Source of the DNA: Cucumis sativus | Taxonomy: Eukaryota; Streptophyta; Magnoliopsida; Cucurbitales; Cucurbitaceae | Length of the DNA stretch: 64,000 nucleotides | Assembly (NCBI RefSeq): GCF_000004075.3 | Contig: NC_026659.2 | Coordinates: 1,612,001 to 1,676,000 of the forward strand | Reading direction: 5' to 3' | Part shown: positions 1 through 64,000 of the stretch, piece after piece | How the letters are laid out: the number at the start of each line of letters is the position of its first letter | Position numbering within the stretch: position 1 is the first letter of the stretch | Made by a program: the position numbers and the translations under genes | Notes under the pieces: generated by a model | Told to the model about the DNA's origin: nothing | The model's database searches: none | What the model saw: the letters and a program-made list of their open reading frames with translations, nothing else

Positions 1-456
1 TGAAATTTCCATATTTTTTGTGTCACCAGCCTTCTGAATTGATGATATTCTGATTGCCATTCATTGAGTTTGCAAACAGTTTGCTGTCAACAGACAAGTT
101 AATTTATACTGACCAGCCAGGGGAGACAGCAACTAGTCCATTTTTAAACAAAAATAACCTAACTTAGAAGAACTCCTGTTCTCTTACAGAAATTGAATTT
201 TGTGATAGCTTCTGATTGAGGATTGTACAAGGTCTAGGATATAAGGACCTGACATTCAGAAAGTTCTGTATCAATTGACCCTAGTCTGCATAGATAAATG
301 AATGTTGATTGTTGAAGTTAATCTGCTCGATCTATATTTAACTGTATTTTATTTAAATATTTAATAGACATATAGGCAATAAAACGCATCATGCATCTGA
401 CTTTCTTTTTTGTTAGGAAATTTTAGGACTAATTTTTCTAATGTCTATTTTTGCAG

Positions 457-3400
457 GATTCACAAGATCCAAATCCTTTAATTCGTGCTTTGGCTGTGAG
501 GACAATGGGATGCATTCGTGTGGATAAAATTACAGAATACTTGTGCGATCCTCTTCAGAGATGCCTTAAGGTTGTTTACTTTTGGCTCATTTTCATACTT
601 TTTGCTATTTAAATTCAGTATTTGTTTCTGATTCCTAATTTAGGCTTTGCTTGATTTCTTCTCTCTCTCTCTCTCTCAAGGTTCTGAGTTATGATTCCAG
701 TATCTAATCTTTTGGTTTTTTTCAACGTTTTGACAGGACGATGACCCTTATGTTCGCAAAACAGCTGCCATCTGTGTTGCCAAACTTTTTGATATAAATG
801 CCGAGTTAGTTGAGGACAGAGGTTTTTTGGAGTCTCTCAAAGATTTGATATCAGACAACACTCCAATGGTTGTTGCAAATGCTGTGGCTGCTCTTGCTGA
901 GATACAGGAGAATAGTAGCAGACCCATCTTTGAGATCACAAGTCACACGCTGTCAAAACTTCTCACAGCTCTGAACGAGTGTACCGAGTAAGTGCTGCTT
1001 TGCTTTGTTCAAAGTGTTAAGACTTTATTAATACTCTATGTGAAGGCCGTTATATAAGAAGACAATTGTTCGTGGTTAATTTTCATTTACCATCTCTTTG
1101 TTACTGCAGATTCTGACCCAATAGGATATAAGAAAATTTATCTCTTCTAAAAAATTTCACTAAATTACGCAATTGAATGTAATCTACACGACTATGTGCT
1201 AGATACATCACATAGTCTCTGGATTTATGTGATACATTTAGTCGGTTGTGTTGGGGAGTAATGTTATTATCATTCTGGCTTTTGCATTTTTTCAGCGAGG
1301 ACATACCTTGATGCTTCTTAATGTTTGTTTTTTGTGTTTTTTTTTAAGAAACTAAGCTTTCATCGATTAAAATGAAAGAATATACAGGGGCATAACAAAC
1401 AAACCCAACAAAAGAAATTCCGAAACAACAAACCTACAAGAAGGCACTTCAATCCACCTAAATCAAACCTAGATCATTTTTATAAAAAGTCCTAGTGATC
1501 GACGTCCACAAGGAGACATTAAACCCCACAACCTCCCAAACTTTGTCACACGGACCAGCCCACCTCTTTAGAAAATCTATTGTTTCTCTTGCCCTACAAA
1601 ATAGCAATAAAACTAAGATGCTGCAAAACTTCGCTTTTCTTGAATAGTTAAACTCAAGAGTACCTCCACAATCATAATGTAACTGTCCCAATTCTACACA
1701 AAACTTAAACTGAATGACAATTCTTAATGCTATCATCATGGAGGTAGAATGATAATGGTGTCTATATTTTTTGTGGGGAAGATATTCCTTGGTTGTTCAT
1801 TTCTGCTGTATTTTTTGACATCTTTTTTTTTTTCTCCCTGAAAATAATTACTGTAACCTGACTTTTTTCTCCAGGTGGGGTCAAGTTTTTATACTGGACG
1901 CACTTTCTAGATACAAAGCAGAGGATGCTCGTGAAGCAGAGAATATTATGGAGAGAGTTACTCCACGGCTACAACATGCTAATTGTGCTGTTGTTCTGTC
2001 AGCTGTGAAGGTTAATACGTTTCTCCACCATATAGACGCCGGTGGTTTTGAGAAAGTCTAAGTTATTTCACCTAAATAATATTTTTTTAATCTCTTTTTC
2101 TATTTTCTGCTTTGATAGATGATTCTTCAACAAATGGAACTGATCACTAGCACTGATGTAGTTCGAAATCTTTGCAAAAAGATGGCTCCTCCTCTCGTTA
2201 CCTTGCTTTCAGCAGAACCCGAGATACAATATGTTGCATTGCGAAATATTAACCTTATAGTACAAAAACGCCCTACCATTCTCGCACATGAAATTAAGGT
2301 TGGTGATGTAAAATTAACAGGAAGATTAGTGTTGCCAGTTTTCTAGAAGCTTAAAACTACTTCCCCTTTTATCTCTTTTGTTTTCTCTCCATTGTGTAGG
2401 TTTTCTTCTGTAAGTACAACGATCCAATTTATGTAAAGATGGAAAAATTAGAGATCATGATTAAGCTTGCATCTGACAGGAACATAGACCAGGTACACAT
2501 TCTTCATTGGCATTATCTATTTCTCAATGTGTATTAAAGTTTATAGAACATACATTGACACCCTTTTGATTATAATGTTTTCAGGTTCTGTTGGAATTCA
2601 AGGAGTATGCCACTGAAGTAGATGTAGATTTTGTAAGAAAAGCTGTCCGTGCAATTGGTAGGTGTGCAATCAAGCTAGAGAGGGCTGCTGAGCGATGCAT
2701 AAGTGTGTTGCTCGAGCTGATCAAAATTAAAGTGAACTACGTGGTTCAAGAGGCTATTATAGTCATCAAGGATATTTTTAGAAGATATCCTAACACGTAA
2801 GAGTTTTTTTTCCATTCCTTCAACTATGCATTCACTGATGGAATGATTGTTTCATCATTCTGAATTTATGTGAATCTTTATTCTGTTTACAGTTACGAGT
2901 CCATCATTGCAACACTTTGTGAAAGCTTAGACACGTTGGATGAGCCAGAAGCCAAGGTAATTATGGTGCAATTATATTTCAATAAAGCAAGTGGTTCAAT
3001 TTCTTGAAGTCATACTTTTATCTTATGTTTACCTCTGTCTCAAGGCGTCAATGATCTGGATTATTGGAGAATATGCGGAGAGGATTGACAATGCTGATGA
3101 ACTTCTTGAAAGCTTCTTGGAGAATTTCCCCGAGGAACCTGCACAAGTCCAGCTTCAATTGCTGACTGCAACTGTCAAACTTTTCCTTAAGAAGCCAACT
3201 GAGGGACCGCAGCAGATGATTCAGGTCATTTCTTTACCAGCATAATTTTCAATTTCCAAATGTGAAGCACAGGTTATTCCATTTTGTTACAACCTCAAAT
3301 GAGTTTAGTTTCCATGTGTCTAGGAGTTCTTGCCTCCAGCAATTATGCATGTGCTTTTGCAATCACTTGGAAGAATCTGTTTGTAATCAATTGTTTTGCT

Positions 3401-6400
3401 TCACAGGAATTTCAGTATCCGATGGCTTGATATCTCTGTATTTATTAATTACTTCATTGTCAGTCTGTGAGCACAATGACCAGTATCAATTTTCTCTAAT
3501 AAAATTAAAATATGGTAGAACTTTGAAATTGTCTGGTGCGCTGTATTTGTCCCTAGATATCAACCCAATAAACCTTACTTCATATCTGTTTACAGGCTGT
3601 TCTGAACAATGCTACTGTGGAGACTGACAATCCTGATTTGCGGGATCGTGCTTATATCTACTGGCGACTCCTATCAACAGATCCAGAGGTTTGCACTATG
3701 CCCATCATTTATTTTCAGCTTCGCTGTCATTTTAACATCAAAAGTATGGCCATTTATTTAGCATAATCTAAAGACTTTTGGGGCCGAACTATGGGTTTAG
3801 TTTTTAAAGATCCATCCTCAAGTATATGTGAATGGAAGAAAACAAGTAATATGTAATGATTAATAGGATCAATACTGCCAACCTATCTCACGCTTCAATA
3901 CTTGATAGCTGGTTACATGAATCTCAGTTTTCCAGTATTCTCTATTTTGCAGGCAGCTAAGGATGTGGTTCTTGCTGAGAAGCCTGTAATTGGCGATGAT
4001 TCAAATCTGCTTGATTCATCACTCCTAGATGAGCTTCTTTCCAATATTGCCACATTATCCTCTGTATATCACAAGCCCCCTGAAGCATTTGTGACCCGTG
4101 CAAAGACTGCTCAGAAAACAGATGAAGAAGATTATCCTGAAGGAAGTGATGCAGGGTATTCAGAATCTCCTTCCCAGGCTGGTGGTGCATCGCCTCCAAC
4201 TACTTCAGATGCACCTTATTCAGTACAAAAGAGAACAGCCCCTGGCTCAGTTTCCCCTCCACCTCCAGCTTCAGTTCCGGATTTACTTGGAGACTTGATT
4301 GGATTGGATAACAGTGTTACTGCCCCCGTTGATCAGCCTGCTGCTCTTGCTGGGTAAGTTTGAACTGATACTTTCTTATCTGCTGGGTATAGATCAAATC
4401 GAGGCTAGTTGGGATTTACTTCTCGGTCTAGGACTCTTAAGCAGTGCCTGAAATAATAATACTGCAAGTGAATAAGTATTGTAGACAGTCAAGTAAGGTT
4501 TCTGATTACAGCAATGATCATTTTCATTTTTAAAATAACAATGAAAGACAGAAAAGAAGTGTATGAGTATGTATAACAAATGTAAAAATGTGTTAGTGAC
4601 TTTTGTAACTGGCACTTAATGTGTATTTTGGCCTGCAGCCCTCCCTTGCCTATCCTGCTACCAGCATCTGCTGCCCAAGGCTTACAAATTAGTGCACAGC
4701 TCACCCGAGTGGACGATCAAGTATTTTACAGTTTATTGTTTGAGAACAATACGCAGATTACATTGGATGGGTTCATGATTCAGTTTAACAAGAATAGCTT
4801 TGGCCTTGCAGCTGCAGGACCCTTACAGGTAGATTTGCTTATTCAGTGTGGAGTTGTTTATTGTCGGCGTATGGAATTAACTTTTTCTCTTACTATCTAG
4901 GTTCAACCGTTGCAACCTGGGTCAGCTATAAATACTCTCCTGCCTATGGTGGCGTTCCAAAATATGTCACAAGGTCCCCCAAGTTCACTTTTGCAGGTAG
5001 CCGTGAAGAACAATCAACAACAAGTGTGGTACTTCAATGATAAAATCCCAATGCACATTTTCTTCACTGATGATGGGAGGATGGAACGTGCAAACTTTCT
5101 TGAGGTAAACTCGGTAGTCAGTAGTTGCAATTTCCTTTCTTTCTTTTTTCTAATCTTTTGTTGAAGGCCTTAATGAACATTTTCAGCTACTTCCTTTTTT
5201 CTCCTCCCCTGTATTGATTATCATAAATAGCATGTTGATTTCTTGCTTTGCTTACTCCTCGAGGCCATCGATGAACATAGAACACACACCTGGAAGGGGC
5301 AACCATTACTCTGGATAGAGTAATGGTGTTACTTATACAATTGTGGGGTGTCTGAATTTTCATTTTCTCCCTCTTTACAGATTTTAAAGTATGCCAGCAG
5401 ATGGTACACGATTTAGATAACTTCCAGACTTAAAGTACTTAGAGTAAATAAAGAGCAAACTAACAGGAGGGATAAATTAAATCAATAAGCGTACAGGAAA
5501 AAGAATAGGGAACTTAGGTGACGCTGATAGTAGTATTACACTAATCGAAGTCTATATCTGATAAATGCGAATATAAATCTCTAAGTGTCTATTAGTTATA
5601 GAAACTGACAGACATCTATCAGTTTCTAGGTTATAGTACCTAGACTGTTCCTTTTGCAATTACTTTACTTTCCTCTTCCACTTACACTGGACATCTCTTG
5701 TGCGACCTCCTATAGGTTTTTTCCTGCTCGTATTAAAAAAAGAACGAAAGAAAAAGTGGAAGAGAGAAAGTCAACAGTACTTTTCTTCATAGAAACCTCC
5801 ATTCGTATTTAATTATTCAATATTTTTCCCTCACCTGTATAAACTTCTCCACCATTGTCATGTTGACAGCTACCAATTTCCTCTACCAAGTGTCCAAGAT
5901 ACCATGAACGGGGTCCCTTTGAAATTTTATAAATGAAGGACCCCAAAATACCCAGTACTGATTGTATTTCCTTTTTCTCTCAACTTCTCCTCGGTATACT
6001 TTTTCCTCCTATCATATCACACAACAGAACTCTATTTTGAGATCGAGTAACTAATGAACCCACTTTTGAGAGATGTGTTCCTTACATATTTTCGTATTTG
6101 CTCTGCTACATTCAACGTGATTAGGGCCCTGCCATAGTTAGTAAAGTGGACAATTGATGAAATTATGCTCTGGTGATGGAGTTGGGGTAAACAGTTGTTT
6201 GAGACTCGTTAATACATAGTTCTAGATTACTTTTTTTTTTCCGTCTAATTAGACAGATCATCCATTAACTATTTAGTCTTAATCAATTTTAATCCCTCCA
6301 TTGTAGACGTGGAGGTCCCTCCCAGATTCAAACGAAGTTTCCAAAGAATTCCCTGCCATTGTTCTAACCAATGTTGAAGCTTTTCTGGAACGGCTGGCTG

Positions 6401-6606
6401 CTACAAACATGTTCTTCATTGCCAAAAGGAAGCATGCAAACCAGGACGTTTTCTACTTCTCAACTAAAATACCTAGAGGAATCCCATTCTTGATTGAACT
6501 GACTACAGTTATCGGAAGCCCCGGACTGAAATGCGCCATCAAAACCCCAAACATTGACATGGCACCCCTCTTTTTTGAAGCCTTGGAGACTCTTCTCAAG
6601 GATTGA
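457..6606 (+). CDS. Beta-adaptin large subunit of AP-1/AP-2 clathrin adaptor (5'-partial)
   Basis: Large beta subunit of the heterotetrameric clathrin adaptor that sorts membrane cargo at the trans-Golgi network and plasma membrane. Thirteen exons fit GT-AG splicing and one frame: 457-570, 737-987, 1875-2010, 2119-2298, 2400-2492, 2585-2796, 2893-2956, 3045-3224, 3596-3688, 3953-4353, 4639-4828, 4901-5104 and 6307-6606 (stop TGA). They encode 805 residues. The family is about 890 long, so roughly 95 N-terminal residues lie to the left; the visible part starts at [18 protein letters not shown]. The order is an alpha-helical HEAT/Armadillo trunk, then a Ser/Pro-rich hinge in exon 10 with acidic dileucine runs ([21 protein letters not shown]) that resemble clathrin-box motifs, then the ear (exons 11-13) with the platform segment ending in [11 protein letters not shown]. 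Plant beta subunits are thought to serve both AP-1 and AP-2. The frame is intact throughout, so the gene appears functional. The last intron is about 1.2 kb. Confidence 0.95.
1337..1745 (-). mobile_element. 3'-end relic of a LINE (L1-type) retrotransposon in an adaptin intron
   Basis: It lies inside the 988-1874 intron in antisense orientation. A T tract at 1337-1345 marks the poly(A) tail of a minus-strand insertion. Next to it is the minus-strand motif GTATATTCTTTCATT, followed by GATGAAAGC. A 93-codon minus-strand frame (1739-1458) ends in a segment like [21 protein letters not shown], which resembles the C-terminal end of plant L1-type reverse-transcriptase polyproteins. The element is heavily 5'-truncated and has no reverse-transcriptase catalytic region, so it is dead. 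The family assignment rests on recollection of that C-terminal signature. The 5' boundary is approximate. Confidence 0.6.
5302..5327. repeat. Perfect 11-bp inverted repeat in the last adaptin intron
   Basis: ACCATTACTCT, then a 4-nt loop GGAT, then AGAGTAATGGT. The arms are perfectly complementary and would form a short stem in the pre-mRNA. It sits in the 5105-6306 intron, which shows no other coding content. It may be the centre of a decayed foldback element or chance. Confidence 0.6.
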
Positions 6607-8930
6607 TTTAAAACTATGCTTTTCTTCTTTTTCTACACTGAGTATTTGTAAATCCATGCTGGGTATTTCTGCCTGGCCTTTTTGTATCCTTTTCCCCCCC
6701 TCTTGAACTTAGATTGAATTCTAGCTTTTGCCTAGACTTTTGATTCAAGAGTTTGTTTTTACAAGAAAGTGTAATTTTATGAGTTTGTTGTTGCAAATAT
6801 TTGAAGTTGGAAAAATAGTTTAGACAAAATGTAGTCCTAATTGAAGATAGATGTTATTTTGTGAGCAATGAAATTTGTTGTGGTACCAAAAAGCCATTTG
6901 CTTACATTTTTGTTCTCAGTTCTTTGTTTTCTTTTACTTTGCACTCATCATTTGTAAGGATAGCCATTTTATCATCTCTTCTGCAAGTCTTTATTAAGAG
7001 CATTTGATAAAATATTATCTCGTTTATAGTTTAAGCTCATTGATAATTGATATGTACTAATAGAAAGACTTTCTATTCACGTTATTCTTTTAAGTTATTA
7101 TTATCTTTTAATTTTATGTATAATGTTTTAAAAAGTTTCAATTTTACTCTTCTCTCTATTATTAAGTCTAAGTTAGAAGATAAATTTAATATGTATGCTT
7201 TGTTAATACTTGAGACATAACTTGAAACGAAAGCTAAGAGAAGTATTGGTATTTTGGAAACGGTCAACATTTAAGATCTAGTTGGTTTTTGAAAATTTAG
7301 TATGTTTTCCTCGATTTCTCATTCTTTAATAAAGAATCTAATTTTTAGTTAAATTTCAAACACAAAAGAATTTTTATAAAATTGATCTCTACTTTAGTTT
7401 TCAAAACTTGGCCCGATTTTTAAAACATTTGTAAAAACTAAAAAGTAGATGGTGTAAGTTTAATTTTTTAAAACTAAAAAAAAATCCCAAGAGTGAGTTT
7501 ATGATAACCGATTTGTTTTTAAAAATTAAAATTTTAAAAGCAAACATGTTTGTGGAAAAATTGAAAAAAAAAAGAAACTTTCAAAAAATAAATTTAGTTT
7601 AACAAAATGAGAATTCTGTTTTCAATAAACAAAATCTAAAAAAGAAAAAAAATGATTAGCCAAGCAAACCTAAATAGTTAATAATGTAACATTAATTCAT
7701 ATCTGCTTTCAACTTCAAACACCAAACCCATTTAATGATAATTGAAAATGAAAGAAATGATGAAGATCCAAAATTGCTAGATTTTGTATTATCATTAATT
7801 ATGCAGCATTGACCAATTAGAGTGTGGGGGAAGGAAACATAATCCAACACTTATAAACAACCTCCCAATGCCATCCATCCTTGGCCTCTTTATTTCTTTA
7901 TTTATATGTTTTGCACCACCAATCTTATTTTCTCTTTTATGAATCTTATTCCTACTTAACCATCTCTTACCTATTTGCTATTGCTATTGCATCTCTCATT
8001 ATGTACCTAATTAACTTCTATCATTCAACAACTAACTCTAAATTCCAACCAACTCATACCACCTCTCAACTAACCAAACACTTAAACTCCCGTGACACCC
8101 TCTAACTCCATTCCTAACAACAACAACTAATACCCTTACAATCCCTAATTGGACTAACTTCTACATTCAAAGCATCTCAAAAAATTATTCTCTAGAGTGA
8201 CCAACTAATCTATAATTCAAATTATATGGAAGTTAAGAAAATAATTTTCAACTAAACGAGACCATTATGAAATAATTATATAGAAAAATAAGTACACTAT
8301 TAAAAAACGACATATATATACTCGAATCTAATTACAATTATTGACTATTTTTAGTCCAACAAATATAATAATAATGGAGTTTAAATTTCTAATCTAATAA
8401 AACAAATAAATATCTTAACAACTCAATTATGCTTATATATATTTAGCAAATTATTTGTCAAATCTTTACTTTATCAGTATGATATGATTTACTTTTCACT
8501 AATTTATAATTATTTCAAACTAATTATCTATTTTTAAGATATGGAGGCAATAATACTTTATTGACTAAATTTCCTAAATAAAATTATGAAAATTTGAGAT
8601 GACTTAAATTTTGACTGTGAATAGTGAAATTAAAGATCCCTAAATTCACCCAATTAAACTGAACCAAACAAAATTGATGTGAAATTATATATTGGATAAT
8701 AATTACATTTAGATATTAATTTTGTTTGAAATATTGATCAAATCTTAAATTAAAGAAATGTATTGATAATAACTAAAATTGAAATTTTAAAGAATTAAAA
8801 ATGATGTTTTAAGAAACAAAATAATAAAAATAAATAATGGAATCAAATAAACCTAAACCAAACACGTTTTGTTAAAGATATGAACAAAATTGTATCAATT
8901 TATTCCATTTTGATATGTGAGCCGAATTTT
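6607..8930. other. Intergenic region between the adaptin and RING genes
   Basis: The first 200-300 bases are the presumed adaptin 3' UTR. The rest is AT-rich and I recognise no gene. About 7275-7670 is A/T-run-rich sequence with the internal flavour of degenerate cucurbit foldback elements (TTTTCAAAACTTGGC, ACTAAAAAGTAGAT), but the ends cannot be fixed. Confidence 0.5.
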
Positions 8931-9175
8931 CAGTCCTCCAGCGGCGGCCGTTAGAAGTTGAACTTTCACTCTCCGGCGGTGACCGTAACCTAGAGGACCA
9001 AAACTTTGATTTTCCATTCATCCAAACAGAAAACAAATCTCAAGGAAAACTGTTTGTTATTAATTTATCAAATTGTTTTTGTTTGTTTTACTTTTGATTC
9101 TTCTTCTCCTGACCTTTATACTCAGTGGAGAGTCGTACTCGCGCACGAAAACAAACCAAAACATTCTCTCTCTCT

Positions 9176-9215
<40 letters not shown>

Positions 9216-9369
9216 CTTTTTCTGAGCCTTCTCTGCTTCCCTGCCATAGCCTGAACCGAAAGAGGAACGTTCTGAAAAGGAGTCAACCGAGCTGTGACTT
9301 CTCTATTCTTCAATTTGAATTCAATTCTCAATCGCTTTTTTACGAATCGATTGAGTTCAGCGCGAACCG
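8931..9369 (+). promoter_or_regulatory. Promoter-proximal region and non-coding first exon of the RING-H2 gene
   Basis: Base composition shifts abruptly from AT-rich to mixed with GC-rich patches (GCGGCGGCC near 8942), as at a plant promoter. A good donor, AACCG|GTAAGG, follows 9369. No long reading frame runs through it, so it is best read as a non-coding 5' exon spliced across about 1 kb to the coding exon near 10,366 (acceptor ATCAG at 10361-10365) or 10,419. The transcription start is not defined; a weak TATA-like TTTATA lies at 9115-9120. Confidence 0.5.
9165..9213 (+). repeat. CT/GA microsatellite pair in the RING-gene leader
   Basis: A short (CT)n run (9165-9175) is followed immediately by a (GA)n run of about 18 units (9177-9213), giving an imperfect palindrome. 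It lies in the inferred 5' exon. GA/CT tracts are common in plant leaders and can bind GAGA-binding (BBR/BPC) factors; a role here is inferred. Confidence 0.8.
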
Positions 9370-10432
9370 GTAAGGTTCCAGTTCCTAGACTCTATATCTG
9401 TTCTTTTTTCAATTTGATTCTGGTGACTGTTGCTTGATCAGAAGCTAAAATCATGTATTCGTGAGTTTATTTGGCTGTTTGTATTGATTTTTTTGGAGCT
9501 GAGGTGGTTTTGGATTCTCCGGATTATTTTTCTGTCGGTTTTACTTTGATTATGTATTTGTTTGATTTACTTGTTTGCATCCGTTTGGAATTTTATCGGT
9601 ATTTAATTGAGAATACGATCTTTTCGGCTTCTTGTTACTTTGTTGTTGTCATGTTATCGCTTGAGTTCTTCTTTGCATTGACGCTGGTCTAGTTTGCTTT
9701 ATTGGATTCATTGTTGCTTCGGTATGATAAATGAATATATTGTTGTGATTTCATTTTAGAGTTCTTGAGATTCATAATGGATAATTGAAGATGATTCTGT
9801 CTGTACTCGGGGCTATATTTGTTCTTTAGAATTAATTTCTTCCTCTTTTAGTTTCATTCGGTCCTCTAATTACGATCAATTGGTTCAAATGATAGAAGGT
9901 TTCAAGATGTAATGCTCCTCTTTAGCTAGCTACGGGAGCTGAATTCTTTAGCGGAAAATGGCTTTTCCCCTCAGATTCATGCTTTATTGAACTACTTTTT
10001 TTGCTCTTTCCTTCATTTACGGTCTCGCAACATTCCCGTTTCCTTCGACAAAACTAATAAAATAAATATGAAGAACAAATATCATTTTTGTTTGCTCCTT
10101 GTTTAGGTTCTAGTTATAATTCTTAGTGAGATTTTCAACTCCAATGTTGAGTATAAACTAGGTCACTGTGTACTTCTTCCAATGATAATCTATGTTTATT
10201 TCATCATATTTGCCACTAGCTTTTGTTAATCTGTGATTCTCTGACCAAATTTTCAATTATCTCTTGTCATATACACTTGTAGACCTGTCATGTCATGTCT
10301 CCTAATGAAGTTTTTTATTTTTCATAAACTGCAGTCACATTGATTTATAATGTTTTCTGTATCAGGGTTGAGAGTGACATTGCGACTTCTACCAATGGTT
10401 TTCTGGTGTGTCTTGTAGATAAGAAAGCTGAA

Positions 10433-12127
10433 ATGGGAGGTTGCTGCTGCTGTTCTTCGAAAGGAACAGAATCAAATATTGCACCAGGCTACTATTATGT
10501 TAGTATTGATTTCTTCATTTTATGCTCCGGTGTACCCTTGTGAGATGATTAATGTAAGTTACATCAGTTGAAGCCCAAAACTGAAAATTGATTGCAACGT
10601 GAGACTCGAGAGTGAATTCTGAAAAGTAATTCTGTACATTTTTTGGTATAATTCAGCATCTCTATGTTTGCTGTAGTAGTCATCTGCCTTAGCATAAATC
10701 AACTTAGATTGGGTGTTATCATGGGAGATGCTTGTGAACTAAATTTGAATAGATCATGTAAGTTGCGAATTTCAATTTAAGTGATTCTAGCGAATACACT
10801 CGAAGGCTATAGTTTCTGTTATTTGATCTTGGAACTGGTTGAGATTTATGGTTTTGTTAGCCATCATGGTGGAAAAAAGTTTCTTTCCACTGTCAACTTC
10901 CTTGCTGAAATCTCAATTAATATGAATCTAAGTTTTGAACTTTTAATGCAGTACCCAAGAGCATCGGAGGAACATGTTCCTTTGTCACCACTTAGAACTC
11001 CCCGAGAATTTTCAACAGGGCTTTTAGTTGATACAAATCTAGATACATCAATCCCGGACACTTATAGATCACCTCCATTGCCTATGCCATATGATGTTGT
11101 TTTAACAAGTCCACTTACTCCACCTGTGGTTCAAGAAATTAGCTGCTATAAGAATGAAGCTGCAGCTCAGACAACAAATTCCAATACAATTCAAGAAACA
11201 GCATGCATAAATACTCGGGAAACATCAGCCAAATGTGAAGGCGTCGATGAATCAGATTGCAAGAAGCATACAGATTTTGAAGTGGACGCATTAAAGGAAT
11301 CTGAAAATGAACTTTCAAAGGGTGTAGAATCTGCTGTCCTACCCATTGAAGAAGAGGATGTTTGCCCCATCTGTTTGGAAGGTGAAGTTTTGTCAAAACT
11401 TTGTTTAGCTGCCTTATACCAACCCACCAAACCAATGAACTTTTATTAAACCTCTTATATGTCTATTGCCAATGTTTGACATTTTAGTTGTTTAAACTAA
11501 CAAGTTTCCGCATCAATGCTTTCTCGATAGCTGCACAGTACCATGCTCCGTTCCATTTTAATTGCTTGGATTTACAAGTCACCTACTTATCAGTTTCTGT
11601 TGTTTTGTGCAGAATATGATGGAGAGAACCCAAAACTTACCACAAAATGCGAACATCATTTTCATCTTGCATGCATTCTGGAATGGATGGAAAGAAGTGA
11701 TATCTGTCCTGTCTGCGATCAGGTGTGCGTTACTTTATGTTTTTTTAATTTATCACTTATGAAAAAACATTAGGCATTCCACCTTCTAAAACCTAACACT
11801 ACTTTTTTTCTATTATTTGACACACAATAATTTTAACATGTCTATTACGAATATTCCCCCTTAGAATTGATAACCCGCTTAAATCCTAATACAACTTTGC
11901 TTTATAGTTAGTTTAGCACCATTTCGAGAAAGAATCTAAATCTCGTAGTGCCCTAAGAGGACCTATTTGGACGTAGGGAATTAGAAGATAATTAGGGTAT
12001 ATGTACTCCAGTTTAGTATTTGTTTAGTTGTTAATTAATATCTTAGAATTGATTAGTTAATCATCTTATATCCTAATTATCTCCTCCTGAAATGCAGGAA
12101 ATGGTTTTTAGCTCTCCAATTGATTAG
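10433..12127 (+). CDS. RING-H2 E3 ubiquitin ligase, RHB1A/AIRP1-like
   Basis: Probable E3 ligase that passes ubiquitin from an E2 to target proteins. Four coding exons, 10433-10498, 10952-11381, 11613-11722 and 12098-12127 (stop TAG), give 211 residues. The N-terminus MGGCCCCSS has Gly2 for N-myristoylation followed by four cysteines suited to S-acylation, which predicts membrane anchoring. Residues about 22-165 are a low-complexity Ser/Thr/Pro-rich and acidic linker. The C-terminal RING-H2 is complete: C-x2-C-x14-C-x1-H-x2-H-x2-C-x10-C-x2-C (CPIC ... CEHHFHLAC ... CPVC), ending EMVFSSPID. Exon 3 ends inside the RING and the junction restores the reading frame. Sequence and N-terminal YYY segment are closest in memory to Arabidopsis RHB1A and its relatives; AIRP1 has the same ends but is shorter. 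Intact and probably functional. Confidence 0.93.
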
Positions 12128-15100
12128 TGGGAAGAAGAAAGTCAGGCAAGTGTTTTTTTCTCATATTGAAAGTAAAGTTGAAAGTATAGGTTATAAAGTC
12201 TTTTTCGTGATTTTGCGTCCAGTAGTTGTTTTCTCTCTCTCTCTCTTTTTTTTTCTTTCATTAATGAGTGGTTCATTCCTGATTGCACTTTTCTGTGTGA
12301 ATTTGTTCTCTGAACATAGAATGGGGGGAAAATTGGGAGAATGCTTTTTTTTTTCTTTTGGTGGGAGGATGTAAATACAGTTGTGGAAATATAGTTATAT
12401 TTGAGCTTGGTTTTTCATTTTACTTCCATTTATTATAGGGTTGTTACTATTTGTCATAAATGGAATTAAAATGAAGAAAAAAGAATAGTAATTCTTAATT
12501 TTCTCTTAAATATTTCTAGGTCCTTGTTGCAAATTATCTTAGCTTTTTAAATCTTTGTGTTTTCGTTTTTCAATTTTAATTCCTCATTTTTCTTCTTTAC
12601 AAAGATATTTAGAATTTAGTCTATAAACCATATAGTTAGAATTCGATTCCTGTAGTTTGATAAAACCATCATGAATAGTTCTTGATGTCAAGACTATTGC
12701 TTTAGAGTTCAGGTTATCTAAGACTATTGCTTATCAAAATTATAGAGACTGAATTTTAACTTTCTTCCCACTATAAAAACCAATGATAAGTATGTATATT
12801 TTTGGAGGACTTGTAAGTTGCTTTTTATAGGTTGCAACACTATTTTATTCAACCTTACCAACCTTGCTGTGACAAACCAATTAATGTTCCTTCTGTTCGG
12901 TATGTGTTAACTTCATTTATGTCTCATATAAAAAAAATAGTAATGTTGTCCTTGTTAGAGTGATTTTATGTCAATTGCATCTTTTTTCTTTTTAAGTCGG
13001 AAGTCCGACTCACAAGTGTTTCTTTTATATATATATATAATTATTTGTAAAACAACATTTTAATGAAAATGTTCAGAAATTTATTTATTTTACCTACAAA
13101 ATTCAATAACTGTTTCAAGTTATTTCTGTTTCCAAGAAAAAAAAATCATTTTTGTAACATAGAACCCAATTTAATTTGGAGTGAACGTGACGTCTTAGTT
13201 TTGCTTTATTTTCAAGCATACAACTTGTATATCAATTAAGGTCTTATAAAATCTTACGTTTTAAACCTTTAAAAGAATATTCTCGGAATCTGTGAATCTA
13301 AACTAAACTTTAGTAATGCCCAATCTTCTATGGATTTTACATCTTTTGTAAAAAAAAAAAAAAAGATTTTGTGAATTATTTTATTTCATTCCTTACTATT
13401 ATTTTAAAAAAATATTCTCTATTTTCAAGAAAGTAAAATGATATTAAATTTGCCTACGCAATGACCTAGAAGTATCATAATCCGAGCTTAGCTTATGCTA
13501 AATAAATAAAAGAAAATGGAATCTAATTCCATTATAAGATAATTTCAGGTGGATAATCCCAAAAATGTCAATTATTATTTCCTTTCAATTGATTTTTATA
13601 TCTACATTTCTTTTCGATTATCTTTTCTCATAAAATATATTCTTCCCAAAAATAATCTCAATAAAGACAGGTAAAAAGAAAGACATTCTCTCATTGTATG
13701 GTATTAACGATCATAGCATATTTAATAAGGTATTAATTACTATTTTTAACACTGTTATTGAACTAAAAATAAAACTTTGTCAATATTTAAAATAAAATTG
13801 AAATTTTATAGCTGAATTTTTAATTTTATCATGTTTTAAGTATTTCATTTTTAAGGGTATAGTTTAACCTCTCAACATTAAAAAGGCAACTATTTTTGTC
13901 ATTGTTTTTAGTTTTCGTTAGTTTTTTTAATGTATAATATAATTTTAATTAAATAGAAAATTGACAAAATATTTCTAATCTTCTTTTCTATTTCTGAAAA
14001 AAAAAAACCTACAAAATATGTATTTTGCCCCCCACAAATTAGAACAAAAATGGATAGGCAAAATGAATGTAAATCTTAAAATGGTTATTTAAAAATAATA
14101 ACTAAAGAACCTTCATCAATAAATTTTCCAAAATAGGACTAAAATCCTACTTTGACACTTTATTACGTGTATATTGGAATTTGCTTAATTTAAATCTACG
14201 TACTCTATCATGTTTTAACAATATATTATCTACAAATATCACGACTAAAGTTTAAATTACATAGTACTTGGTTCGATTATAAAATATTGTCACCATCGAT
14301 TAATTAACTATTACCTTAAAAAGATGTATAAATTTAGAGTAAAAAATAAGGATGGGTTTGTTTGCTGATATCAGGTGCAATCATGGTGTAGCGTAAACCA
14401 TTAAAATGTTTTCAAATTCCAAAGCAAGAATAATGGTGACCTTGTGATCATCAAACTTAAGTCCAATCAGACGGCTGTGATTGGTTGGCAATAAAATAAT
14501 ATAGAATAGAAAATAGTGTGTTCATATAATACTAATACTATATAATATAAAGTTTATTTCATGCTAAAAAAAAAAAAAAAGAGGAGGGAAAGTGATTATG
14601 TGAAATGGAATTTTAGAAATTAATTATGAAGATTGTCTCCATTCATAAACATGTCTCCTCTATGGTCTCACAAATCTTCCTCATCCATTAATATCATTTA
14701 TTTTCTTTATTCAATAATGCCAGATTCCTTTCTTTTTTTCTTTTTTTTTTTTGGTAAATTGTAAAATTAAAACGTTAATTTAATGAGGGTTGAATTAGTC
14801 CTTTTCTTGGATAGTCTCACAAGTTAATTCAATTCAAAATTATTTTGTGTTACAAACAGATGAAAGAGTTGAATTTATGTATTATTTTGATTCTATAATA
14901 GCTTTAGATCTCTTTGGTAAATTTTATTTGTAGTCTAATAAAATGTTAAAATGTGTATTTTTAAATATAACAAAAAAAAATAAAAAATAAAGAAAATGTT
15001 TACCAAATATAACAAAATTTATCGACGTTAAATTTATTTTGAAGTATAAGATTGAACTTAGACATAATTAAATTTTTTAAATTACAAAAATAGCAAATTT

Positions 15101-17810
15101 AAAAGTTATTTGAGTGAGAGATATCGCAAACAACCAAAATGAGCTTGATTTGATGATATTGGGATGACCTTTATATCCACTGATGAATTTAGTATAGTTT
15201 TAGGCCGCTCGAGTTCCCCCGTTCATTTTTTACTGGAAGAATAAATGAATTATTGAGTTGTATTTAGATTAAGTGTGATTTAAATTTAAAATAAATTAGG
15301 ATTAGTTTATCATTCTATCTCCTCAATATTAGAGCTTTGTTTTATATATTATCTATTTTTAATTTTTAAAAAAGTTAGGACAATCATTGTAAGTTGGAGA
15401 ATAAATAATTAATATGATAATTTACTTTTAAGTTTTTAACTAAATAATAATTATTATTTTTGTTTTGTTGTAAACCACAAAAGTTGAACATTCATGAATC
15501 TCCCAATCAAGAAGCTAAGTTGCTTTTTATAAAACCCTAAACATTTTAACATCTCAAAAATAAATTAATGTTTCTTTTTATTTTATTTGAAAACCTTCTT
15601 TTTAATTGAAAAAAATCTTCACTTTCTTAATGTTTTCTGTAAATTAAAAGGATAATATTACCAAACTCTTAATTAAGTTTTTAAAAATTTTAATTTTTGG
15701 TTTTTTAAGTTTTAAACATTTTTAATTTCTAATAGTTTCAAATATTTTTAATAACTCCCATCAATGTGAATATATATTATTAAAAAAATAACATTAATAT
15801 TCCATTTCTTTTACAATTTTAAATAATTTAGAACTAGAAAACTAAAAACTAATTTTCTTTTCCAGAAAACAAAAAATTTACCTAATAAAATTCCAATTAG
15901 TTACGAGATAACAATCAAATGAAATAAATTAAATGGTACAAAAACCTCAATTAGTCAAAGTAATGGCTTTCTTATATATATATATATGTGTTTAGTTAGG
16001 TTGTCATTGTATCAATGTTGTACCAATAACGATCTCAAGTAACATTATTTTAATTCAACTAGCTTATTCAATTTAAGTTATATTAACTTTATTGAATGAA
16101 CATATAACTCAACTAACATATTGCACCATTGTGTTATCCATCTACAAATATGTTATTTTAATCTCTCGTTTCTTTTAGATAAATATTAAATGCAAAATAG
16201 AGATTTAAGAGATGAATCAAAATAAGTAGAAAAAAAAAAGGTAAAAAAATGTAAAAAAGAATGAGGAGGTAGGATAAGATTTAAGAATTTAAATATCTGT
16301 TCACATGGGTCTACAATTAATTTATTTTGAGTTTGTGACCACATATAATATACATATAAAAGCTTCTCCCAATCCTTCATCTCTTTAAACAATTCTATCC
16401 TTTTTATAAAATTATATGAGTTTTTTTCTTTTTTTTTTTAGATTTTGTTATTTTGTATTGTATCCCTTTGTGGCCTCATAGCTTTTACAATTTTGTCTCA
16501 TTTTATGCTCACATTATAATTGAGTTTTTCTTTTAAAGAAAATTTTTAGCCTCTTATTCATTTGTCACTCCGTGTATTTGTAAAATTATCCGTCCCGTTA
16601 AATGTTAGGAATAAATAGAGTTGTTTTTAAATAATAGCAAAATAAACCATCTTATTTACGAATATAAATGACAAAAATGTTGATAGATATTGATAAACTA
16701 CTATAGTTTTTTATAATATTTGTAAATATGTTTTTTTAAAATTTTATTGTTTAAAATAATTTTTCTAAACAAATATTTCATATTTAACTTGTGAGAAACC
16801 AAAATAATTTTGGATATTAAAAACTTATATTATGTATGTATTATTTTTTTTAAAAAAAAACTAAAGAATAATTATAACATTTGAAAGTTGTGAGAACCAA
16901 TTAGAATTCATGAAAAATATATACACGTAGAAACTAAAATAAATTAAAATATATCTTTTTTTAGTACAATTAAAAATTATCTTTAGAAATTGTTTCTTAA
17001 ACGATTATTTATAGAAAATTATTTAACTACTGAATGAGAAACGTCCTTTTTTTCTCAAAAGAATAAAAAATGGCACTTTCGAAATAAATTCTAATATTAG
17101 TCCATTATTTAATTATTGTGATATAAAGAAAGTTGTGTGATTAAACTTATAATTAAATGTTATTAATGTATTGACCATTTGAAGTTTCTTTAAAATCAAC
17201 CATAAATTTAGTAATTAGTTATTTTTTATAAGGTAAGGTTATATTAATCCTAATTTTTCTTTTAAAATCAATTATTATTATTATTTAATCAATTCCAATA
17301 AATCTTTTGAGTTAAATATTAAGTTGAGTCCGGGAGTTTATAGTAAAACAATATGTTAATCTATATTCTAAATCCTAAAAGTAGAATAGAAACCAAACTC
17401 GAAATTAGGTATAAAAATGTAACTTATTGAAGTTAATATCGATAAATATTGATAAAATCTAAAATTTTATTTTATTTTAATAAAAAATAAATAAAAACAA
17501 AACCAAAATTTTATAATAAAAGTATATACTTTTAAAACCGAAAAACAAGAAAAATTAAACTAGAAATGATTAAGATTTAGAACTTGGAACAAAAATTAAA
17601 CTTAAAAGTTAAAGAACAAAATGTGTTAAGTTTGAGGTGGTTAGCTCCAATAATTGGAGCTTGACATCTCTAAAAACCCTTCAAAGTTCCATTGGTTTCT
17701 TTTAAATTTCTGTGTTAACCCTTTGGAAAAAATGTTTAAAGGAAACAAATTTGACTCTTTATTTTGTTTTCTTTTCTTTTTTACATGTTAAAGGATACAG
17801 CTTGAATCAC
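12128..17810. other. Gene-free AT-rich interval between the RING and E2 genes
   Basis: It begins with the RING-gene 3' UTR (perhaps to about 12,470). The remainder is AT-rich with A/T homopolymers and short (TA)n runs near 13,026-13,039 and 15,974-15,987. I see no splice-consistent coding exons on either strand. A perfect CCAATCA/TGATTGG inverted pair occurs at 14463-14484. Confidence 0.55.
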
Positions 17811-17878
17811 TACTTCCGTGTCTGAACCGCTTTTGCGGGTAAGAAAAAGCCTTCATTCCCTCTTCCTATCGCTTCATT

Positions 17879-17914
17879 CCTTTCCTTTCCTTTCCTTTCC
17901 TTTCTTTTCCTTTC
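17879..17914 (+). repeat. Pyrimidine pentanucleotide (TTTCC)n in the E2 leader
   Basis: About seven near-perfect TTTCC units, one carrying a T insertion, lie 50-85 bases upstream of the E2 start codon. Long CT-rich leaders are typical of plant housekeeping transcripts and can influence transcription or translation. Confidence 0.8.
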
Positions 17915-17964
17915 TACTTTCTCTTACCACCCTCTTCCCTTCTTCTCAATCCAATTCCATAACC

Positions 17965-19674
17965 ATGTCTTCTCCAAGCAAGCGACGTGAAATGGATTTG
18001 ATGAAGCTGTAAGCTTTTTTTGTTTTTTTGTTTTTTTTTTCCCAATTTCTTATGCTTTTCGATTGGATTCTTTGTTTTGTTTCATCCTTCTCCTCTTTAG
18101 GTTCTACCCTTTTTCTTTTTCCCTCCCTTTACCCCTTTCTTCTTTGACTGAGCTGATTTTGATTCAGGATGATGAGTGATTACAAGGTGGAAACAATCAA
18201 TGATAGCATGCAAGAGTTTTATGTGGACTTCCATGGACCTAAAGACAGTAAATCATCTATACCCATCTTTGATTTTTCCCTCTTTTGTTATTGTTTTTCT
18301 TGTGAATTTAGGATTAACTTCTCATATCTTACTTGGGTTTTGTTGTTGATTCTGTTGATTCTGTCTCTTTAGGATTTCCCCCCCTTTTGTTGATTCATTG
18401 TATTGAGACACGCTTTGATACTTTGCCTTTGTTTGAATCAACCAAACCTGCAGTTTGGGTCTTTATTTTCTAAGCTTGTTGTGTGGTTGACTAGTTTCAA
18501 ATTGTAGTCTTGTTCTTCTTAACCTACAGTTTTGATGGTTGCTGACTTTCCCATTTGAAATTAAGCCAGTTCAAGTACATTTCTGGGATTAATTAAAGGC
18601 TTTGTGATCTTATCCCTTTTTCCTTTTTTGCTTGTTTTGGTTGAAACTTGAAGGTCTTTACCAAGGCGGTGTGTGGAGGATTAGGGTTGAGTTGCCAGAT
18701 GCTTATCCTTACAAGTCACCTTCAATTGGCTTTGTTAACAAAATTTATCATCCAAATGTTGATGAAATGTGAGTTGGCCCAATATCGACATCGAAACTTA
18801 TTACATTGGTTCTCTTTATGGATAGGGCCTTATCTTCTTATGGAGTAGATTGTTGAGATTGGTATATATGTTTATAAATTGCAGGTCGGGCTCAGTTTGT
18901 TTGGATGTTATCAACCAGACATGGAGCCCTATGTTTGGTAAGAAACGTCTTTGTGGAATTGTACTGTTATAAGTTTGGTTGTACTTATTATGGTGATCAA
19001 TTGGTTTTTTTTTAATGGAACTATAATCGATGTGGTCTAATTTGGGTATTTTTTGTTGTACAGACCTTGTAAATGTTTTTGAAGTGTTTCTTCCACAACT
19101 TCTCCTGTATCCCAACCCTTCGGATCCGTTGAACGGAGAAGCTGCTGCAGTAATGATGCGCGACCGCACTGCATATGAGCAAAGAGTAAAAGGTACTTTT
19201 ATTGAATATTTAGTAGTTTGAGCGTATTGTAAGCTGTTGATTCGGTCGGTAGTATGAAACTAGATATAGACAAAATTTTCTTATTGCAAACTCAACTCTT
19301 GGTTGTTGATGTTGAGCTGATTCACTTGATATAGACTTACTAGCCCTGAGCTTTCTCTGTAAAGAGATTCATACATGTGTTCTGGATCTGTGACGATGAT
19401 TATGAACATCAATCACGTACATCCATCGGTTATAAATTTAGCAGTCACATCCCACTCCCCACCCGACACACATCGTTAGAGTCCTGTTAGAATCCCCTGT
19501 CTTGTCGGTTTCATCTTTTTCATTTAAGCTGTGTTATGTACAGAATACTGTGAGAAATATGCAAAGCCAGAAGACATTGGTGCTGTTCCGGAGGAGAAAT
19601 CTAGTGATGAGGAGCTGAGTGAAGATGATTATTCCTCAGGTGATGAGGCCATGGCAGGTCAAGCTGATGCTTGA
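17965..19674 (+). CDS. Ubiquitin-conjugating enzyme E2, UBC4/5/6 class
   Basis: E2 enzyme that accepts ubiquitin from E1 as a thioester and delivers it with an E3; the plant UBC4/5/6 group resembles animal UBE2H. Six coding exons, 17965-18008, 18168-18247, 18654-18768, 18885-18937, 19064-19192 and 19544-19674 (stop TGA), total 552 nt and 183 residues, matching the family length of about 185. The protein starts [15 protein letters not shown]. The HPN motif (IYHPNVDEM) precedes the active-site cysteine in [15 protein letters not shown]. The [13 protein letters not shown] segment and the acidic C-terminal tail ([17 protein letters not shown]) are typical of this subgroup. All catalytic-core landmarks are intact. 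The exon boundaries are clean GT-AG with matching phases. Confidence 0.96.
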
Positions 19675-21775
19675 TTTTAATGGAAAATCAAACATCAATC
19701 CTCCTCTTCTGCTATGCTCTTTGTAAATGATTGGACAAAAAAAAAAACTCAGTAACCATCAAAAATTGAAAGCTATGGAGAAAGTTCCTAGGCTCTACTG
19801 TCTTTTATTTTCATGATGGTTGTGTACATTAATCAAAACTATGATATAATGTTTCATATGATTGTCATTTATCAATCAATCTATAATCCAACAGATCAGA
19901 TACATTTCTGAATTCTGTCTCTCCAAGAATCTTCATTCCCCTCCCCTAAGTTTAGCAATTTTATTACATCATATCTTGTTTTGTTCATCTTTTATTATAT
20001 ACACACACATATACACACACGTGCATGTGTATATATACAAAAGAATATGAGACTGTGAACTCTTCTTAAACTTAGGTTCCGTTTATAACCCATTATTATA
20101 ATTTCAAGTTCAATCTTAACCCATTATAAATTTGAGAATTGTGAGTATAATTACAACTATCACTCTCAATTTAGATCAAAATATAAATTTTGGCATCTAA
20201 ACTTAAAGTTTATTCTATTTAGTGTTTTTCATAATTATTTAATGATGTTGATGAAGATTCCTGTATTGATGATTTGGACCTTGGATAAGAAAGACTCACA
20301 TGATTTACATCTGATCTAACTATAAATTTATTGATTTAAAAGAATAAGTGTTTCTTAAAATATGATAAATTGTCATAGTGTCTCTTATGTAACCTTTGTG
20401 AAGTTATAATCATGTATATATAGTTAGAGTGACTTTCAAATTCTTGTCAACGTGTGCATACAAACATTCAAAACTCAACGCATATTTAGGTTTCGGCTAC
20501 GTTATGAGATCGTAAGCACTAGTTTAATTCATAGGGTATAGTTTGTTTTTTTCATAGTTCAAATTCACTTATAAAATACATGTACTTGAGTAAACAAACT
20601 TATGAGTTGTAACACAACCGTTTTTACAAAATATAGCAAAATATCATATTCATCACTTAGAGATTTCTATAGTATCTATTGTTGATACAATCTAAAATTT
20701 TGCTATATTTTGTAAATATTTTTTTACAGTTTTGTCACTTACAATAATTTCGAATATAAAAATTGTGTTTTATCCATTATATATAAAACAATCCAATTTG
20801 TTCATTCCATTTCTCCAATGTTTGGACCCAAGTTTCAAATTTGTTGACATTTTCATGTTTAAATAAAACATCAAGGTTGAAATTTGTACAACCCATAATC
20901 ATACTTATCTAAATGCTTTGATTTCTATGGTTATTTTAGAGTCAGTTTGATAACTCATTTGTTTAAAAAAAAAAAGTAAATGTATTTGTAATCGATTCAC
21001 TTTTTGTTTTTAAACAATAAACTTATTTTTAAAATTAGATAGGAAAATTGAAAATGAAAAACACATTTTGTTTTAAAAAAATATTTTTAACTTTAATAAA
21101 CAAAAACAAAAAAAATGAAAAAATGAAAATGAAAATGGTTAACAAATGGTACTAAGCTTATTAATTCTACTTCTAACGTAATTTTGATGTGTGTACAATG
21201 TATTGTTACGTCAATTTTTATCCTTTGTTCTACAAAGATATTTTTCTTAAAAAAAATAATTTCAAGATTGAAGGATAGAAAAAAGAAATATTTTTCCAAA
21301 GTCAACAAAAGTGATTAAACTCCAAAGTTTGAAGTAATTTGTTTAACTTAACCTTTGATTTACACCCTCTACCCTAAACCCACTCTAAAACATTTGATAG
21401 CAACAACAACAATAATAATAATAAGCCTTCAAGAAAATGGATGGTCCAAAGTGCTTAAGATGTCTTATCAAAAAGTTGTGAAATTGCCATTTATATATAC
21501 ATACATACATATATATATATATATCCTCTCAATTCCATATAATATTTTTAATATCGTTGAATTTCTAGTCAAATTGAAAAGGAAATTAAGACATTGATAA
21601 AAAGTATATAATAAAAACAAGTAATTTCGAGGTAAAATTAGAGTTTATAAGCTCAATTTTCAAGAACCCAAAACCCCAAACCTATAGGCTTTAATTAATT
21701 AATTTAGAAAGTTTCTTTCTAAATATCATTAAAAAGCAAAAAATAAATAATTAAATGTTGATGTCTATATCAACA
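19675..21775. other. Intergenic region between the E2 and tRNA genes
   Basis: It includes the E2 3' UTR (to about 19,860), an alternating purine-pyrimidine tract near 19,996-20,037 (TATACACAC / GTGTATATA, self-complementary), a foldback MITE at 20937-21154, and a (CATA)n/(TA)n run near 21,498-21,523. No gene is seen. Confidence 0.55.
20937..21154. mobile_element. MITE-like foldback element
   Basis: The left end TAGAGTCAGTTTGATAAC and the right end, read on the other strand, TAGTACCATTTGTTAAC form imperfect terminal inverted repeats around about 180 bp of A/T-rich, weakly self-complementary DNA. The ends resemble a non-autonomous element family, perhaps hAT-like, that I recall as common in cucurbit genomes. 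No clean target-site duplication could be fixed, and there is no coding capacity. Confidence 0.5.
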
Positions 21776-21847
21776 GCCCCTATAGCTCAGTGGTAGAGCG
21801 TCAGTCTTGTAAACTGAAGGTCCGTAGTTCGATCCTGCGTGGGGGCA
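21776..21847 (+). tRNA. tRNA-Thr (anticodon UGU)
   Basis: A 72-base cloverleaf without intron. The acceptor stem GCCCCTA pairs with TGGGGGC, allowing G-U pairs. The D arm is GCTC/GAGC, the anticodon arm TCAGT/ACTGA carries loop CTTGTAA (anticodon TGT, reading ACA threonine codons), and the T arm is CGTAG/CTGCG with loop TTCGATC. The discriminator base is A73, and CCA is not encoded, as expected for a nuclear gene. Internal A and B boxes (TAGCTCAGTGG and AGTTCGATC) are present. A CAA just upstream (21771-21773) and T runs downstream (from about 21,866) suit plant RNA polymerase III initiation and termination. It is not the plastid trnT sequence. Confidence 0.95.
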
Positions 21848-23001
21848 TTTCTTAATTTCTTTCTTTTTTCTTTCTTTTTCAATCAACATTTTTCAATTTG
21901 TATTTATTCGTTGGATAAATTATCATTTGAGTTTTGTATTAAATTAGTGCCAACATTTAAAAATAATTAGTTTACCCTATTTTCTTTTTTGAATAAAAAT
22001 GGTTCATGTTCTTTAAAAATGTTGTAATATTTTGTTTTTTAAAAAAATGGTTACATTTGGAATATGTGATGTAGAGATGAATATCAAATGGATTTAATAG
22101 AGGTTTTGGATCTTTAGTTTGAAAATTGATGTAGTAAACTTATTTGTCAAAATAATTAAATTATTTCATTTATGTTACATTTTAAATTTATTATATGTAA
22201 GAGAAATTTAGGAAAATACAACAACAAAAAATATCGGACAAATGGAACTCTCCACTCTCAATTTTGTATTTTCAAAAACTAAATTTGTGGTTTTGAAAGT
22301 TGAAATAATCACATTGTAGATGTTTGACTAGCTTGTGTTTAACCTTAAGTCTAAAAATATATCATCTCTACAATTAAATAGTTTTTGTTAACATGGGTCC
22401 GATATTTAATAACTTTTTTTTTTTTAGAAAAGATGGAGAACTTTTTAATCTCAAGCTTTTTAGAAGGAAAAAAAAAAACAATCAAAAGATGGTGGAAAAA
22501 AATCAAACTATATTAACATTTGATAAATCACACATACAACTATGTAATTCATTGTTGAGACCTTGTAAATAACAAAGTATTGAAGAATTATTATTAATTA
22601 CTACAAGAAAATAAATAAATACACATTTGGAAAGAAACATATCATAAGATAAGTTGAAAAATAACATCAAACGAACAAACACTAAACTTGGAACAAATGT
22701 CAAATAGAACTGCTTCTTCAAACTTGATGCTATCAGTGGAAAAAAAGATACAAGAACGAGTTCTTCTGTAGCAGCCAGAATCATACCGAAAACAGAAGGC
22801 ACGAAACGGAAACATAAAAGAGGTAAGATTGAAAGGGGTTAGTTTGTTTTGGCCCGGCGGAACAAAAAGAACTACTATAAGTAGGGGGTTAGAATTTTAT
22901 AAAAGAATTTCCTGGGAAAGTATACAGTGGTTTATTTGACATTCTTGGTATATAATCAATCTAAGGAGTAAAAATTATACCTTACAATAAAATTATTGAA
23001 C
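21848..23001. other. Interval between tRNA-Thr and the TIR-NB gene, including its likely 3' UTR
   Basis: AT-rich with no supported gene. The part nearest 23,001, perhaps back to about 22,500, is the probable 3' UTR of the minus-strand TIR-NB-ARC gene. A 99-codon minus-strand frame at 22503-22802 has no recognisable features. Confidence 0.45.
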
Positions 23002-26001
23002 CTATGGAGAAGAATGAACATGGAAATTAGCAATAAGCCTATTGAGTTTACTGAGAGTTTCACGAGCAGATATTGTGTCTGGATGATCCTCACCAGATAT
23101 GGAAGTTCTGATAAAGATCGCCTTTCGAATTAGATCGTCCCCAATGTCGAATTGTCCACCTCTTAGCATTAGTCTTGCTCGGGTTTCTAACAGTGTTGCT
23201 CTACATAGAGCTAACTCCTGCCAGAGATAAGGATTCAGCTGTGCATTTGTCTGAATTGGCCTCCAGCAAAGCGACTTATCGAACCACTTCTCGACCGGGG
23301 TAACGAAGGCTTGGTCTGCAGCTTCTAGTGCATTTGTGCATAACCGGAGAAGTTCTAATGCAGTGGTGCACTGAGAGAACGTGAGAAATGTCCTAATGGC
23401 AAGCGGTAAAACGACTTCTTTTATTAAGTATAATAGCTCCGACACTTTGAGCTCGACAACTACAGGGTCCCGACCAAACCCAAACAGTAAGAAACATGCT
23501 GCCCATATATGTTCTGAGTGATGAATGATGAATGGACGGTTCATGACAACTTGAACCATTGCTTGGGCAAATCCGTTCACCCCTCTCTTGCGTGCATATA
23601 GCTTGACTAGATCGTTGAAATGTAGGCATCCCTGTTTGGTGCTGCTTCTGGCCATATTAAACCTTAACAACATGGAAGTTGCTTCGGCTTCTGACTTTTT
23701 AATGTAAGATGAAGTTAAACCACAAGCCATGGAACGTAACAACTTTCTCCACAACCTCGTCCGCTGTCGCTTTTCTGGTATCTTGTGTGCTGCAAGGGTT
23801 AACTGCGAAATGGGAATAGCAGCTGGACCAAACCACCCACTTGCTAGAGCCATTCTAGTTGCTAAGCTCCGTGGCCCGTCAGCATGGTCGAAAATAGAGA
23901 AACATACTTCAAAAAGCTGCATAAGGAAGGTATTTCGCCGAAATACATGAGCTTCCCTACCGCTCCATGATTGATCTTTGAAGGGCATTCTATTGGTTGT
24001 ATCCAACAATCTAGTGGGTGTGATGGGAAGCTCAGATAAGATTGCGCCAATTATTGCAAGGCCCAATGTTAGCCTTCCAACTTTCTCTTCAATGACTCTC
24101 AAAACGTCAATCTCCGCCATTGAGTAGTCTCGAAGGCTTCCTTGCATTAAACACATTGCTTCAGCCCCTGATAGGTAAGATAGTTTCAGAGGCTCCAAAT
24201 TCATTACACGAGGAAGTCGAGTGGATATTATGATATGTGTCTCTCCACCAAAACGAGGAAGAAGATCCATCACAAGTTTGTGATCCCACCAATCCTTTTC
24301 ACACTCTAAATTATCGATTATCAACAAAAAGGGAACGTTTCTCATCAGCTCTGTGCGAATTCTTGAAATGGCTGCCTCTTCCTGCTCCTCAAAATTTTTT
24401 ATCTTGCTTTTACCTGAGAAATTTCCAAATCCTACATCAACTTCTAGGAAGGAACCTAAGTTAAGGTAATTCTGCCTGATATATCGGCTTTCGCCTCCAA
24501 TCCATAATACCATCTTGTACTTTTGGTGATTTCTATATGCAAATTCTAAGAGAAGCTCAGTCTTACCAATTCCGGAGTCCCCTGAAATGCAAGCAATGCC
24601 TTTCCCATACAAAATTTTGGCTGTTCTTTTTCTCTTGGCATACCTTTCACCACTTTTTGTTTTCAGTCGCCGATGCCGTTGAGGAAATTCAATACTCTGC
24701 ATTTCGATCTCCTTTTCTGACTCCTTCCACACAATAGGTTCTTTACCCTTCTTGTTGCGCACTTCTAATGGTAGCTCCCTCTGTTTCTCTTCTAATGAAC
24801 TACTTTTACTCCAGCCTAGGGTCAAATTTTTTCGTCTTGGCCGAGCTTTCAGTTCAAAGTAATCTCTTTCAGAATCACCAGCTATATTGCCAAAAAGTAT
24901 GAATTCTAGCTCTGACAATTCTTTCTTCCTGCCTATGAAATTCTCATTTCGGGGGAAAGGAAACTCTTCTTTCTCTACCTTCTCCCTCCACTTAGTCAAA
25001 TGCTCGACAACACTTCGCCTTCCCAACCTCATTGCAAGTAGCATGACGGCTTTCAGAATGCAATCCCTCCAGTTACCATTCTGAGCTTCAAATTTCCACT
25101 CGTCGACCCGACAAAGCCCCTCAATAGCTTCTTTCCATTCCTTCTCCAATCCTCCATACAGAATCCACAAATCACCTCCATGTTTTTCCCACAAATCTCC
25201 CCTCTTCTCCACTATGTCTCTGGCAAGACAATCTCCTGGGCTCAAATCAAAAAATATTGGGACCAAGTTCTTCTTGCCAGAGAAAAATCGAAGCTCCTCA
25301 ATGGTGTAAGGATTTTGGAATGATTTCTTTGTCAGAATCACGACTCCAAACGAGGACGCATCCATTGCCCTCTCAATAACTCTATGCTTGCGAGAATTTC
25401 TACATTTTGCTCTATCAGACACAAAGCAACTCATCCCATGAACCTCCATCTCCGCACGAAGCCAGTTAGCAAATCGCAGCAAGGAAGGCTTCGAACCGTG
25501 CAAACCTATGAAAACATCATAACTTCTTAGTCTAGTCGAGGAAATCGAAATTGGAGCTGTCATGTAAGAAGTTAAGTTACTTCTGCTATGCTTTTTATAC
25601 TTTTCTCTAGGTCCCAAATATTCATTTCCATGAGCAATGCTGCAACTATAAGGAGTACTTCCAGATATTCCAGTTGAAGATGAAGCTTGATCGAACTTCT
25701 GACAATCACCCGGAATACAAGTATCTGAATTTCGAATCAAATCCGAAACCGCAAATTTCGCTTTCAACAAAGATTCAGAATCTGGAACCACCACACTAGA
25801 ACTTAAAGGATCAACTCTGAAGTCCATGCTTTCACACCCCACTTCTGCCTTTGATGCTTCTGACCTTCGACATGTCGATGACCTCGGAGAAAAGAATGGA
25901 GACTGAAGTGCTGAAAAGAAGGTAGAAGACGATGACGACAAATTTCTAGAAGTTGTAGCAGGCAAGGACCCAAAACGGGAGCTTTCTTCTCCAACGTCCA
26001 T
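23002..26001 (-). CDS. TIR-NB-ARC-TPR protein of the conserved XTNX/TNP class
   Basis: A 999-residue protein in one uninterrupted frame. Residues 1-158 are a Ser-rich disordered extension. A divergent TIR domain spans about 160-325 (RSYDVFIGLHGSKPSLLRFA ... SFQNPYTIEELRFF), with Glu at 235-236 in the position of the TIR NADase glutamate. A linker follows, then a P-loop ATPase with Walker A GDSGIGKT (474-481), Walker B LLIIDNLE (559-566), an arginine-bearing IIISTRLPR strand and a TLGLAIIGAIL segment in place of the usual GLPL. The C-terminal 300 residues are helical, and the final part (GDDLIRKAIFIRTSISGEDHPDT) resembles TPR repeats; there are no LRRs. This architecture matches Arabidopsis TN17 and TN21. 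The class is low-copy and conserved across land plants, unlike the fast-evolving TNLs, and its function is poorly known. The start is the ATG at 26001-25999; an in-frame TGA lies five codons upstream. Confidence 0.9.
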   Translation of the reverse strand: MDVGEESSRFGSLPATTSRNLSSSSSTFFSALQSPFFSPRSSTCRRSEASKAEVGCESMDFRVDPLSSSVVVPDSESLLKAKFAVSDLIRNSDTCIPGDCQKFDQASSSTGISGSTPYSCSIAHGNEYLGPREKYKKHSRSNLTSYMTAPISISSTRLRSYDVFIGLHGSKPSLLRFANWLRAEMEVHGMSCFVSDRAKCRNSRKHRVIERAMDASSFGVVILTKKSFQNPYTIEELRFFSGKKNLVPIFFDLSPGDCLARDIVEKRGDLWEKHGGDLWILYGGLEKEWKEAIEGLCRVDEWKFEAQNGNWRDCILKAVMLLAMRLGRRSVVEHLTKWREKVEKEEFPFPRNENFIGRKKELSELEFILFGNIAGDSERDYFELKARPRRKNLTLGWSKSSSLEEKQRELPLEVRNKKGKEPIVWKESEKEIEMQSIEFPQRHRRLKTKSGERYAKRKRTAKILYGKGIACISGDSGIGKTELLLEFAYRNHQKYKMVLWIGGESRYIRQNYLNLGSFLEVDVGFGNFSGKSKIKNFEEQEEAAISRIRTELMRNVPFLLIIDNLECEKDWWDHKLVMDLLPRFGGETHIIISTRLPRVMNLEPLKLSYLSGAEAMCLMQGSLRDYSMAEIDVLRVIEEKVGRLTLGLAIIGAILSELPITPTRLLDTTNRMPFKDQSWSGREAHVFRRNTFLMQLFEVCFSIFDHADGPRSLATRMALASGWFGPAAIPISQLTLAAHKIPEKRQRTRLWRKLLRSMACGLTSSYIKKSEAEATSMLLRFNMARSSTKQGCLHFNDLVKLYARKRGVNGFAQAMVQVVMNRPFIIHHSEHIWAACFLLFGFGRDPVVVELKVSELLYLIKEVVLPLAIRTFLTFSQCTTALELLRLCTNALEAADQAFVTPVEKWFDKSLCWRPIQTNAQLNPYLWQELALCRATLLETRARLMLRGGQFDIGDDLIRKAIFIRTSISGEDHPDTISARETLSKLNRLIANFHVHSSP

Positions 26002-26017
26002 ATCCACAAATGGTCAT
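25946..26017 (-). promoter_or_regulatory. Overlapping out-of-frame uORF at the TIR-NB-ARC start
   Basis: An ATG at 26017-26015, 16 nt upstream of the main ATG and in another frame, opens a 23-codon ORF. It runs past the main start and stops at TAG 25948-25946. Its context AAGAATGA has A at -3, and no splice acceptor is visible between the two ATGs. If present in the mRNA it should reduce initiation at the main start. The ORF is read directly; the regulatory role is inferred. Confidence 0.55.
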
Positions 26018-27450
26018 TCTTAAATTTAATACAGAAAATCTAAAGCTTGCATTCTGAATGTGGCAACCCCTTGAAAAACGGAACACAACAAACAAAGAAA
26101 GAATTTAAGTCAATGAGTGAAAGTAAAACAATTAGCAGAACAAATTTCTTGCACTCTTGTAGTACATAACACTGCCATGGTGGACTTATGCAACAATTTG
26201 CAGAACCATCTTTAATGGTATCAAACAAAGGGGCAGGCAAATTTAATGGCATTCATTCAAGATCTAAATGACATATTACATAATTTTTCCAGCAAAAATC
26301 CCCATATCTCAACCAGACAACTTAAACAACAATGATTTATAAGAACTCAGATCTGATTACTCACTTGACTTCAAATCTAAAAAATTGTCACATGGGCATT
26401 CGATCTTATACCTCCAGATTCATGAACTCGGTTCCTGTAGCCACAAAACAAAAACTCAGCAAAGTTCAAAATTTCATCAGTCCAACACAGATATCATAAA
26501 CCACAAAATCAACAGAAAGAAGTGATTTCAAAGGCCAAGAAACACAAGTAGTTTAACATAAGAAAGGAGGAGCAAGCATTGGAACAGTAAATACCAAACA
26601 GTAAGCTAAATGAATGATAAAAAGGAGATGAGAGAAGAGAAAGTAAAAATGAGAGAAAGAAGGAGAGAGACACCTTGCAGAATGTTACAATTAAGAAGTT
26701 CAGAAATGAATGAACTCTTACTCTTTTCATATAGATTTGAGAAAGACCCATTTGCAGAATAGGATAGTAAAAGTCAAAAAACTAAAGCAAAATTAGCAGA
26801 GAAGATAAAAAAGAAAGCAAATATTGGCTAACCTTTTTTCAAAAAAAAAAAATCCAAGTGGCTCCCTGACCCCTGTTCTGATATTAGACAAACACTCTCT
26901 CCAAAATGCTAACAGAACAACCCCACTAAGCCCCTCTTTTCTATCTCTGAAGAAGAAAGTCACACTGTATCTGAGAGAGATGGAGAATTTTTGAGTCTGA
27001 AAGCAAAGGTACACACACCATTTGAAGAGAAAAGAAGAAGAAAGGGAAAAAGAAAAAAAGAAAAAAAAAGAAATTGAAATGAATTGAAAAAACAAAAACA
27101 AGGGTCCCAGGCCACGGATCTGACGAAGGTATGCTTTGTAGGCTCCACAAACCCCTTCAAAAGAAAAACCCTTTTAATCTGCAGTGAAAGTCTCAAAAAA
27201 GAAAAACCCCAGTGATTTTTTTTCCTTCTGGATTCATTCACGTCTTCAAAAACCCTCTTGGAAATGGCCACTTTGTGGGTTTGTTTGTTTGTTTCTTCCT
27301 CTTTCTGGGTTTTAACCTTTATCCCCTAAAAAGAAAAAAGATGAAAACTTTCTTTACAAACCCCTTTTTTTTTCAAACCCACTTTTCCTTTTCTTTTTTC
27401 TTTTTTTTTTTTCACTCTCAAACTCTCTCAGCTTCTTCTCCTCCATGATT
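26002..27450 (-). promoter_or_regulatory. 5' region of the TIR-NB-ARC gene, probably with a spliced leader
   Basis: Transcription runs right to left. Possible splice signals on the minus strand include a donor CTGGAG|GTATAAG (exon end 26412) and acceptors GTTTTTCAAG|GGG (exon start 26069) or TTTAAG|AATGAC (26018). A second short uORF (ATGCAAGCTTTAG..., near 26,050) would be included if the first acceptor is used. Farther upstream, 26,560-27,440 is purine-rich on the plus strand and pyrimidine-rich in the transcript sense, typical of plant leaders and promoters. The exact transcription start is not determinable. Confidence 0.4.
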
Positions 27451-30400
27451 CATGGTAGTGTCAATCAAACCCTAATTTTTTGGGAGGGTTTTAGTTTGAT
27501 TGTAATTTGGATTCAAAATCTTTTCCTTTTCTCGTTGGTGTTAGGAAAGAAAATTCAAAATACAATAGCATTCTCAAACTAACCCCATTAAAGATATTCC
27601 CAACTTTTGTGCAATAATTTTGAGCTACTTTATAAATACATAGTCCATTATTACCTTCTTGGTTACCTTCCTCTTCTTCTTAGCTTTTAATGTCACATTT
27701 ATAGTCATAAACCAACGTGCATCCATGTAATTCCATGCCATTAGCCGGACATTAGTTGTCTTTCATCAAACTCAAGACTTTATCTTTTAAGAAATAATTA
27801 TATAAAAAATTCAAATAATTCTACTAGATTTTCTTTTGTTCTTATGGTTGAAGAGTTTGGTTTCATAAACCAAAGTTACTTTATTTAAAGTATCTATCTT
27901 GGATTTCATTCCTCTTCTAAGGATTGCATTTTCTTTTTGTCAGTTCAAGAGAGATTGTTGAAAAAAAATCTTAAGTAGATGATAAAGATTTTGAAAGATT
28001 TTAAGTTTTGTGTTATATTTGAAAATTGTACAATAAATTTCTTTTATATATTCTCGAGTGTCTAAATTCACTTATGTGCACCTTGACTAATATCTATAAC
28101 AACTATTTTACTTCTATGATATTTTGACATCAATAAAACATAAGATAATCATCTAATTATATAAAAGAAATTGTATTCAAAGTAAACTTAGCTCAATCAC
28201 ATTTGACATAATCATTCATCCTAACTAAAATAGTTGTACTTCTCCTAAGTATAGGAGAGATGAAATAACTCAAACGATAGTAAATCCTCATCCCACAATC
28301 GTTATCGTTGGTACTAAAAAATATATAAAAATTGTATTTTTTTTTTAAAAAAATATGTGTAATGAACGAACAATCTTCTTTGTATCCCAAATTTTTATGG
28401 GTTTATTGGCCATTTTATTCATGTTTTTTTTAAAAGGGAAGTTTGAAGATTGGAATTAAATTTGTTCTTTTGGAAAAAGGGGTTTGTTTGAAATAGTAGT
28501 AGAAGAACTCAAAATACACACACCTCTACCTACGTATATATAACAAAATTCCTTTGGGGTCCCTCTCTAAAAGATTCTATACATATATTTGCTTATTCTA
28601 TCCTCATGAAAACTTGTCTCCTTCATTTGGATTTTGGCTTCTACTTTCTTTGCTATTGACACATTTGGTACATATTGCAAATATATTTCTATGACATCTT
28701 TTGTAGTTATATCTACCTTGTCAACTAATTTAGCAAAATAATTTGGTTAACACTATAGTCTCCATATTACCCAAAACAATATGACATGATGAATGTTATT
28801 TCAATGAATCAATGTCGTCGAATCTTAACCCTTTTGTGTATTTAGTAAAATAAATGGTAAATGAATTAATTGTAATGTTTATTTTTTTAAAATAAAAATG
28901 AAGTAGACTTCCATAAAGTCATACCTTTTAGCTAAAATTTACCAAACACTAAAAGAATACCCAACAAAGTTTGTTTTCTTAAAAAGCATAGTTCTCTATC
29001 AATTACTCTAAAAGTCAAGAAAGTCTAAAACTAACCTATCCCCATGTTTACATGCAACAAAAATTTGCTAACAATGGTATACAAAATACATCAATAAAAA
29101 CCTATCTAGATTGACTTAAAAAACACTTTCCAAAATATTCATTTTTCATTTAAGAAAACAAACTATAGAAATTCCGTGATTTTTTCAAAAGACTTGCTCT
29201 TTAAATTATACTCAAGATTGTATTCCAAATGCGTGGTGGGACGAACAAAATTTCAAAACATGTAGTAAATTTTGGTGTATATACTGAGAGAAAGGAAATA
29301 TGATAAGTTAATAAAAGGAGTATTGGAATAAACATGTGATGGGGTTTTGGTGGTTTTCTAATAAATCATTGATGTGAATGTGCTACCAACACCATCACTA
29401 TCCAAGAAAGAGAGGGTGTGTTTGGTTGACTTGGAATCCAAAAAAAAAAAAAGTTTGGTTCTCACAACTCAACATCAGTCCAAAACTATCTTTTGGTTTC
29501 CTCTTGTGGGCACATGCTCCCATATGAACCTACCCAATAAAGTCTTTCAATTATCTATCTCATCTGTTTTCATTTTTTTCTCATCACTCAATTATTCAAT
29601 TTTCTTCACCACATTCATACGCCTAAAATAAGTAATGAATCGAATCATACAAAAGTAGAGAAAAAAAGAAAGTTAATCTAAGCATAGTTCAATTAATATA
29701 GACTTATACTACATCAATCTCAAGTCTAAAAAACTCATAAGTTAATATACAACATTATCACTCATGAAATATGTCGTCGATGAAGAAGCTAGAGGTTCAA
29801 ATATTCAACTCTCGTCCATTGTTGAGTTAATTAAAAAGAAATTTTGACAATTTAACTTAAATAAAAATGGGGAAGATTGTATTTGTTAATTCATGATTTC
29901 AATCTCATTTTAGTCTACAAATTGTTCAAAACAATCTATTTTAGTTCATTTTTCATAAAAGTGAATATTCCATATTTACGTCGACTTCGACAATTTTCTT
30001 TTAGTTTAATAACATACAATAGTAAAAGAAAAGAATCTAAGACTTCAAACTTTTTATTGAAAACACATTTGTTAACTAGTTGAATTATATATGACGTGTT
30101 CGTGTGTTAAGTATATTAAAACGAAATCAATAATTATATCCATTGAATCAATCCCCATAGATGGAGTAAGAGTGTGTAGAGAATCAAGAAAACAAAAATC
30201 TTGCCAATTAAAGAGGAAGAGGAGGGGTCTCCCTTTGGGGAATCTGATCCCAAACCAACCACACACACACAAACACACTTTCCTAAAATCTATCATAAGA
30301 ATAAAAAATCAAATTCTTCGTGGGAAACATTTCTACCCCACCATTTCACCCCCACTCTATTCTTGTCTTTAAATGGAGAGATGATATACTATCAATCCTT

Positions 30401-33400
30401 TTTATTCAATAATTACGTAATAACATCAAAGTAGATTAACTTTACTGAAAGCTATTGTATTCAACCTTACCATATCTTATGAGTTTATAATCACATAAAA
30501 TACTCCATTTTCATGCACTTTTATATTTTCAAATTCGAAATATAGATTCAGTGAAAATAAAAAGCATTGATGTCGAAAAATTCACTAAATCACAAATTCG
30601 TATAACGAGTATTATTTAGTATACAATCCGATAGACGTAAAAAACATAAAACATAATCTAAGTGGTCGGTCAATTCGAAATAGAAGATATAATGAAAACA
30701 AAGTAGAGTTGAGATAGGAGAGAGAGAGAGAGAGTAGAAATAAGTACAAAAGCAGAAGAACCACTAATGCCTATGATTTTGAGACAACTTAGGAGTCCAA
30801 GTGTTTGAGGCATAAACAAAAGAAACCAATCTATCTTTTCAATGTATTTTGGTAGGATGCTCTAAAGACATCAAACCTTAAATTTTTATTATTTTTCATT
30901 TATTTGATTGGAAGAATAATTTTTTGAATCTGTTTTTGATTGATTTCTATCCTCTGCTTTTGTACCACTTCCATGGGTCCCTACTCTTCCTAACTCATTC
31001 AATTCTCCCATATCCACCACCCCTTTCTACTCCAATCAAATCAATTCCGAAAACAATTTTATTTTTTTAAAACAAATATATAGAGAGAGTCAATTACAAA
31101 AACATATATAATATTCGTCGTTTTACTCTGTCGTTTATATCAATTTATGAATAAATTATTAGTTTTGTGAATGATGTTGTAACAATGTCAACAATATCCT
31201 TTTATATTGAAATGAATAGTAAAAAATAGTTTTTATAATCTATATAGTTTAAATGTCAATATTAATGTAACTTAACTAACATAAACTATGTCAACAATTT
31301 AAATCTCTATCTTATATTGTCATGGTGATGGATTTTTTTAATATTCCAAAGTTCAAATATTTGTGGGGTATTTTTTATGTATAATTTTAAGTTGATATAG
31401 ATTTACAATAATATTCAACTTATAAAAAAAAAACAGAATACTATCAATATCTTTTGTCCACTATATAATAAAAGACAAAACAACATCTATATATCTACAT
31501 ATAAGATAGTATGATATTGTCAATTTTAGATATATGCTTTTTTGATTTTGATTTCATTCAAAATATTTTATGTTAAAAAAACAATATCGTTGATCTTTCC
31601 ATTCAACGTGAGACTTTTTTACCTTTCTAATATCTTAAGGTGAAAAACAATGTTCGAATTGTTGAGATTATCATGAGACTCAAATATTTATTTAATCAAT
31701 AACGTTTAGATATAATACAATGACATTAAAAATAATACAATGACAATAAATATTTGTCATATTCCATCATAAAATTAAAGCACAATACTCTAATAATTTG
31801 TCTAATTGTTACGTAGTAAAAAGAATGTAAAGATGGGATTCAAATTCTTATTTTATCGTGAATGTTAGGGATGTCTTAGGCGATAATTTAAGTATGAGTT
31901 GTTAATAACATTAACAACTCATCAAAGTATAACAAAACCATTTTTGTGTAGTATCCATCTGGAAAGTAAAAAATCAAAAGAACAATGAGGAAAGAAAAAA
32001 AAGAAAAAGTCCCAAACAACATTGGCACAGTCTTCAGTACTCATAATTAGGCCCATAATCAGGAAGCTGCCCTAATCTCTATTATCTAATCTTAGCTTTA
32101 TAATTAAATTCTTCACTATCTTTCTTCTTGAAATAATGTATATATAAAAGAAAGAAGTCACCAATTGGAAATGAGGCACATGCTACATTAACCCAATAAT
32201 TATAATATAATGTAACTTCCTTCCCCCCAACTCTTAGTATTTTGAATTTTGAATCCCTTTACATTTTTTTAATTAATGTTTAACCCCTACCCTTTTATTT
32301 AAAAGATTAATATTAATAAAAGTAATGAGTTGTTCCTTAATCAACTTACAAAAAACACTGTCATACTTAATCACCTATTCAAGGCTTAGCAGACAAAAGG
32401 GAACCCCATCTAAAGTAATGACCCTTTAGGTCAATTCATATTATTCATTTTGAAATTTGTGAAAAGTATTTGTTTTTCCTTTCCCTTTTCATGTTTTTCC
32501 TTTTTTTACTATTAAATATTTGGAGTAGAGATCTATGTATTTTGATATGGTTTCTTTTATGGGTGTTTTTGCTTTGCTTTGCTATTCTCTATGCTAGGAA
32601 GAAGTTATAATATTGGTAAGTATATACTAGTTGGGTGTTTGTACTTTCGATTTTGATTCATTTTGGTTATTAATTGCATGCTTTCAAACTATTTATTTTG
32701 GTCTTTATACTTGTTGATGTGTATAATCTTATCAAGTTAGTCCTCATGCAACTCGTTCCTCGTATGTTTGTGGTACACACATATGCTTTGATGCCTAGTT
32801 AGTTGGTTAAAGCTTAATTGCATACGTCTATGAGTGTTACGTTGTAGATTGGTTGAAATTCATTTGGAGTTTACACCCAATGACGACAATGTCAGAGGTG
32901 GATATGTCGAGGTAGTTAGGTGAGATCAAGACAACTAGCTCGACTTGGTGATTCTCTTTTCTACGTAAGGTGCTCCAAATTTTGTATGAGGACCACACTT
33001 CCTATGTATGTTTTTGTGTGGACTTCAAGGGTCACGTCAAGTCTAGTCCTCCTTTTAGGTTAGGGTCTTAACTACAGTTTGACTCGGAACAATACTTTCA
33101 ACGTTGGTTACGATTACTTTCTAAAAGTACATAACTAAAAATAACATTTTAAAAGTACGGTTTAATTAAAATTAAAAGATAGAAGGAGAATATTTTAAAA
33201 AATAATATACAAATAGTAAAATAAAGGAGTAGTCAAAGATTATATTTAAAGGAAAATATACATAGTTGGAAATAAGATTTTGAAAGTAAAAAATATTTTC
33301 ATTGAGAACATCGAAAGCATGCAAATGGTTTTCTCACTTTTTTGGTTTGAACATAAAGTTATAAATATTTTTGTCAAACTAACATAACATGGCATCTAGA

Positions 33401-33957
33401 TTCTAGAGAATCCAAAGGCTACACTTTATAGGTTTTTAAATGGGTTAAAAAAATATGTAATGACAACTAAAAACACCTCTCTCTCTCCCTATTATTACTA
33501 TTATTATTAGTGCCCTTCACACTTTAAAGTTTAGGTGAGATGATTTGAGAAGCCTTAATAAACTAGCCCATGAGTTTAGCCAAAGGAGATATTTAGTCTT
33601 TCAATTCAATTTTGGTTTCATACTAACATTTAAGTACATGGTAAACCAAAAAATTCTACGCCAACAATTAAACTATTTAATCGACTGAGTAATGGTTGAT
33701 TTGTGCTTCTGCATGGTGAGATGATTTGATCGAAAAACTTATTTCGACTGATCGATGCTCACTACTACATGTAATTTATACTTTGGAATAATTTAGTCGT
33801 TATCGTGAAAAAAATATTGTGGAGATTTAGTGATTTATTCCATGTATAAAATTTGATAAACTAATTAAGAGCTAAATGTGTTTAGGTTAAATTACATCAT
33901 AACGTAATAGAACTTGACACTTTATTTTGATGGGAATTTTAAGATAAAGTTTAATTA

Positions 33958-34140
33958 TTACAAATTTTAAAACATGTGGACTAAATTTGTTAAAAATAAA
34001 GCTCAAACTGTAGGTTATTACAAATTTGAAGATGAATGAGTTAAAGTGTTACAAAGTAAAATTTATAGACTAAATTGTTACAAACTTGAAAATGAAGTAA
34101 TAAGCTTGCTACAAAATAATGTTTATAAACTAAATCGTTG
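33958..34140. repeat. Three imperfect copies of a 60-bp tandem repeat
   Basis: Units start near 33961, 34021 and 34081 with exact 60-base spacing. The second and third units align over nearly all their length (CAAATTTGAAGATGAA versus CAAACTTGAAAATGAA at the head; TTTATAGACTAAATTGTT versus TTTATAAACTAAATCGTT at the tail). The first is more diverged but shares the CAAATTTT head and GTTATTA end. Confidence 0.7.
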
Positions 34141-34579
34141 TCGCTCTCATGAAAGCTTGGATAGTACAAATTAATGTTGGTTCGAATAGTAGAATTTTGT
34201 CAATGTACTTTTACTTTTGGTTTACTTTGACTTTATACTTTCAAAATAATATTCACATGGGTCCTTGTATTTTATACTTTGCTTCATTTTTTTAAAAACT
34301 TTTTAAAAGATAACAATTTTAATCCCTATTTTTATTTTTGTTTTATTGTTAAAATTACAGAGACCATAAAACTTAAATTAATATTTTTAAAAAATAAAAA
34401 AGATCATCAAATTATAACAAACTCACTCGAACTAAAATTCATTACATTTTTCTTTTACATAAAGTATAAATATTTTCTCAAATATTCTATTTTTTAGGAT
34501 TTTCCTATTTCTTACTTATACATAGAAATGAACCTCCCAAAATATAGGACCAAGTATGAATTAAATCGTAAATATATAA

Positions 34580-34583
<4 letters not shown>

Positions 34584-34618
<35 letters not shown>
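34584..34618. repeat. (AT)n microsatellite
   Basis: About 17 uninterrupted AT units, the longest dinucleotide run in the window. Likely length-polymorphic. Confidence 0.95.
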
Positions 34619-34621
<3 letters not shown>

Positions 34622-37600
34622 CCCATTTGGGCAAAAAAAAAAGTTCAAAAATTGGGGAAGAATTAAATTATTCCCATTTCTAGCCGTTGCGTGGCTGTTG
34701 GCGGTGTGCACATGACCTCTGCTTTGCATTAAAGAAGAATAAGACTTTGTGTGTGATGGATTCCAATTGGGCCTGGGCTTTAAGCCCAAACTAATCTACT
34801 ATCTTTTATCTTATTTATTCATTTTTACATTATCCCACCTTACCTCTAAATCCATCTCAATACTTTATTATTTCGTAACATATGTGATAGAACGTGATAT
34901 TTATAGTTTATTTAACTTTTTTTGTATATATGATCTAAATCAACACTCATACATCATATATAATGCTTTAACCTAATATTTGTAACATAATAAATAACGT
35001 GATTGTTTGTCCGAACATATTTTTATTGTTACGTGGTGATTTTGTCATTATCTATGTTCTACATCAACTTGAATAGTTGTAGCAAAAAATGACATTAATA
35101 TAGATTCAAATATTTCTCTCCTATTAGATCATAATGTTTCACATATACAACATAGATCACATGTACATAAAGACAACATCGCCTTGTAAGTAACCAATTC
35201 AAATAGTTGTCATAAAGACGAAATAAAGAAGTTGTAAGGACAAAACAAAAAATGTATTTGCATAATTTATATAAAAGTTTCTAACGTTTTTTTGTACCTT
35301 AGACAAATAATAGCTTTGATTTAAAAATAATGAATAACAACTTAAGAATTTAATTGTTCAAATTATCAATAAACTGAAAATATAAAAATGTTGTTATGAG
35401 TTTGTTCAATTCTAAATTTCGAAAATTGTTTAACTTAATTAATCATATAACATAACATAGAATAGAGTCCAAATTGCGAATCAAATTGATCCTAATGTTG
35501 TGTTTATTGAAAGGAGCACCAACCATCTTAGATATGTATTGAATTGTGTGCAACATGGATGGATGAGTACAAAGTATATCAAACTTCAACCACTACACTA
35601 ACTTTATTGCGTAACTTGGCCTTAAAAAGTTGCCTTAAAATGATTTATTGGCTAACTTTAATAAATTCATACATCAAAGTTGAAAGTTATTGAGTAAATT
35701 TAAACCTAAAAATTTTTAATGGTTTAAATTATAAATATTGTCTTTGACCCTTTGAACTTTGTATCAATAGGTCACTCAACTACAAACACATGAAAATGAA
35801 AGCTTTGGATTTGATTAGACTTAAAGATGTCTATAGTTAGTTATAAATGCACACCATGGTTTTCTTGGGACCCTCTTGAAACATATACACCACTTATATT
35901 TTTCTTTTAAAAAAATAGATATATATTAAAAAAAAATCCAAAAAAAAGAAAGAAGATATTTTCCTTCTAATTTATTTGTATTGAAAAATTCAAATACTAT
36001 CTCCATTTTTTATGTATTACTTTTGGATTACAAATTAAAATGAAGTGTTTGTGTATATTTGATTATAAAATTCTAAATATATCTAATTAATTAATAATTT
36101 CTTCAAATTTGTGTCTCTCCAATATTGAAAGCAGCTTTCGTTGCTAAATAGATATTATAGATACAAAATAAATATAACACTAACATCTAATCATTCATTT
36201 AAAAATGATTTCATTTTCAATTTTTGTGATTGTTTCTTATACAAATTCTCTATTGTAATAAAATATTTAAATTTCTAATCAAATTCTAAAACATAAAAAT
36301 ATAATTGATGTAAGTAAAAAATTTATAATAAATAAACCTTTTATAACTATATAATATCACTAATTATTTGTCATATTTGAAATATGTATTTTTTTAAAAA
36401 AATTGTGTTGTCTTGTAATGCAATTTTTCAATAATAATAAAATCTAGCATTTCAAAATAAAGAATAAAACTAGGGGCAAACTTTTTGATGTTTTTTGTAA
36501 CTCTACCAAGAATCTTTAAGCAATTTTTTATTTTATTAATTCAATTTCAATCTTTGCCAAAATAACTTCTAAGCGTTAACAGTTATTTTTTTCCTTCTTT
36601 TTTTAGTTTTAAAAAATTAGATCCATTTTTGGAAACATGAGTATAAAACAAATAATAACAAAATATATAAATTTATTGGTAGTGTGATATAGTTTGAAAA
36701 ACCTTGTTTGTTTGAATAATATTCTTTTAGATTTAATTAAGAATTCAATTATTTTTTAAATTATATTGTAAATTTGATTTTTATAGTTTTAGAAAGGTAT
36801 AACTCATAATGTTAGGCGTGATTCTTGAGTTAGAGAGTAGAAGTGACGTAACGAACAAGAGGAAGCCACTAAACTGATAAAATCAATAGTAATTAGACAA
36901 ACAACTAGTTCGATAGGATGACATGGACTTAAAAGAAAGGGATAAACTGGGCTTTGAGCCAAAAAGACTCGATTAGCATAGTACTCGACTAAGGATGAGG
37001 CAAAGTGTGACTCTTTCTATTTGATGAACCGAACATACTATGACCAAAATGGATTTTAAAAAGAAGTTGATGTGTGTCAAAAGCTCAATGATGCTTCCTA
37101 AGTCAAGATTCCACAATAAGTAGAATATTATAATCTAAAAGAAAGTAGATCTATTTTAATACTCAAACCTAAACACATACACTTCTAACTTGAGCACAAG
37201 AGTATGTGTGGCAAATACCACACCAGTACATGATCTTCTTATTTTGCAAGTCATATTCTTTTCCAAATTTACTATTGTCGTTGACGTGAAAGTTAAATGT
37301 GTTTTTCTCTTTCCAAAATTTACGATCTAACATATAACATGTTGCAACCAACTATAATTTTTTTTTAAAAAAACTATTTTCATTTAAACTCTTTCAATAA
37401 AAAAAATATTTAAAATAAAAATTCAAAACAACTCAAAAATCACAATTTTTTTTTTCGAAATAACTTATTTTAAAGATTAAACAGTTTAATTTGATTTAGA
37501 AGTTATATAATCACTATAATTTAATAAAACATCCCAATCAATCAATATAATTTAATAAGAACTTTATAAGTAGTATATGCTATATAAACTATCCATAAAT

Positions 37601-38393
37601 ATAAGTAAAATATAGAGAATAAATCTTAATTATAAACAATAGAAACCAAATTGTTCCTTTCTTTTAGACGATAGGAAGGAATTTATAATTTAAAAAATCA
37701 CAGGTGGAATATTTGAAAAAAACAACAGAAATTTAAAAATAGAAAATCAAAACCAAAAACCTTACCAAAAGGTCTAAACTTTTAACTCTAAAATATACTG
37801 AAAGACATAACCTTTGAAACCATTTTGTCAGAGTTGGTTCTGAAAACTATAGTTTCCCAAGAAGAAGAAAAAGAAAAACCCTTATTTGAAACGCTCTTCT
37901 TCCCACTCCTCACTATCATGTACCAAATTGTTGCTAATTTGCTAGCCCAATGATCCAATAAATACATACAAAAATTCAGCAAAAGCTTATCTCCAAATAC
38001 CCAATTACAGATTTACATCAAATTAGATATATATATATATATCTTCCAACGTTTTATCAATTAAAAAAGGGAGAAAAAAGGGAAAAAAAAAAGGGAAAAG
38101 ATATATTTTTTATTCCACCATTTTCCTTATAAATGTATCCGGTAGCGGTGCCTTGTTGCTTGTTCATCGTAGGCTTTCGAGAGCGAAAAAGAAAGTAAAT
38201 TAGTAGAGACGAAAAGATCTCTGTTTTCCTTTAATTTGATCATCAGAGGTAACTCTACAAGGCTTGCTTCCTTCAGTATTTCATGTGGATGTTTAAGTTT
38301 TAACTTTTCATGTTTATATTTATATGTCATTTTTATTTTGTTTTTCTTTAGACAATTTTTTTTATCCAGATTTTGGGTTATCCCTATATCCTC

Positions 38394-38400
38394 TATATAA
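38394..38400 (+). promoter_or_regulatory. TATA-box candidate for the M1 aminopeptidase gene
   Basis: TATATAA in CCTCTATATAAGAGCG, 182 nt upstream of the first ATG, with a mixed-composition leader beginning about 25-30 nt downstream. An alternative start upstream near 38,130 cannot be excluded. Confidence 0.45.
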
Positions 38401-38581
38401 GAGCGAACTGGGTTTTTCTCCTCTGCTTTCGTGTTGAGGGTATTTTTTTAATCTAAGGGTTTTTGGGGCCCTATTTTGGATTGATTTTGGTTTTTGATTA
38501 TTTTCGTCAAGGTCTTGTTTCATTTCTGGGTTTGTCGAACGTAATTGATATTAGTAGCTCGTTCAGGATTCTTTTAGCTGA

Positions 38582-41500
38582 ATGGCTCGGTTGGTTCTAC
38601 CATGCAAGAGCGTGGGATTGGCAAGGAATAACCTCTTGGGTTTGATTTCATCTGCTCCTGTGATTACCCATTTCCCAGTTTGCTTTATTTGTTTTTTTTT
38701 TTTAATTCCATGTTTGTACTTGTAGACAATTATTGTGGAGAAAATGCTGGGTTGAGAATGTAGGGAAGTTCTTTTTAACATCTCTACTAATTGAACTACT
38801 TTTATCATTTGAGGTTGCAAAATGGCTTGACCTTATTTTATGTTATGTTTTGTGTTACGAACATTTGTGAATTGTAGTCTTAGTCTTGAAGGTATGTTTT
38901 ATTTTACTGGCGGGGTTTCATGGGTTGGTTTCTATGTTCTCTGTGCAAAATAGTCTTTCTTGTGTCTGCATATTAGTTCATAAAATCTTTGTAGGATTGT
39001 GTGCATGAATTACTGTTTCTTTTTGTTGGCTGCATACAGTCTGTAAAGGATTTTTTTTCTTTGGCAGGTTCGAGCTGCACATAGGTGTGTTAATTCATTT
39101 GGAATTTCAGTCAAACGTAGCACTAGACAGAGGCCCTTATTCACTTCACAGGTTCTTGCAACTATCATCATTTTTTGGTTTTTACTTATAGTCGATAGAC
39201 ACATTACTGAACTGAATTCATTTTGTTTGTTACATGCATTTCATTCTTAGGGTTTATAAGAAAGAAGTGTAGGAAATTTCTAAATATTTAATTTAATTTG
39301 TTTTTTCTTTCCCTTTCAGGTGAAATCTGGACTGAATTATCGCTTTCCATATCATTTGCCGTTTGTAAGCTCTAATAACTTGATACTATGCATTCCATTC
39401 TAGCATGCCAGTTTCTACACATTCCTATTATTTGATTCTACTATTGTAGTGTCTTGTTTTGATAGTATTAGTCATCTAAGTTTCTTGCGTGTCAGAATGC
39501 ATTAGTAATTTTTTCAAAATTTAAGCTAATTATGCTCACCGTCCAAATTTTTTCAGGGGACTAAACAAGCTAGTAGGAAGCTGATTTGTTCAGTTGCAAC
39601 AGAACCATTGCAAGAAAAAGCTGAAGAGAACAAAATGGATGCACCTAAAGAAATATTTTTGAGAGATTACAAGATGACTGATTACTATTTTGAGACGGTA
39701 TGCAAACCTTAATTTGATTTTGGATTGAATTCTTTCAACATGACAGTTTCTTATATATTTTTGGGTACAACAAAATTCTTCTATAGGTCGATTTGAAATT
39801 TTTGTTGGGTGAGGAGAAAACAATTGTCAATTCAAGAATAACGGTGTTCCCTAGAGTTGAAGGTACGTAATATATTGTTAAGCGTTGTTATTTATTTTTT
39901 ATTTTTTATTTTTCAGTATTTCACCTGCAAATTTGAATGGAATTTCTGATAACATCAATGTTCATGTGGTTCCTCTCGTGTGAAATTTACTAGTAATCAA
40001 TTCAATTTTTTCTCTACTCTTTGGTTCAGAGTCCAATGCTCCTCTGGTTTTGAATGGTGAGGATATGAAGTTGATTTCAATTAAGATTAACAGTGAGGAC
40101 CTGAAGGTATGTGTACTGACGTGTGAAATTTCCCGCTTGTGCCAGACCCCTCTCTTTTGTATTGAGTTTGTTATAGTAGCTTGTGTCGGATTTGGACCCC
40201 TCTCCTTTTTTTTTTTTTTTTTTTTGTATATTCTTTCAATCATCATAATGAAAGCATGGTTCCCCCACCAAAAAAAAAAACAAAAAAGAAGTGAGAGGGA
40301 GAGGAAGAAAGATATGCGTACACAAGTGCATAATGCATGTGATCTTCAATCAGTCTCTACAGTAACAATGATGTGTGTCAACTATACTTTGGACTGCCAA
40401 TGCAAATTTCTCAAATGAATTTAGTTGCCTTCATATGATATTTGATGTAAAGGCAGTCCCCAATTTAATATTCTTATGGACTTAATTGTCTTTATTTCAT
40501 CTTTGACGCCCCCAAAACTTAGGAGGGTGATTACTATCTGGACTCCCGCCAATTGAAGATTCACTCACCACCTGCTGGAACTTTTACTTTGGAAATTGCC
40601 AATGAGATACAGCCTCAGAAAAACACATCTTTGGAGGTTAAACATGCATTCGCTGATAATTCTGTCTCTCTTTTATTTGTAAAGAGAGAAAAAAAGTGAT
40701 CATTATAGTTATTTTCACTGCAACTATAGAATTGACTGTGATATTGCCTTTGGATGAAGGGATTATATAAATCATCTGGAAATTTCTGCACACAATGTGA
40801 AGCTGAAGGTTTCCGGAAGATCACGTATTACCAGGTTGGAGGAGTTTGTTTTCTTTCGTTCAATGATGTATATAGATCTATATTTTAGGTCATCTGACAT
40901 ACAATTATCTAATGCTAAATGAATGTTGAGCAGGACCGTCCAGATATAATGGCAAAGTACACATGTCGCATAGAGGCCGATAAGTCATTGTACCCAGTGC
41001 TGCTCTCTAATGGAAATCTTATAGAACAGGGTGATTTAGAGGTGAACTTCATTTTACACAACTCCGTAGCATTTTGTAGGATGCACATGTTTAACAGTCA
41101 TCACATGCGTTGTTTCTGCAGGGTGGAAAACATTATGCCCTTTGGGAGGATCCCTTTAAGAAACCCTGCTACTTGTTTGCTTTAGTAGCTGGCAAGTTGG
41201 TAAGCAGAGACGATACTTTTATTACTCGTTCGGGTAGGAAAGTCTCCTTGAAGATATGGACCCCAGCTGAAGACTTACTCAAGACTGGGCATGCCATGTA
41301 TTCCTTGAAGGCAGCTATGAAATGGGATGAAGATGTTAGTATTTTTGTATATGATACATCAACACATTTTTCATTGATTTACATGCAAACAATACACAGG
41401 ATTTAATGCTATATCAATTTTGTTTTCATATGCTTAAAACAGGTTTTTGGATTAGAATATGATCTGGATCTCTTCAATATTGTGGCTGTTCCAGATTTCA

Positions 41501-44500
41501 ACATGTATATTCTCTCTATTATTATTATTGTTATTTATTATTTTTTTTGCTTTTGTTTCTGTTCATTTTGTCACTATTTAACTGACTCTAGATGATTTCA
41601 TAAAAAGTTTTATTTGATTACTTACTTGATTCTGATGGCCTCTTTTTCAATTAACCAGGGGAGCCATGGAAAACAAGAGTTTGAATGTATTGTCTCCTAA
41701 ACTTTGTTACTTTTGTGACCATGTGTATGATTTAAAAGTTGAAATTTTATTTCTCATTTTCTTTTCTTTGTTAACAGATTTTTAATTCAAAACTTGTCTT
41801 GGCATCTCCGGAGACTGCTTCTGATGCAGATTATGCTGCCATATTAGGAGTTATTGGTCATGAGGTTTGTCATAAAACTTTTGTCTCTCAAGCACTTATA
41901 ATCATATTTTCTTTTATACTAGTGCATAGTTACAATGATCACATGATCACATGATTTATTTTACATTGTCTTGCAGTATTTCCACAACTGGACTGGCAAC
42001 AGGTTGTTTTCACGAACCAATATATTATTGAAATTCAAATGTTGTTTGCCTTGAGTCATTTCTTATTTCCTGTTGATATTCAAATTCCTTTCTATTATGC
42101 AGGGTGACATGTCGTGATTGGTTCCAGCTGAGCCTTAAGGAAGGCCTTACTGTTTTCCGTGATCAGGTATGACATTTATCCCTTGAGATATTAGCAACTT
42201 CAACTTAAACACCTGATTGATCCTTGAAAATCTTCTTGTTGCCTCAACAACAGGAATTTTCGTCTGACATGGGAAGTCGTGCTGTGAAAAGAATTGCTGA
42301 TGTTTCAAGACTTAGAAACTATCAGTTTCCTCAGGTTCATCTTGTGTATCTGCTTTTAAGATTTCTATAACTTTACACACACAAATATATCATGCTTATA
42401 CTTTCTCTCACCAAGTTTTACTAGATTCCAATCGCTAGTTGAATTGATCTAGAAATTAGCATTTAAAGCTCATCTTGTCCCCTTCATTTCTTTTCTGCAG
42501 GATGCTGGTCCTATGGCTCATCCAGTTCGACCACATTCCTATATCAAGGTTAATAGTTATATAATATTTATGTGAACTTCTCTCTATATGCCTATTTATG
42601 TCCTAACGGTAATCCCAACATTCTACAGATGGACAATTTTTACACAGGAAAGTGTTATTCTCTATGGGTTTGCACAAAATTCCAGCTATTTGTTTGTTCT
42701 TTCCTTTCCAATTTTTGTTTCTTTTCTTCAATTTTTACTGATATGAATTTCTTTTTGAACCTTGGGTTTTCAATTTGCTTCTTCTATCAAGTTATGATCT
42801 AACAAGGGTCCTGTACCAACTTGAACATGCAGTGACGGTAGGCTTTATCATTGAGTCTTTACATGCTGTCAAGTTCATTTTCATATCTTTCTATAAAGGG
42901 ACTCTCTAATAATTGATTTCTCTTTGCAGGTCTATGAGAAGGTTTGTCATTTAAGCATAATGTTTCCCTCTTTTTTCTGGGTTAAGAAAAACCAATAACG
43001 AAACAGTTAATGCTTATGACCTTAGGGTGCTGAAGTCGTGAGGATGTACAAAACCTTATTGGGAAGTCAAGGATTTAGAAAAGTAAGGGTCGAAAATACT
43101 TTAATACTTTTCTAAGTGTATATTAAATCTGTAAAATTCTTTTGTCAGACCAAGAAAATGTTTGAGATATAGTATATAATATAATCCTTGTGCTCCAAGA
43201 CTATCTTTTGTTTGTTAGGTGAAGGAACCTAACAGATAGCTTTTAGGTTTAAGAAGTTGGTTGATAAAAATTGTTTATATCACAGGGCATGGATCTTTAC
43301 TTTAAAAGACATGATGGTCAAGCTGTTACCTGTGAAGATTTCTACGAGGCAATGCGAGATGCAAATGATGTTGATTTTGCTAACTTCTTATTATGGTACG
43401 TTATCCAAAAAACTTCTTGTTATGGTACAACCTTCTATTCTAGGGGTTGTACAAATTTGTCCTTGAGTTGTAACTTCTTAGTACGGAGTTTTTAACTTTT
43501 TGTTTCATTTTGAATTTTCTTCCATGCAAAATTTGTAGTGCTTATAAATATAACTAAAATTCAGGTACTCTCAAGCCGGGACCCCTCAAGTCAATGTTAC
43601 ATCATCTTACAATCCTGATGGTCATACATACACTTTAAAGTTCTCGTATATAATTCGTTCCTTGCTATTGACCTTCTTGATCTATTAGGAGTTGTTTACA
43701 AGTTATATTAAGTAGTTGGAATTCCACAGGCAATATGTTCCGCCAACTCCTGGGCAGCCAATTAAAGAGCCAATGTTTATACCTGTTGCTCTTGGTTTGC
43801 TAAACTCGTCTGGTTGTAATATGCCTCTTTCCTCCGTATATCATGATGGGGTATTGCAGTCTATATGTGGAGCTAATCAACAGCCAGTCTTCTCCACAGT
43901 CCTCAGGCTGACTAAGGTTAGCAGAGAAATTATATTAGTTAGTGATTGCTTCATTTAGAAACTGCTTATGAACGATAGCTGTTGGTGATTAGATTTATTT
44001 GTGGCTATGGTAGATTCTGCTTTCCCAATTAAGGTAGAGTTGAACATCTTGGGAAGCTTAGAGCACTTGTTTGTTTTTGCTTTTGATCGGGAAAAATAAG
44101 ATTGAGTTAATTTCATTTGCTAAGAACTGGAGATTTAGGAAGTAGGGACACCACATTTTCCTTTATCTATTGATTTCTATGCTTGATGCAGAAAGAAGAA
44201 GAGTTCGTCTTCTCGGAAGTACCTGAGCGGCCAGTTCCATCTTTGTTTAGGGGCTACAGTGCTCCTGTCCGTGTGGAAACAGATCTAAGTGATGATGATC
44301 TATTTTTCCTCCTCGCCAATGATTCAGATGAGTTCAACCGGTCTGTATTTATATTGAAAATTTTGTAGGTTAATTCATTATTATAACTATTAAGGCTCTT
44401 CTTTCTGGTCATTTTGTGATTTAGTTGGGAGGCTGGACAAGTGTTGGCTCGGAAACTGATGCTCCAACTGGTGGCTGATCACCAACAACATAAGCCATTG

Positions 44501-47156
44501 GTTCTCACCTCAAAGTTTGTTCAGGGTCTGAAATCCATACTTCGTGACACAAGTTTGGATAAAGTATGTTGGGTACTTCGTTTTGTACTTTAGTTTCTTT
44601 GAAGTTCCTACTTTCTGTTCTTTCACCGAACCAATTTTGGTGCGAAGCTGGTGTGGAGACACAATACTGATGATGAAAATTAATAACCATTGGTAATCCA
44701 GGAATTCATTGCCAAAGCAATAACACTTCCTGGCGAAGGGGAAATAATGGACATGATGGAGGTCGCAGATCCTGATGCTGTTCATGCTGTTCGAACTTTC
44801 ATTAGGAAGGAACTGGCCTATGCATTGAAAGAAGATCTTCTTACTACAGTATGGACTTCGCTGGACATGCAATTTATTGAAGAGATCCATACTATTATTC
44901 TGTACTTAAATTTTTACCATTGATCTTCACAGGTACACAACAATAGAAGTTCAGAAAATTATGAATTTAACCATCCTGAAATGGCCAGGCGTGCTTTGAA
45001 GAATACTGCTCTAGGTTTGTTCGAGGAAACTAATTTTGTGTGAACTACTGGTTTTGTGAAATTTTCAAGTGAACTAACATCTTCAGTTTCTTTGATGATT
45101 TTCAGTATATCTTGCATTAATTGAGGATACTGAGATTGCGGATCTTGTGCTTCATGAGTATAAGATTGCCTCGAATATGACTGAGCAATTTGCAGCTTTG
45201 GCAGCTATAGCTCAGAAGCCAGGTGAAACTCGTGACAAGATTCTTGCTGACTTCTATAGCAAGTGGCAGCATGACTATTTGGTTAGTCATTAACTCTTCT
45301 CTTCTCATTTGATGATGTAGCATTTATACGTAGTTTATAATTCTTAATTTGAGTCTATAAAATGGAAGATTCAATCTCTTTGAAATTCAATATTTTTTGA
45401 AGCCTGCAGGGTCCTATAAAGTAGATATTATTTGAGTGTTCCTTAGAATTTTAGACTGTTTGATGTTTGCTTGCATTTATTAGCATGAGAGGAGCTTAAG
45501 AATGACAGTAGCATCCAAGATTCTGATAGCAGAGAAAATCGGTTTGTTTTATTTGTATCTTTTGGCAAATTGGAACACATCTTTTAGAAGAATTATAAAT
45601 TTGAAATGAAAGCGAAGGGATAACTCATTAGTAAGAGAGTCTTGCAAGAGAGTGAGCCAGAATCTTGTTTGAAAGAATCTGAATCATAGTTGGAGAAACA
45701 AGCCTTTAAAAGGTTAGTTCTGTATAAGAAAAAAATGGTTGAAGAAACAGCAAAAGGAAGAATAAAAAAGTTAGATCAATCTTCCAAGGAAGAATCTGAA
45801 TTTGATTTAGGAAAAAGCCATTCAGAAGATGCTTTCGGAAAAAAGAATAAAGGAACGCAACATAAGGAAAGAGGTTTCAATGGGTCTTGTTTCTCGATGA
45901 TTTAGAAGTTGATTGATGCAATATGATGGGAAGGATTTGTACTTTAAGAAGAAAAAATAGACATTGAAGCAATTGAGATGTTTAAGAGGGTTTAACTTTA
46001 GTACTCTTGGTGAAGATTTAAGGAAACATAGAAATTGGAGGAGCTGAATGGAGATTTTAAGTTTGGATACCATGTTTTTTTCAAGAACCCACGACCCCCA
46101 AGATTAATTTTATGAAATTATAGTTATTTGGGACTTTCATAAGCTATCGTATTGGAGTTTTTTTAGCTGAAGACAACGAATTTGATTGGACTTGGAAGTT
46201 CTTTTTTTAATTTTAAATCATTAGTAAGTAGTTTTGCAGTAATAATCCGAGCTTCTATTTCTTTAAAACTCAAGACAAGGAGGGAGGGAGGATAATTAGT
46301 AGTGGTGATTGTTGGTTGTTTGTAATTCTTAGTTTGAGTTTTTATTTGTTGTTTGCTAATTGTTTATTCCATTGAAGTTAAATCTCTTGCACTGATATGC
46401 TTTGAACAATAAGAAAGATTTGGTTGAACCGTTTTTAGTTTTTGACTCTTGGTTGTATTCTTCCGAAAAGGTCTATATAATTCTTTGAATTGCTTCTTCA
46501 AATTGTTGTGACAATTGTTTTTCTACACTTCTCTGGTAGGTTGTCAATAAATGGTTTGCTCTTCAAGCCATGTCAGACATTCCTGGTAATGTCGAGAATG
46601 TTCGGAACCTCCTAAATCACAAGGCCTTTGACTTGCGAAATCCAAACAAGGTATATTCTTTGATTGGAGGCTTCTGCGGATCAATTGTTAACTTTCACTC
46701 AAAGGACGGATCGGGCTACAAATTCTTGGGAGAAATTGTCATGCAACTAGACAAAATTAATCCCCAGGTCAGCTCAGAATCTTAACTCGCTTCAGCTGTA
46801 GAATTGGTGCAGCGATCTCAGTGTTAAAAATTTTTCCTCCATCGACCAGTGAGAGTCCGACTGTGCTATTCTTTTTCTCTGATTGATGTGCTGATGATTG
46901 TAGGTTGCCTCTCGAATGGTCTCTGCATTCTCAAGATGGAAGCGTTATGACGAAACGCGACAAGAACTTGCCAAGGTAATGTTGCTTTGTATGATTGGAA
47001 AATGGAATTTGTTATCTGCTGGTTGGCATTTTTGGTTTGTGATAATGATGATGATGATGATGATATTCTTTACAGGGACAACTGGAGATCATAATGTCTG
47101 CCAATGGACTGTCTGAAAATGTGTTTGAAATTGCATCAAAAAGCTTAGCAGCTTGA
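38582..47156 (+). CDS. M1-family zinc aminopeptidase (puromycin-sensitive/PepN-like), organellar form
   Basis: Metallopeptidase that removes N-terminal residues from peptides. Coding exons: 38582-38659 (or -38677), 39068-39151, 39320-39364, 39557-39697, 39787-39862, 40030-40106, 40523-40636, 40760-40834, 40934-41041, 41122-41334, 41443-41504, 41659-41686, 41778-41864, 41977-42002, 42103-42166, 42254-42334, 42501-42548, 42629-42647, 42833-42837, 42930-42941, 43026-43082, 43286-43395, 43565-43645, 43730-43916, 44192-44340, 44425-44563, 44702-44848, 44933-45014, 45106-45281, 46540-46767, 46904-46975 and 47076-47156. They sum to 2952 nt, in frame, 983 residues. The N-terminus [19 protein letters not shown] is rich in Arg/Ser/Leu, as in a plastid/mitochondrial transit peptide. 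GAMEN substrate motif (exons 11-12 junction), HEYFH split between exons 13 and 14, and the third zinc ligand Glu 18 residues on (LSLKEGL) are all present. It ends EIASKSLAA, as in Arabidopsis At1g63770. One oddity: the donor after 42647 reads GA. Confidence 0.93.
40165..40290 (+). mobile_element. Short 3'-end LINE relic in an aminopeptidase intron
   Basis: Inside the 40107-40522 intron. It contains a T run (about 40206-40225), the motif GTATATTCTTTCAATCATC, then ATGAAAGCATGGTT and an A-rich tail (40270-40290). The motif order matches the minus-strand relic at 1337-1745, so both descend from one family. Only the 3' UTR and tail remain. The left boundary is uncertain. Confidence 0.55.
42833..42837 (+). 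other. 5-nt microexon of the aminopeptidase gene
   Basis: TGACG lies between acceptor CATGCAG and donor GTAGGC. With the preceding exon ending ACA-G and the following 12-nt exon GTCTATGAGAAG (42930-42941), it restores the family sequence FYTVTVYEKGAEVV. Without it the frame is lost. Very small exons need special recognition and are often missed by gene finders. Confidence 0.8.
45282..46539 (+). other. Large 1.26-kb aminopeptidase intron with a foreign-looking insert
   Basis: The other introns of this gene are all shorter than about 420 nt. The middle part (about 45,480-46,080) is purine-rich and includes a 71-codon open frame at 45690-45905, rich in Lys/Glu, that I cannot assign. Composition unlike the flanking intron suggests an old insertion, perhaps of transposon origin. 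Confidence 0.4.
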
Positions 47157-48140
47157 AAATATATATCATTGATCTAATAGGATTGTGATGGGTTTATAAT
47201 AATAACATTCTTCTCACCTCTTCGGCCTCAATTTAGAAAAGAAATGCTCGTTTGAGTTTCAAGTGCCTTCCGTTGTAGTGGATTTTACATTTTAACTCAT
47301 CTATAAACTTTTCTTTATTTTTTTCTTATCCATTTCCTACCATTACTAAATAAAAGCCCCTTTGTTTTGCTTTGGCCTATAAGTTTTTAGTGTCAATTTT
47401 CACCTTACATGAATATTTGAAAATTAGCTTAGTTTTTTCTTTAAATATATATACATTCATCTTTTTTACCTCATCTATACTGCATATATCATAAAAATAT
47501 ATTACTTTTTAAGAAGAGGAGAATTATATTACTTATTTTTTTTTTAACAAGATAAAAAATTATAGACTATTTTTATATTAATTTCTAACAGTAAATAAGC
47601 TCAAATATGACTTACATGCAGCAATATTATATTATTTTGCAACGAAATAATAATATACATGTAGACAATGGAATAATAACATTAATTACTAATAGTAATT
47701 TACTCATTTACATGCTTCCCAAAAAAAAAAAAAAAAAGAATTATTTACGTACACTTTGAAAATCACGGTGGAGATCGGTTTTCTTGATCAAATGACAAGA
47801 ATAATTGAAATATTAAATTAAGATTCCATCCATGAATAACTTTAGCTAATAGTTTAAGTAATTTTTCCTAAGTTCAAATTGTAGATCAATAATGTAACAG
47901 AATTAATGAAACTTTGGAGGTAATTTTCAAATATAGCATAAGAATGTATGATATTCTTCTTATTTAAGTATTTTTTTGTTAAAAAGATTAGACACTAATT
48001 AATAGAGTTGTATTTGCATGAAAATAAACATATAGAATCCATAATTATAAATTTAATAATGAAGGCAAGCAGTCAAGCTTGTTCCCGTCCTTGTCTTCAT
48101 CAATATTTTGTTCCTCTAACTTTCCCGATCGATTTCATCG
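47157..48140. other. Intergenic region between the aminopeptidase and BTB genes
   Basis: It holds the aminopeptidase 3' UTR (to about 47,350), AT-rich spacer with a poly(A) tract at 47,719-47,736, and the BTB-gene promoter/leader. No TATA box stands out. No extra gene is seen. Confidence 0.5.
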
Positions 48141-49571
48141 ATGAAGTCTCCCCCAATTTCAGCTTCGATTTCTTCTTCTCCGATTCTACCGCAGCTGTTA
48201 AACCCTGAATCTAACATTGTCACCGTTAATGTTGGTGGCCACCTCTTTCAAACCACCAAGCAAACCCTAGCCATAGCCGGTTCCAGTTCTCTGTTATCAA
48301 CCATCTCCGATTCATCGCAATCCCTCGTACCCTTTATCGATCGAGATCCCGATCTCTTTTCCCTCATTCTTTCGCTTCTTAGAACCGGTTATCTTCCTTC
48401 CAAAGCCAAAGCCTTTGATCTCCAAGACCTTATTTCAGAGTCCCAGTTCTATGGAGTTGAATCCCTTTTAATCAATTCTCTTTCTAATCCTTCTCAATTC
48501 GAAGCTTTTAATCTCGAGAAATCTCTGATTCTCCCTCTCAATGGTCGAGATTCTCCGTCGACAATCGCGTCAACGCCGTTTGGATCACTCCATGTCGCTC
48601 ACGGCGGCAAGATCACCTCTTTTGATTGGTCGCTTCAGAGAAAGACGACGATTCTAACGCAATTCTCCGTCATTGATTCTCTTTTAGCGTTGTCGCCATC
48701 ACTGGCCGCTGCCGGCGCTACCGACTTCTCTGGTTTGCAAATCCTCAATCTTCAAACAGGCCAAGTGAAATCAATTCTTAATTGGGAGAATGTGACTCGG
48801 TCCAGTTCTACCGTGCAAGCCATCGGAGCTTCTTCTGAGCTTCTCTTCACCAGCTTCGAATCAGGCAGAAGAAACTCAAATTCCATAATGATATACGATT
48901 TACAAACCTTCAATCCAGTTACTGAAATCGCTCACAACGAGATCTACGGTGCGGAGATTGATTCAGCAATCCCAGCCACAATGTTGAAATGGGTTGCAGG
49001 TTATAATCTGTTAATGGCTTCTGGGTCTCACAGTGGACCTTCTGGAGTACAGGGTAACATTAAATTCTGGGACATTAGGAGTGGGAACATAGCTTGGGAG
49101 GTGAAGGAGAAGGTGGATTGTTTCTCAGACATGACTGTATGTGAGAATCTATCTGCCATTTTCAAGATTGGTGTGAGCTCTGGTGAAGTTTATAGTGCAG
49201 ATTTGAGAAAACTTGGAGATGAGAATCCATGGATTTGTCTTGGGGATAGGATGAAGGTGATGAATGGGAAGAAAGTTGGGGTTGGAGGGAAGATTGAGAG
49301 TTACGGAAATCAAGTGTTTTGCAGCAGAGAAGGAGGGAGTATAGAGTTATGGTCTGAAGTAACAGTTGGGAATGGAGGAAATAAGGAAGGAGGATTAGGG
49401 TTAGAGGAGAGAGTTTTTAGGAAGAATTTGATGGGGAGAATGAAGGATTTGGGAGGTGGGAAAGTAATGAAATTAGGATTTGGTGGGAATAAGATGTTTG
49501 TGATAAGAAAAGATGAACAATGTGTGGAGGTTTGGAAGAGTTCAGGTAAGGGATTTTGGGATGCTTTGTAA
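48141..49571 (+). CDS. BTB/POZ (T1-type) protein with WD40/YVTN-like C-terminus
   Basis: An intronless 476-residue protein. A short Ser/Pro-rich N-terminus is followed by a potassium-channel-tetramerisation-type BTB domain at about residues 25-115, starting NIVTVNVGGHLFQTTKQTL and including DRDPDLFSLILSLLRTGYLP. The rest (about 150-475) has weak beta-propeller character: repeated strands with GLQILNLQTGQV, SIMIYDLQTF, NIKFWDIRSG, SIELWSEV and CVEVWKSS. Arabidopsis relatives include At5g41330, At2g24240 and At4g30940. BTB proteins of this type commonly act as substrate adaptors for CUL3 ubiquitin ligases; that role is inferred here, not shown. The start ATG (CATCGATGAAG) follows a pyrimidine-rich leader. 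A glycine-rich, low-complexity insertion (VGNGGNKEGGLGLEE) occurs late in the propeller. Confidence 0.9.
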   Translation: MKSPPISASISSSPILPQLLNPESNIVTVNVGGHLFQTTKQTLAIAGSSSLLSTISDSSQSLVPFIDRDPDLFSLILSLLRTGYLPSKAKAFDLQDLISESQFYGVESLLINSLSNPSQFEAFNLEKSLILPLNGRDSPSTIASTPFGSLHVAHGGKITSFDWSLQRKTTILTQFSVIDSLLALSPSLAAAGATDFSGLQILNLQTGQVKSILNWENVTRSSSTVQAIGASSELLFTSFESGRRNSNSIMIYDLQTFNPVTEIAHNEIYGAEIDSAIPATMLKWVAGYNLLMASGSHSGPSGVQGNIKFWDIRSGNIAWEVKEKVDCFSDMTVCENLSAIFKIGVSSGEVYSADLRKLGDENPWICLGDRMKVMNGKKVGVGGKIESYGNQVFCSREGGSIELWSEVTVGNGGNKEGGLGLEERVFRKNLMGRMKDLGGGKVMKLGFGGNKMFVIRKDEQCVEVWKSSGKGFWDAL

Positions 49572-52500
49572 ATGATAATGATTTGATCGTATAATTTATC
49601 AAAAATCCAAAATGGGTTTGTAGTAATGTAGATTAGTTGTTGTAACGATTGAGAAATTCATTTTGTAGTATTGATGAACTTATAAAAGCATTTTGATATC
49701 ATTGTAACTTGTGTTGGAGTGTTGATGAGTGTTTTTCTTTTTGATTTCAAAGTTTAGTAGAAGAGGGATATGAAAATATGTCTTATCCATCTTACAAAGT
49801 TACAAACTAGCCATTGAGATTACTTGGATTTCGGTAGGGATGACCCTAATTTAGTTTTGGACTCGAAAATTAAAATTTTGTTTATTTTACCCAAGCATTT
49901 ACCCAACATTAAATTGCCCAGTTATCTCGGTAACTTCTCATGAAATTATATTGGAGCGAATTCGAGATTGCTATTGGACTTTAAGGAGAGGTCAAGTGTC
50001 CACTTTCAATGCGTATACGCGTATATGTATAGCAAGTAGAGAGTTTGAGTATTAGAATGAACTTACTTTCTTTGAAGTTATAATGTCACATTTACAATGA
50101 AACATTGATATAGGGCATTCACATGTGAGTTTTTTACTCTTGTTAGGTTAACTCTTCAACTAAATGTGCATAGGCATGCATTTAACATATTTTGTTCATA
50201 AGTTTTGAGACTCTGCCAACTTCATTTTTGGCCAAGGACGTGGTCACGTGCCAATCTCATTTTTGGCCAAGGACGAGGTTAAAGAGGTTGGTGTGGGCTT
50301 TTTGATAAGTTTCATCTTTTTTTTAAGGCTTAGATAGATTGTAGTACACTACACTCCATTTACTAACTTCAGCGTGTCGATAGTCTGAGTTCAATTGGGG
50401 CTCAAAGTCAAATTATACGTTTTCCTTAAACCATTTCATCATCTCAATTGAGTTACTTGTCCATTTGCTATTGTTTTCTTGGTTTCGTAGCTTCTCTTTC
50501 TTGCAACCCACCAAAACAATTTGGGATTGTTTTAGACCAATTCGATAACGTTTCTGATTCTTGCTTTCTATTCTTGCTTCTCATATTTTGAGAAACATAT
50601 TTGTTTGATAACCTATCTTGTTTCTTGTTTCCAAAATTTAATAAACATTTCTATAATTAAATTTGGGTCAAGTTTTCAAAATCTATGAATATTAGTCTAT
50701 AGCAATTTAAAACCTTGAATTTTGAGTTAAACTAAAATTCTAAACATAAAATTGTAAGTTGGAGAATAAATCGAAGCTAAACCTAAACCTTAAAAACAAC
50801 AACCATCATTGTAAATAAAAGGATCAAAATGTCACTCGTTCAATCTCTACAAGTATTAGAGCATAAATCCTAATCATCTAGAACTTTATTATAAATAAAC
50901 TAATCTAGAAAAAAAGAAAGTTATTTTCATAAAATAATAAAATAAAGATACTCTTTCCAAAAGAAAAAGAAAAATAGTAACTATCAATCATTAAATGAAC
51001 TAACATGGAATATAGAAATGGAGATTGAAGTTGTTATCTCATAAATGCTTTGAGAAAAAAGGTAGGTAAATGGTGAGTAAGGAACCCTTTAATTGAAAGG
51101 GTGCCCCAACTACAAGTTCAGCCTTTTTAATTTTAACCATTGACTTCTAATGCACCAATCACATATTCTCGATCGAGATATATCTACGGATGACTTCAAA
51201 TAAGATATTTATTATATTATTGATAAACACTAATAAATGTTTATCTCAACCGATCACATACAATAATTTTTTTTTATATTTTGTAAAATAAAATTATTAA
51301 TTCTTTGTTTCCTGTAATTTCCTTTGTTTTTTTTATGCATATCAAACTTGCAATTAACGAAACAAAATTCCCTATTTTCAACTATTGTACAATTCTTGTT
51401 AAAATAAATACAAATACAAATATATGATCTATTATATTATATGATAGCACATTAATTTCAGATATTAAGCTAATTTATAAAAGTAACTTAGACCAAAATG
51501 AAAGAAACAAAAAAAAGTATTCCATAATTAATTATAATTAGTATTGTTATAATAACTTAATATTCATGTGAATATTTATAAAAACTATTTCCTCCCAATT
51601 TGTTTACTTTTTTTGGCACATACCAATTTCTCCTTCATAGGGTGCATTAATTGTTCAAATTTGTTCACTACCTCATACCAAGGTTTTTAATTTTACAAAT
51701 TCTTTGGAATATCTAAATTTAAAATATTTAGAACCATTTAAATTTAAATATAGACCCCACCAAAATACCTAAATTTATATTGATACTATGAATTATAGTC
51801 ACATACAAACATTGTTTGGCACAAACATGCCATCATCATCATCATTATTTTATAGAGAATTTGAACCACAACCTAAGAAATAGGTCAATTGATAAAAAAT
51901 TTTGTTTATCAACAATGGATGAATGTAAAAATGAAAAAAAAAAAATTCCTTCCAATTTTGTCACTAACTTTTTATTTATTTATTTTATAGATACTTTTAT
52001 TTGTGTGTCCACTTCCTATTTACTTGGCACATAACAAAATCAACTTCTAATGTTAAGACAATGTTTTTCAATTACACCTCGAACTTATAATAATGGTAGT
52101 AGAAATTGAATCTCTAAATGATAAAAGTTTATTGTTACAATTTTCACAATTATGTAATTTTGAGGGTTTAGTTTTTACATTTTATAAGTAGGAAAAAAAA
52201 TTATTAGAAGAAATATAAATATATACATTAGTTTATTTTTATAGTATTATCACTTAAATTAACTTTTTTAATATTTATAAATAGAACAAAATATCACAAA
52301 TTGTTTGAGTTTTGAGTTTATTTTAAAATTTGAATAGTTATTAGTTATAAATTATATTTGAAAATTTATATATTTATACCTACCTAATTGAACCTTATTA
52401 TTTTTCTTCATGGTCATTGCTCCTACATAATTCCTTGGTTTGGAAAAATAATGCTTAAAATCAATATATAATTTAGATAAAGTTATGAAAAGAAGTATAT

Positions 52501-53050
52501 TGTCAAACAGATAACATGGTAGCTCAATCACTAAAACCAAACAAACAACTCACAATGAAATTTAATTAATTTCATCTTTAATGATAAACACGCCAAAAGG
52601 AGAATTATTAAAGAAAATCCTACCTTAGAAGAAAATCCAATAAATGGTTTAATTTTGTAAAGTTAAAGTTCAATGAGACTTTTAGAATGTAACCATCCTT
52701 AATAAGTAATAACCATTATATGTATATATAACAATAATAATGGTTGGTTAGATTTTTAGGCTGATGTAAAGTTTTTTTTAAAAAAACTTGTCACTATATT
52801 TTGTTTATACTAAAAGGAAAATAAGATTGAAAAAAGGAAAAACAAATAAGAATTTGTATATTATGAAGGAGAAGAAGTGTTGAAGTGACTTGGAAATTAG
52901 GTCTTGATGTCCAACTACAAATGGTGGTATTAATGGCAATGAATTCATCAATCTTAGTTTTATATAATAAGGTCTTCTCTACACAAACCCCAAAACTCTT
53001 TCAACTACAATTTATGCCTCCACATTAATGCCCTCTTCTATCTTTCTCTC
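49572..53050. other. Intergenic region between the BTB and CYP86A genes
   Basis: The BTB 3' UTR comes first. A two-copy 35-bp tandem repeat lies at 50215-50284, and a possible decayed foldback element at about 50,540-50,770 contains TTGATAACCTATCTTG. The rest is AT-rich with no supported gene. The last few hundred bases are the CYP86A promoter. Confidence 0.5.
50215..50284. repeat. Two tandem copies of a 35-bp unit
   Basis: Copy 1 (50215-50249) and copy 2 (50250-50284) share CATTTTTGGCCAAGGACG in full and differ at a few positions on either side. Copy 1 ends in a G-box core (CACGTG) that spans the junction. A local duplication in non-coding DNA. Confidence 0.85.
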
Positions 53051-53057
53051 TTTATAA
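53051..53057 (+). promoter_or_regulatory. TATA-box candidate for the CYP86A gene
   Basis: TTTATAA in CTCTCTTTATAACCTCATC, 107 nt upstream of the ATG. It implies a leader of about 75-80 nt that includes a TTTC-rich tract just before the start codon. Confidence 0.55.
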
Positions 53058-53163
53058 CCTCATCATTATAACCCACTTTTTCTCAACAAATCCCCCAAGT
53101 AACTCTCAAAATGGTTTAGAGAAAGAGGCTTCTTTCTTTCTTTCTTTCTCTTTTGATTGGAAG

Positions 53164-54738
53164 ATGGATGCCACGGTGGCGGTTGCAGTAGCTGCTTTGG
53201 TGGCGACGTACTTGATTTGGTTCTTGAATATCAAACGGTCCTTGAATGGACCACGCGTTTGGCCACTACTAGGCAGTCTTCCAGGTTTGATTAAGAATAG
53301 TCATCGTATGCATGATTGGATTGTTGAGAATTTGCAGTCCACGGGTGGCACGTACCAGACTTGCATATGCGCTATTCCGTTTTTGACTAAGAAGCAAGGT
53401 CTGGTGACAGTCACGTGTGACCCGAAGAATTTGGAGCATATTTTGAAGACACGATTCGAGAATTATCCAAAAGGGCCTAATTGGCAGGCCGTGTTTCATG
53501 ATTTGCTTGGTGATGGAATCTTCAATTCAGATGGTGATACGTGGTTGTTCCAACGAAAGACTGCTGCATTGGAATTTACTACTAGAACTCTTCGTCAAGC
53601 CATGGTTCGTTGGGTTAGTCGAGCTATTAAGTCTCGATTTTGCCCAATCCTTGAGTTGGCTCAACGTCGAGGTAAGCCTGTTGATCTTCAGGACCTTTTG
53701 CTTCGACTCACATTTGATAATATTTGTGGATTGACTTTCGGTAAGGATCCCCAAACGCTTGCCCCTGAATTGCCAGAGAATAGCTTCGCTATGGCATTTG
53801 ATCAAGCCACAGAAGCCACATTGTGTCGCTTTATTTTACCTGCCTTTGTATGGAGGCTAAAGAAATGGCTTCGACTCGGGATGGAAGTCACCTTAACCCA
53901 AAGTCTAAACCACACAAATCAATATTTAACCAATATCATCAACACACGTAAGCACGAATTATCCAATCAGCACCAGGTCAACAGTAATCAAACCCCTCAC
54001 GACGACTTGCTATCAAGATTCATGAAAAAGAAGGAATCCTACTCGGACACATTTCTCCAACACGTGGCACTCAATTTCATCCTAGCTGGACGGGACACCT
54101 CATCCGTCGCCCTGAGCTGGTTCTTCTGGTTAGTCATCCAAACCCCACGTGTGGAGGAAAAAATCCTCGCTGAAATCTGCACCGTCCTGATGGAGACACG
54201 TGGCAAAGAAATGTCCACATGGACGGAAGAGCCATTAGGATTTGAAGAAGTGGATCGATTGATTTACCTCAAAGCCGCCTTATCGGAAACTCTCCGACTC
54301 TACCCATCGGTGCCGGAAGATTCAAAACATGTGATAAACGACGATGTTTTACCCACCGGAACTTTCGTCCCTGCCGGCTCCTCCGTCACGTATTCAATAT
54401 ATTCAACTGGTCGAATGAAATTCATCTGGGGAGAAGATTGTTTAGAATTCAAACCAGAGAGATGGTTACATACAAATGAAAATGCTTATAAATTCGTTGC
54501 CTTTAATGCCGGCCCAAGAATTTGTTTAGGAAAAGATTTGGCTTATTTACAAATGAAGTCGATTGCGGCAGCGGTCTTGCTCCGCCACCGCCTGACGGTG
54601 GTCCCCGGCCACCGTGTTGAGCAAAAGATGTCGTTGACGTTGTTCATGAAGTATGGCCTTAAAGTTCACTTGCATCCCAGAGATTTAGGCCGTGTGGTGG
54701 AGACAATTAGCAAAACCGCGGCGGAGACGGCGACTTGA
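53164..54738 (+). CDS. Cytochrome P450 CYP86A, fatty-acid omega-hydroxylase
   Basis: An intronless 524-residue P450. CYP86A enzymes hydroxylate the terminal carbon of fatty acids at the ER, supplying omega-hydroxy and dicarboxylic acids for cutin and related lipid barriers. The N-terminal hydrophobic anchor (residues about 3-22, [17 protein letters not shown]) precedes the proline-rich hinge ([14 protein letters not shown]). I-helix AGRDTSS is at 308-314, the K-helix ExxR at 375-378 (ETLR), PERW at 431-434, and the haem-binding loop [10 protein letters not shown] at 447-456 with the ligand Cys454. The segments [11 protein letters not shown] and [24 protein letters not shown] are characteristic of CYP86A. 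Length and motifs are complete. The specific member (CYP86A4/7/8-like) cannot be settled without a tree. Confidence 0.95.
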
Positions 54739-56112
54739 CGTTGCTAGGCCCCAACGGCGATCTTGTACCACTATTAAAAAATATTTTTAATTTTTGTTGT
54801 ATTTTATGAATATATGTAACAAATTCAAGAAAACAATAGCACGAAGTGTTGTTTATTCTTGAAATAATATATTAACTTAAAGGAAAATATTGCAATTTTA
54901 CAAAAATTTGGTTCTCTCTCTCTATATATATACACATGTTTAATTATTAAAAATGGGTTGATTTCCTTTCAATTTAGTGTAAGAATTAAGATTTAATTTT
55001 TAGTCTAGGCTCAATTTTAAGTACTTCATATTATAGTATTTGAATAAATTTCACAAATGAAACCAAAACCCAAATGCCCACTCTTTTTTTATTGTTCTCA
55101 CAGCCCATTTGTGCAGTCTCATGAACCATATTATAAATGTGTCTTATATTTTCAAATCACATCCAACAAAATTACTATTTGGGCACTTTTTTTTTTGTTC
55201 ACTTAAAGATCAATTACAGTTTTTTTTATTAAAAAAAACAATATATTTTTTTAGATTTTTCTAATGATTGGAGTATATATGTTGCAGAAAGATAGTGTAT
55301 GCAGTATGCATGTACGGTTTGGCCAACTACTTGAGATTCCCAATTCTTTCATTTATTAATATTGGATTCAATTTCAAGCCTAAAGAGTCTAGTGAAGATC
55401 ATGGGATTTGGAAACAATAGATTCATTGGACAAATCAGATGTACCTCAACAAGAAGGAAAATGATTGACTAGAAAGAAACTCCTAATTAAACATTTGCGA
55501 TTGCAATCCTCATGTGAATTGTACTTTAATTAGAAGAATGTTTCCAAAAAAAATTAATTGTTCTTGCATCTCTATTTTATTTTTCCATTGTGGCTGAGAA
55601 CCTAAATCGAAGCTCAGGGTCTATTTACTCAAAAAATGTTTAGATCAAACTAGACGATAATCAGATAAATGAAGATTGGTTACATAGAAAACATTAGAAA
55701 TCAAACTATAGTATGTCAACACATTGGCAACTTTTATTATACTATGAACATTGAAAAAGATGCATGTCAAAGATATATAGGAATGAGCCATGTGAGATTC
55801 AAAAATGAAAGTTGTAAAGACAAATTGATGATTGCACAAAAGAATTAATATATAATCCATTACATAACTTGAAAATTACAACATCCACTAATAATTAAGA
55901 CATAGATAACTTAATTTACACACAAACCCATCTCAGTCTCTCTCAAGAAACACCAAAATAAACAACGTTTACAGATACCAAAAAAGAGATAAAGAAGAGA
56001 ACACACGCATATTAAGAAAGAAATGAAAAAAAGAAGATGATATATTCCAAAGATAATCTCTTAGGAAATGATAATAATGATATTATGAATTATGAAGCTG
56101 TTCTTCTGACCT
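54739..56112. other. Intergenic region between convergent CYP86A and PIP1 genes
   Basis: It holds both 3' UTRs (CYP86A to about 54,900; PIP1 minus-strand 3' UTR from 56,112 down to perhaps 55,860) and a CT/TA microsatellite at 54,911-54,931. No additional gene is recognised. Confidence 0.5.
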
Positions 56113-57959
56113 TCAAGCTCTGGCCTTGAATGGAATGGCTCTGATGATGATTTGGTGGTAAATAGCAGCCAAAGTAGCTCCAACAAAAGGTCCCACCCAG
56201 AAGATCCACTACATATACATAATATTCCCCAAAAAAAATTATTATTGATTAAATCTCAACCATTCATCACCAAAATCACCCCTTGATTCAAGTAGATCTC
56301 ATTATCTTTATTTTCGTTATTTTAATTCAAAGAGTTGGGAGAGTGGGCCCTTAGTGATGGTGTTTACTATCGACTAACGTTTTGGAAATACATTTTAATC
56401 ACTCGGTTAATTCAATATTATTAATTTCACATTTTAAAGGTAGATTTCATATCAACAAAAACTAATTTTTAAAAATTAAAAACATGTTTCATAGTTATTT
56501 AGAAAATAGCAATTCTATTTTTAGCCATTTTAAAATCTCTTCCAAACATGACTTCAAAAATTAATATTCTAGTTTACTTTGGTTTGCATATTAATTTACC
56601 ATTTTACCCCTTTTGTCTTTTAAGGGCAAGAAAAACAACAAATTTGTGGATTAACAAAATAGTAAAACTAAAGGCTAAAAAGGTAATTAGACTTTCAAAG
56701 GGTTGTACTTACATGGTCATCCCAAGCGTGTTGCCTGTTGTAGATGATGGCAGCTCCGAGACTCCTGGCCGGATTAATGCCGGTTCCGGTGATGGGAATG
56801 GTGGCCAAATGGACCAAAAACACTGCAAACCCAATGGGAAGAGGAGCCAAAATCTACAAACAAAATCCATATTTTATTTATAGACAACTGAATAATATCC
56901 AACCTAACGGTTAAAAAAGAAAACAACAAAACTTACAGGGACGTGAGAATCTCTGGCATTTCTCTTAGCATCGGTGGCGGAGAAGACGGTGTAGACGAGA
57001 ACGAAGGTACCGATGATCTCAGCACCAAGACCGCTACCCTTGGTGTAGCCAGAGGACACGAAGTTGGCACCACCGAGCTTCTGCACGTAGGAGGACCCCT
57101 CGAAGCCCTTGACGACGCCGGCGCCGCAGATGGCGCCGAGGCATTGCATTATGATGTAGAATACTGCTCTTGTGAGGGACAGTTTTCTGGCCAGGAAAAG
57201 CCCGAAGGTCACTGCCGGATTAATGTGCCCACCTGAGAAGAAAACATACCCAAACCAAAATAAGGATTTACCACAATAATTATCAAACTAACTCGTAATA
57301 ATACATCGCATATAAGTTCATTTAATTATTATAGCTCTTCATGTTCAAACTTTAAGCTTAAATAATCATTTAACATAATATTTCCCTTAATTATATCTTC
57401 GGGAAAGCTTAATTATGGTCTCAAGATCTTCAAAATAAATAAATAAATATTTTGTTGCAGAACACACACTAAAGAAAACGAAATAATCCTTTAAATAAAC
57501 AAACTAAAGATTAAGTAACTAAAATGAACAAAGTTAAGAGTTTCATCCAAACCCTATACAATACTTCCAAACACCATACAGATCTAAGAACAAAACGGAA
57601 CAAGACAGTGGTTTAGGTTTCAGGGTTTTACCGGAGATGCCGGCGGTGCAGTAGACGAGGGCGAAGATCATGCCGCCGAAGGCCCAAGCAATGCCCTGAA
57701 TGCCGACGCTGTTGCATTTGGACGGAGATCGGTTGACTCCCATCACCGTCAAGATGGTGATGTAGAGGAACAAGAAAGTGGCCATAAACTCCGCGATTCC
57801 GGCTCTGTAAAACGACCATGACTTCAGCTCGCCCGGCTCGTACAGTGGCGCCGGCGGTGGCTCTTTGTAGTCCTTGTCCGTCTGCGCCGATGTGCCAATT
57901 GGCTGCCTTTCTGAGAACTTGTTTGCTCCTAGCTTCACGTCCTCTTCTTTCCCCTCCAT
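56113..57959 (-). CDS. PIP1 plasma-membrane aquaporin
   Basis: A water-channel protein of the PIP1 subfamily. Four exons on the minus strand, 57959-57632, 57232-56937, 56853-56713 and 56208-56113, total 861 nt and 286 residues, the standard PIP1 length. The N-terminus [20 protein letters not shown] is the PIP1 signature; PIP1 tails are longer than those of PIP2. Six membrane helices are expected. Both pore motifs are intact: GGHINPAV (NPA at 114-116) and GTGINPARS (NPA at 235-237). The aromatic/arginine filter reads Phe94, His223, Thr232 and Arg238, the water-selective PIP set. Three introns at the positions usual for plant PIP genes separate the exons, all GT-AG. PIP1 proteins often need PIP2 partners to reach the plasma membrane and can also conduct small solutes; that is family knowledge. 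Confidence 0.97.
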
Positions 57960-58120
57960 TTTCTTATTCTTCTTCTTTGCTGAGTTTTGCTTAGAAAATG
58001 TAACAAGGGAGGTTCTCTTCTCTCACTCTAGAATGAGATTTCTCTCTCCTGTTAATGGGGTTTTGTTTTCCTTTAGCTTTTAGGAAGAAGGTAGAAGGAG
58101 AAGGTTAGCAGGTGGAGTGT

Positions 58121-58127
58121 TTTTATA
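58121..58127 (-). promoter_or_regulatory. TATA box of the PIP1 gene
   Basis: Read on the minus strand as CTATAAAAACACTCC, 162 nt upstream of the ATG, predicting a leader of about 130 nt. A good consensus match at a normal distance. Confidence 0.65.
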
Positions 58128-58130
58128 GAC

Positions 58131-61100
58131 TGAAAATTAGTGTTCTATTCTCTTCTTTTACTTTTTGGTTTAAATTTAAGCTATGTGTCTTTTTTAATAT
58201 AAGATTTAATACAACGAAATAGAGAGACTTATTTTCATGTCTATTTTTTAATTATGTGTTTTATTAGTGTAATTGACATTTAATTGCTCCAATTTAAATC
58301 CAAACGTGAATTATCAAATTTATGTACTCATTTAATATGTACTTATCACTTTGATATAATATATAATAATTTATAAGTAGGATATTTATTTAAACTTAAA
58401 ATCTAAAGAAACCATGACAAAAATATTTCATCTATTTGTTCATATTGATGACAAGTATTGGATGATATAAGATGACTATTCGAAGGTTATGGAACGGGTT
58501 ATTTATTCTTAAATTTACTATTTTTGTAATTTGAAAAATGTAATGACATAAATTATATTATTATAATTTTTTTTTTGTAATGTCTTAGAACAATTATTTA
58601 TTTTAATTTCTACTCAAATTAGGTATATCCAAAAGTTGTTCTAATGCAAAATTAATTATTATCATTAGGTTGCTTGATTGATATTGTTATAATTGAAAAT
58701 AATGTAATTTTGAACCATTTAAAAAAAATAGCAAGATAGAGAGATACATTCGTAACAAAACAAAATAAAAGATTGGAAGAATTACTAAATGCTAAAAAAT
58801 GAGGTGTCAAATGGTTTTCATTTATCCTTTGATTAAAATTATTATAAAAAAAAGGCCATGATGATTATTTATTTTCCTTTTTGGAGGGACATGATGATTT
58901 TTGAAGAAAATGGGACATGGTGAAATGTTAAAGTGAATAAAATAAATAAAGCAAGAAATTGGAATTAGAGATTAATTAAAGGTTTTAATTATAAGCCAAC
59001 ACATAGGAATTAGATGAATATTATAATTTAAGCAAGCATAGAAATTAGGGAAAGTGGCATTATCGTTATTTTAAGGATCTTTCTAGAAAAAGGTGACTTG
59101 GATTTGACATCTTATTGGTTGCTTCTCTCCTTCTTCGTTCTTATCCTCAACACTAATACTCTCCACACTCTCATCTTTTTAGTTCTTTTTTTAAACGGTC
59201 ACAAAATCAACATACCTTTAATTTCGTAAATATTCTATGCAAGAGTATAAATGGATGGTTGATCAGTTGATGGATGATTATTTTTTAAAATGTTAACTAT
59301 TTGAATTTAATGAAACTACATCAATCAAAATCCTCATTGTCTTCAACCCTAGACTTGCCTTTAGATTAGTTAGTTATGGTCAGTCAGCTTTGTTTTTTGA
59401 TTTACCATGTTTCATCTCTATTTTCTTCTTTTCATTGTTTCATGGATTCAAAAATTTTAATATTACATCATCAAACAATTTTAATTAATTTTACATAAAA
59501 AGTGTGCTTCAATATAAGTGAAAGAAGATAGATTATTGTAGTTTATGTCAATGCATATGACTCTAACTATAATATAGTTGATATTCTCCGCTATTATAAT
59601 CTACAAATTACTATCATTTATTGCTTTTAACCTCTATTTGTTAGAATGTTTAGTATTTTATTTCCATTTTACCTTTTATCTTTCTTTCTATTTTTTATCT
59701 AAGTTAAAACAATTTTCACTATCAAATACTTTCTAAATTTTCATCAATTTTTTTAATGTTTTTTTTTATGAATTTTATATTGACAAAAAAGGTATGTATT
59801 GTTTTTTATTATATCGTAACAAAAAAAAGTGAAACACTATGAATTGACAACAAAAAAATATTAATAACCTGAAACATAGAGACAACAAGTACAAATTTTT
59901 TATTGGTATAAATATTTTTCTTGAAATGAGAAAGATAAGAAAAAATGGTAAACCTTATCATTTAATGACAACATTGTCTCACTCTCAAATTTTACAATTT
60001 TATCTTTGAATCATGCCATGATTTTTTAAAGATGCGTAACAGATTAAATAAGCTTACAAAAAGTAGAAGTCATCTTCCTAAGTTTAATTTTGAATTAAAA
60101 ATAAAAGTTCGAGGTTATGTTAGAATATTTGACAATATTTGTAACTCAAGAAAAGTAAATAAAAAGTATAAATTGTGGTGTGAAAATATCGAATGTTTTT
60201 ACCATTTGCTTTAAATCATAATTAGAAAAGAAAAATATGAAAATCATAGTTTTATTTAAAAGGTCTGATTTCTAATTTGAATTATCTTTTATACTTTGAA
60301 AAATAAAGGAAAAGGAGGAGAATTCATTGTTAACCCTCTTTTAATAAATGTTTCTTTTCTACCTTGGGAAATTTCGTGTTGCTTTATTGTCAAATGCCTA
60401 TGAAATTCATTTTGATCATTTTTTAATCATTTAACCATAAAAAAAAAGTTTCGAAATTCCATATTTATCAATAATATAATTTAGCTTTTTGCTAATTTTG
60501 TAAATATGTTGACTAATTTTTTCTCGAATTACAAATTCATTTCAAAAGCTTAAACTTGATCGATGATTATATATCACTAACATATTTGAAAACGTTCTTT
60601 ATTTAATTAATTAGATGGAGTTAATTTGGAATATGAAAATGACTAATTTATTTGGTTTAGGAATACAAAGGGTTGTAATGTAAGGATCAAATTTTAAGAA
60701 TTGTGGAACAAAAATACTCCAAAAATGGGGAAGAAGATAAATGTAAAAGGTGAGGGTTGGTGGATTTGAATTATCAATTTATGATTCTAAAAATAGAGGT
60801 GAGGGGTAAAGAGGTAATTTAAAAATGAAGGATTTCTAGCCTTTCTTTTTCGTTTCGTTTTGTTCTTTTTTTACAGAAACTGGATTTTGCCTTTCAACGG
60901 TACGAAAATCAGAGCCACAGAAGAGATTGCAAAGGTGAAACAAAGAAAAGGAAATCGAGCGGCTGAGATCAACTGACCGTTTTATGACCGTTTACCAGGC
61001 CCACGTGTGGTCCCCATAGCTCCCCCTAGGCCAGAAGGCAAATAATGAAACTTCTTGAGGGCAATTTAGCAAGATTAAAAGAGTGGGAGGGGGCAAATCT

Positions 61101-63308
61101 TAATTTACCTACCGAACTTAGACAATGACAATGACAATGGTGTACTTTGATAATGTAAAAAGTTGATGGTAAATGTTAGAAACCAATAATTGTATAAACA
61201 CCAACATAGCTTAATTAATATAAAATTTAAATTACTTCCTTTCCATTTAAATTTAAAGTTAAGTGGGCGGAGATTTGATTCTTTTACCTAATACATAATA
61301 AAAAGGGAGCACGGTATGTAACTAAATGTATGTAAAGAATTGCAAATCAAAGTTCAGTTATATACTTTATCATTGATATATCATGTTTTAGAGCTTTTTT
61401 TTTTTTTATTTTGTCGTAGCTTCAATTTTTTTGCATTATGTTATAGCTACAAATACTTTAGGTTTGATTGCTATATTTCTAACTATTTCTAGATTAGAAG
61501 ATAAAAATTACACCCTTTAATATCTAAGAAATACTAATTACGCTTATTTTAGCAAAACAAGAAAACTTACTATCAGATTAATCCAAATTTATAAAGATAA
61601 TTCAACCTAAATTATAAGGTTTTTTTTCTTTTTTTTGTCAATCATCAGTCTAACTTTGTTGCTTATGTCTTAACTTTTTATTCTTTATAGATAGACTATG
61701 TTTTACTTTTTGATTTGTCTAGTTCTCAAATTACCTTTGCTCGTTTTCATCATTGTACTAGTTTCAAGTAATATTTAGCTCAACGTCTTAATAGCTATAT
61801 GCTTTAGACCAAATTACAATCAACCAAACATAAAGAGTATGGTGGGCAACAAAAAAAATCAAACAAGAAAAGAAAAAATCATTGTGTATATTTATTGTAG
61901 AGTTGCAATAGTCATATGATCAAATTCAACAACCAACACAAAAGTTCAATTTGATAGACACTTTGATGGGTAAGTTTCACCTCAAAGATGATTATAGAAA
62001 ATGTCACTTCATATTTGTATGGATTATCGCTCAAGTTTGTATAGAATTTAAACTTGCCATATGTCCTAATTAAGAAATTCATGCTTGAAGTCGAAGTGAA
62101 AGTTTAAACAATATTTGAAACTACCAATCCAAGTAAACTCTATTATGTATCGAACATATTGTCACAAACGGTAAAACTCATCTATCATCCACTCATTTAT
62201 AAATAAATTAAGATGACTCACTATTCATTTTCAAATACATATGCAATTCAACCCATTAGAAAGCAAACACGTGAATAATTTTAAGTATGACAGACTAATC
62301 AAAGATTTAAGCTTGGACATTTAAATGAAAATACATGTATTTTAACTCATTAAATTGAGTTCAAATTTGGTAGTAATACCAAAACAAAAATCCCCTCCCT
62401 CTAGGGTTGAGAAAGGAAACAATATACCCAATCCCAACCCATGTGGCCTAATCAAAAAGTTACCCACAAAAAAAGGATCATATGGGGAACCCACACAAAA
62501 GAAAACAAAAACCCTAACCCTAAAAAAGTAAACTTTCATTTTTTGGGGAGTCACCAATGTGGGACCAACCAAACTCATCTTTCTTTTATTATTATTATAA
62601 AAAACTAAAAGGGAAAAAGAGAAATTTGTGAGAGTGGTTGACAGCTCAGACCCATTGGATGCCTCACTGCCATATGGGACTGCCAACATCATTCACATGG
62701 CACCCTTTACACCCCAATATACCCCATCCCAACCTACTCCTACAAATTTCTAATCCCATCATCCAAATCTTCTTCATTTATTTGTTTATCCACATAATTT
62801 CATTTAATGACATATTGTTGTTTTCTTCTACTTATCCTATGTAATTGTTAGGAGGTTTGGTTGAGGGTCGAGTACATCAATTTAAGTTTAAAATCCTAAA
62901 GCAACTCTCTGCCTTGCATTCGTTTTGGCCTTTGGATATAGATAGTATTTGAATCGAACAACTCTCAGAAACATGTATAACAAGTAGCAATCACGGAGAG
63001 AAAAACAGGGACATGAACATGATATATACAATTCGAATCAGTCAATTAAAGAATACATCATAGCAAGTTAATGAGATTTAGCCACAAAGTAATCCCTAAA
63101 AAACTCGTGATCTTCATTGTTTAACATCACATTCTTAGCAATAACTATAAAACCGATTTGGGTGAAAGTATCTAACCTTCAACACCAGCTCTTGCTTTCT
63201 CTAGACAGGCTGGCTTCCTTGATCACATTCCTAATATATATCATTAGAGAATATATATATATATATGCTATCAACACTACAATATAATACATTAAATAAT
63301 GTAGAGTA
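58131..63308. other. 5-kb intergenic region between the PIP1 and SPPL genes
   Basis: The left part is the PIP1 upstream region. The rest is AT-rich and I support no gene. Notable points are a less AT-rich, promoter-like block at about 60,880-61,050 with a G-box and CCGTTT-type motifs, a short telomere-like (CCCTAA) box near 62,512-62,522, and an (AT)n run at 63,250-63,267. The last few hundred bases are the SPPL 3' UTR. Confidence 0.5.
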
Positions 63309-63904
63309 TCATTTTTCATCACTTAAATCATCATTGATGAGAAGATGTGCATGAGGGCAGACTCTTTGTGGTTCTCCTTTTGTCCACAGAATCCCCAAAT
63401 CTCCTCTCTTTTTCCCCAGTGTCAAAAGGGTTCCTAGATCAAGATGTGAACTAATTGGTCATGGGGTGATCGATATATAAGATACCAAAGTGTTTCGGTG
63501 TGAGTTAATCATAGGTTAAGTAAGATGAATATAATTTAGTTGTCGAATTGTAAGATTCCTCAGTGTGTGAACTCGAGTTGGTTTGTTGTATTGTAAGTTA
63601 ATAATTTAGTTCTTAAACAGAGTTACCAATGGTGTAGCACATGAAGGTAATTTACCGAGAGTGAATGGGACGATGTAAAGCAGCGCGGGCTGGCCATGAC
63701 CATCCATCAGGTTCAAAGCCACATAGGTAATCAGAAGACCTGACAAAAATTACAAAACCCTTCAAAATTAAACCAAACATCACAACACAAAAAATATGAA
63801 CATCACAAAGAAATGCGTTACTTCCTTCATTACCTGATCCATAAGCAAGCATTGCTGGTAAGAAGTAACCAACCCGAAGGCTCTTGTTCGCCAACCAGTC
63901 ATAC
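63309..63904 (-). CDS. Signal peptide peptidase-like (SPPL) intramembrane protease, last three exons (5' part outside)
   Basis: The C-terminal end of a GxGD aspartyl intramembrane protease. Exons on the minus strand are 63904-63834, 63739-63656 and 63433-63309 (stop TGA); phases match across both introns. They encode [40 protein letters not shown] and [12 protein letters not shown], followed by a conserved soluble tail beginning [20 protein letters not shown] and ending [14 protein letters not shown] carries the PAL motif that completes the active site with the YD and GxGD aspartates, which lie upstream beyond the right edge. The sequence resembles the plant SPPL2-5 group, which cleave type II membrane proteins in endomembranes. 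No further exon is recognised in 63905-64000. It is transcribed in the same direction as PIP1, about 5 kb upstream. Confidence 0.9.
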
Positions 63905-64000
63905 CTGTAAGGATCTCAGAAGTGTTCATTATGTAGGAAGAGGTTTTTGGTAACAATTTGAAGTATGGAGATGGACTGATAACGTTTGAAAAGATCTTCA

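Follow-up and report, generated by a model that had tools for sequence, protein, structure and literature searches.

The window analysed here is a 64-kb stretch of the cucumber genome (contig 5, 1612001-1676000; all positions below are counted within the window unless a contig is named), and it carries an aminopeptidase gene in which one intron departs from the usual splice-site rules. The features that concern this intron are the following, with a slash marking exon boundaries.

38582..47156, plus strand: PepN-type M1 aminopeptidase gene, 32 exons joined by hand from homology, 983 aa
42501..42548, plus strand: exon 17, with donor AAG/GTTAAT
42629..42647, plus strand: exon 18, 19 nt, ATGGACAATTTTTACACAG, coding for MDNFYT and the first base of a Val codon
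42648..42832, plus strand: intron 18, GA-AG, 185 nt, T content 0.45 (8th of 31 introns)
42648..42649, plus strand: GA donor dinucleotide, the +2 base being 42649
42652..42653, plus strand: rival GT that lengthens the exon by 4 nt; frameshift, 480-aa product
42654..42655, plus strand: rival GT that lengthens the exon by 6 nt; in frame, FYT-GK-LTVYEKG, 985 aa
42799..42803, plus strand: CTAAC, which we take to be branch-site-like, its A lying 30 nt before the end of intron 18
42833..42837, plus strand: exon 19, 5-nt microexon TGACG, phase 1, in the context tgcag/TGACG/gtaggc
42930..42941, plus strand: exon 20, 12-nt microexon GTCTATGAGAAG (VYEK), phase 0, carrying Tyr479
43026..43082, plus strand: exon 21

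The joined coding sequence comes to 2952 nt with the frame intact and a single stop, which is terminal, so that the whole-codon sum claimed for the 32 exons in an earlier sequence-only reading of this DNA is borne out. Three characters place the product among the PepN-type enzymes: a full-length match to TIGR02414 (profile positions 1-868 of 868; 1238.5 bits against a cut-off of 718.2, obtained with the 888-aa part lacking the N-terminus), the sequence HEYFH, which we take to be the HEXXH motif, and a catalytic Tyr. The protein contains the Pfam domains Peptidase_M1, Peptidase_M1_N, DUF3458 and DUF3458_C, and E. coli PepN aligns with its residues 98-982. In this alignment Tyr479 pairs with PepN Tyr381, a residue reported to contribute to the oxyanion hole (PMC12190285).

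We searched the 226.6-Mb assembly (88 contigs) for further copies of the gene. A genome-wide protein search found no second copy, since 23 of 23 matches at E<=0.001 fell inside the window's gene, although this search scored the best candidates only and a very diverged copy could be missed; at that sensitivity the earlier statement that this is the only apparent copy can be extended to the whole genome. Fourteen exon matches to PF01433 on contigs 3, 4 and 5 were considered as copies and set aside, as they were absent from the protein search at E 0.001; the PF01433 genome search did not recover the window's own aminopeptidase gene, presumably because of its short exons, whereas the protein search found it. 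In Arabidopsis, AT1G63770 encodes meiotic prophase aminopeptidase 1 (MPA1; PMC9322406) and is likely the orthologue, judging solely by the shared microexon structure. As a separate observation, intron 29 (45282-46539) measures 1258 nt, three times the next longest intron of the gene (416 nt); a mobile insert was considered there and rejected, given that the genome contains 45350-46500 only once. Downstream of the gene, at 48120-49571, lies an uninterrupted 483-aa frame containing a BTB/POZ domain as well as a beta propeller of the At2g24240-like type.

The pair of microexons is already known, and the GA donor is the unusual part. Microexons of plant Peptidase M1 genes have been grouped into cluster 7 (5 nt, phase 1) and cluster 28 (12 nt, phase 0), with AT1G63770.5 as the cluster example (Yu et al. 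2022, PMC8831610), and an adjacent 5-nt and 12-nt pair has been proven by RT-PCR in rice Os08t0562700 (PMC8831610). Exons 19 and 20 match these clusters in family, sizes, phases and adjacency, a 5-nt phase-1 exon adjoining a 12-nt phase-0 exon in a Peptidase M1 gene. That survey, however, counts GT-AG and GC-AG introns only, a filter that would miss a GA-flanked member; the intron 5' of the cucumber 5-nt exon is GA-AG and falls outside it.

Intron 18 opens with GA (CAG/GAAAGTG), whereas the remaining 30 of the gene's 31 donors are GT. Its junction is fixed in position by homology to the PepN family: ACA-G/TG-ACG/GTC-TAT reads FYT-V-T-V-Y, ungapped against the FYT-L-T-V-Y of PepN, and the joined peptide MDNFYTVTVYEKGAEVVRM aligns without gaps to MNNFYTLTVYEKGAEVIRM of the E. 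coli enzyme. The pattern NFYTxT[V/I]YxK occurs without insertion in 80 of 80 bacterial loci, these being the best 80 of 592 relatives, a biased sample chosen by similarity to the GA-spliced query (one pattern was YIKMDNFY). At this homology-supported junction the intron starts with GA and ends with AG, as a U2-type GA-AG intron does; the same mRNA junction could be written in three other registers (GG-CA, AG-GC and CA-TG), none of them canonical. The string CAGGAAAGT occurs once in the 64-kb window with both strands counted, and CAGGTAAGT is absent from both strands of the window. The sequence-only reading had described this arrangement correctly: exon 42629-42647 does end in ACAG followed by GAAAGTG, and the 5-nt exon (42833-42837) and the 12-nt exon (42930-42941) do restore FYT-VT-VYEKG.

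The surroundings of the GA are those of a strong donor. The site agrees with CAG/GTAAGT at eight of nine positions, all but +2, so that its earlier description as a perfect plant donor except for the A at +2 is accurate; the other 30 donors of the gene agree at four to seven of nine, and none of the 30 matches at all eight positions outside +2. It also has AG before the junction together with A at +3, a combination shared by 4 of the 30 GT donors, and thus shows the full context looked for in a GA-AG donor (consensus outside +2, AG before, A at +3). Predicted in-register pairing with the 5' end of U1 is -9.3 kcal/mol with +2 unpaired, the best value among the 31 donors. The acceptor is TGCAG, and the intron is otherwise well formed. 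Since a random mutation or error would seldom hit so strong a site, we lean towards the view that the GA donor works; the reasoning is contextual and falls short of proof, and the donors compared all come from one gene.

The same consideration bears on whether the A is an error of the assembly and the plant carries GT (or GC) at 42648-42649, which among the alternatives we place first and yet regard as unlikely. Changing one base would complete the donor consensus, the exons and introns on either side look normal, and according to a plant survey some false non-canonical sites stem from sequencing and assembly errors (PMC6310983); on the other hand, such an error is less likely to fall by chance on the donor with the strongest context in the gene than on an average one.

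An A at +2 would find a U1 partner if U1 carried U at position 7. No such compensating U1 was found: all 20 U1 matches have A at position 7, where 20 is at least the number present, only 41 of 2632 first-look candidates having been scored, so that a further copy is possible. With the same 41 of 2632 candidates scored, the copepod-type change at position 8 was absent as well, all 15 matches over the Rfam cut-off having C there. The GA site, if it works, most likely uses ordinary U1. U1 genes are numerous in this genome, with at least 15 matches over the Rfam cut-off and at least 20 matches in all; six of the 20 are grouped in roughly 115 kb on contig 1 (24978250-25093277), and two close pairs occur on contigs 2 and 5. 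One gene of contig 1 (24984849-24985014, plus strand) has a changed 5' end, GTACATACCTG, with A at position 5; it has a TATA-like box and a 10/10 match to what we take to be the upstream element. This variant could favour donors with T at +4.

A second alternative is that the +2 change is real and destroys the splice site, so that the allele is weak or has lost its function; we likewise think this unlikely, ranking it after the base error. In a human minigene study, five of six +2T>A changes gave abnormal transcripts only and one of six kept 12% full-length product, at sites mostly chosen because their +2T>C change was leaky, so that GA is usually dead even there (PMC12805630). In cucumber, early stops are predicted after skipping of exon 18 (469 aa), skipping of exon 19 (477 aa), use of the +4 GT (480 aa) or retention of the intron (526 aa); joint skipping of exons 18 and 19 stays in frame and removes MDNFYTVT (-8 aa). 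Loss of the enzyme is not necessarily lethal, since leaf extracts were obtained from Arabidopsis MPA1 mutants (PMC9322406). Against a broken allele, no second copy was found genome-wide, no other lesion occurs across the 32 exons, and so strong a donor context would be unusual for a random hit. The choice that the sequence-only reading offered between a GA-AG intron, a +2 mutation and a base error is sound as far as it goes, but it missed two in-frame ways out, namely splicing at GT 42654 and the omission of exons 18 and 19 together. Similarly, it is true that the nearest GT, at 42652, shifts the frame; the GT two bases further on does not, and adds two residues.

We enumerated splice paths from exon 17 to exon 21, with AG acceptors, no intron shorter than 60 nt, no exon longer than 150 nt and no more than three internal exons. 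The family peptide was absent from all 789 distinct in-frame proteins enumerated with GT donors and from all 1527 enumerated with GT or GC. The top rival path scored 238 against 251; it needs a 1-nt exon and replaces VT with GK; the second (236) extends exon 18 by 6 nt to GT 42654 and keeps the normal 5-nt and 12-nt exons. Scores against TIGR02414 are 1238.5 bits for the GA form, 1230.3 for the +6 form and 1201.2 with exons 18 and 19 skipped. Being made on proteins, these tests lean by construction towards the conserved peptide, and they measure protein fit rather than RNA.

The second of these paths corresponds to a donor that has moved 6 nt downstream, which would leave an enzyme with an inserted Gly-Lys; we consider this clearly unlikely. 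GT 42654 is a canonical GT-AG solution in frame with the same microexons and causes no early stop, and the plant survey reports that splicing which misses a site usually turns next to one that keeps the frame (PMC6310983). The gene also tolerates weak donors, given that six of its 30 GT donors (at 38659, 41504, 41686, 43645, 44563 and 44848) pair only weakly with U1 in register, at -1.8 to -0.5 kcal/mol. At GT 42654, however, in-register pairing is +1.1 kcal/mol, weaker than at any of the 31 donors; a free local duplex had placed the rival GTs in shifted registers (-1.8 kcal/mol for 42654), and the in-register values supersede it. The site agrees with the consensus at four of nine positions by hand count, its use lowers the TIGR02414 score by 8.2 bits, and the two added residues would stand 4-5 positions ahead of the catalytic Tyr, at a place where none of the 80 relatives (the best 80 of 592) has an insertion.

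That GA 42648 and GT 42654 compete as in-frame tandem donors, 6 bases apart around one strong U1 site, is less probable still, as every real donor of the gene has better in-register U1 pairing than the +6 GT. If true, a single gene would yield two forms, FYT-VT-VYEKG and FYT-GK-LT-VYEKG, with the difference next to the catalytic Tyr; plants would then have their own version of the human FGFR GA/GT pair, within a microexon cluster. The FGFR introns resemble intron 18 in being U2-like GA-AG introns with a GT six bases from the GA (PMC7072748, PMC4176328, PMC5714493); in FGFR genes, however, the GT is six bases upstream and is needed for recognition of the GA, whereas the cucumber GT is weak and downstream. 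A helper GT of the FGFR type is absent six bases upstream, the bases 5' of the GA being TTTTTACACAG.

GA-AG introns are very rare, with 14 of 161,774 annotated introns in Arabidopsis (PMC10668435), but a lone GA donor that works is known from a plant. In Trema orientalis, SYMRK intron 12 is GA-AG and is spliced to about 95%; the corresponding Parasponia gene, given a GA, complemented the mutant (PMC10668435). As in cucumber, this is a lone GA donor in a single-copy and otherwise intact plant gene, and the GA was first taken for a critical mutation. The cases differ in that most dicot relatives of the Trema gene have GC at the site and its function was established by RNA-seq and complementation, while the cucumber site is read from sequence; moreover, the next exon in cucumber is a 5-nt microexon. 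The copepod Eurytemora affinis provides a further comparison, with GA/GG donors in 36 of 297 introns across ten genes, which always or almost always have a preceding AG and an A at +3 (PMC5714493), both also found at the cucumber donor. Its U1 is reported as normal in one study (PMC5714493) and as changed at position 8 in one of five copies in another (PMC7072748). Unlike the copepod, where the sites are many and the introns unique to the animal, cucumber has one site at an intron position known in other plants.

The explanation that we hold to be probable, if with some reserve, is that intron 18 belongs to the U2-type GA-AG introns and that its GA donor is used at least some of the time. It is supported by a gene otherwise intact over 32 exons with no second copy found, by the lack of any enumerated GT or GC path to the family peptide, by the top TIGR02414 score of the GA form among the three forms, by the strongest donor context and U1 pairing in the gene together with CTAAC and a T-rich intron, and by working precedents in Trema SYMRK and one human +2T>A change. 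It is weakened by the great rarity of GA-AG introns, the five of six human +2T>A changes without a normal transcript, the existence of in-frame ways out and the failure to find a compensating U1. From the sequence itself, the intact gene, the one junction that fits the family among the paths tested and the strong context, we infer splicing at GA, its efficiency and its GT ancestry as follows: the donor was most likely canonical at first and acquired a T-to-A change at +2; ordinary U1 would still bind, the other consensus positions being paired; and intron 18 would be removed at CAG/GA often enough to supply mRNA for the conserved FYT-VT-VYEKG, perhaps with some retention or shifted splicing alongside.

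GA-AG introns as a kind are known, and the aminopeptidase instance appears to be new: the open-licence literature, queried for gene name and donor separately, yielded no report of such a donor in the gene. Programs for gene finding or RNA mapping in which a donor has to be GT or GC could overlook intron 18 and the 5-nt exon, and reads across the working GA-AG intron of human ITPR1 have indeed been misaligned to a false GT-AG intron (PMC4176328); the enzyme may accordingly be misannotated, or wrongly called broken, in the cucumber genome. If intron 18 is spliced at the GA, it would join the few plant GA-AG introns for which a whole family provides a clear test of the frame, and would offer a natural test of donor choice beside a microexon.
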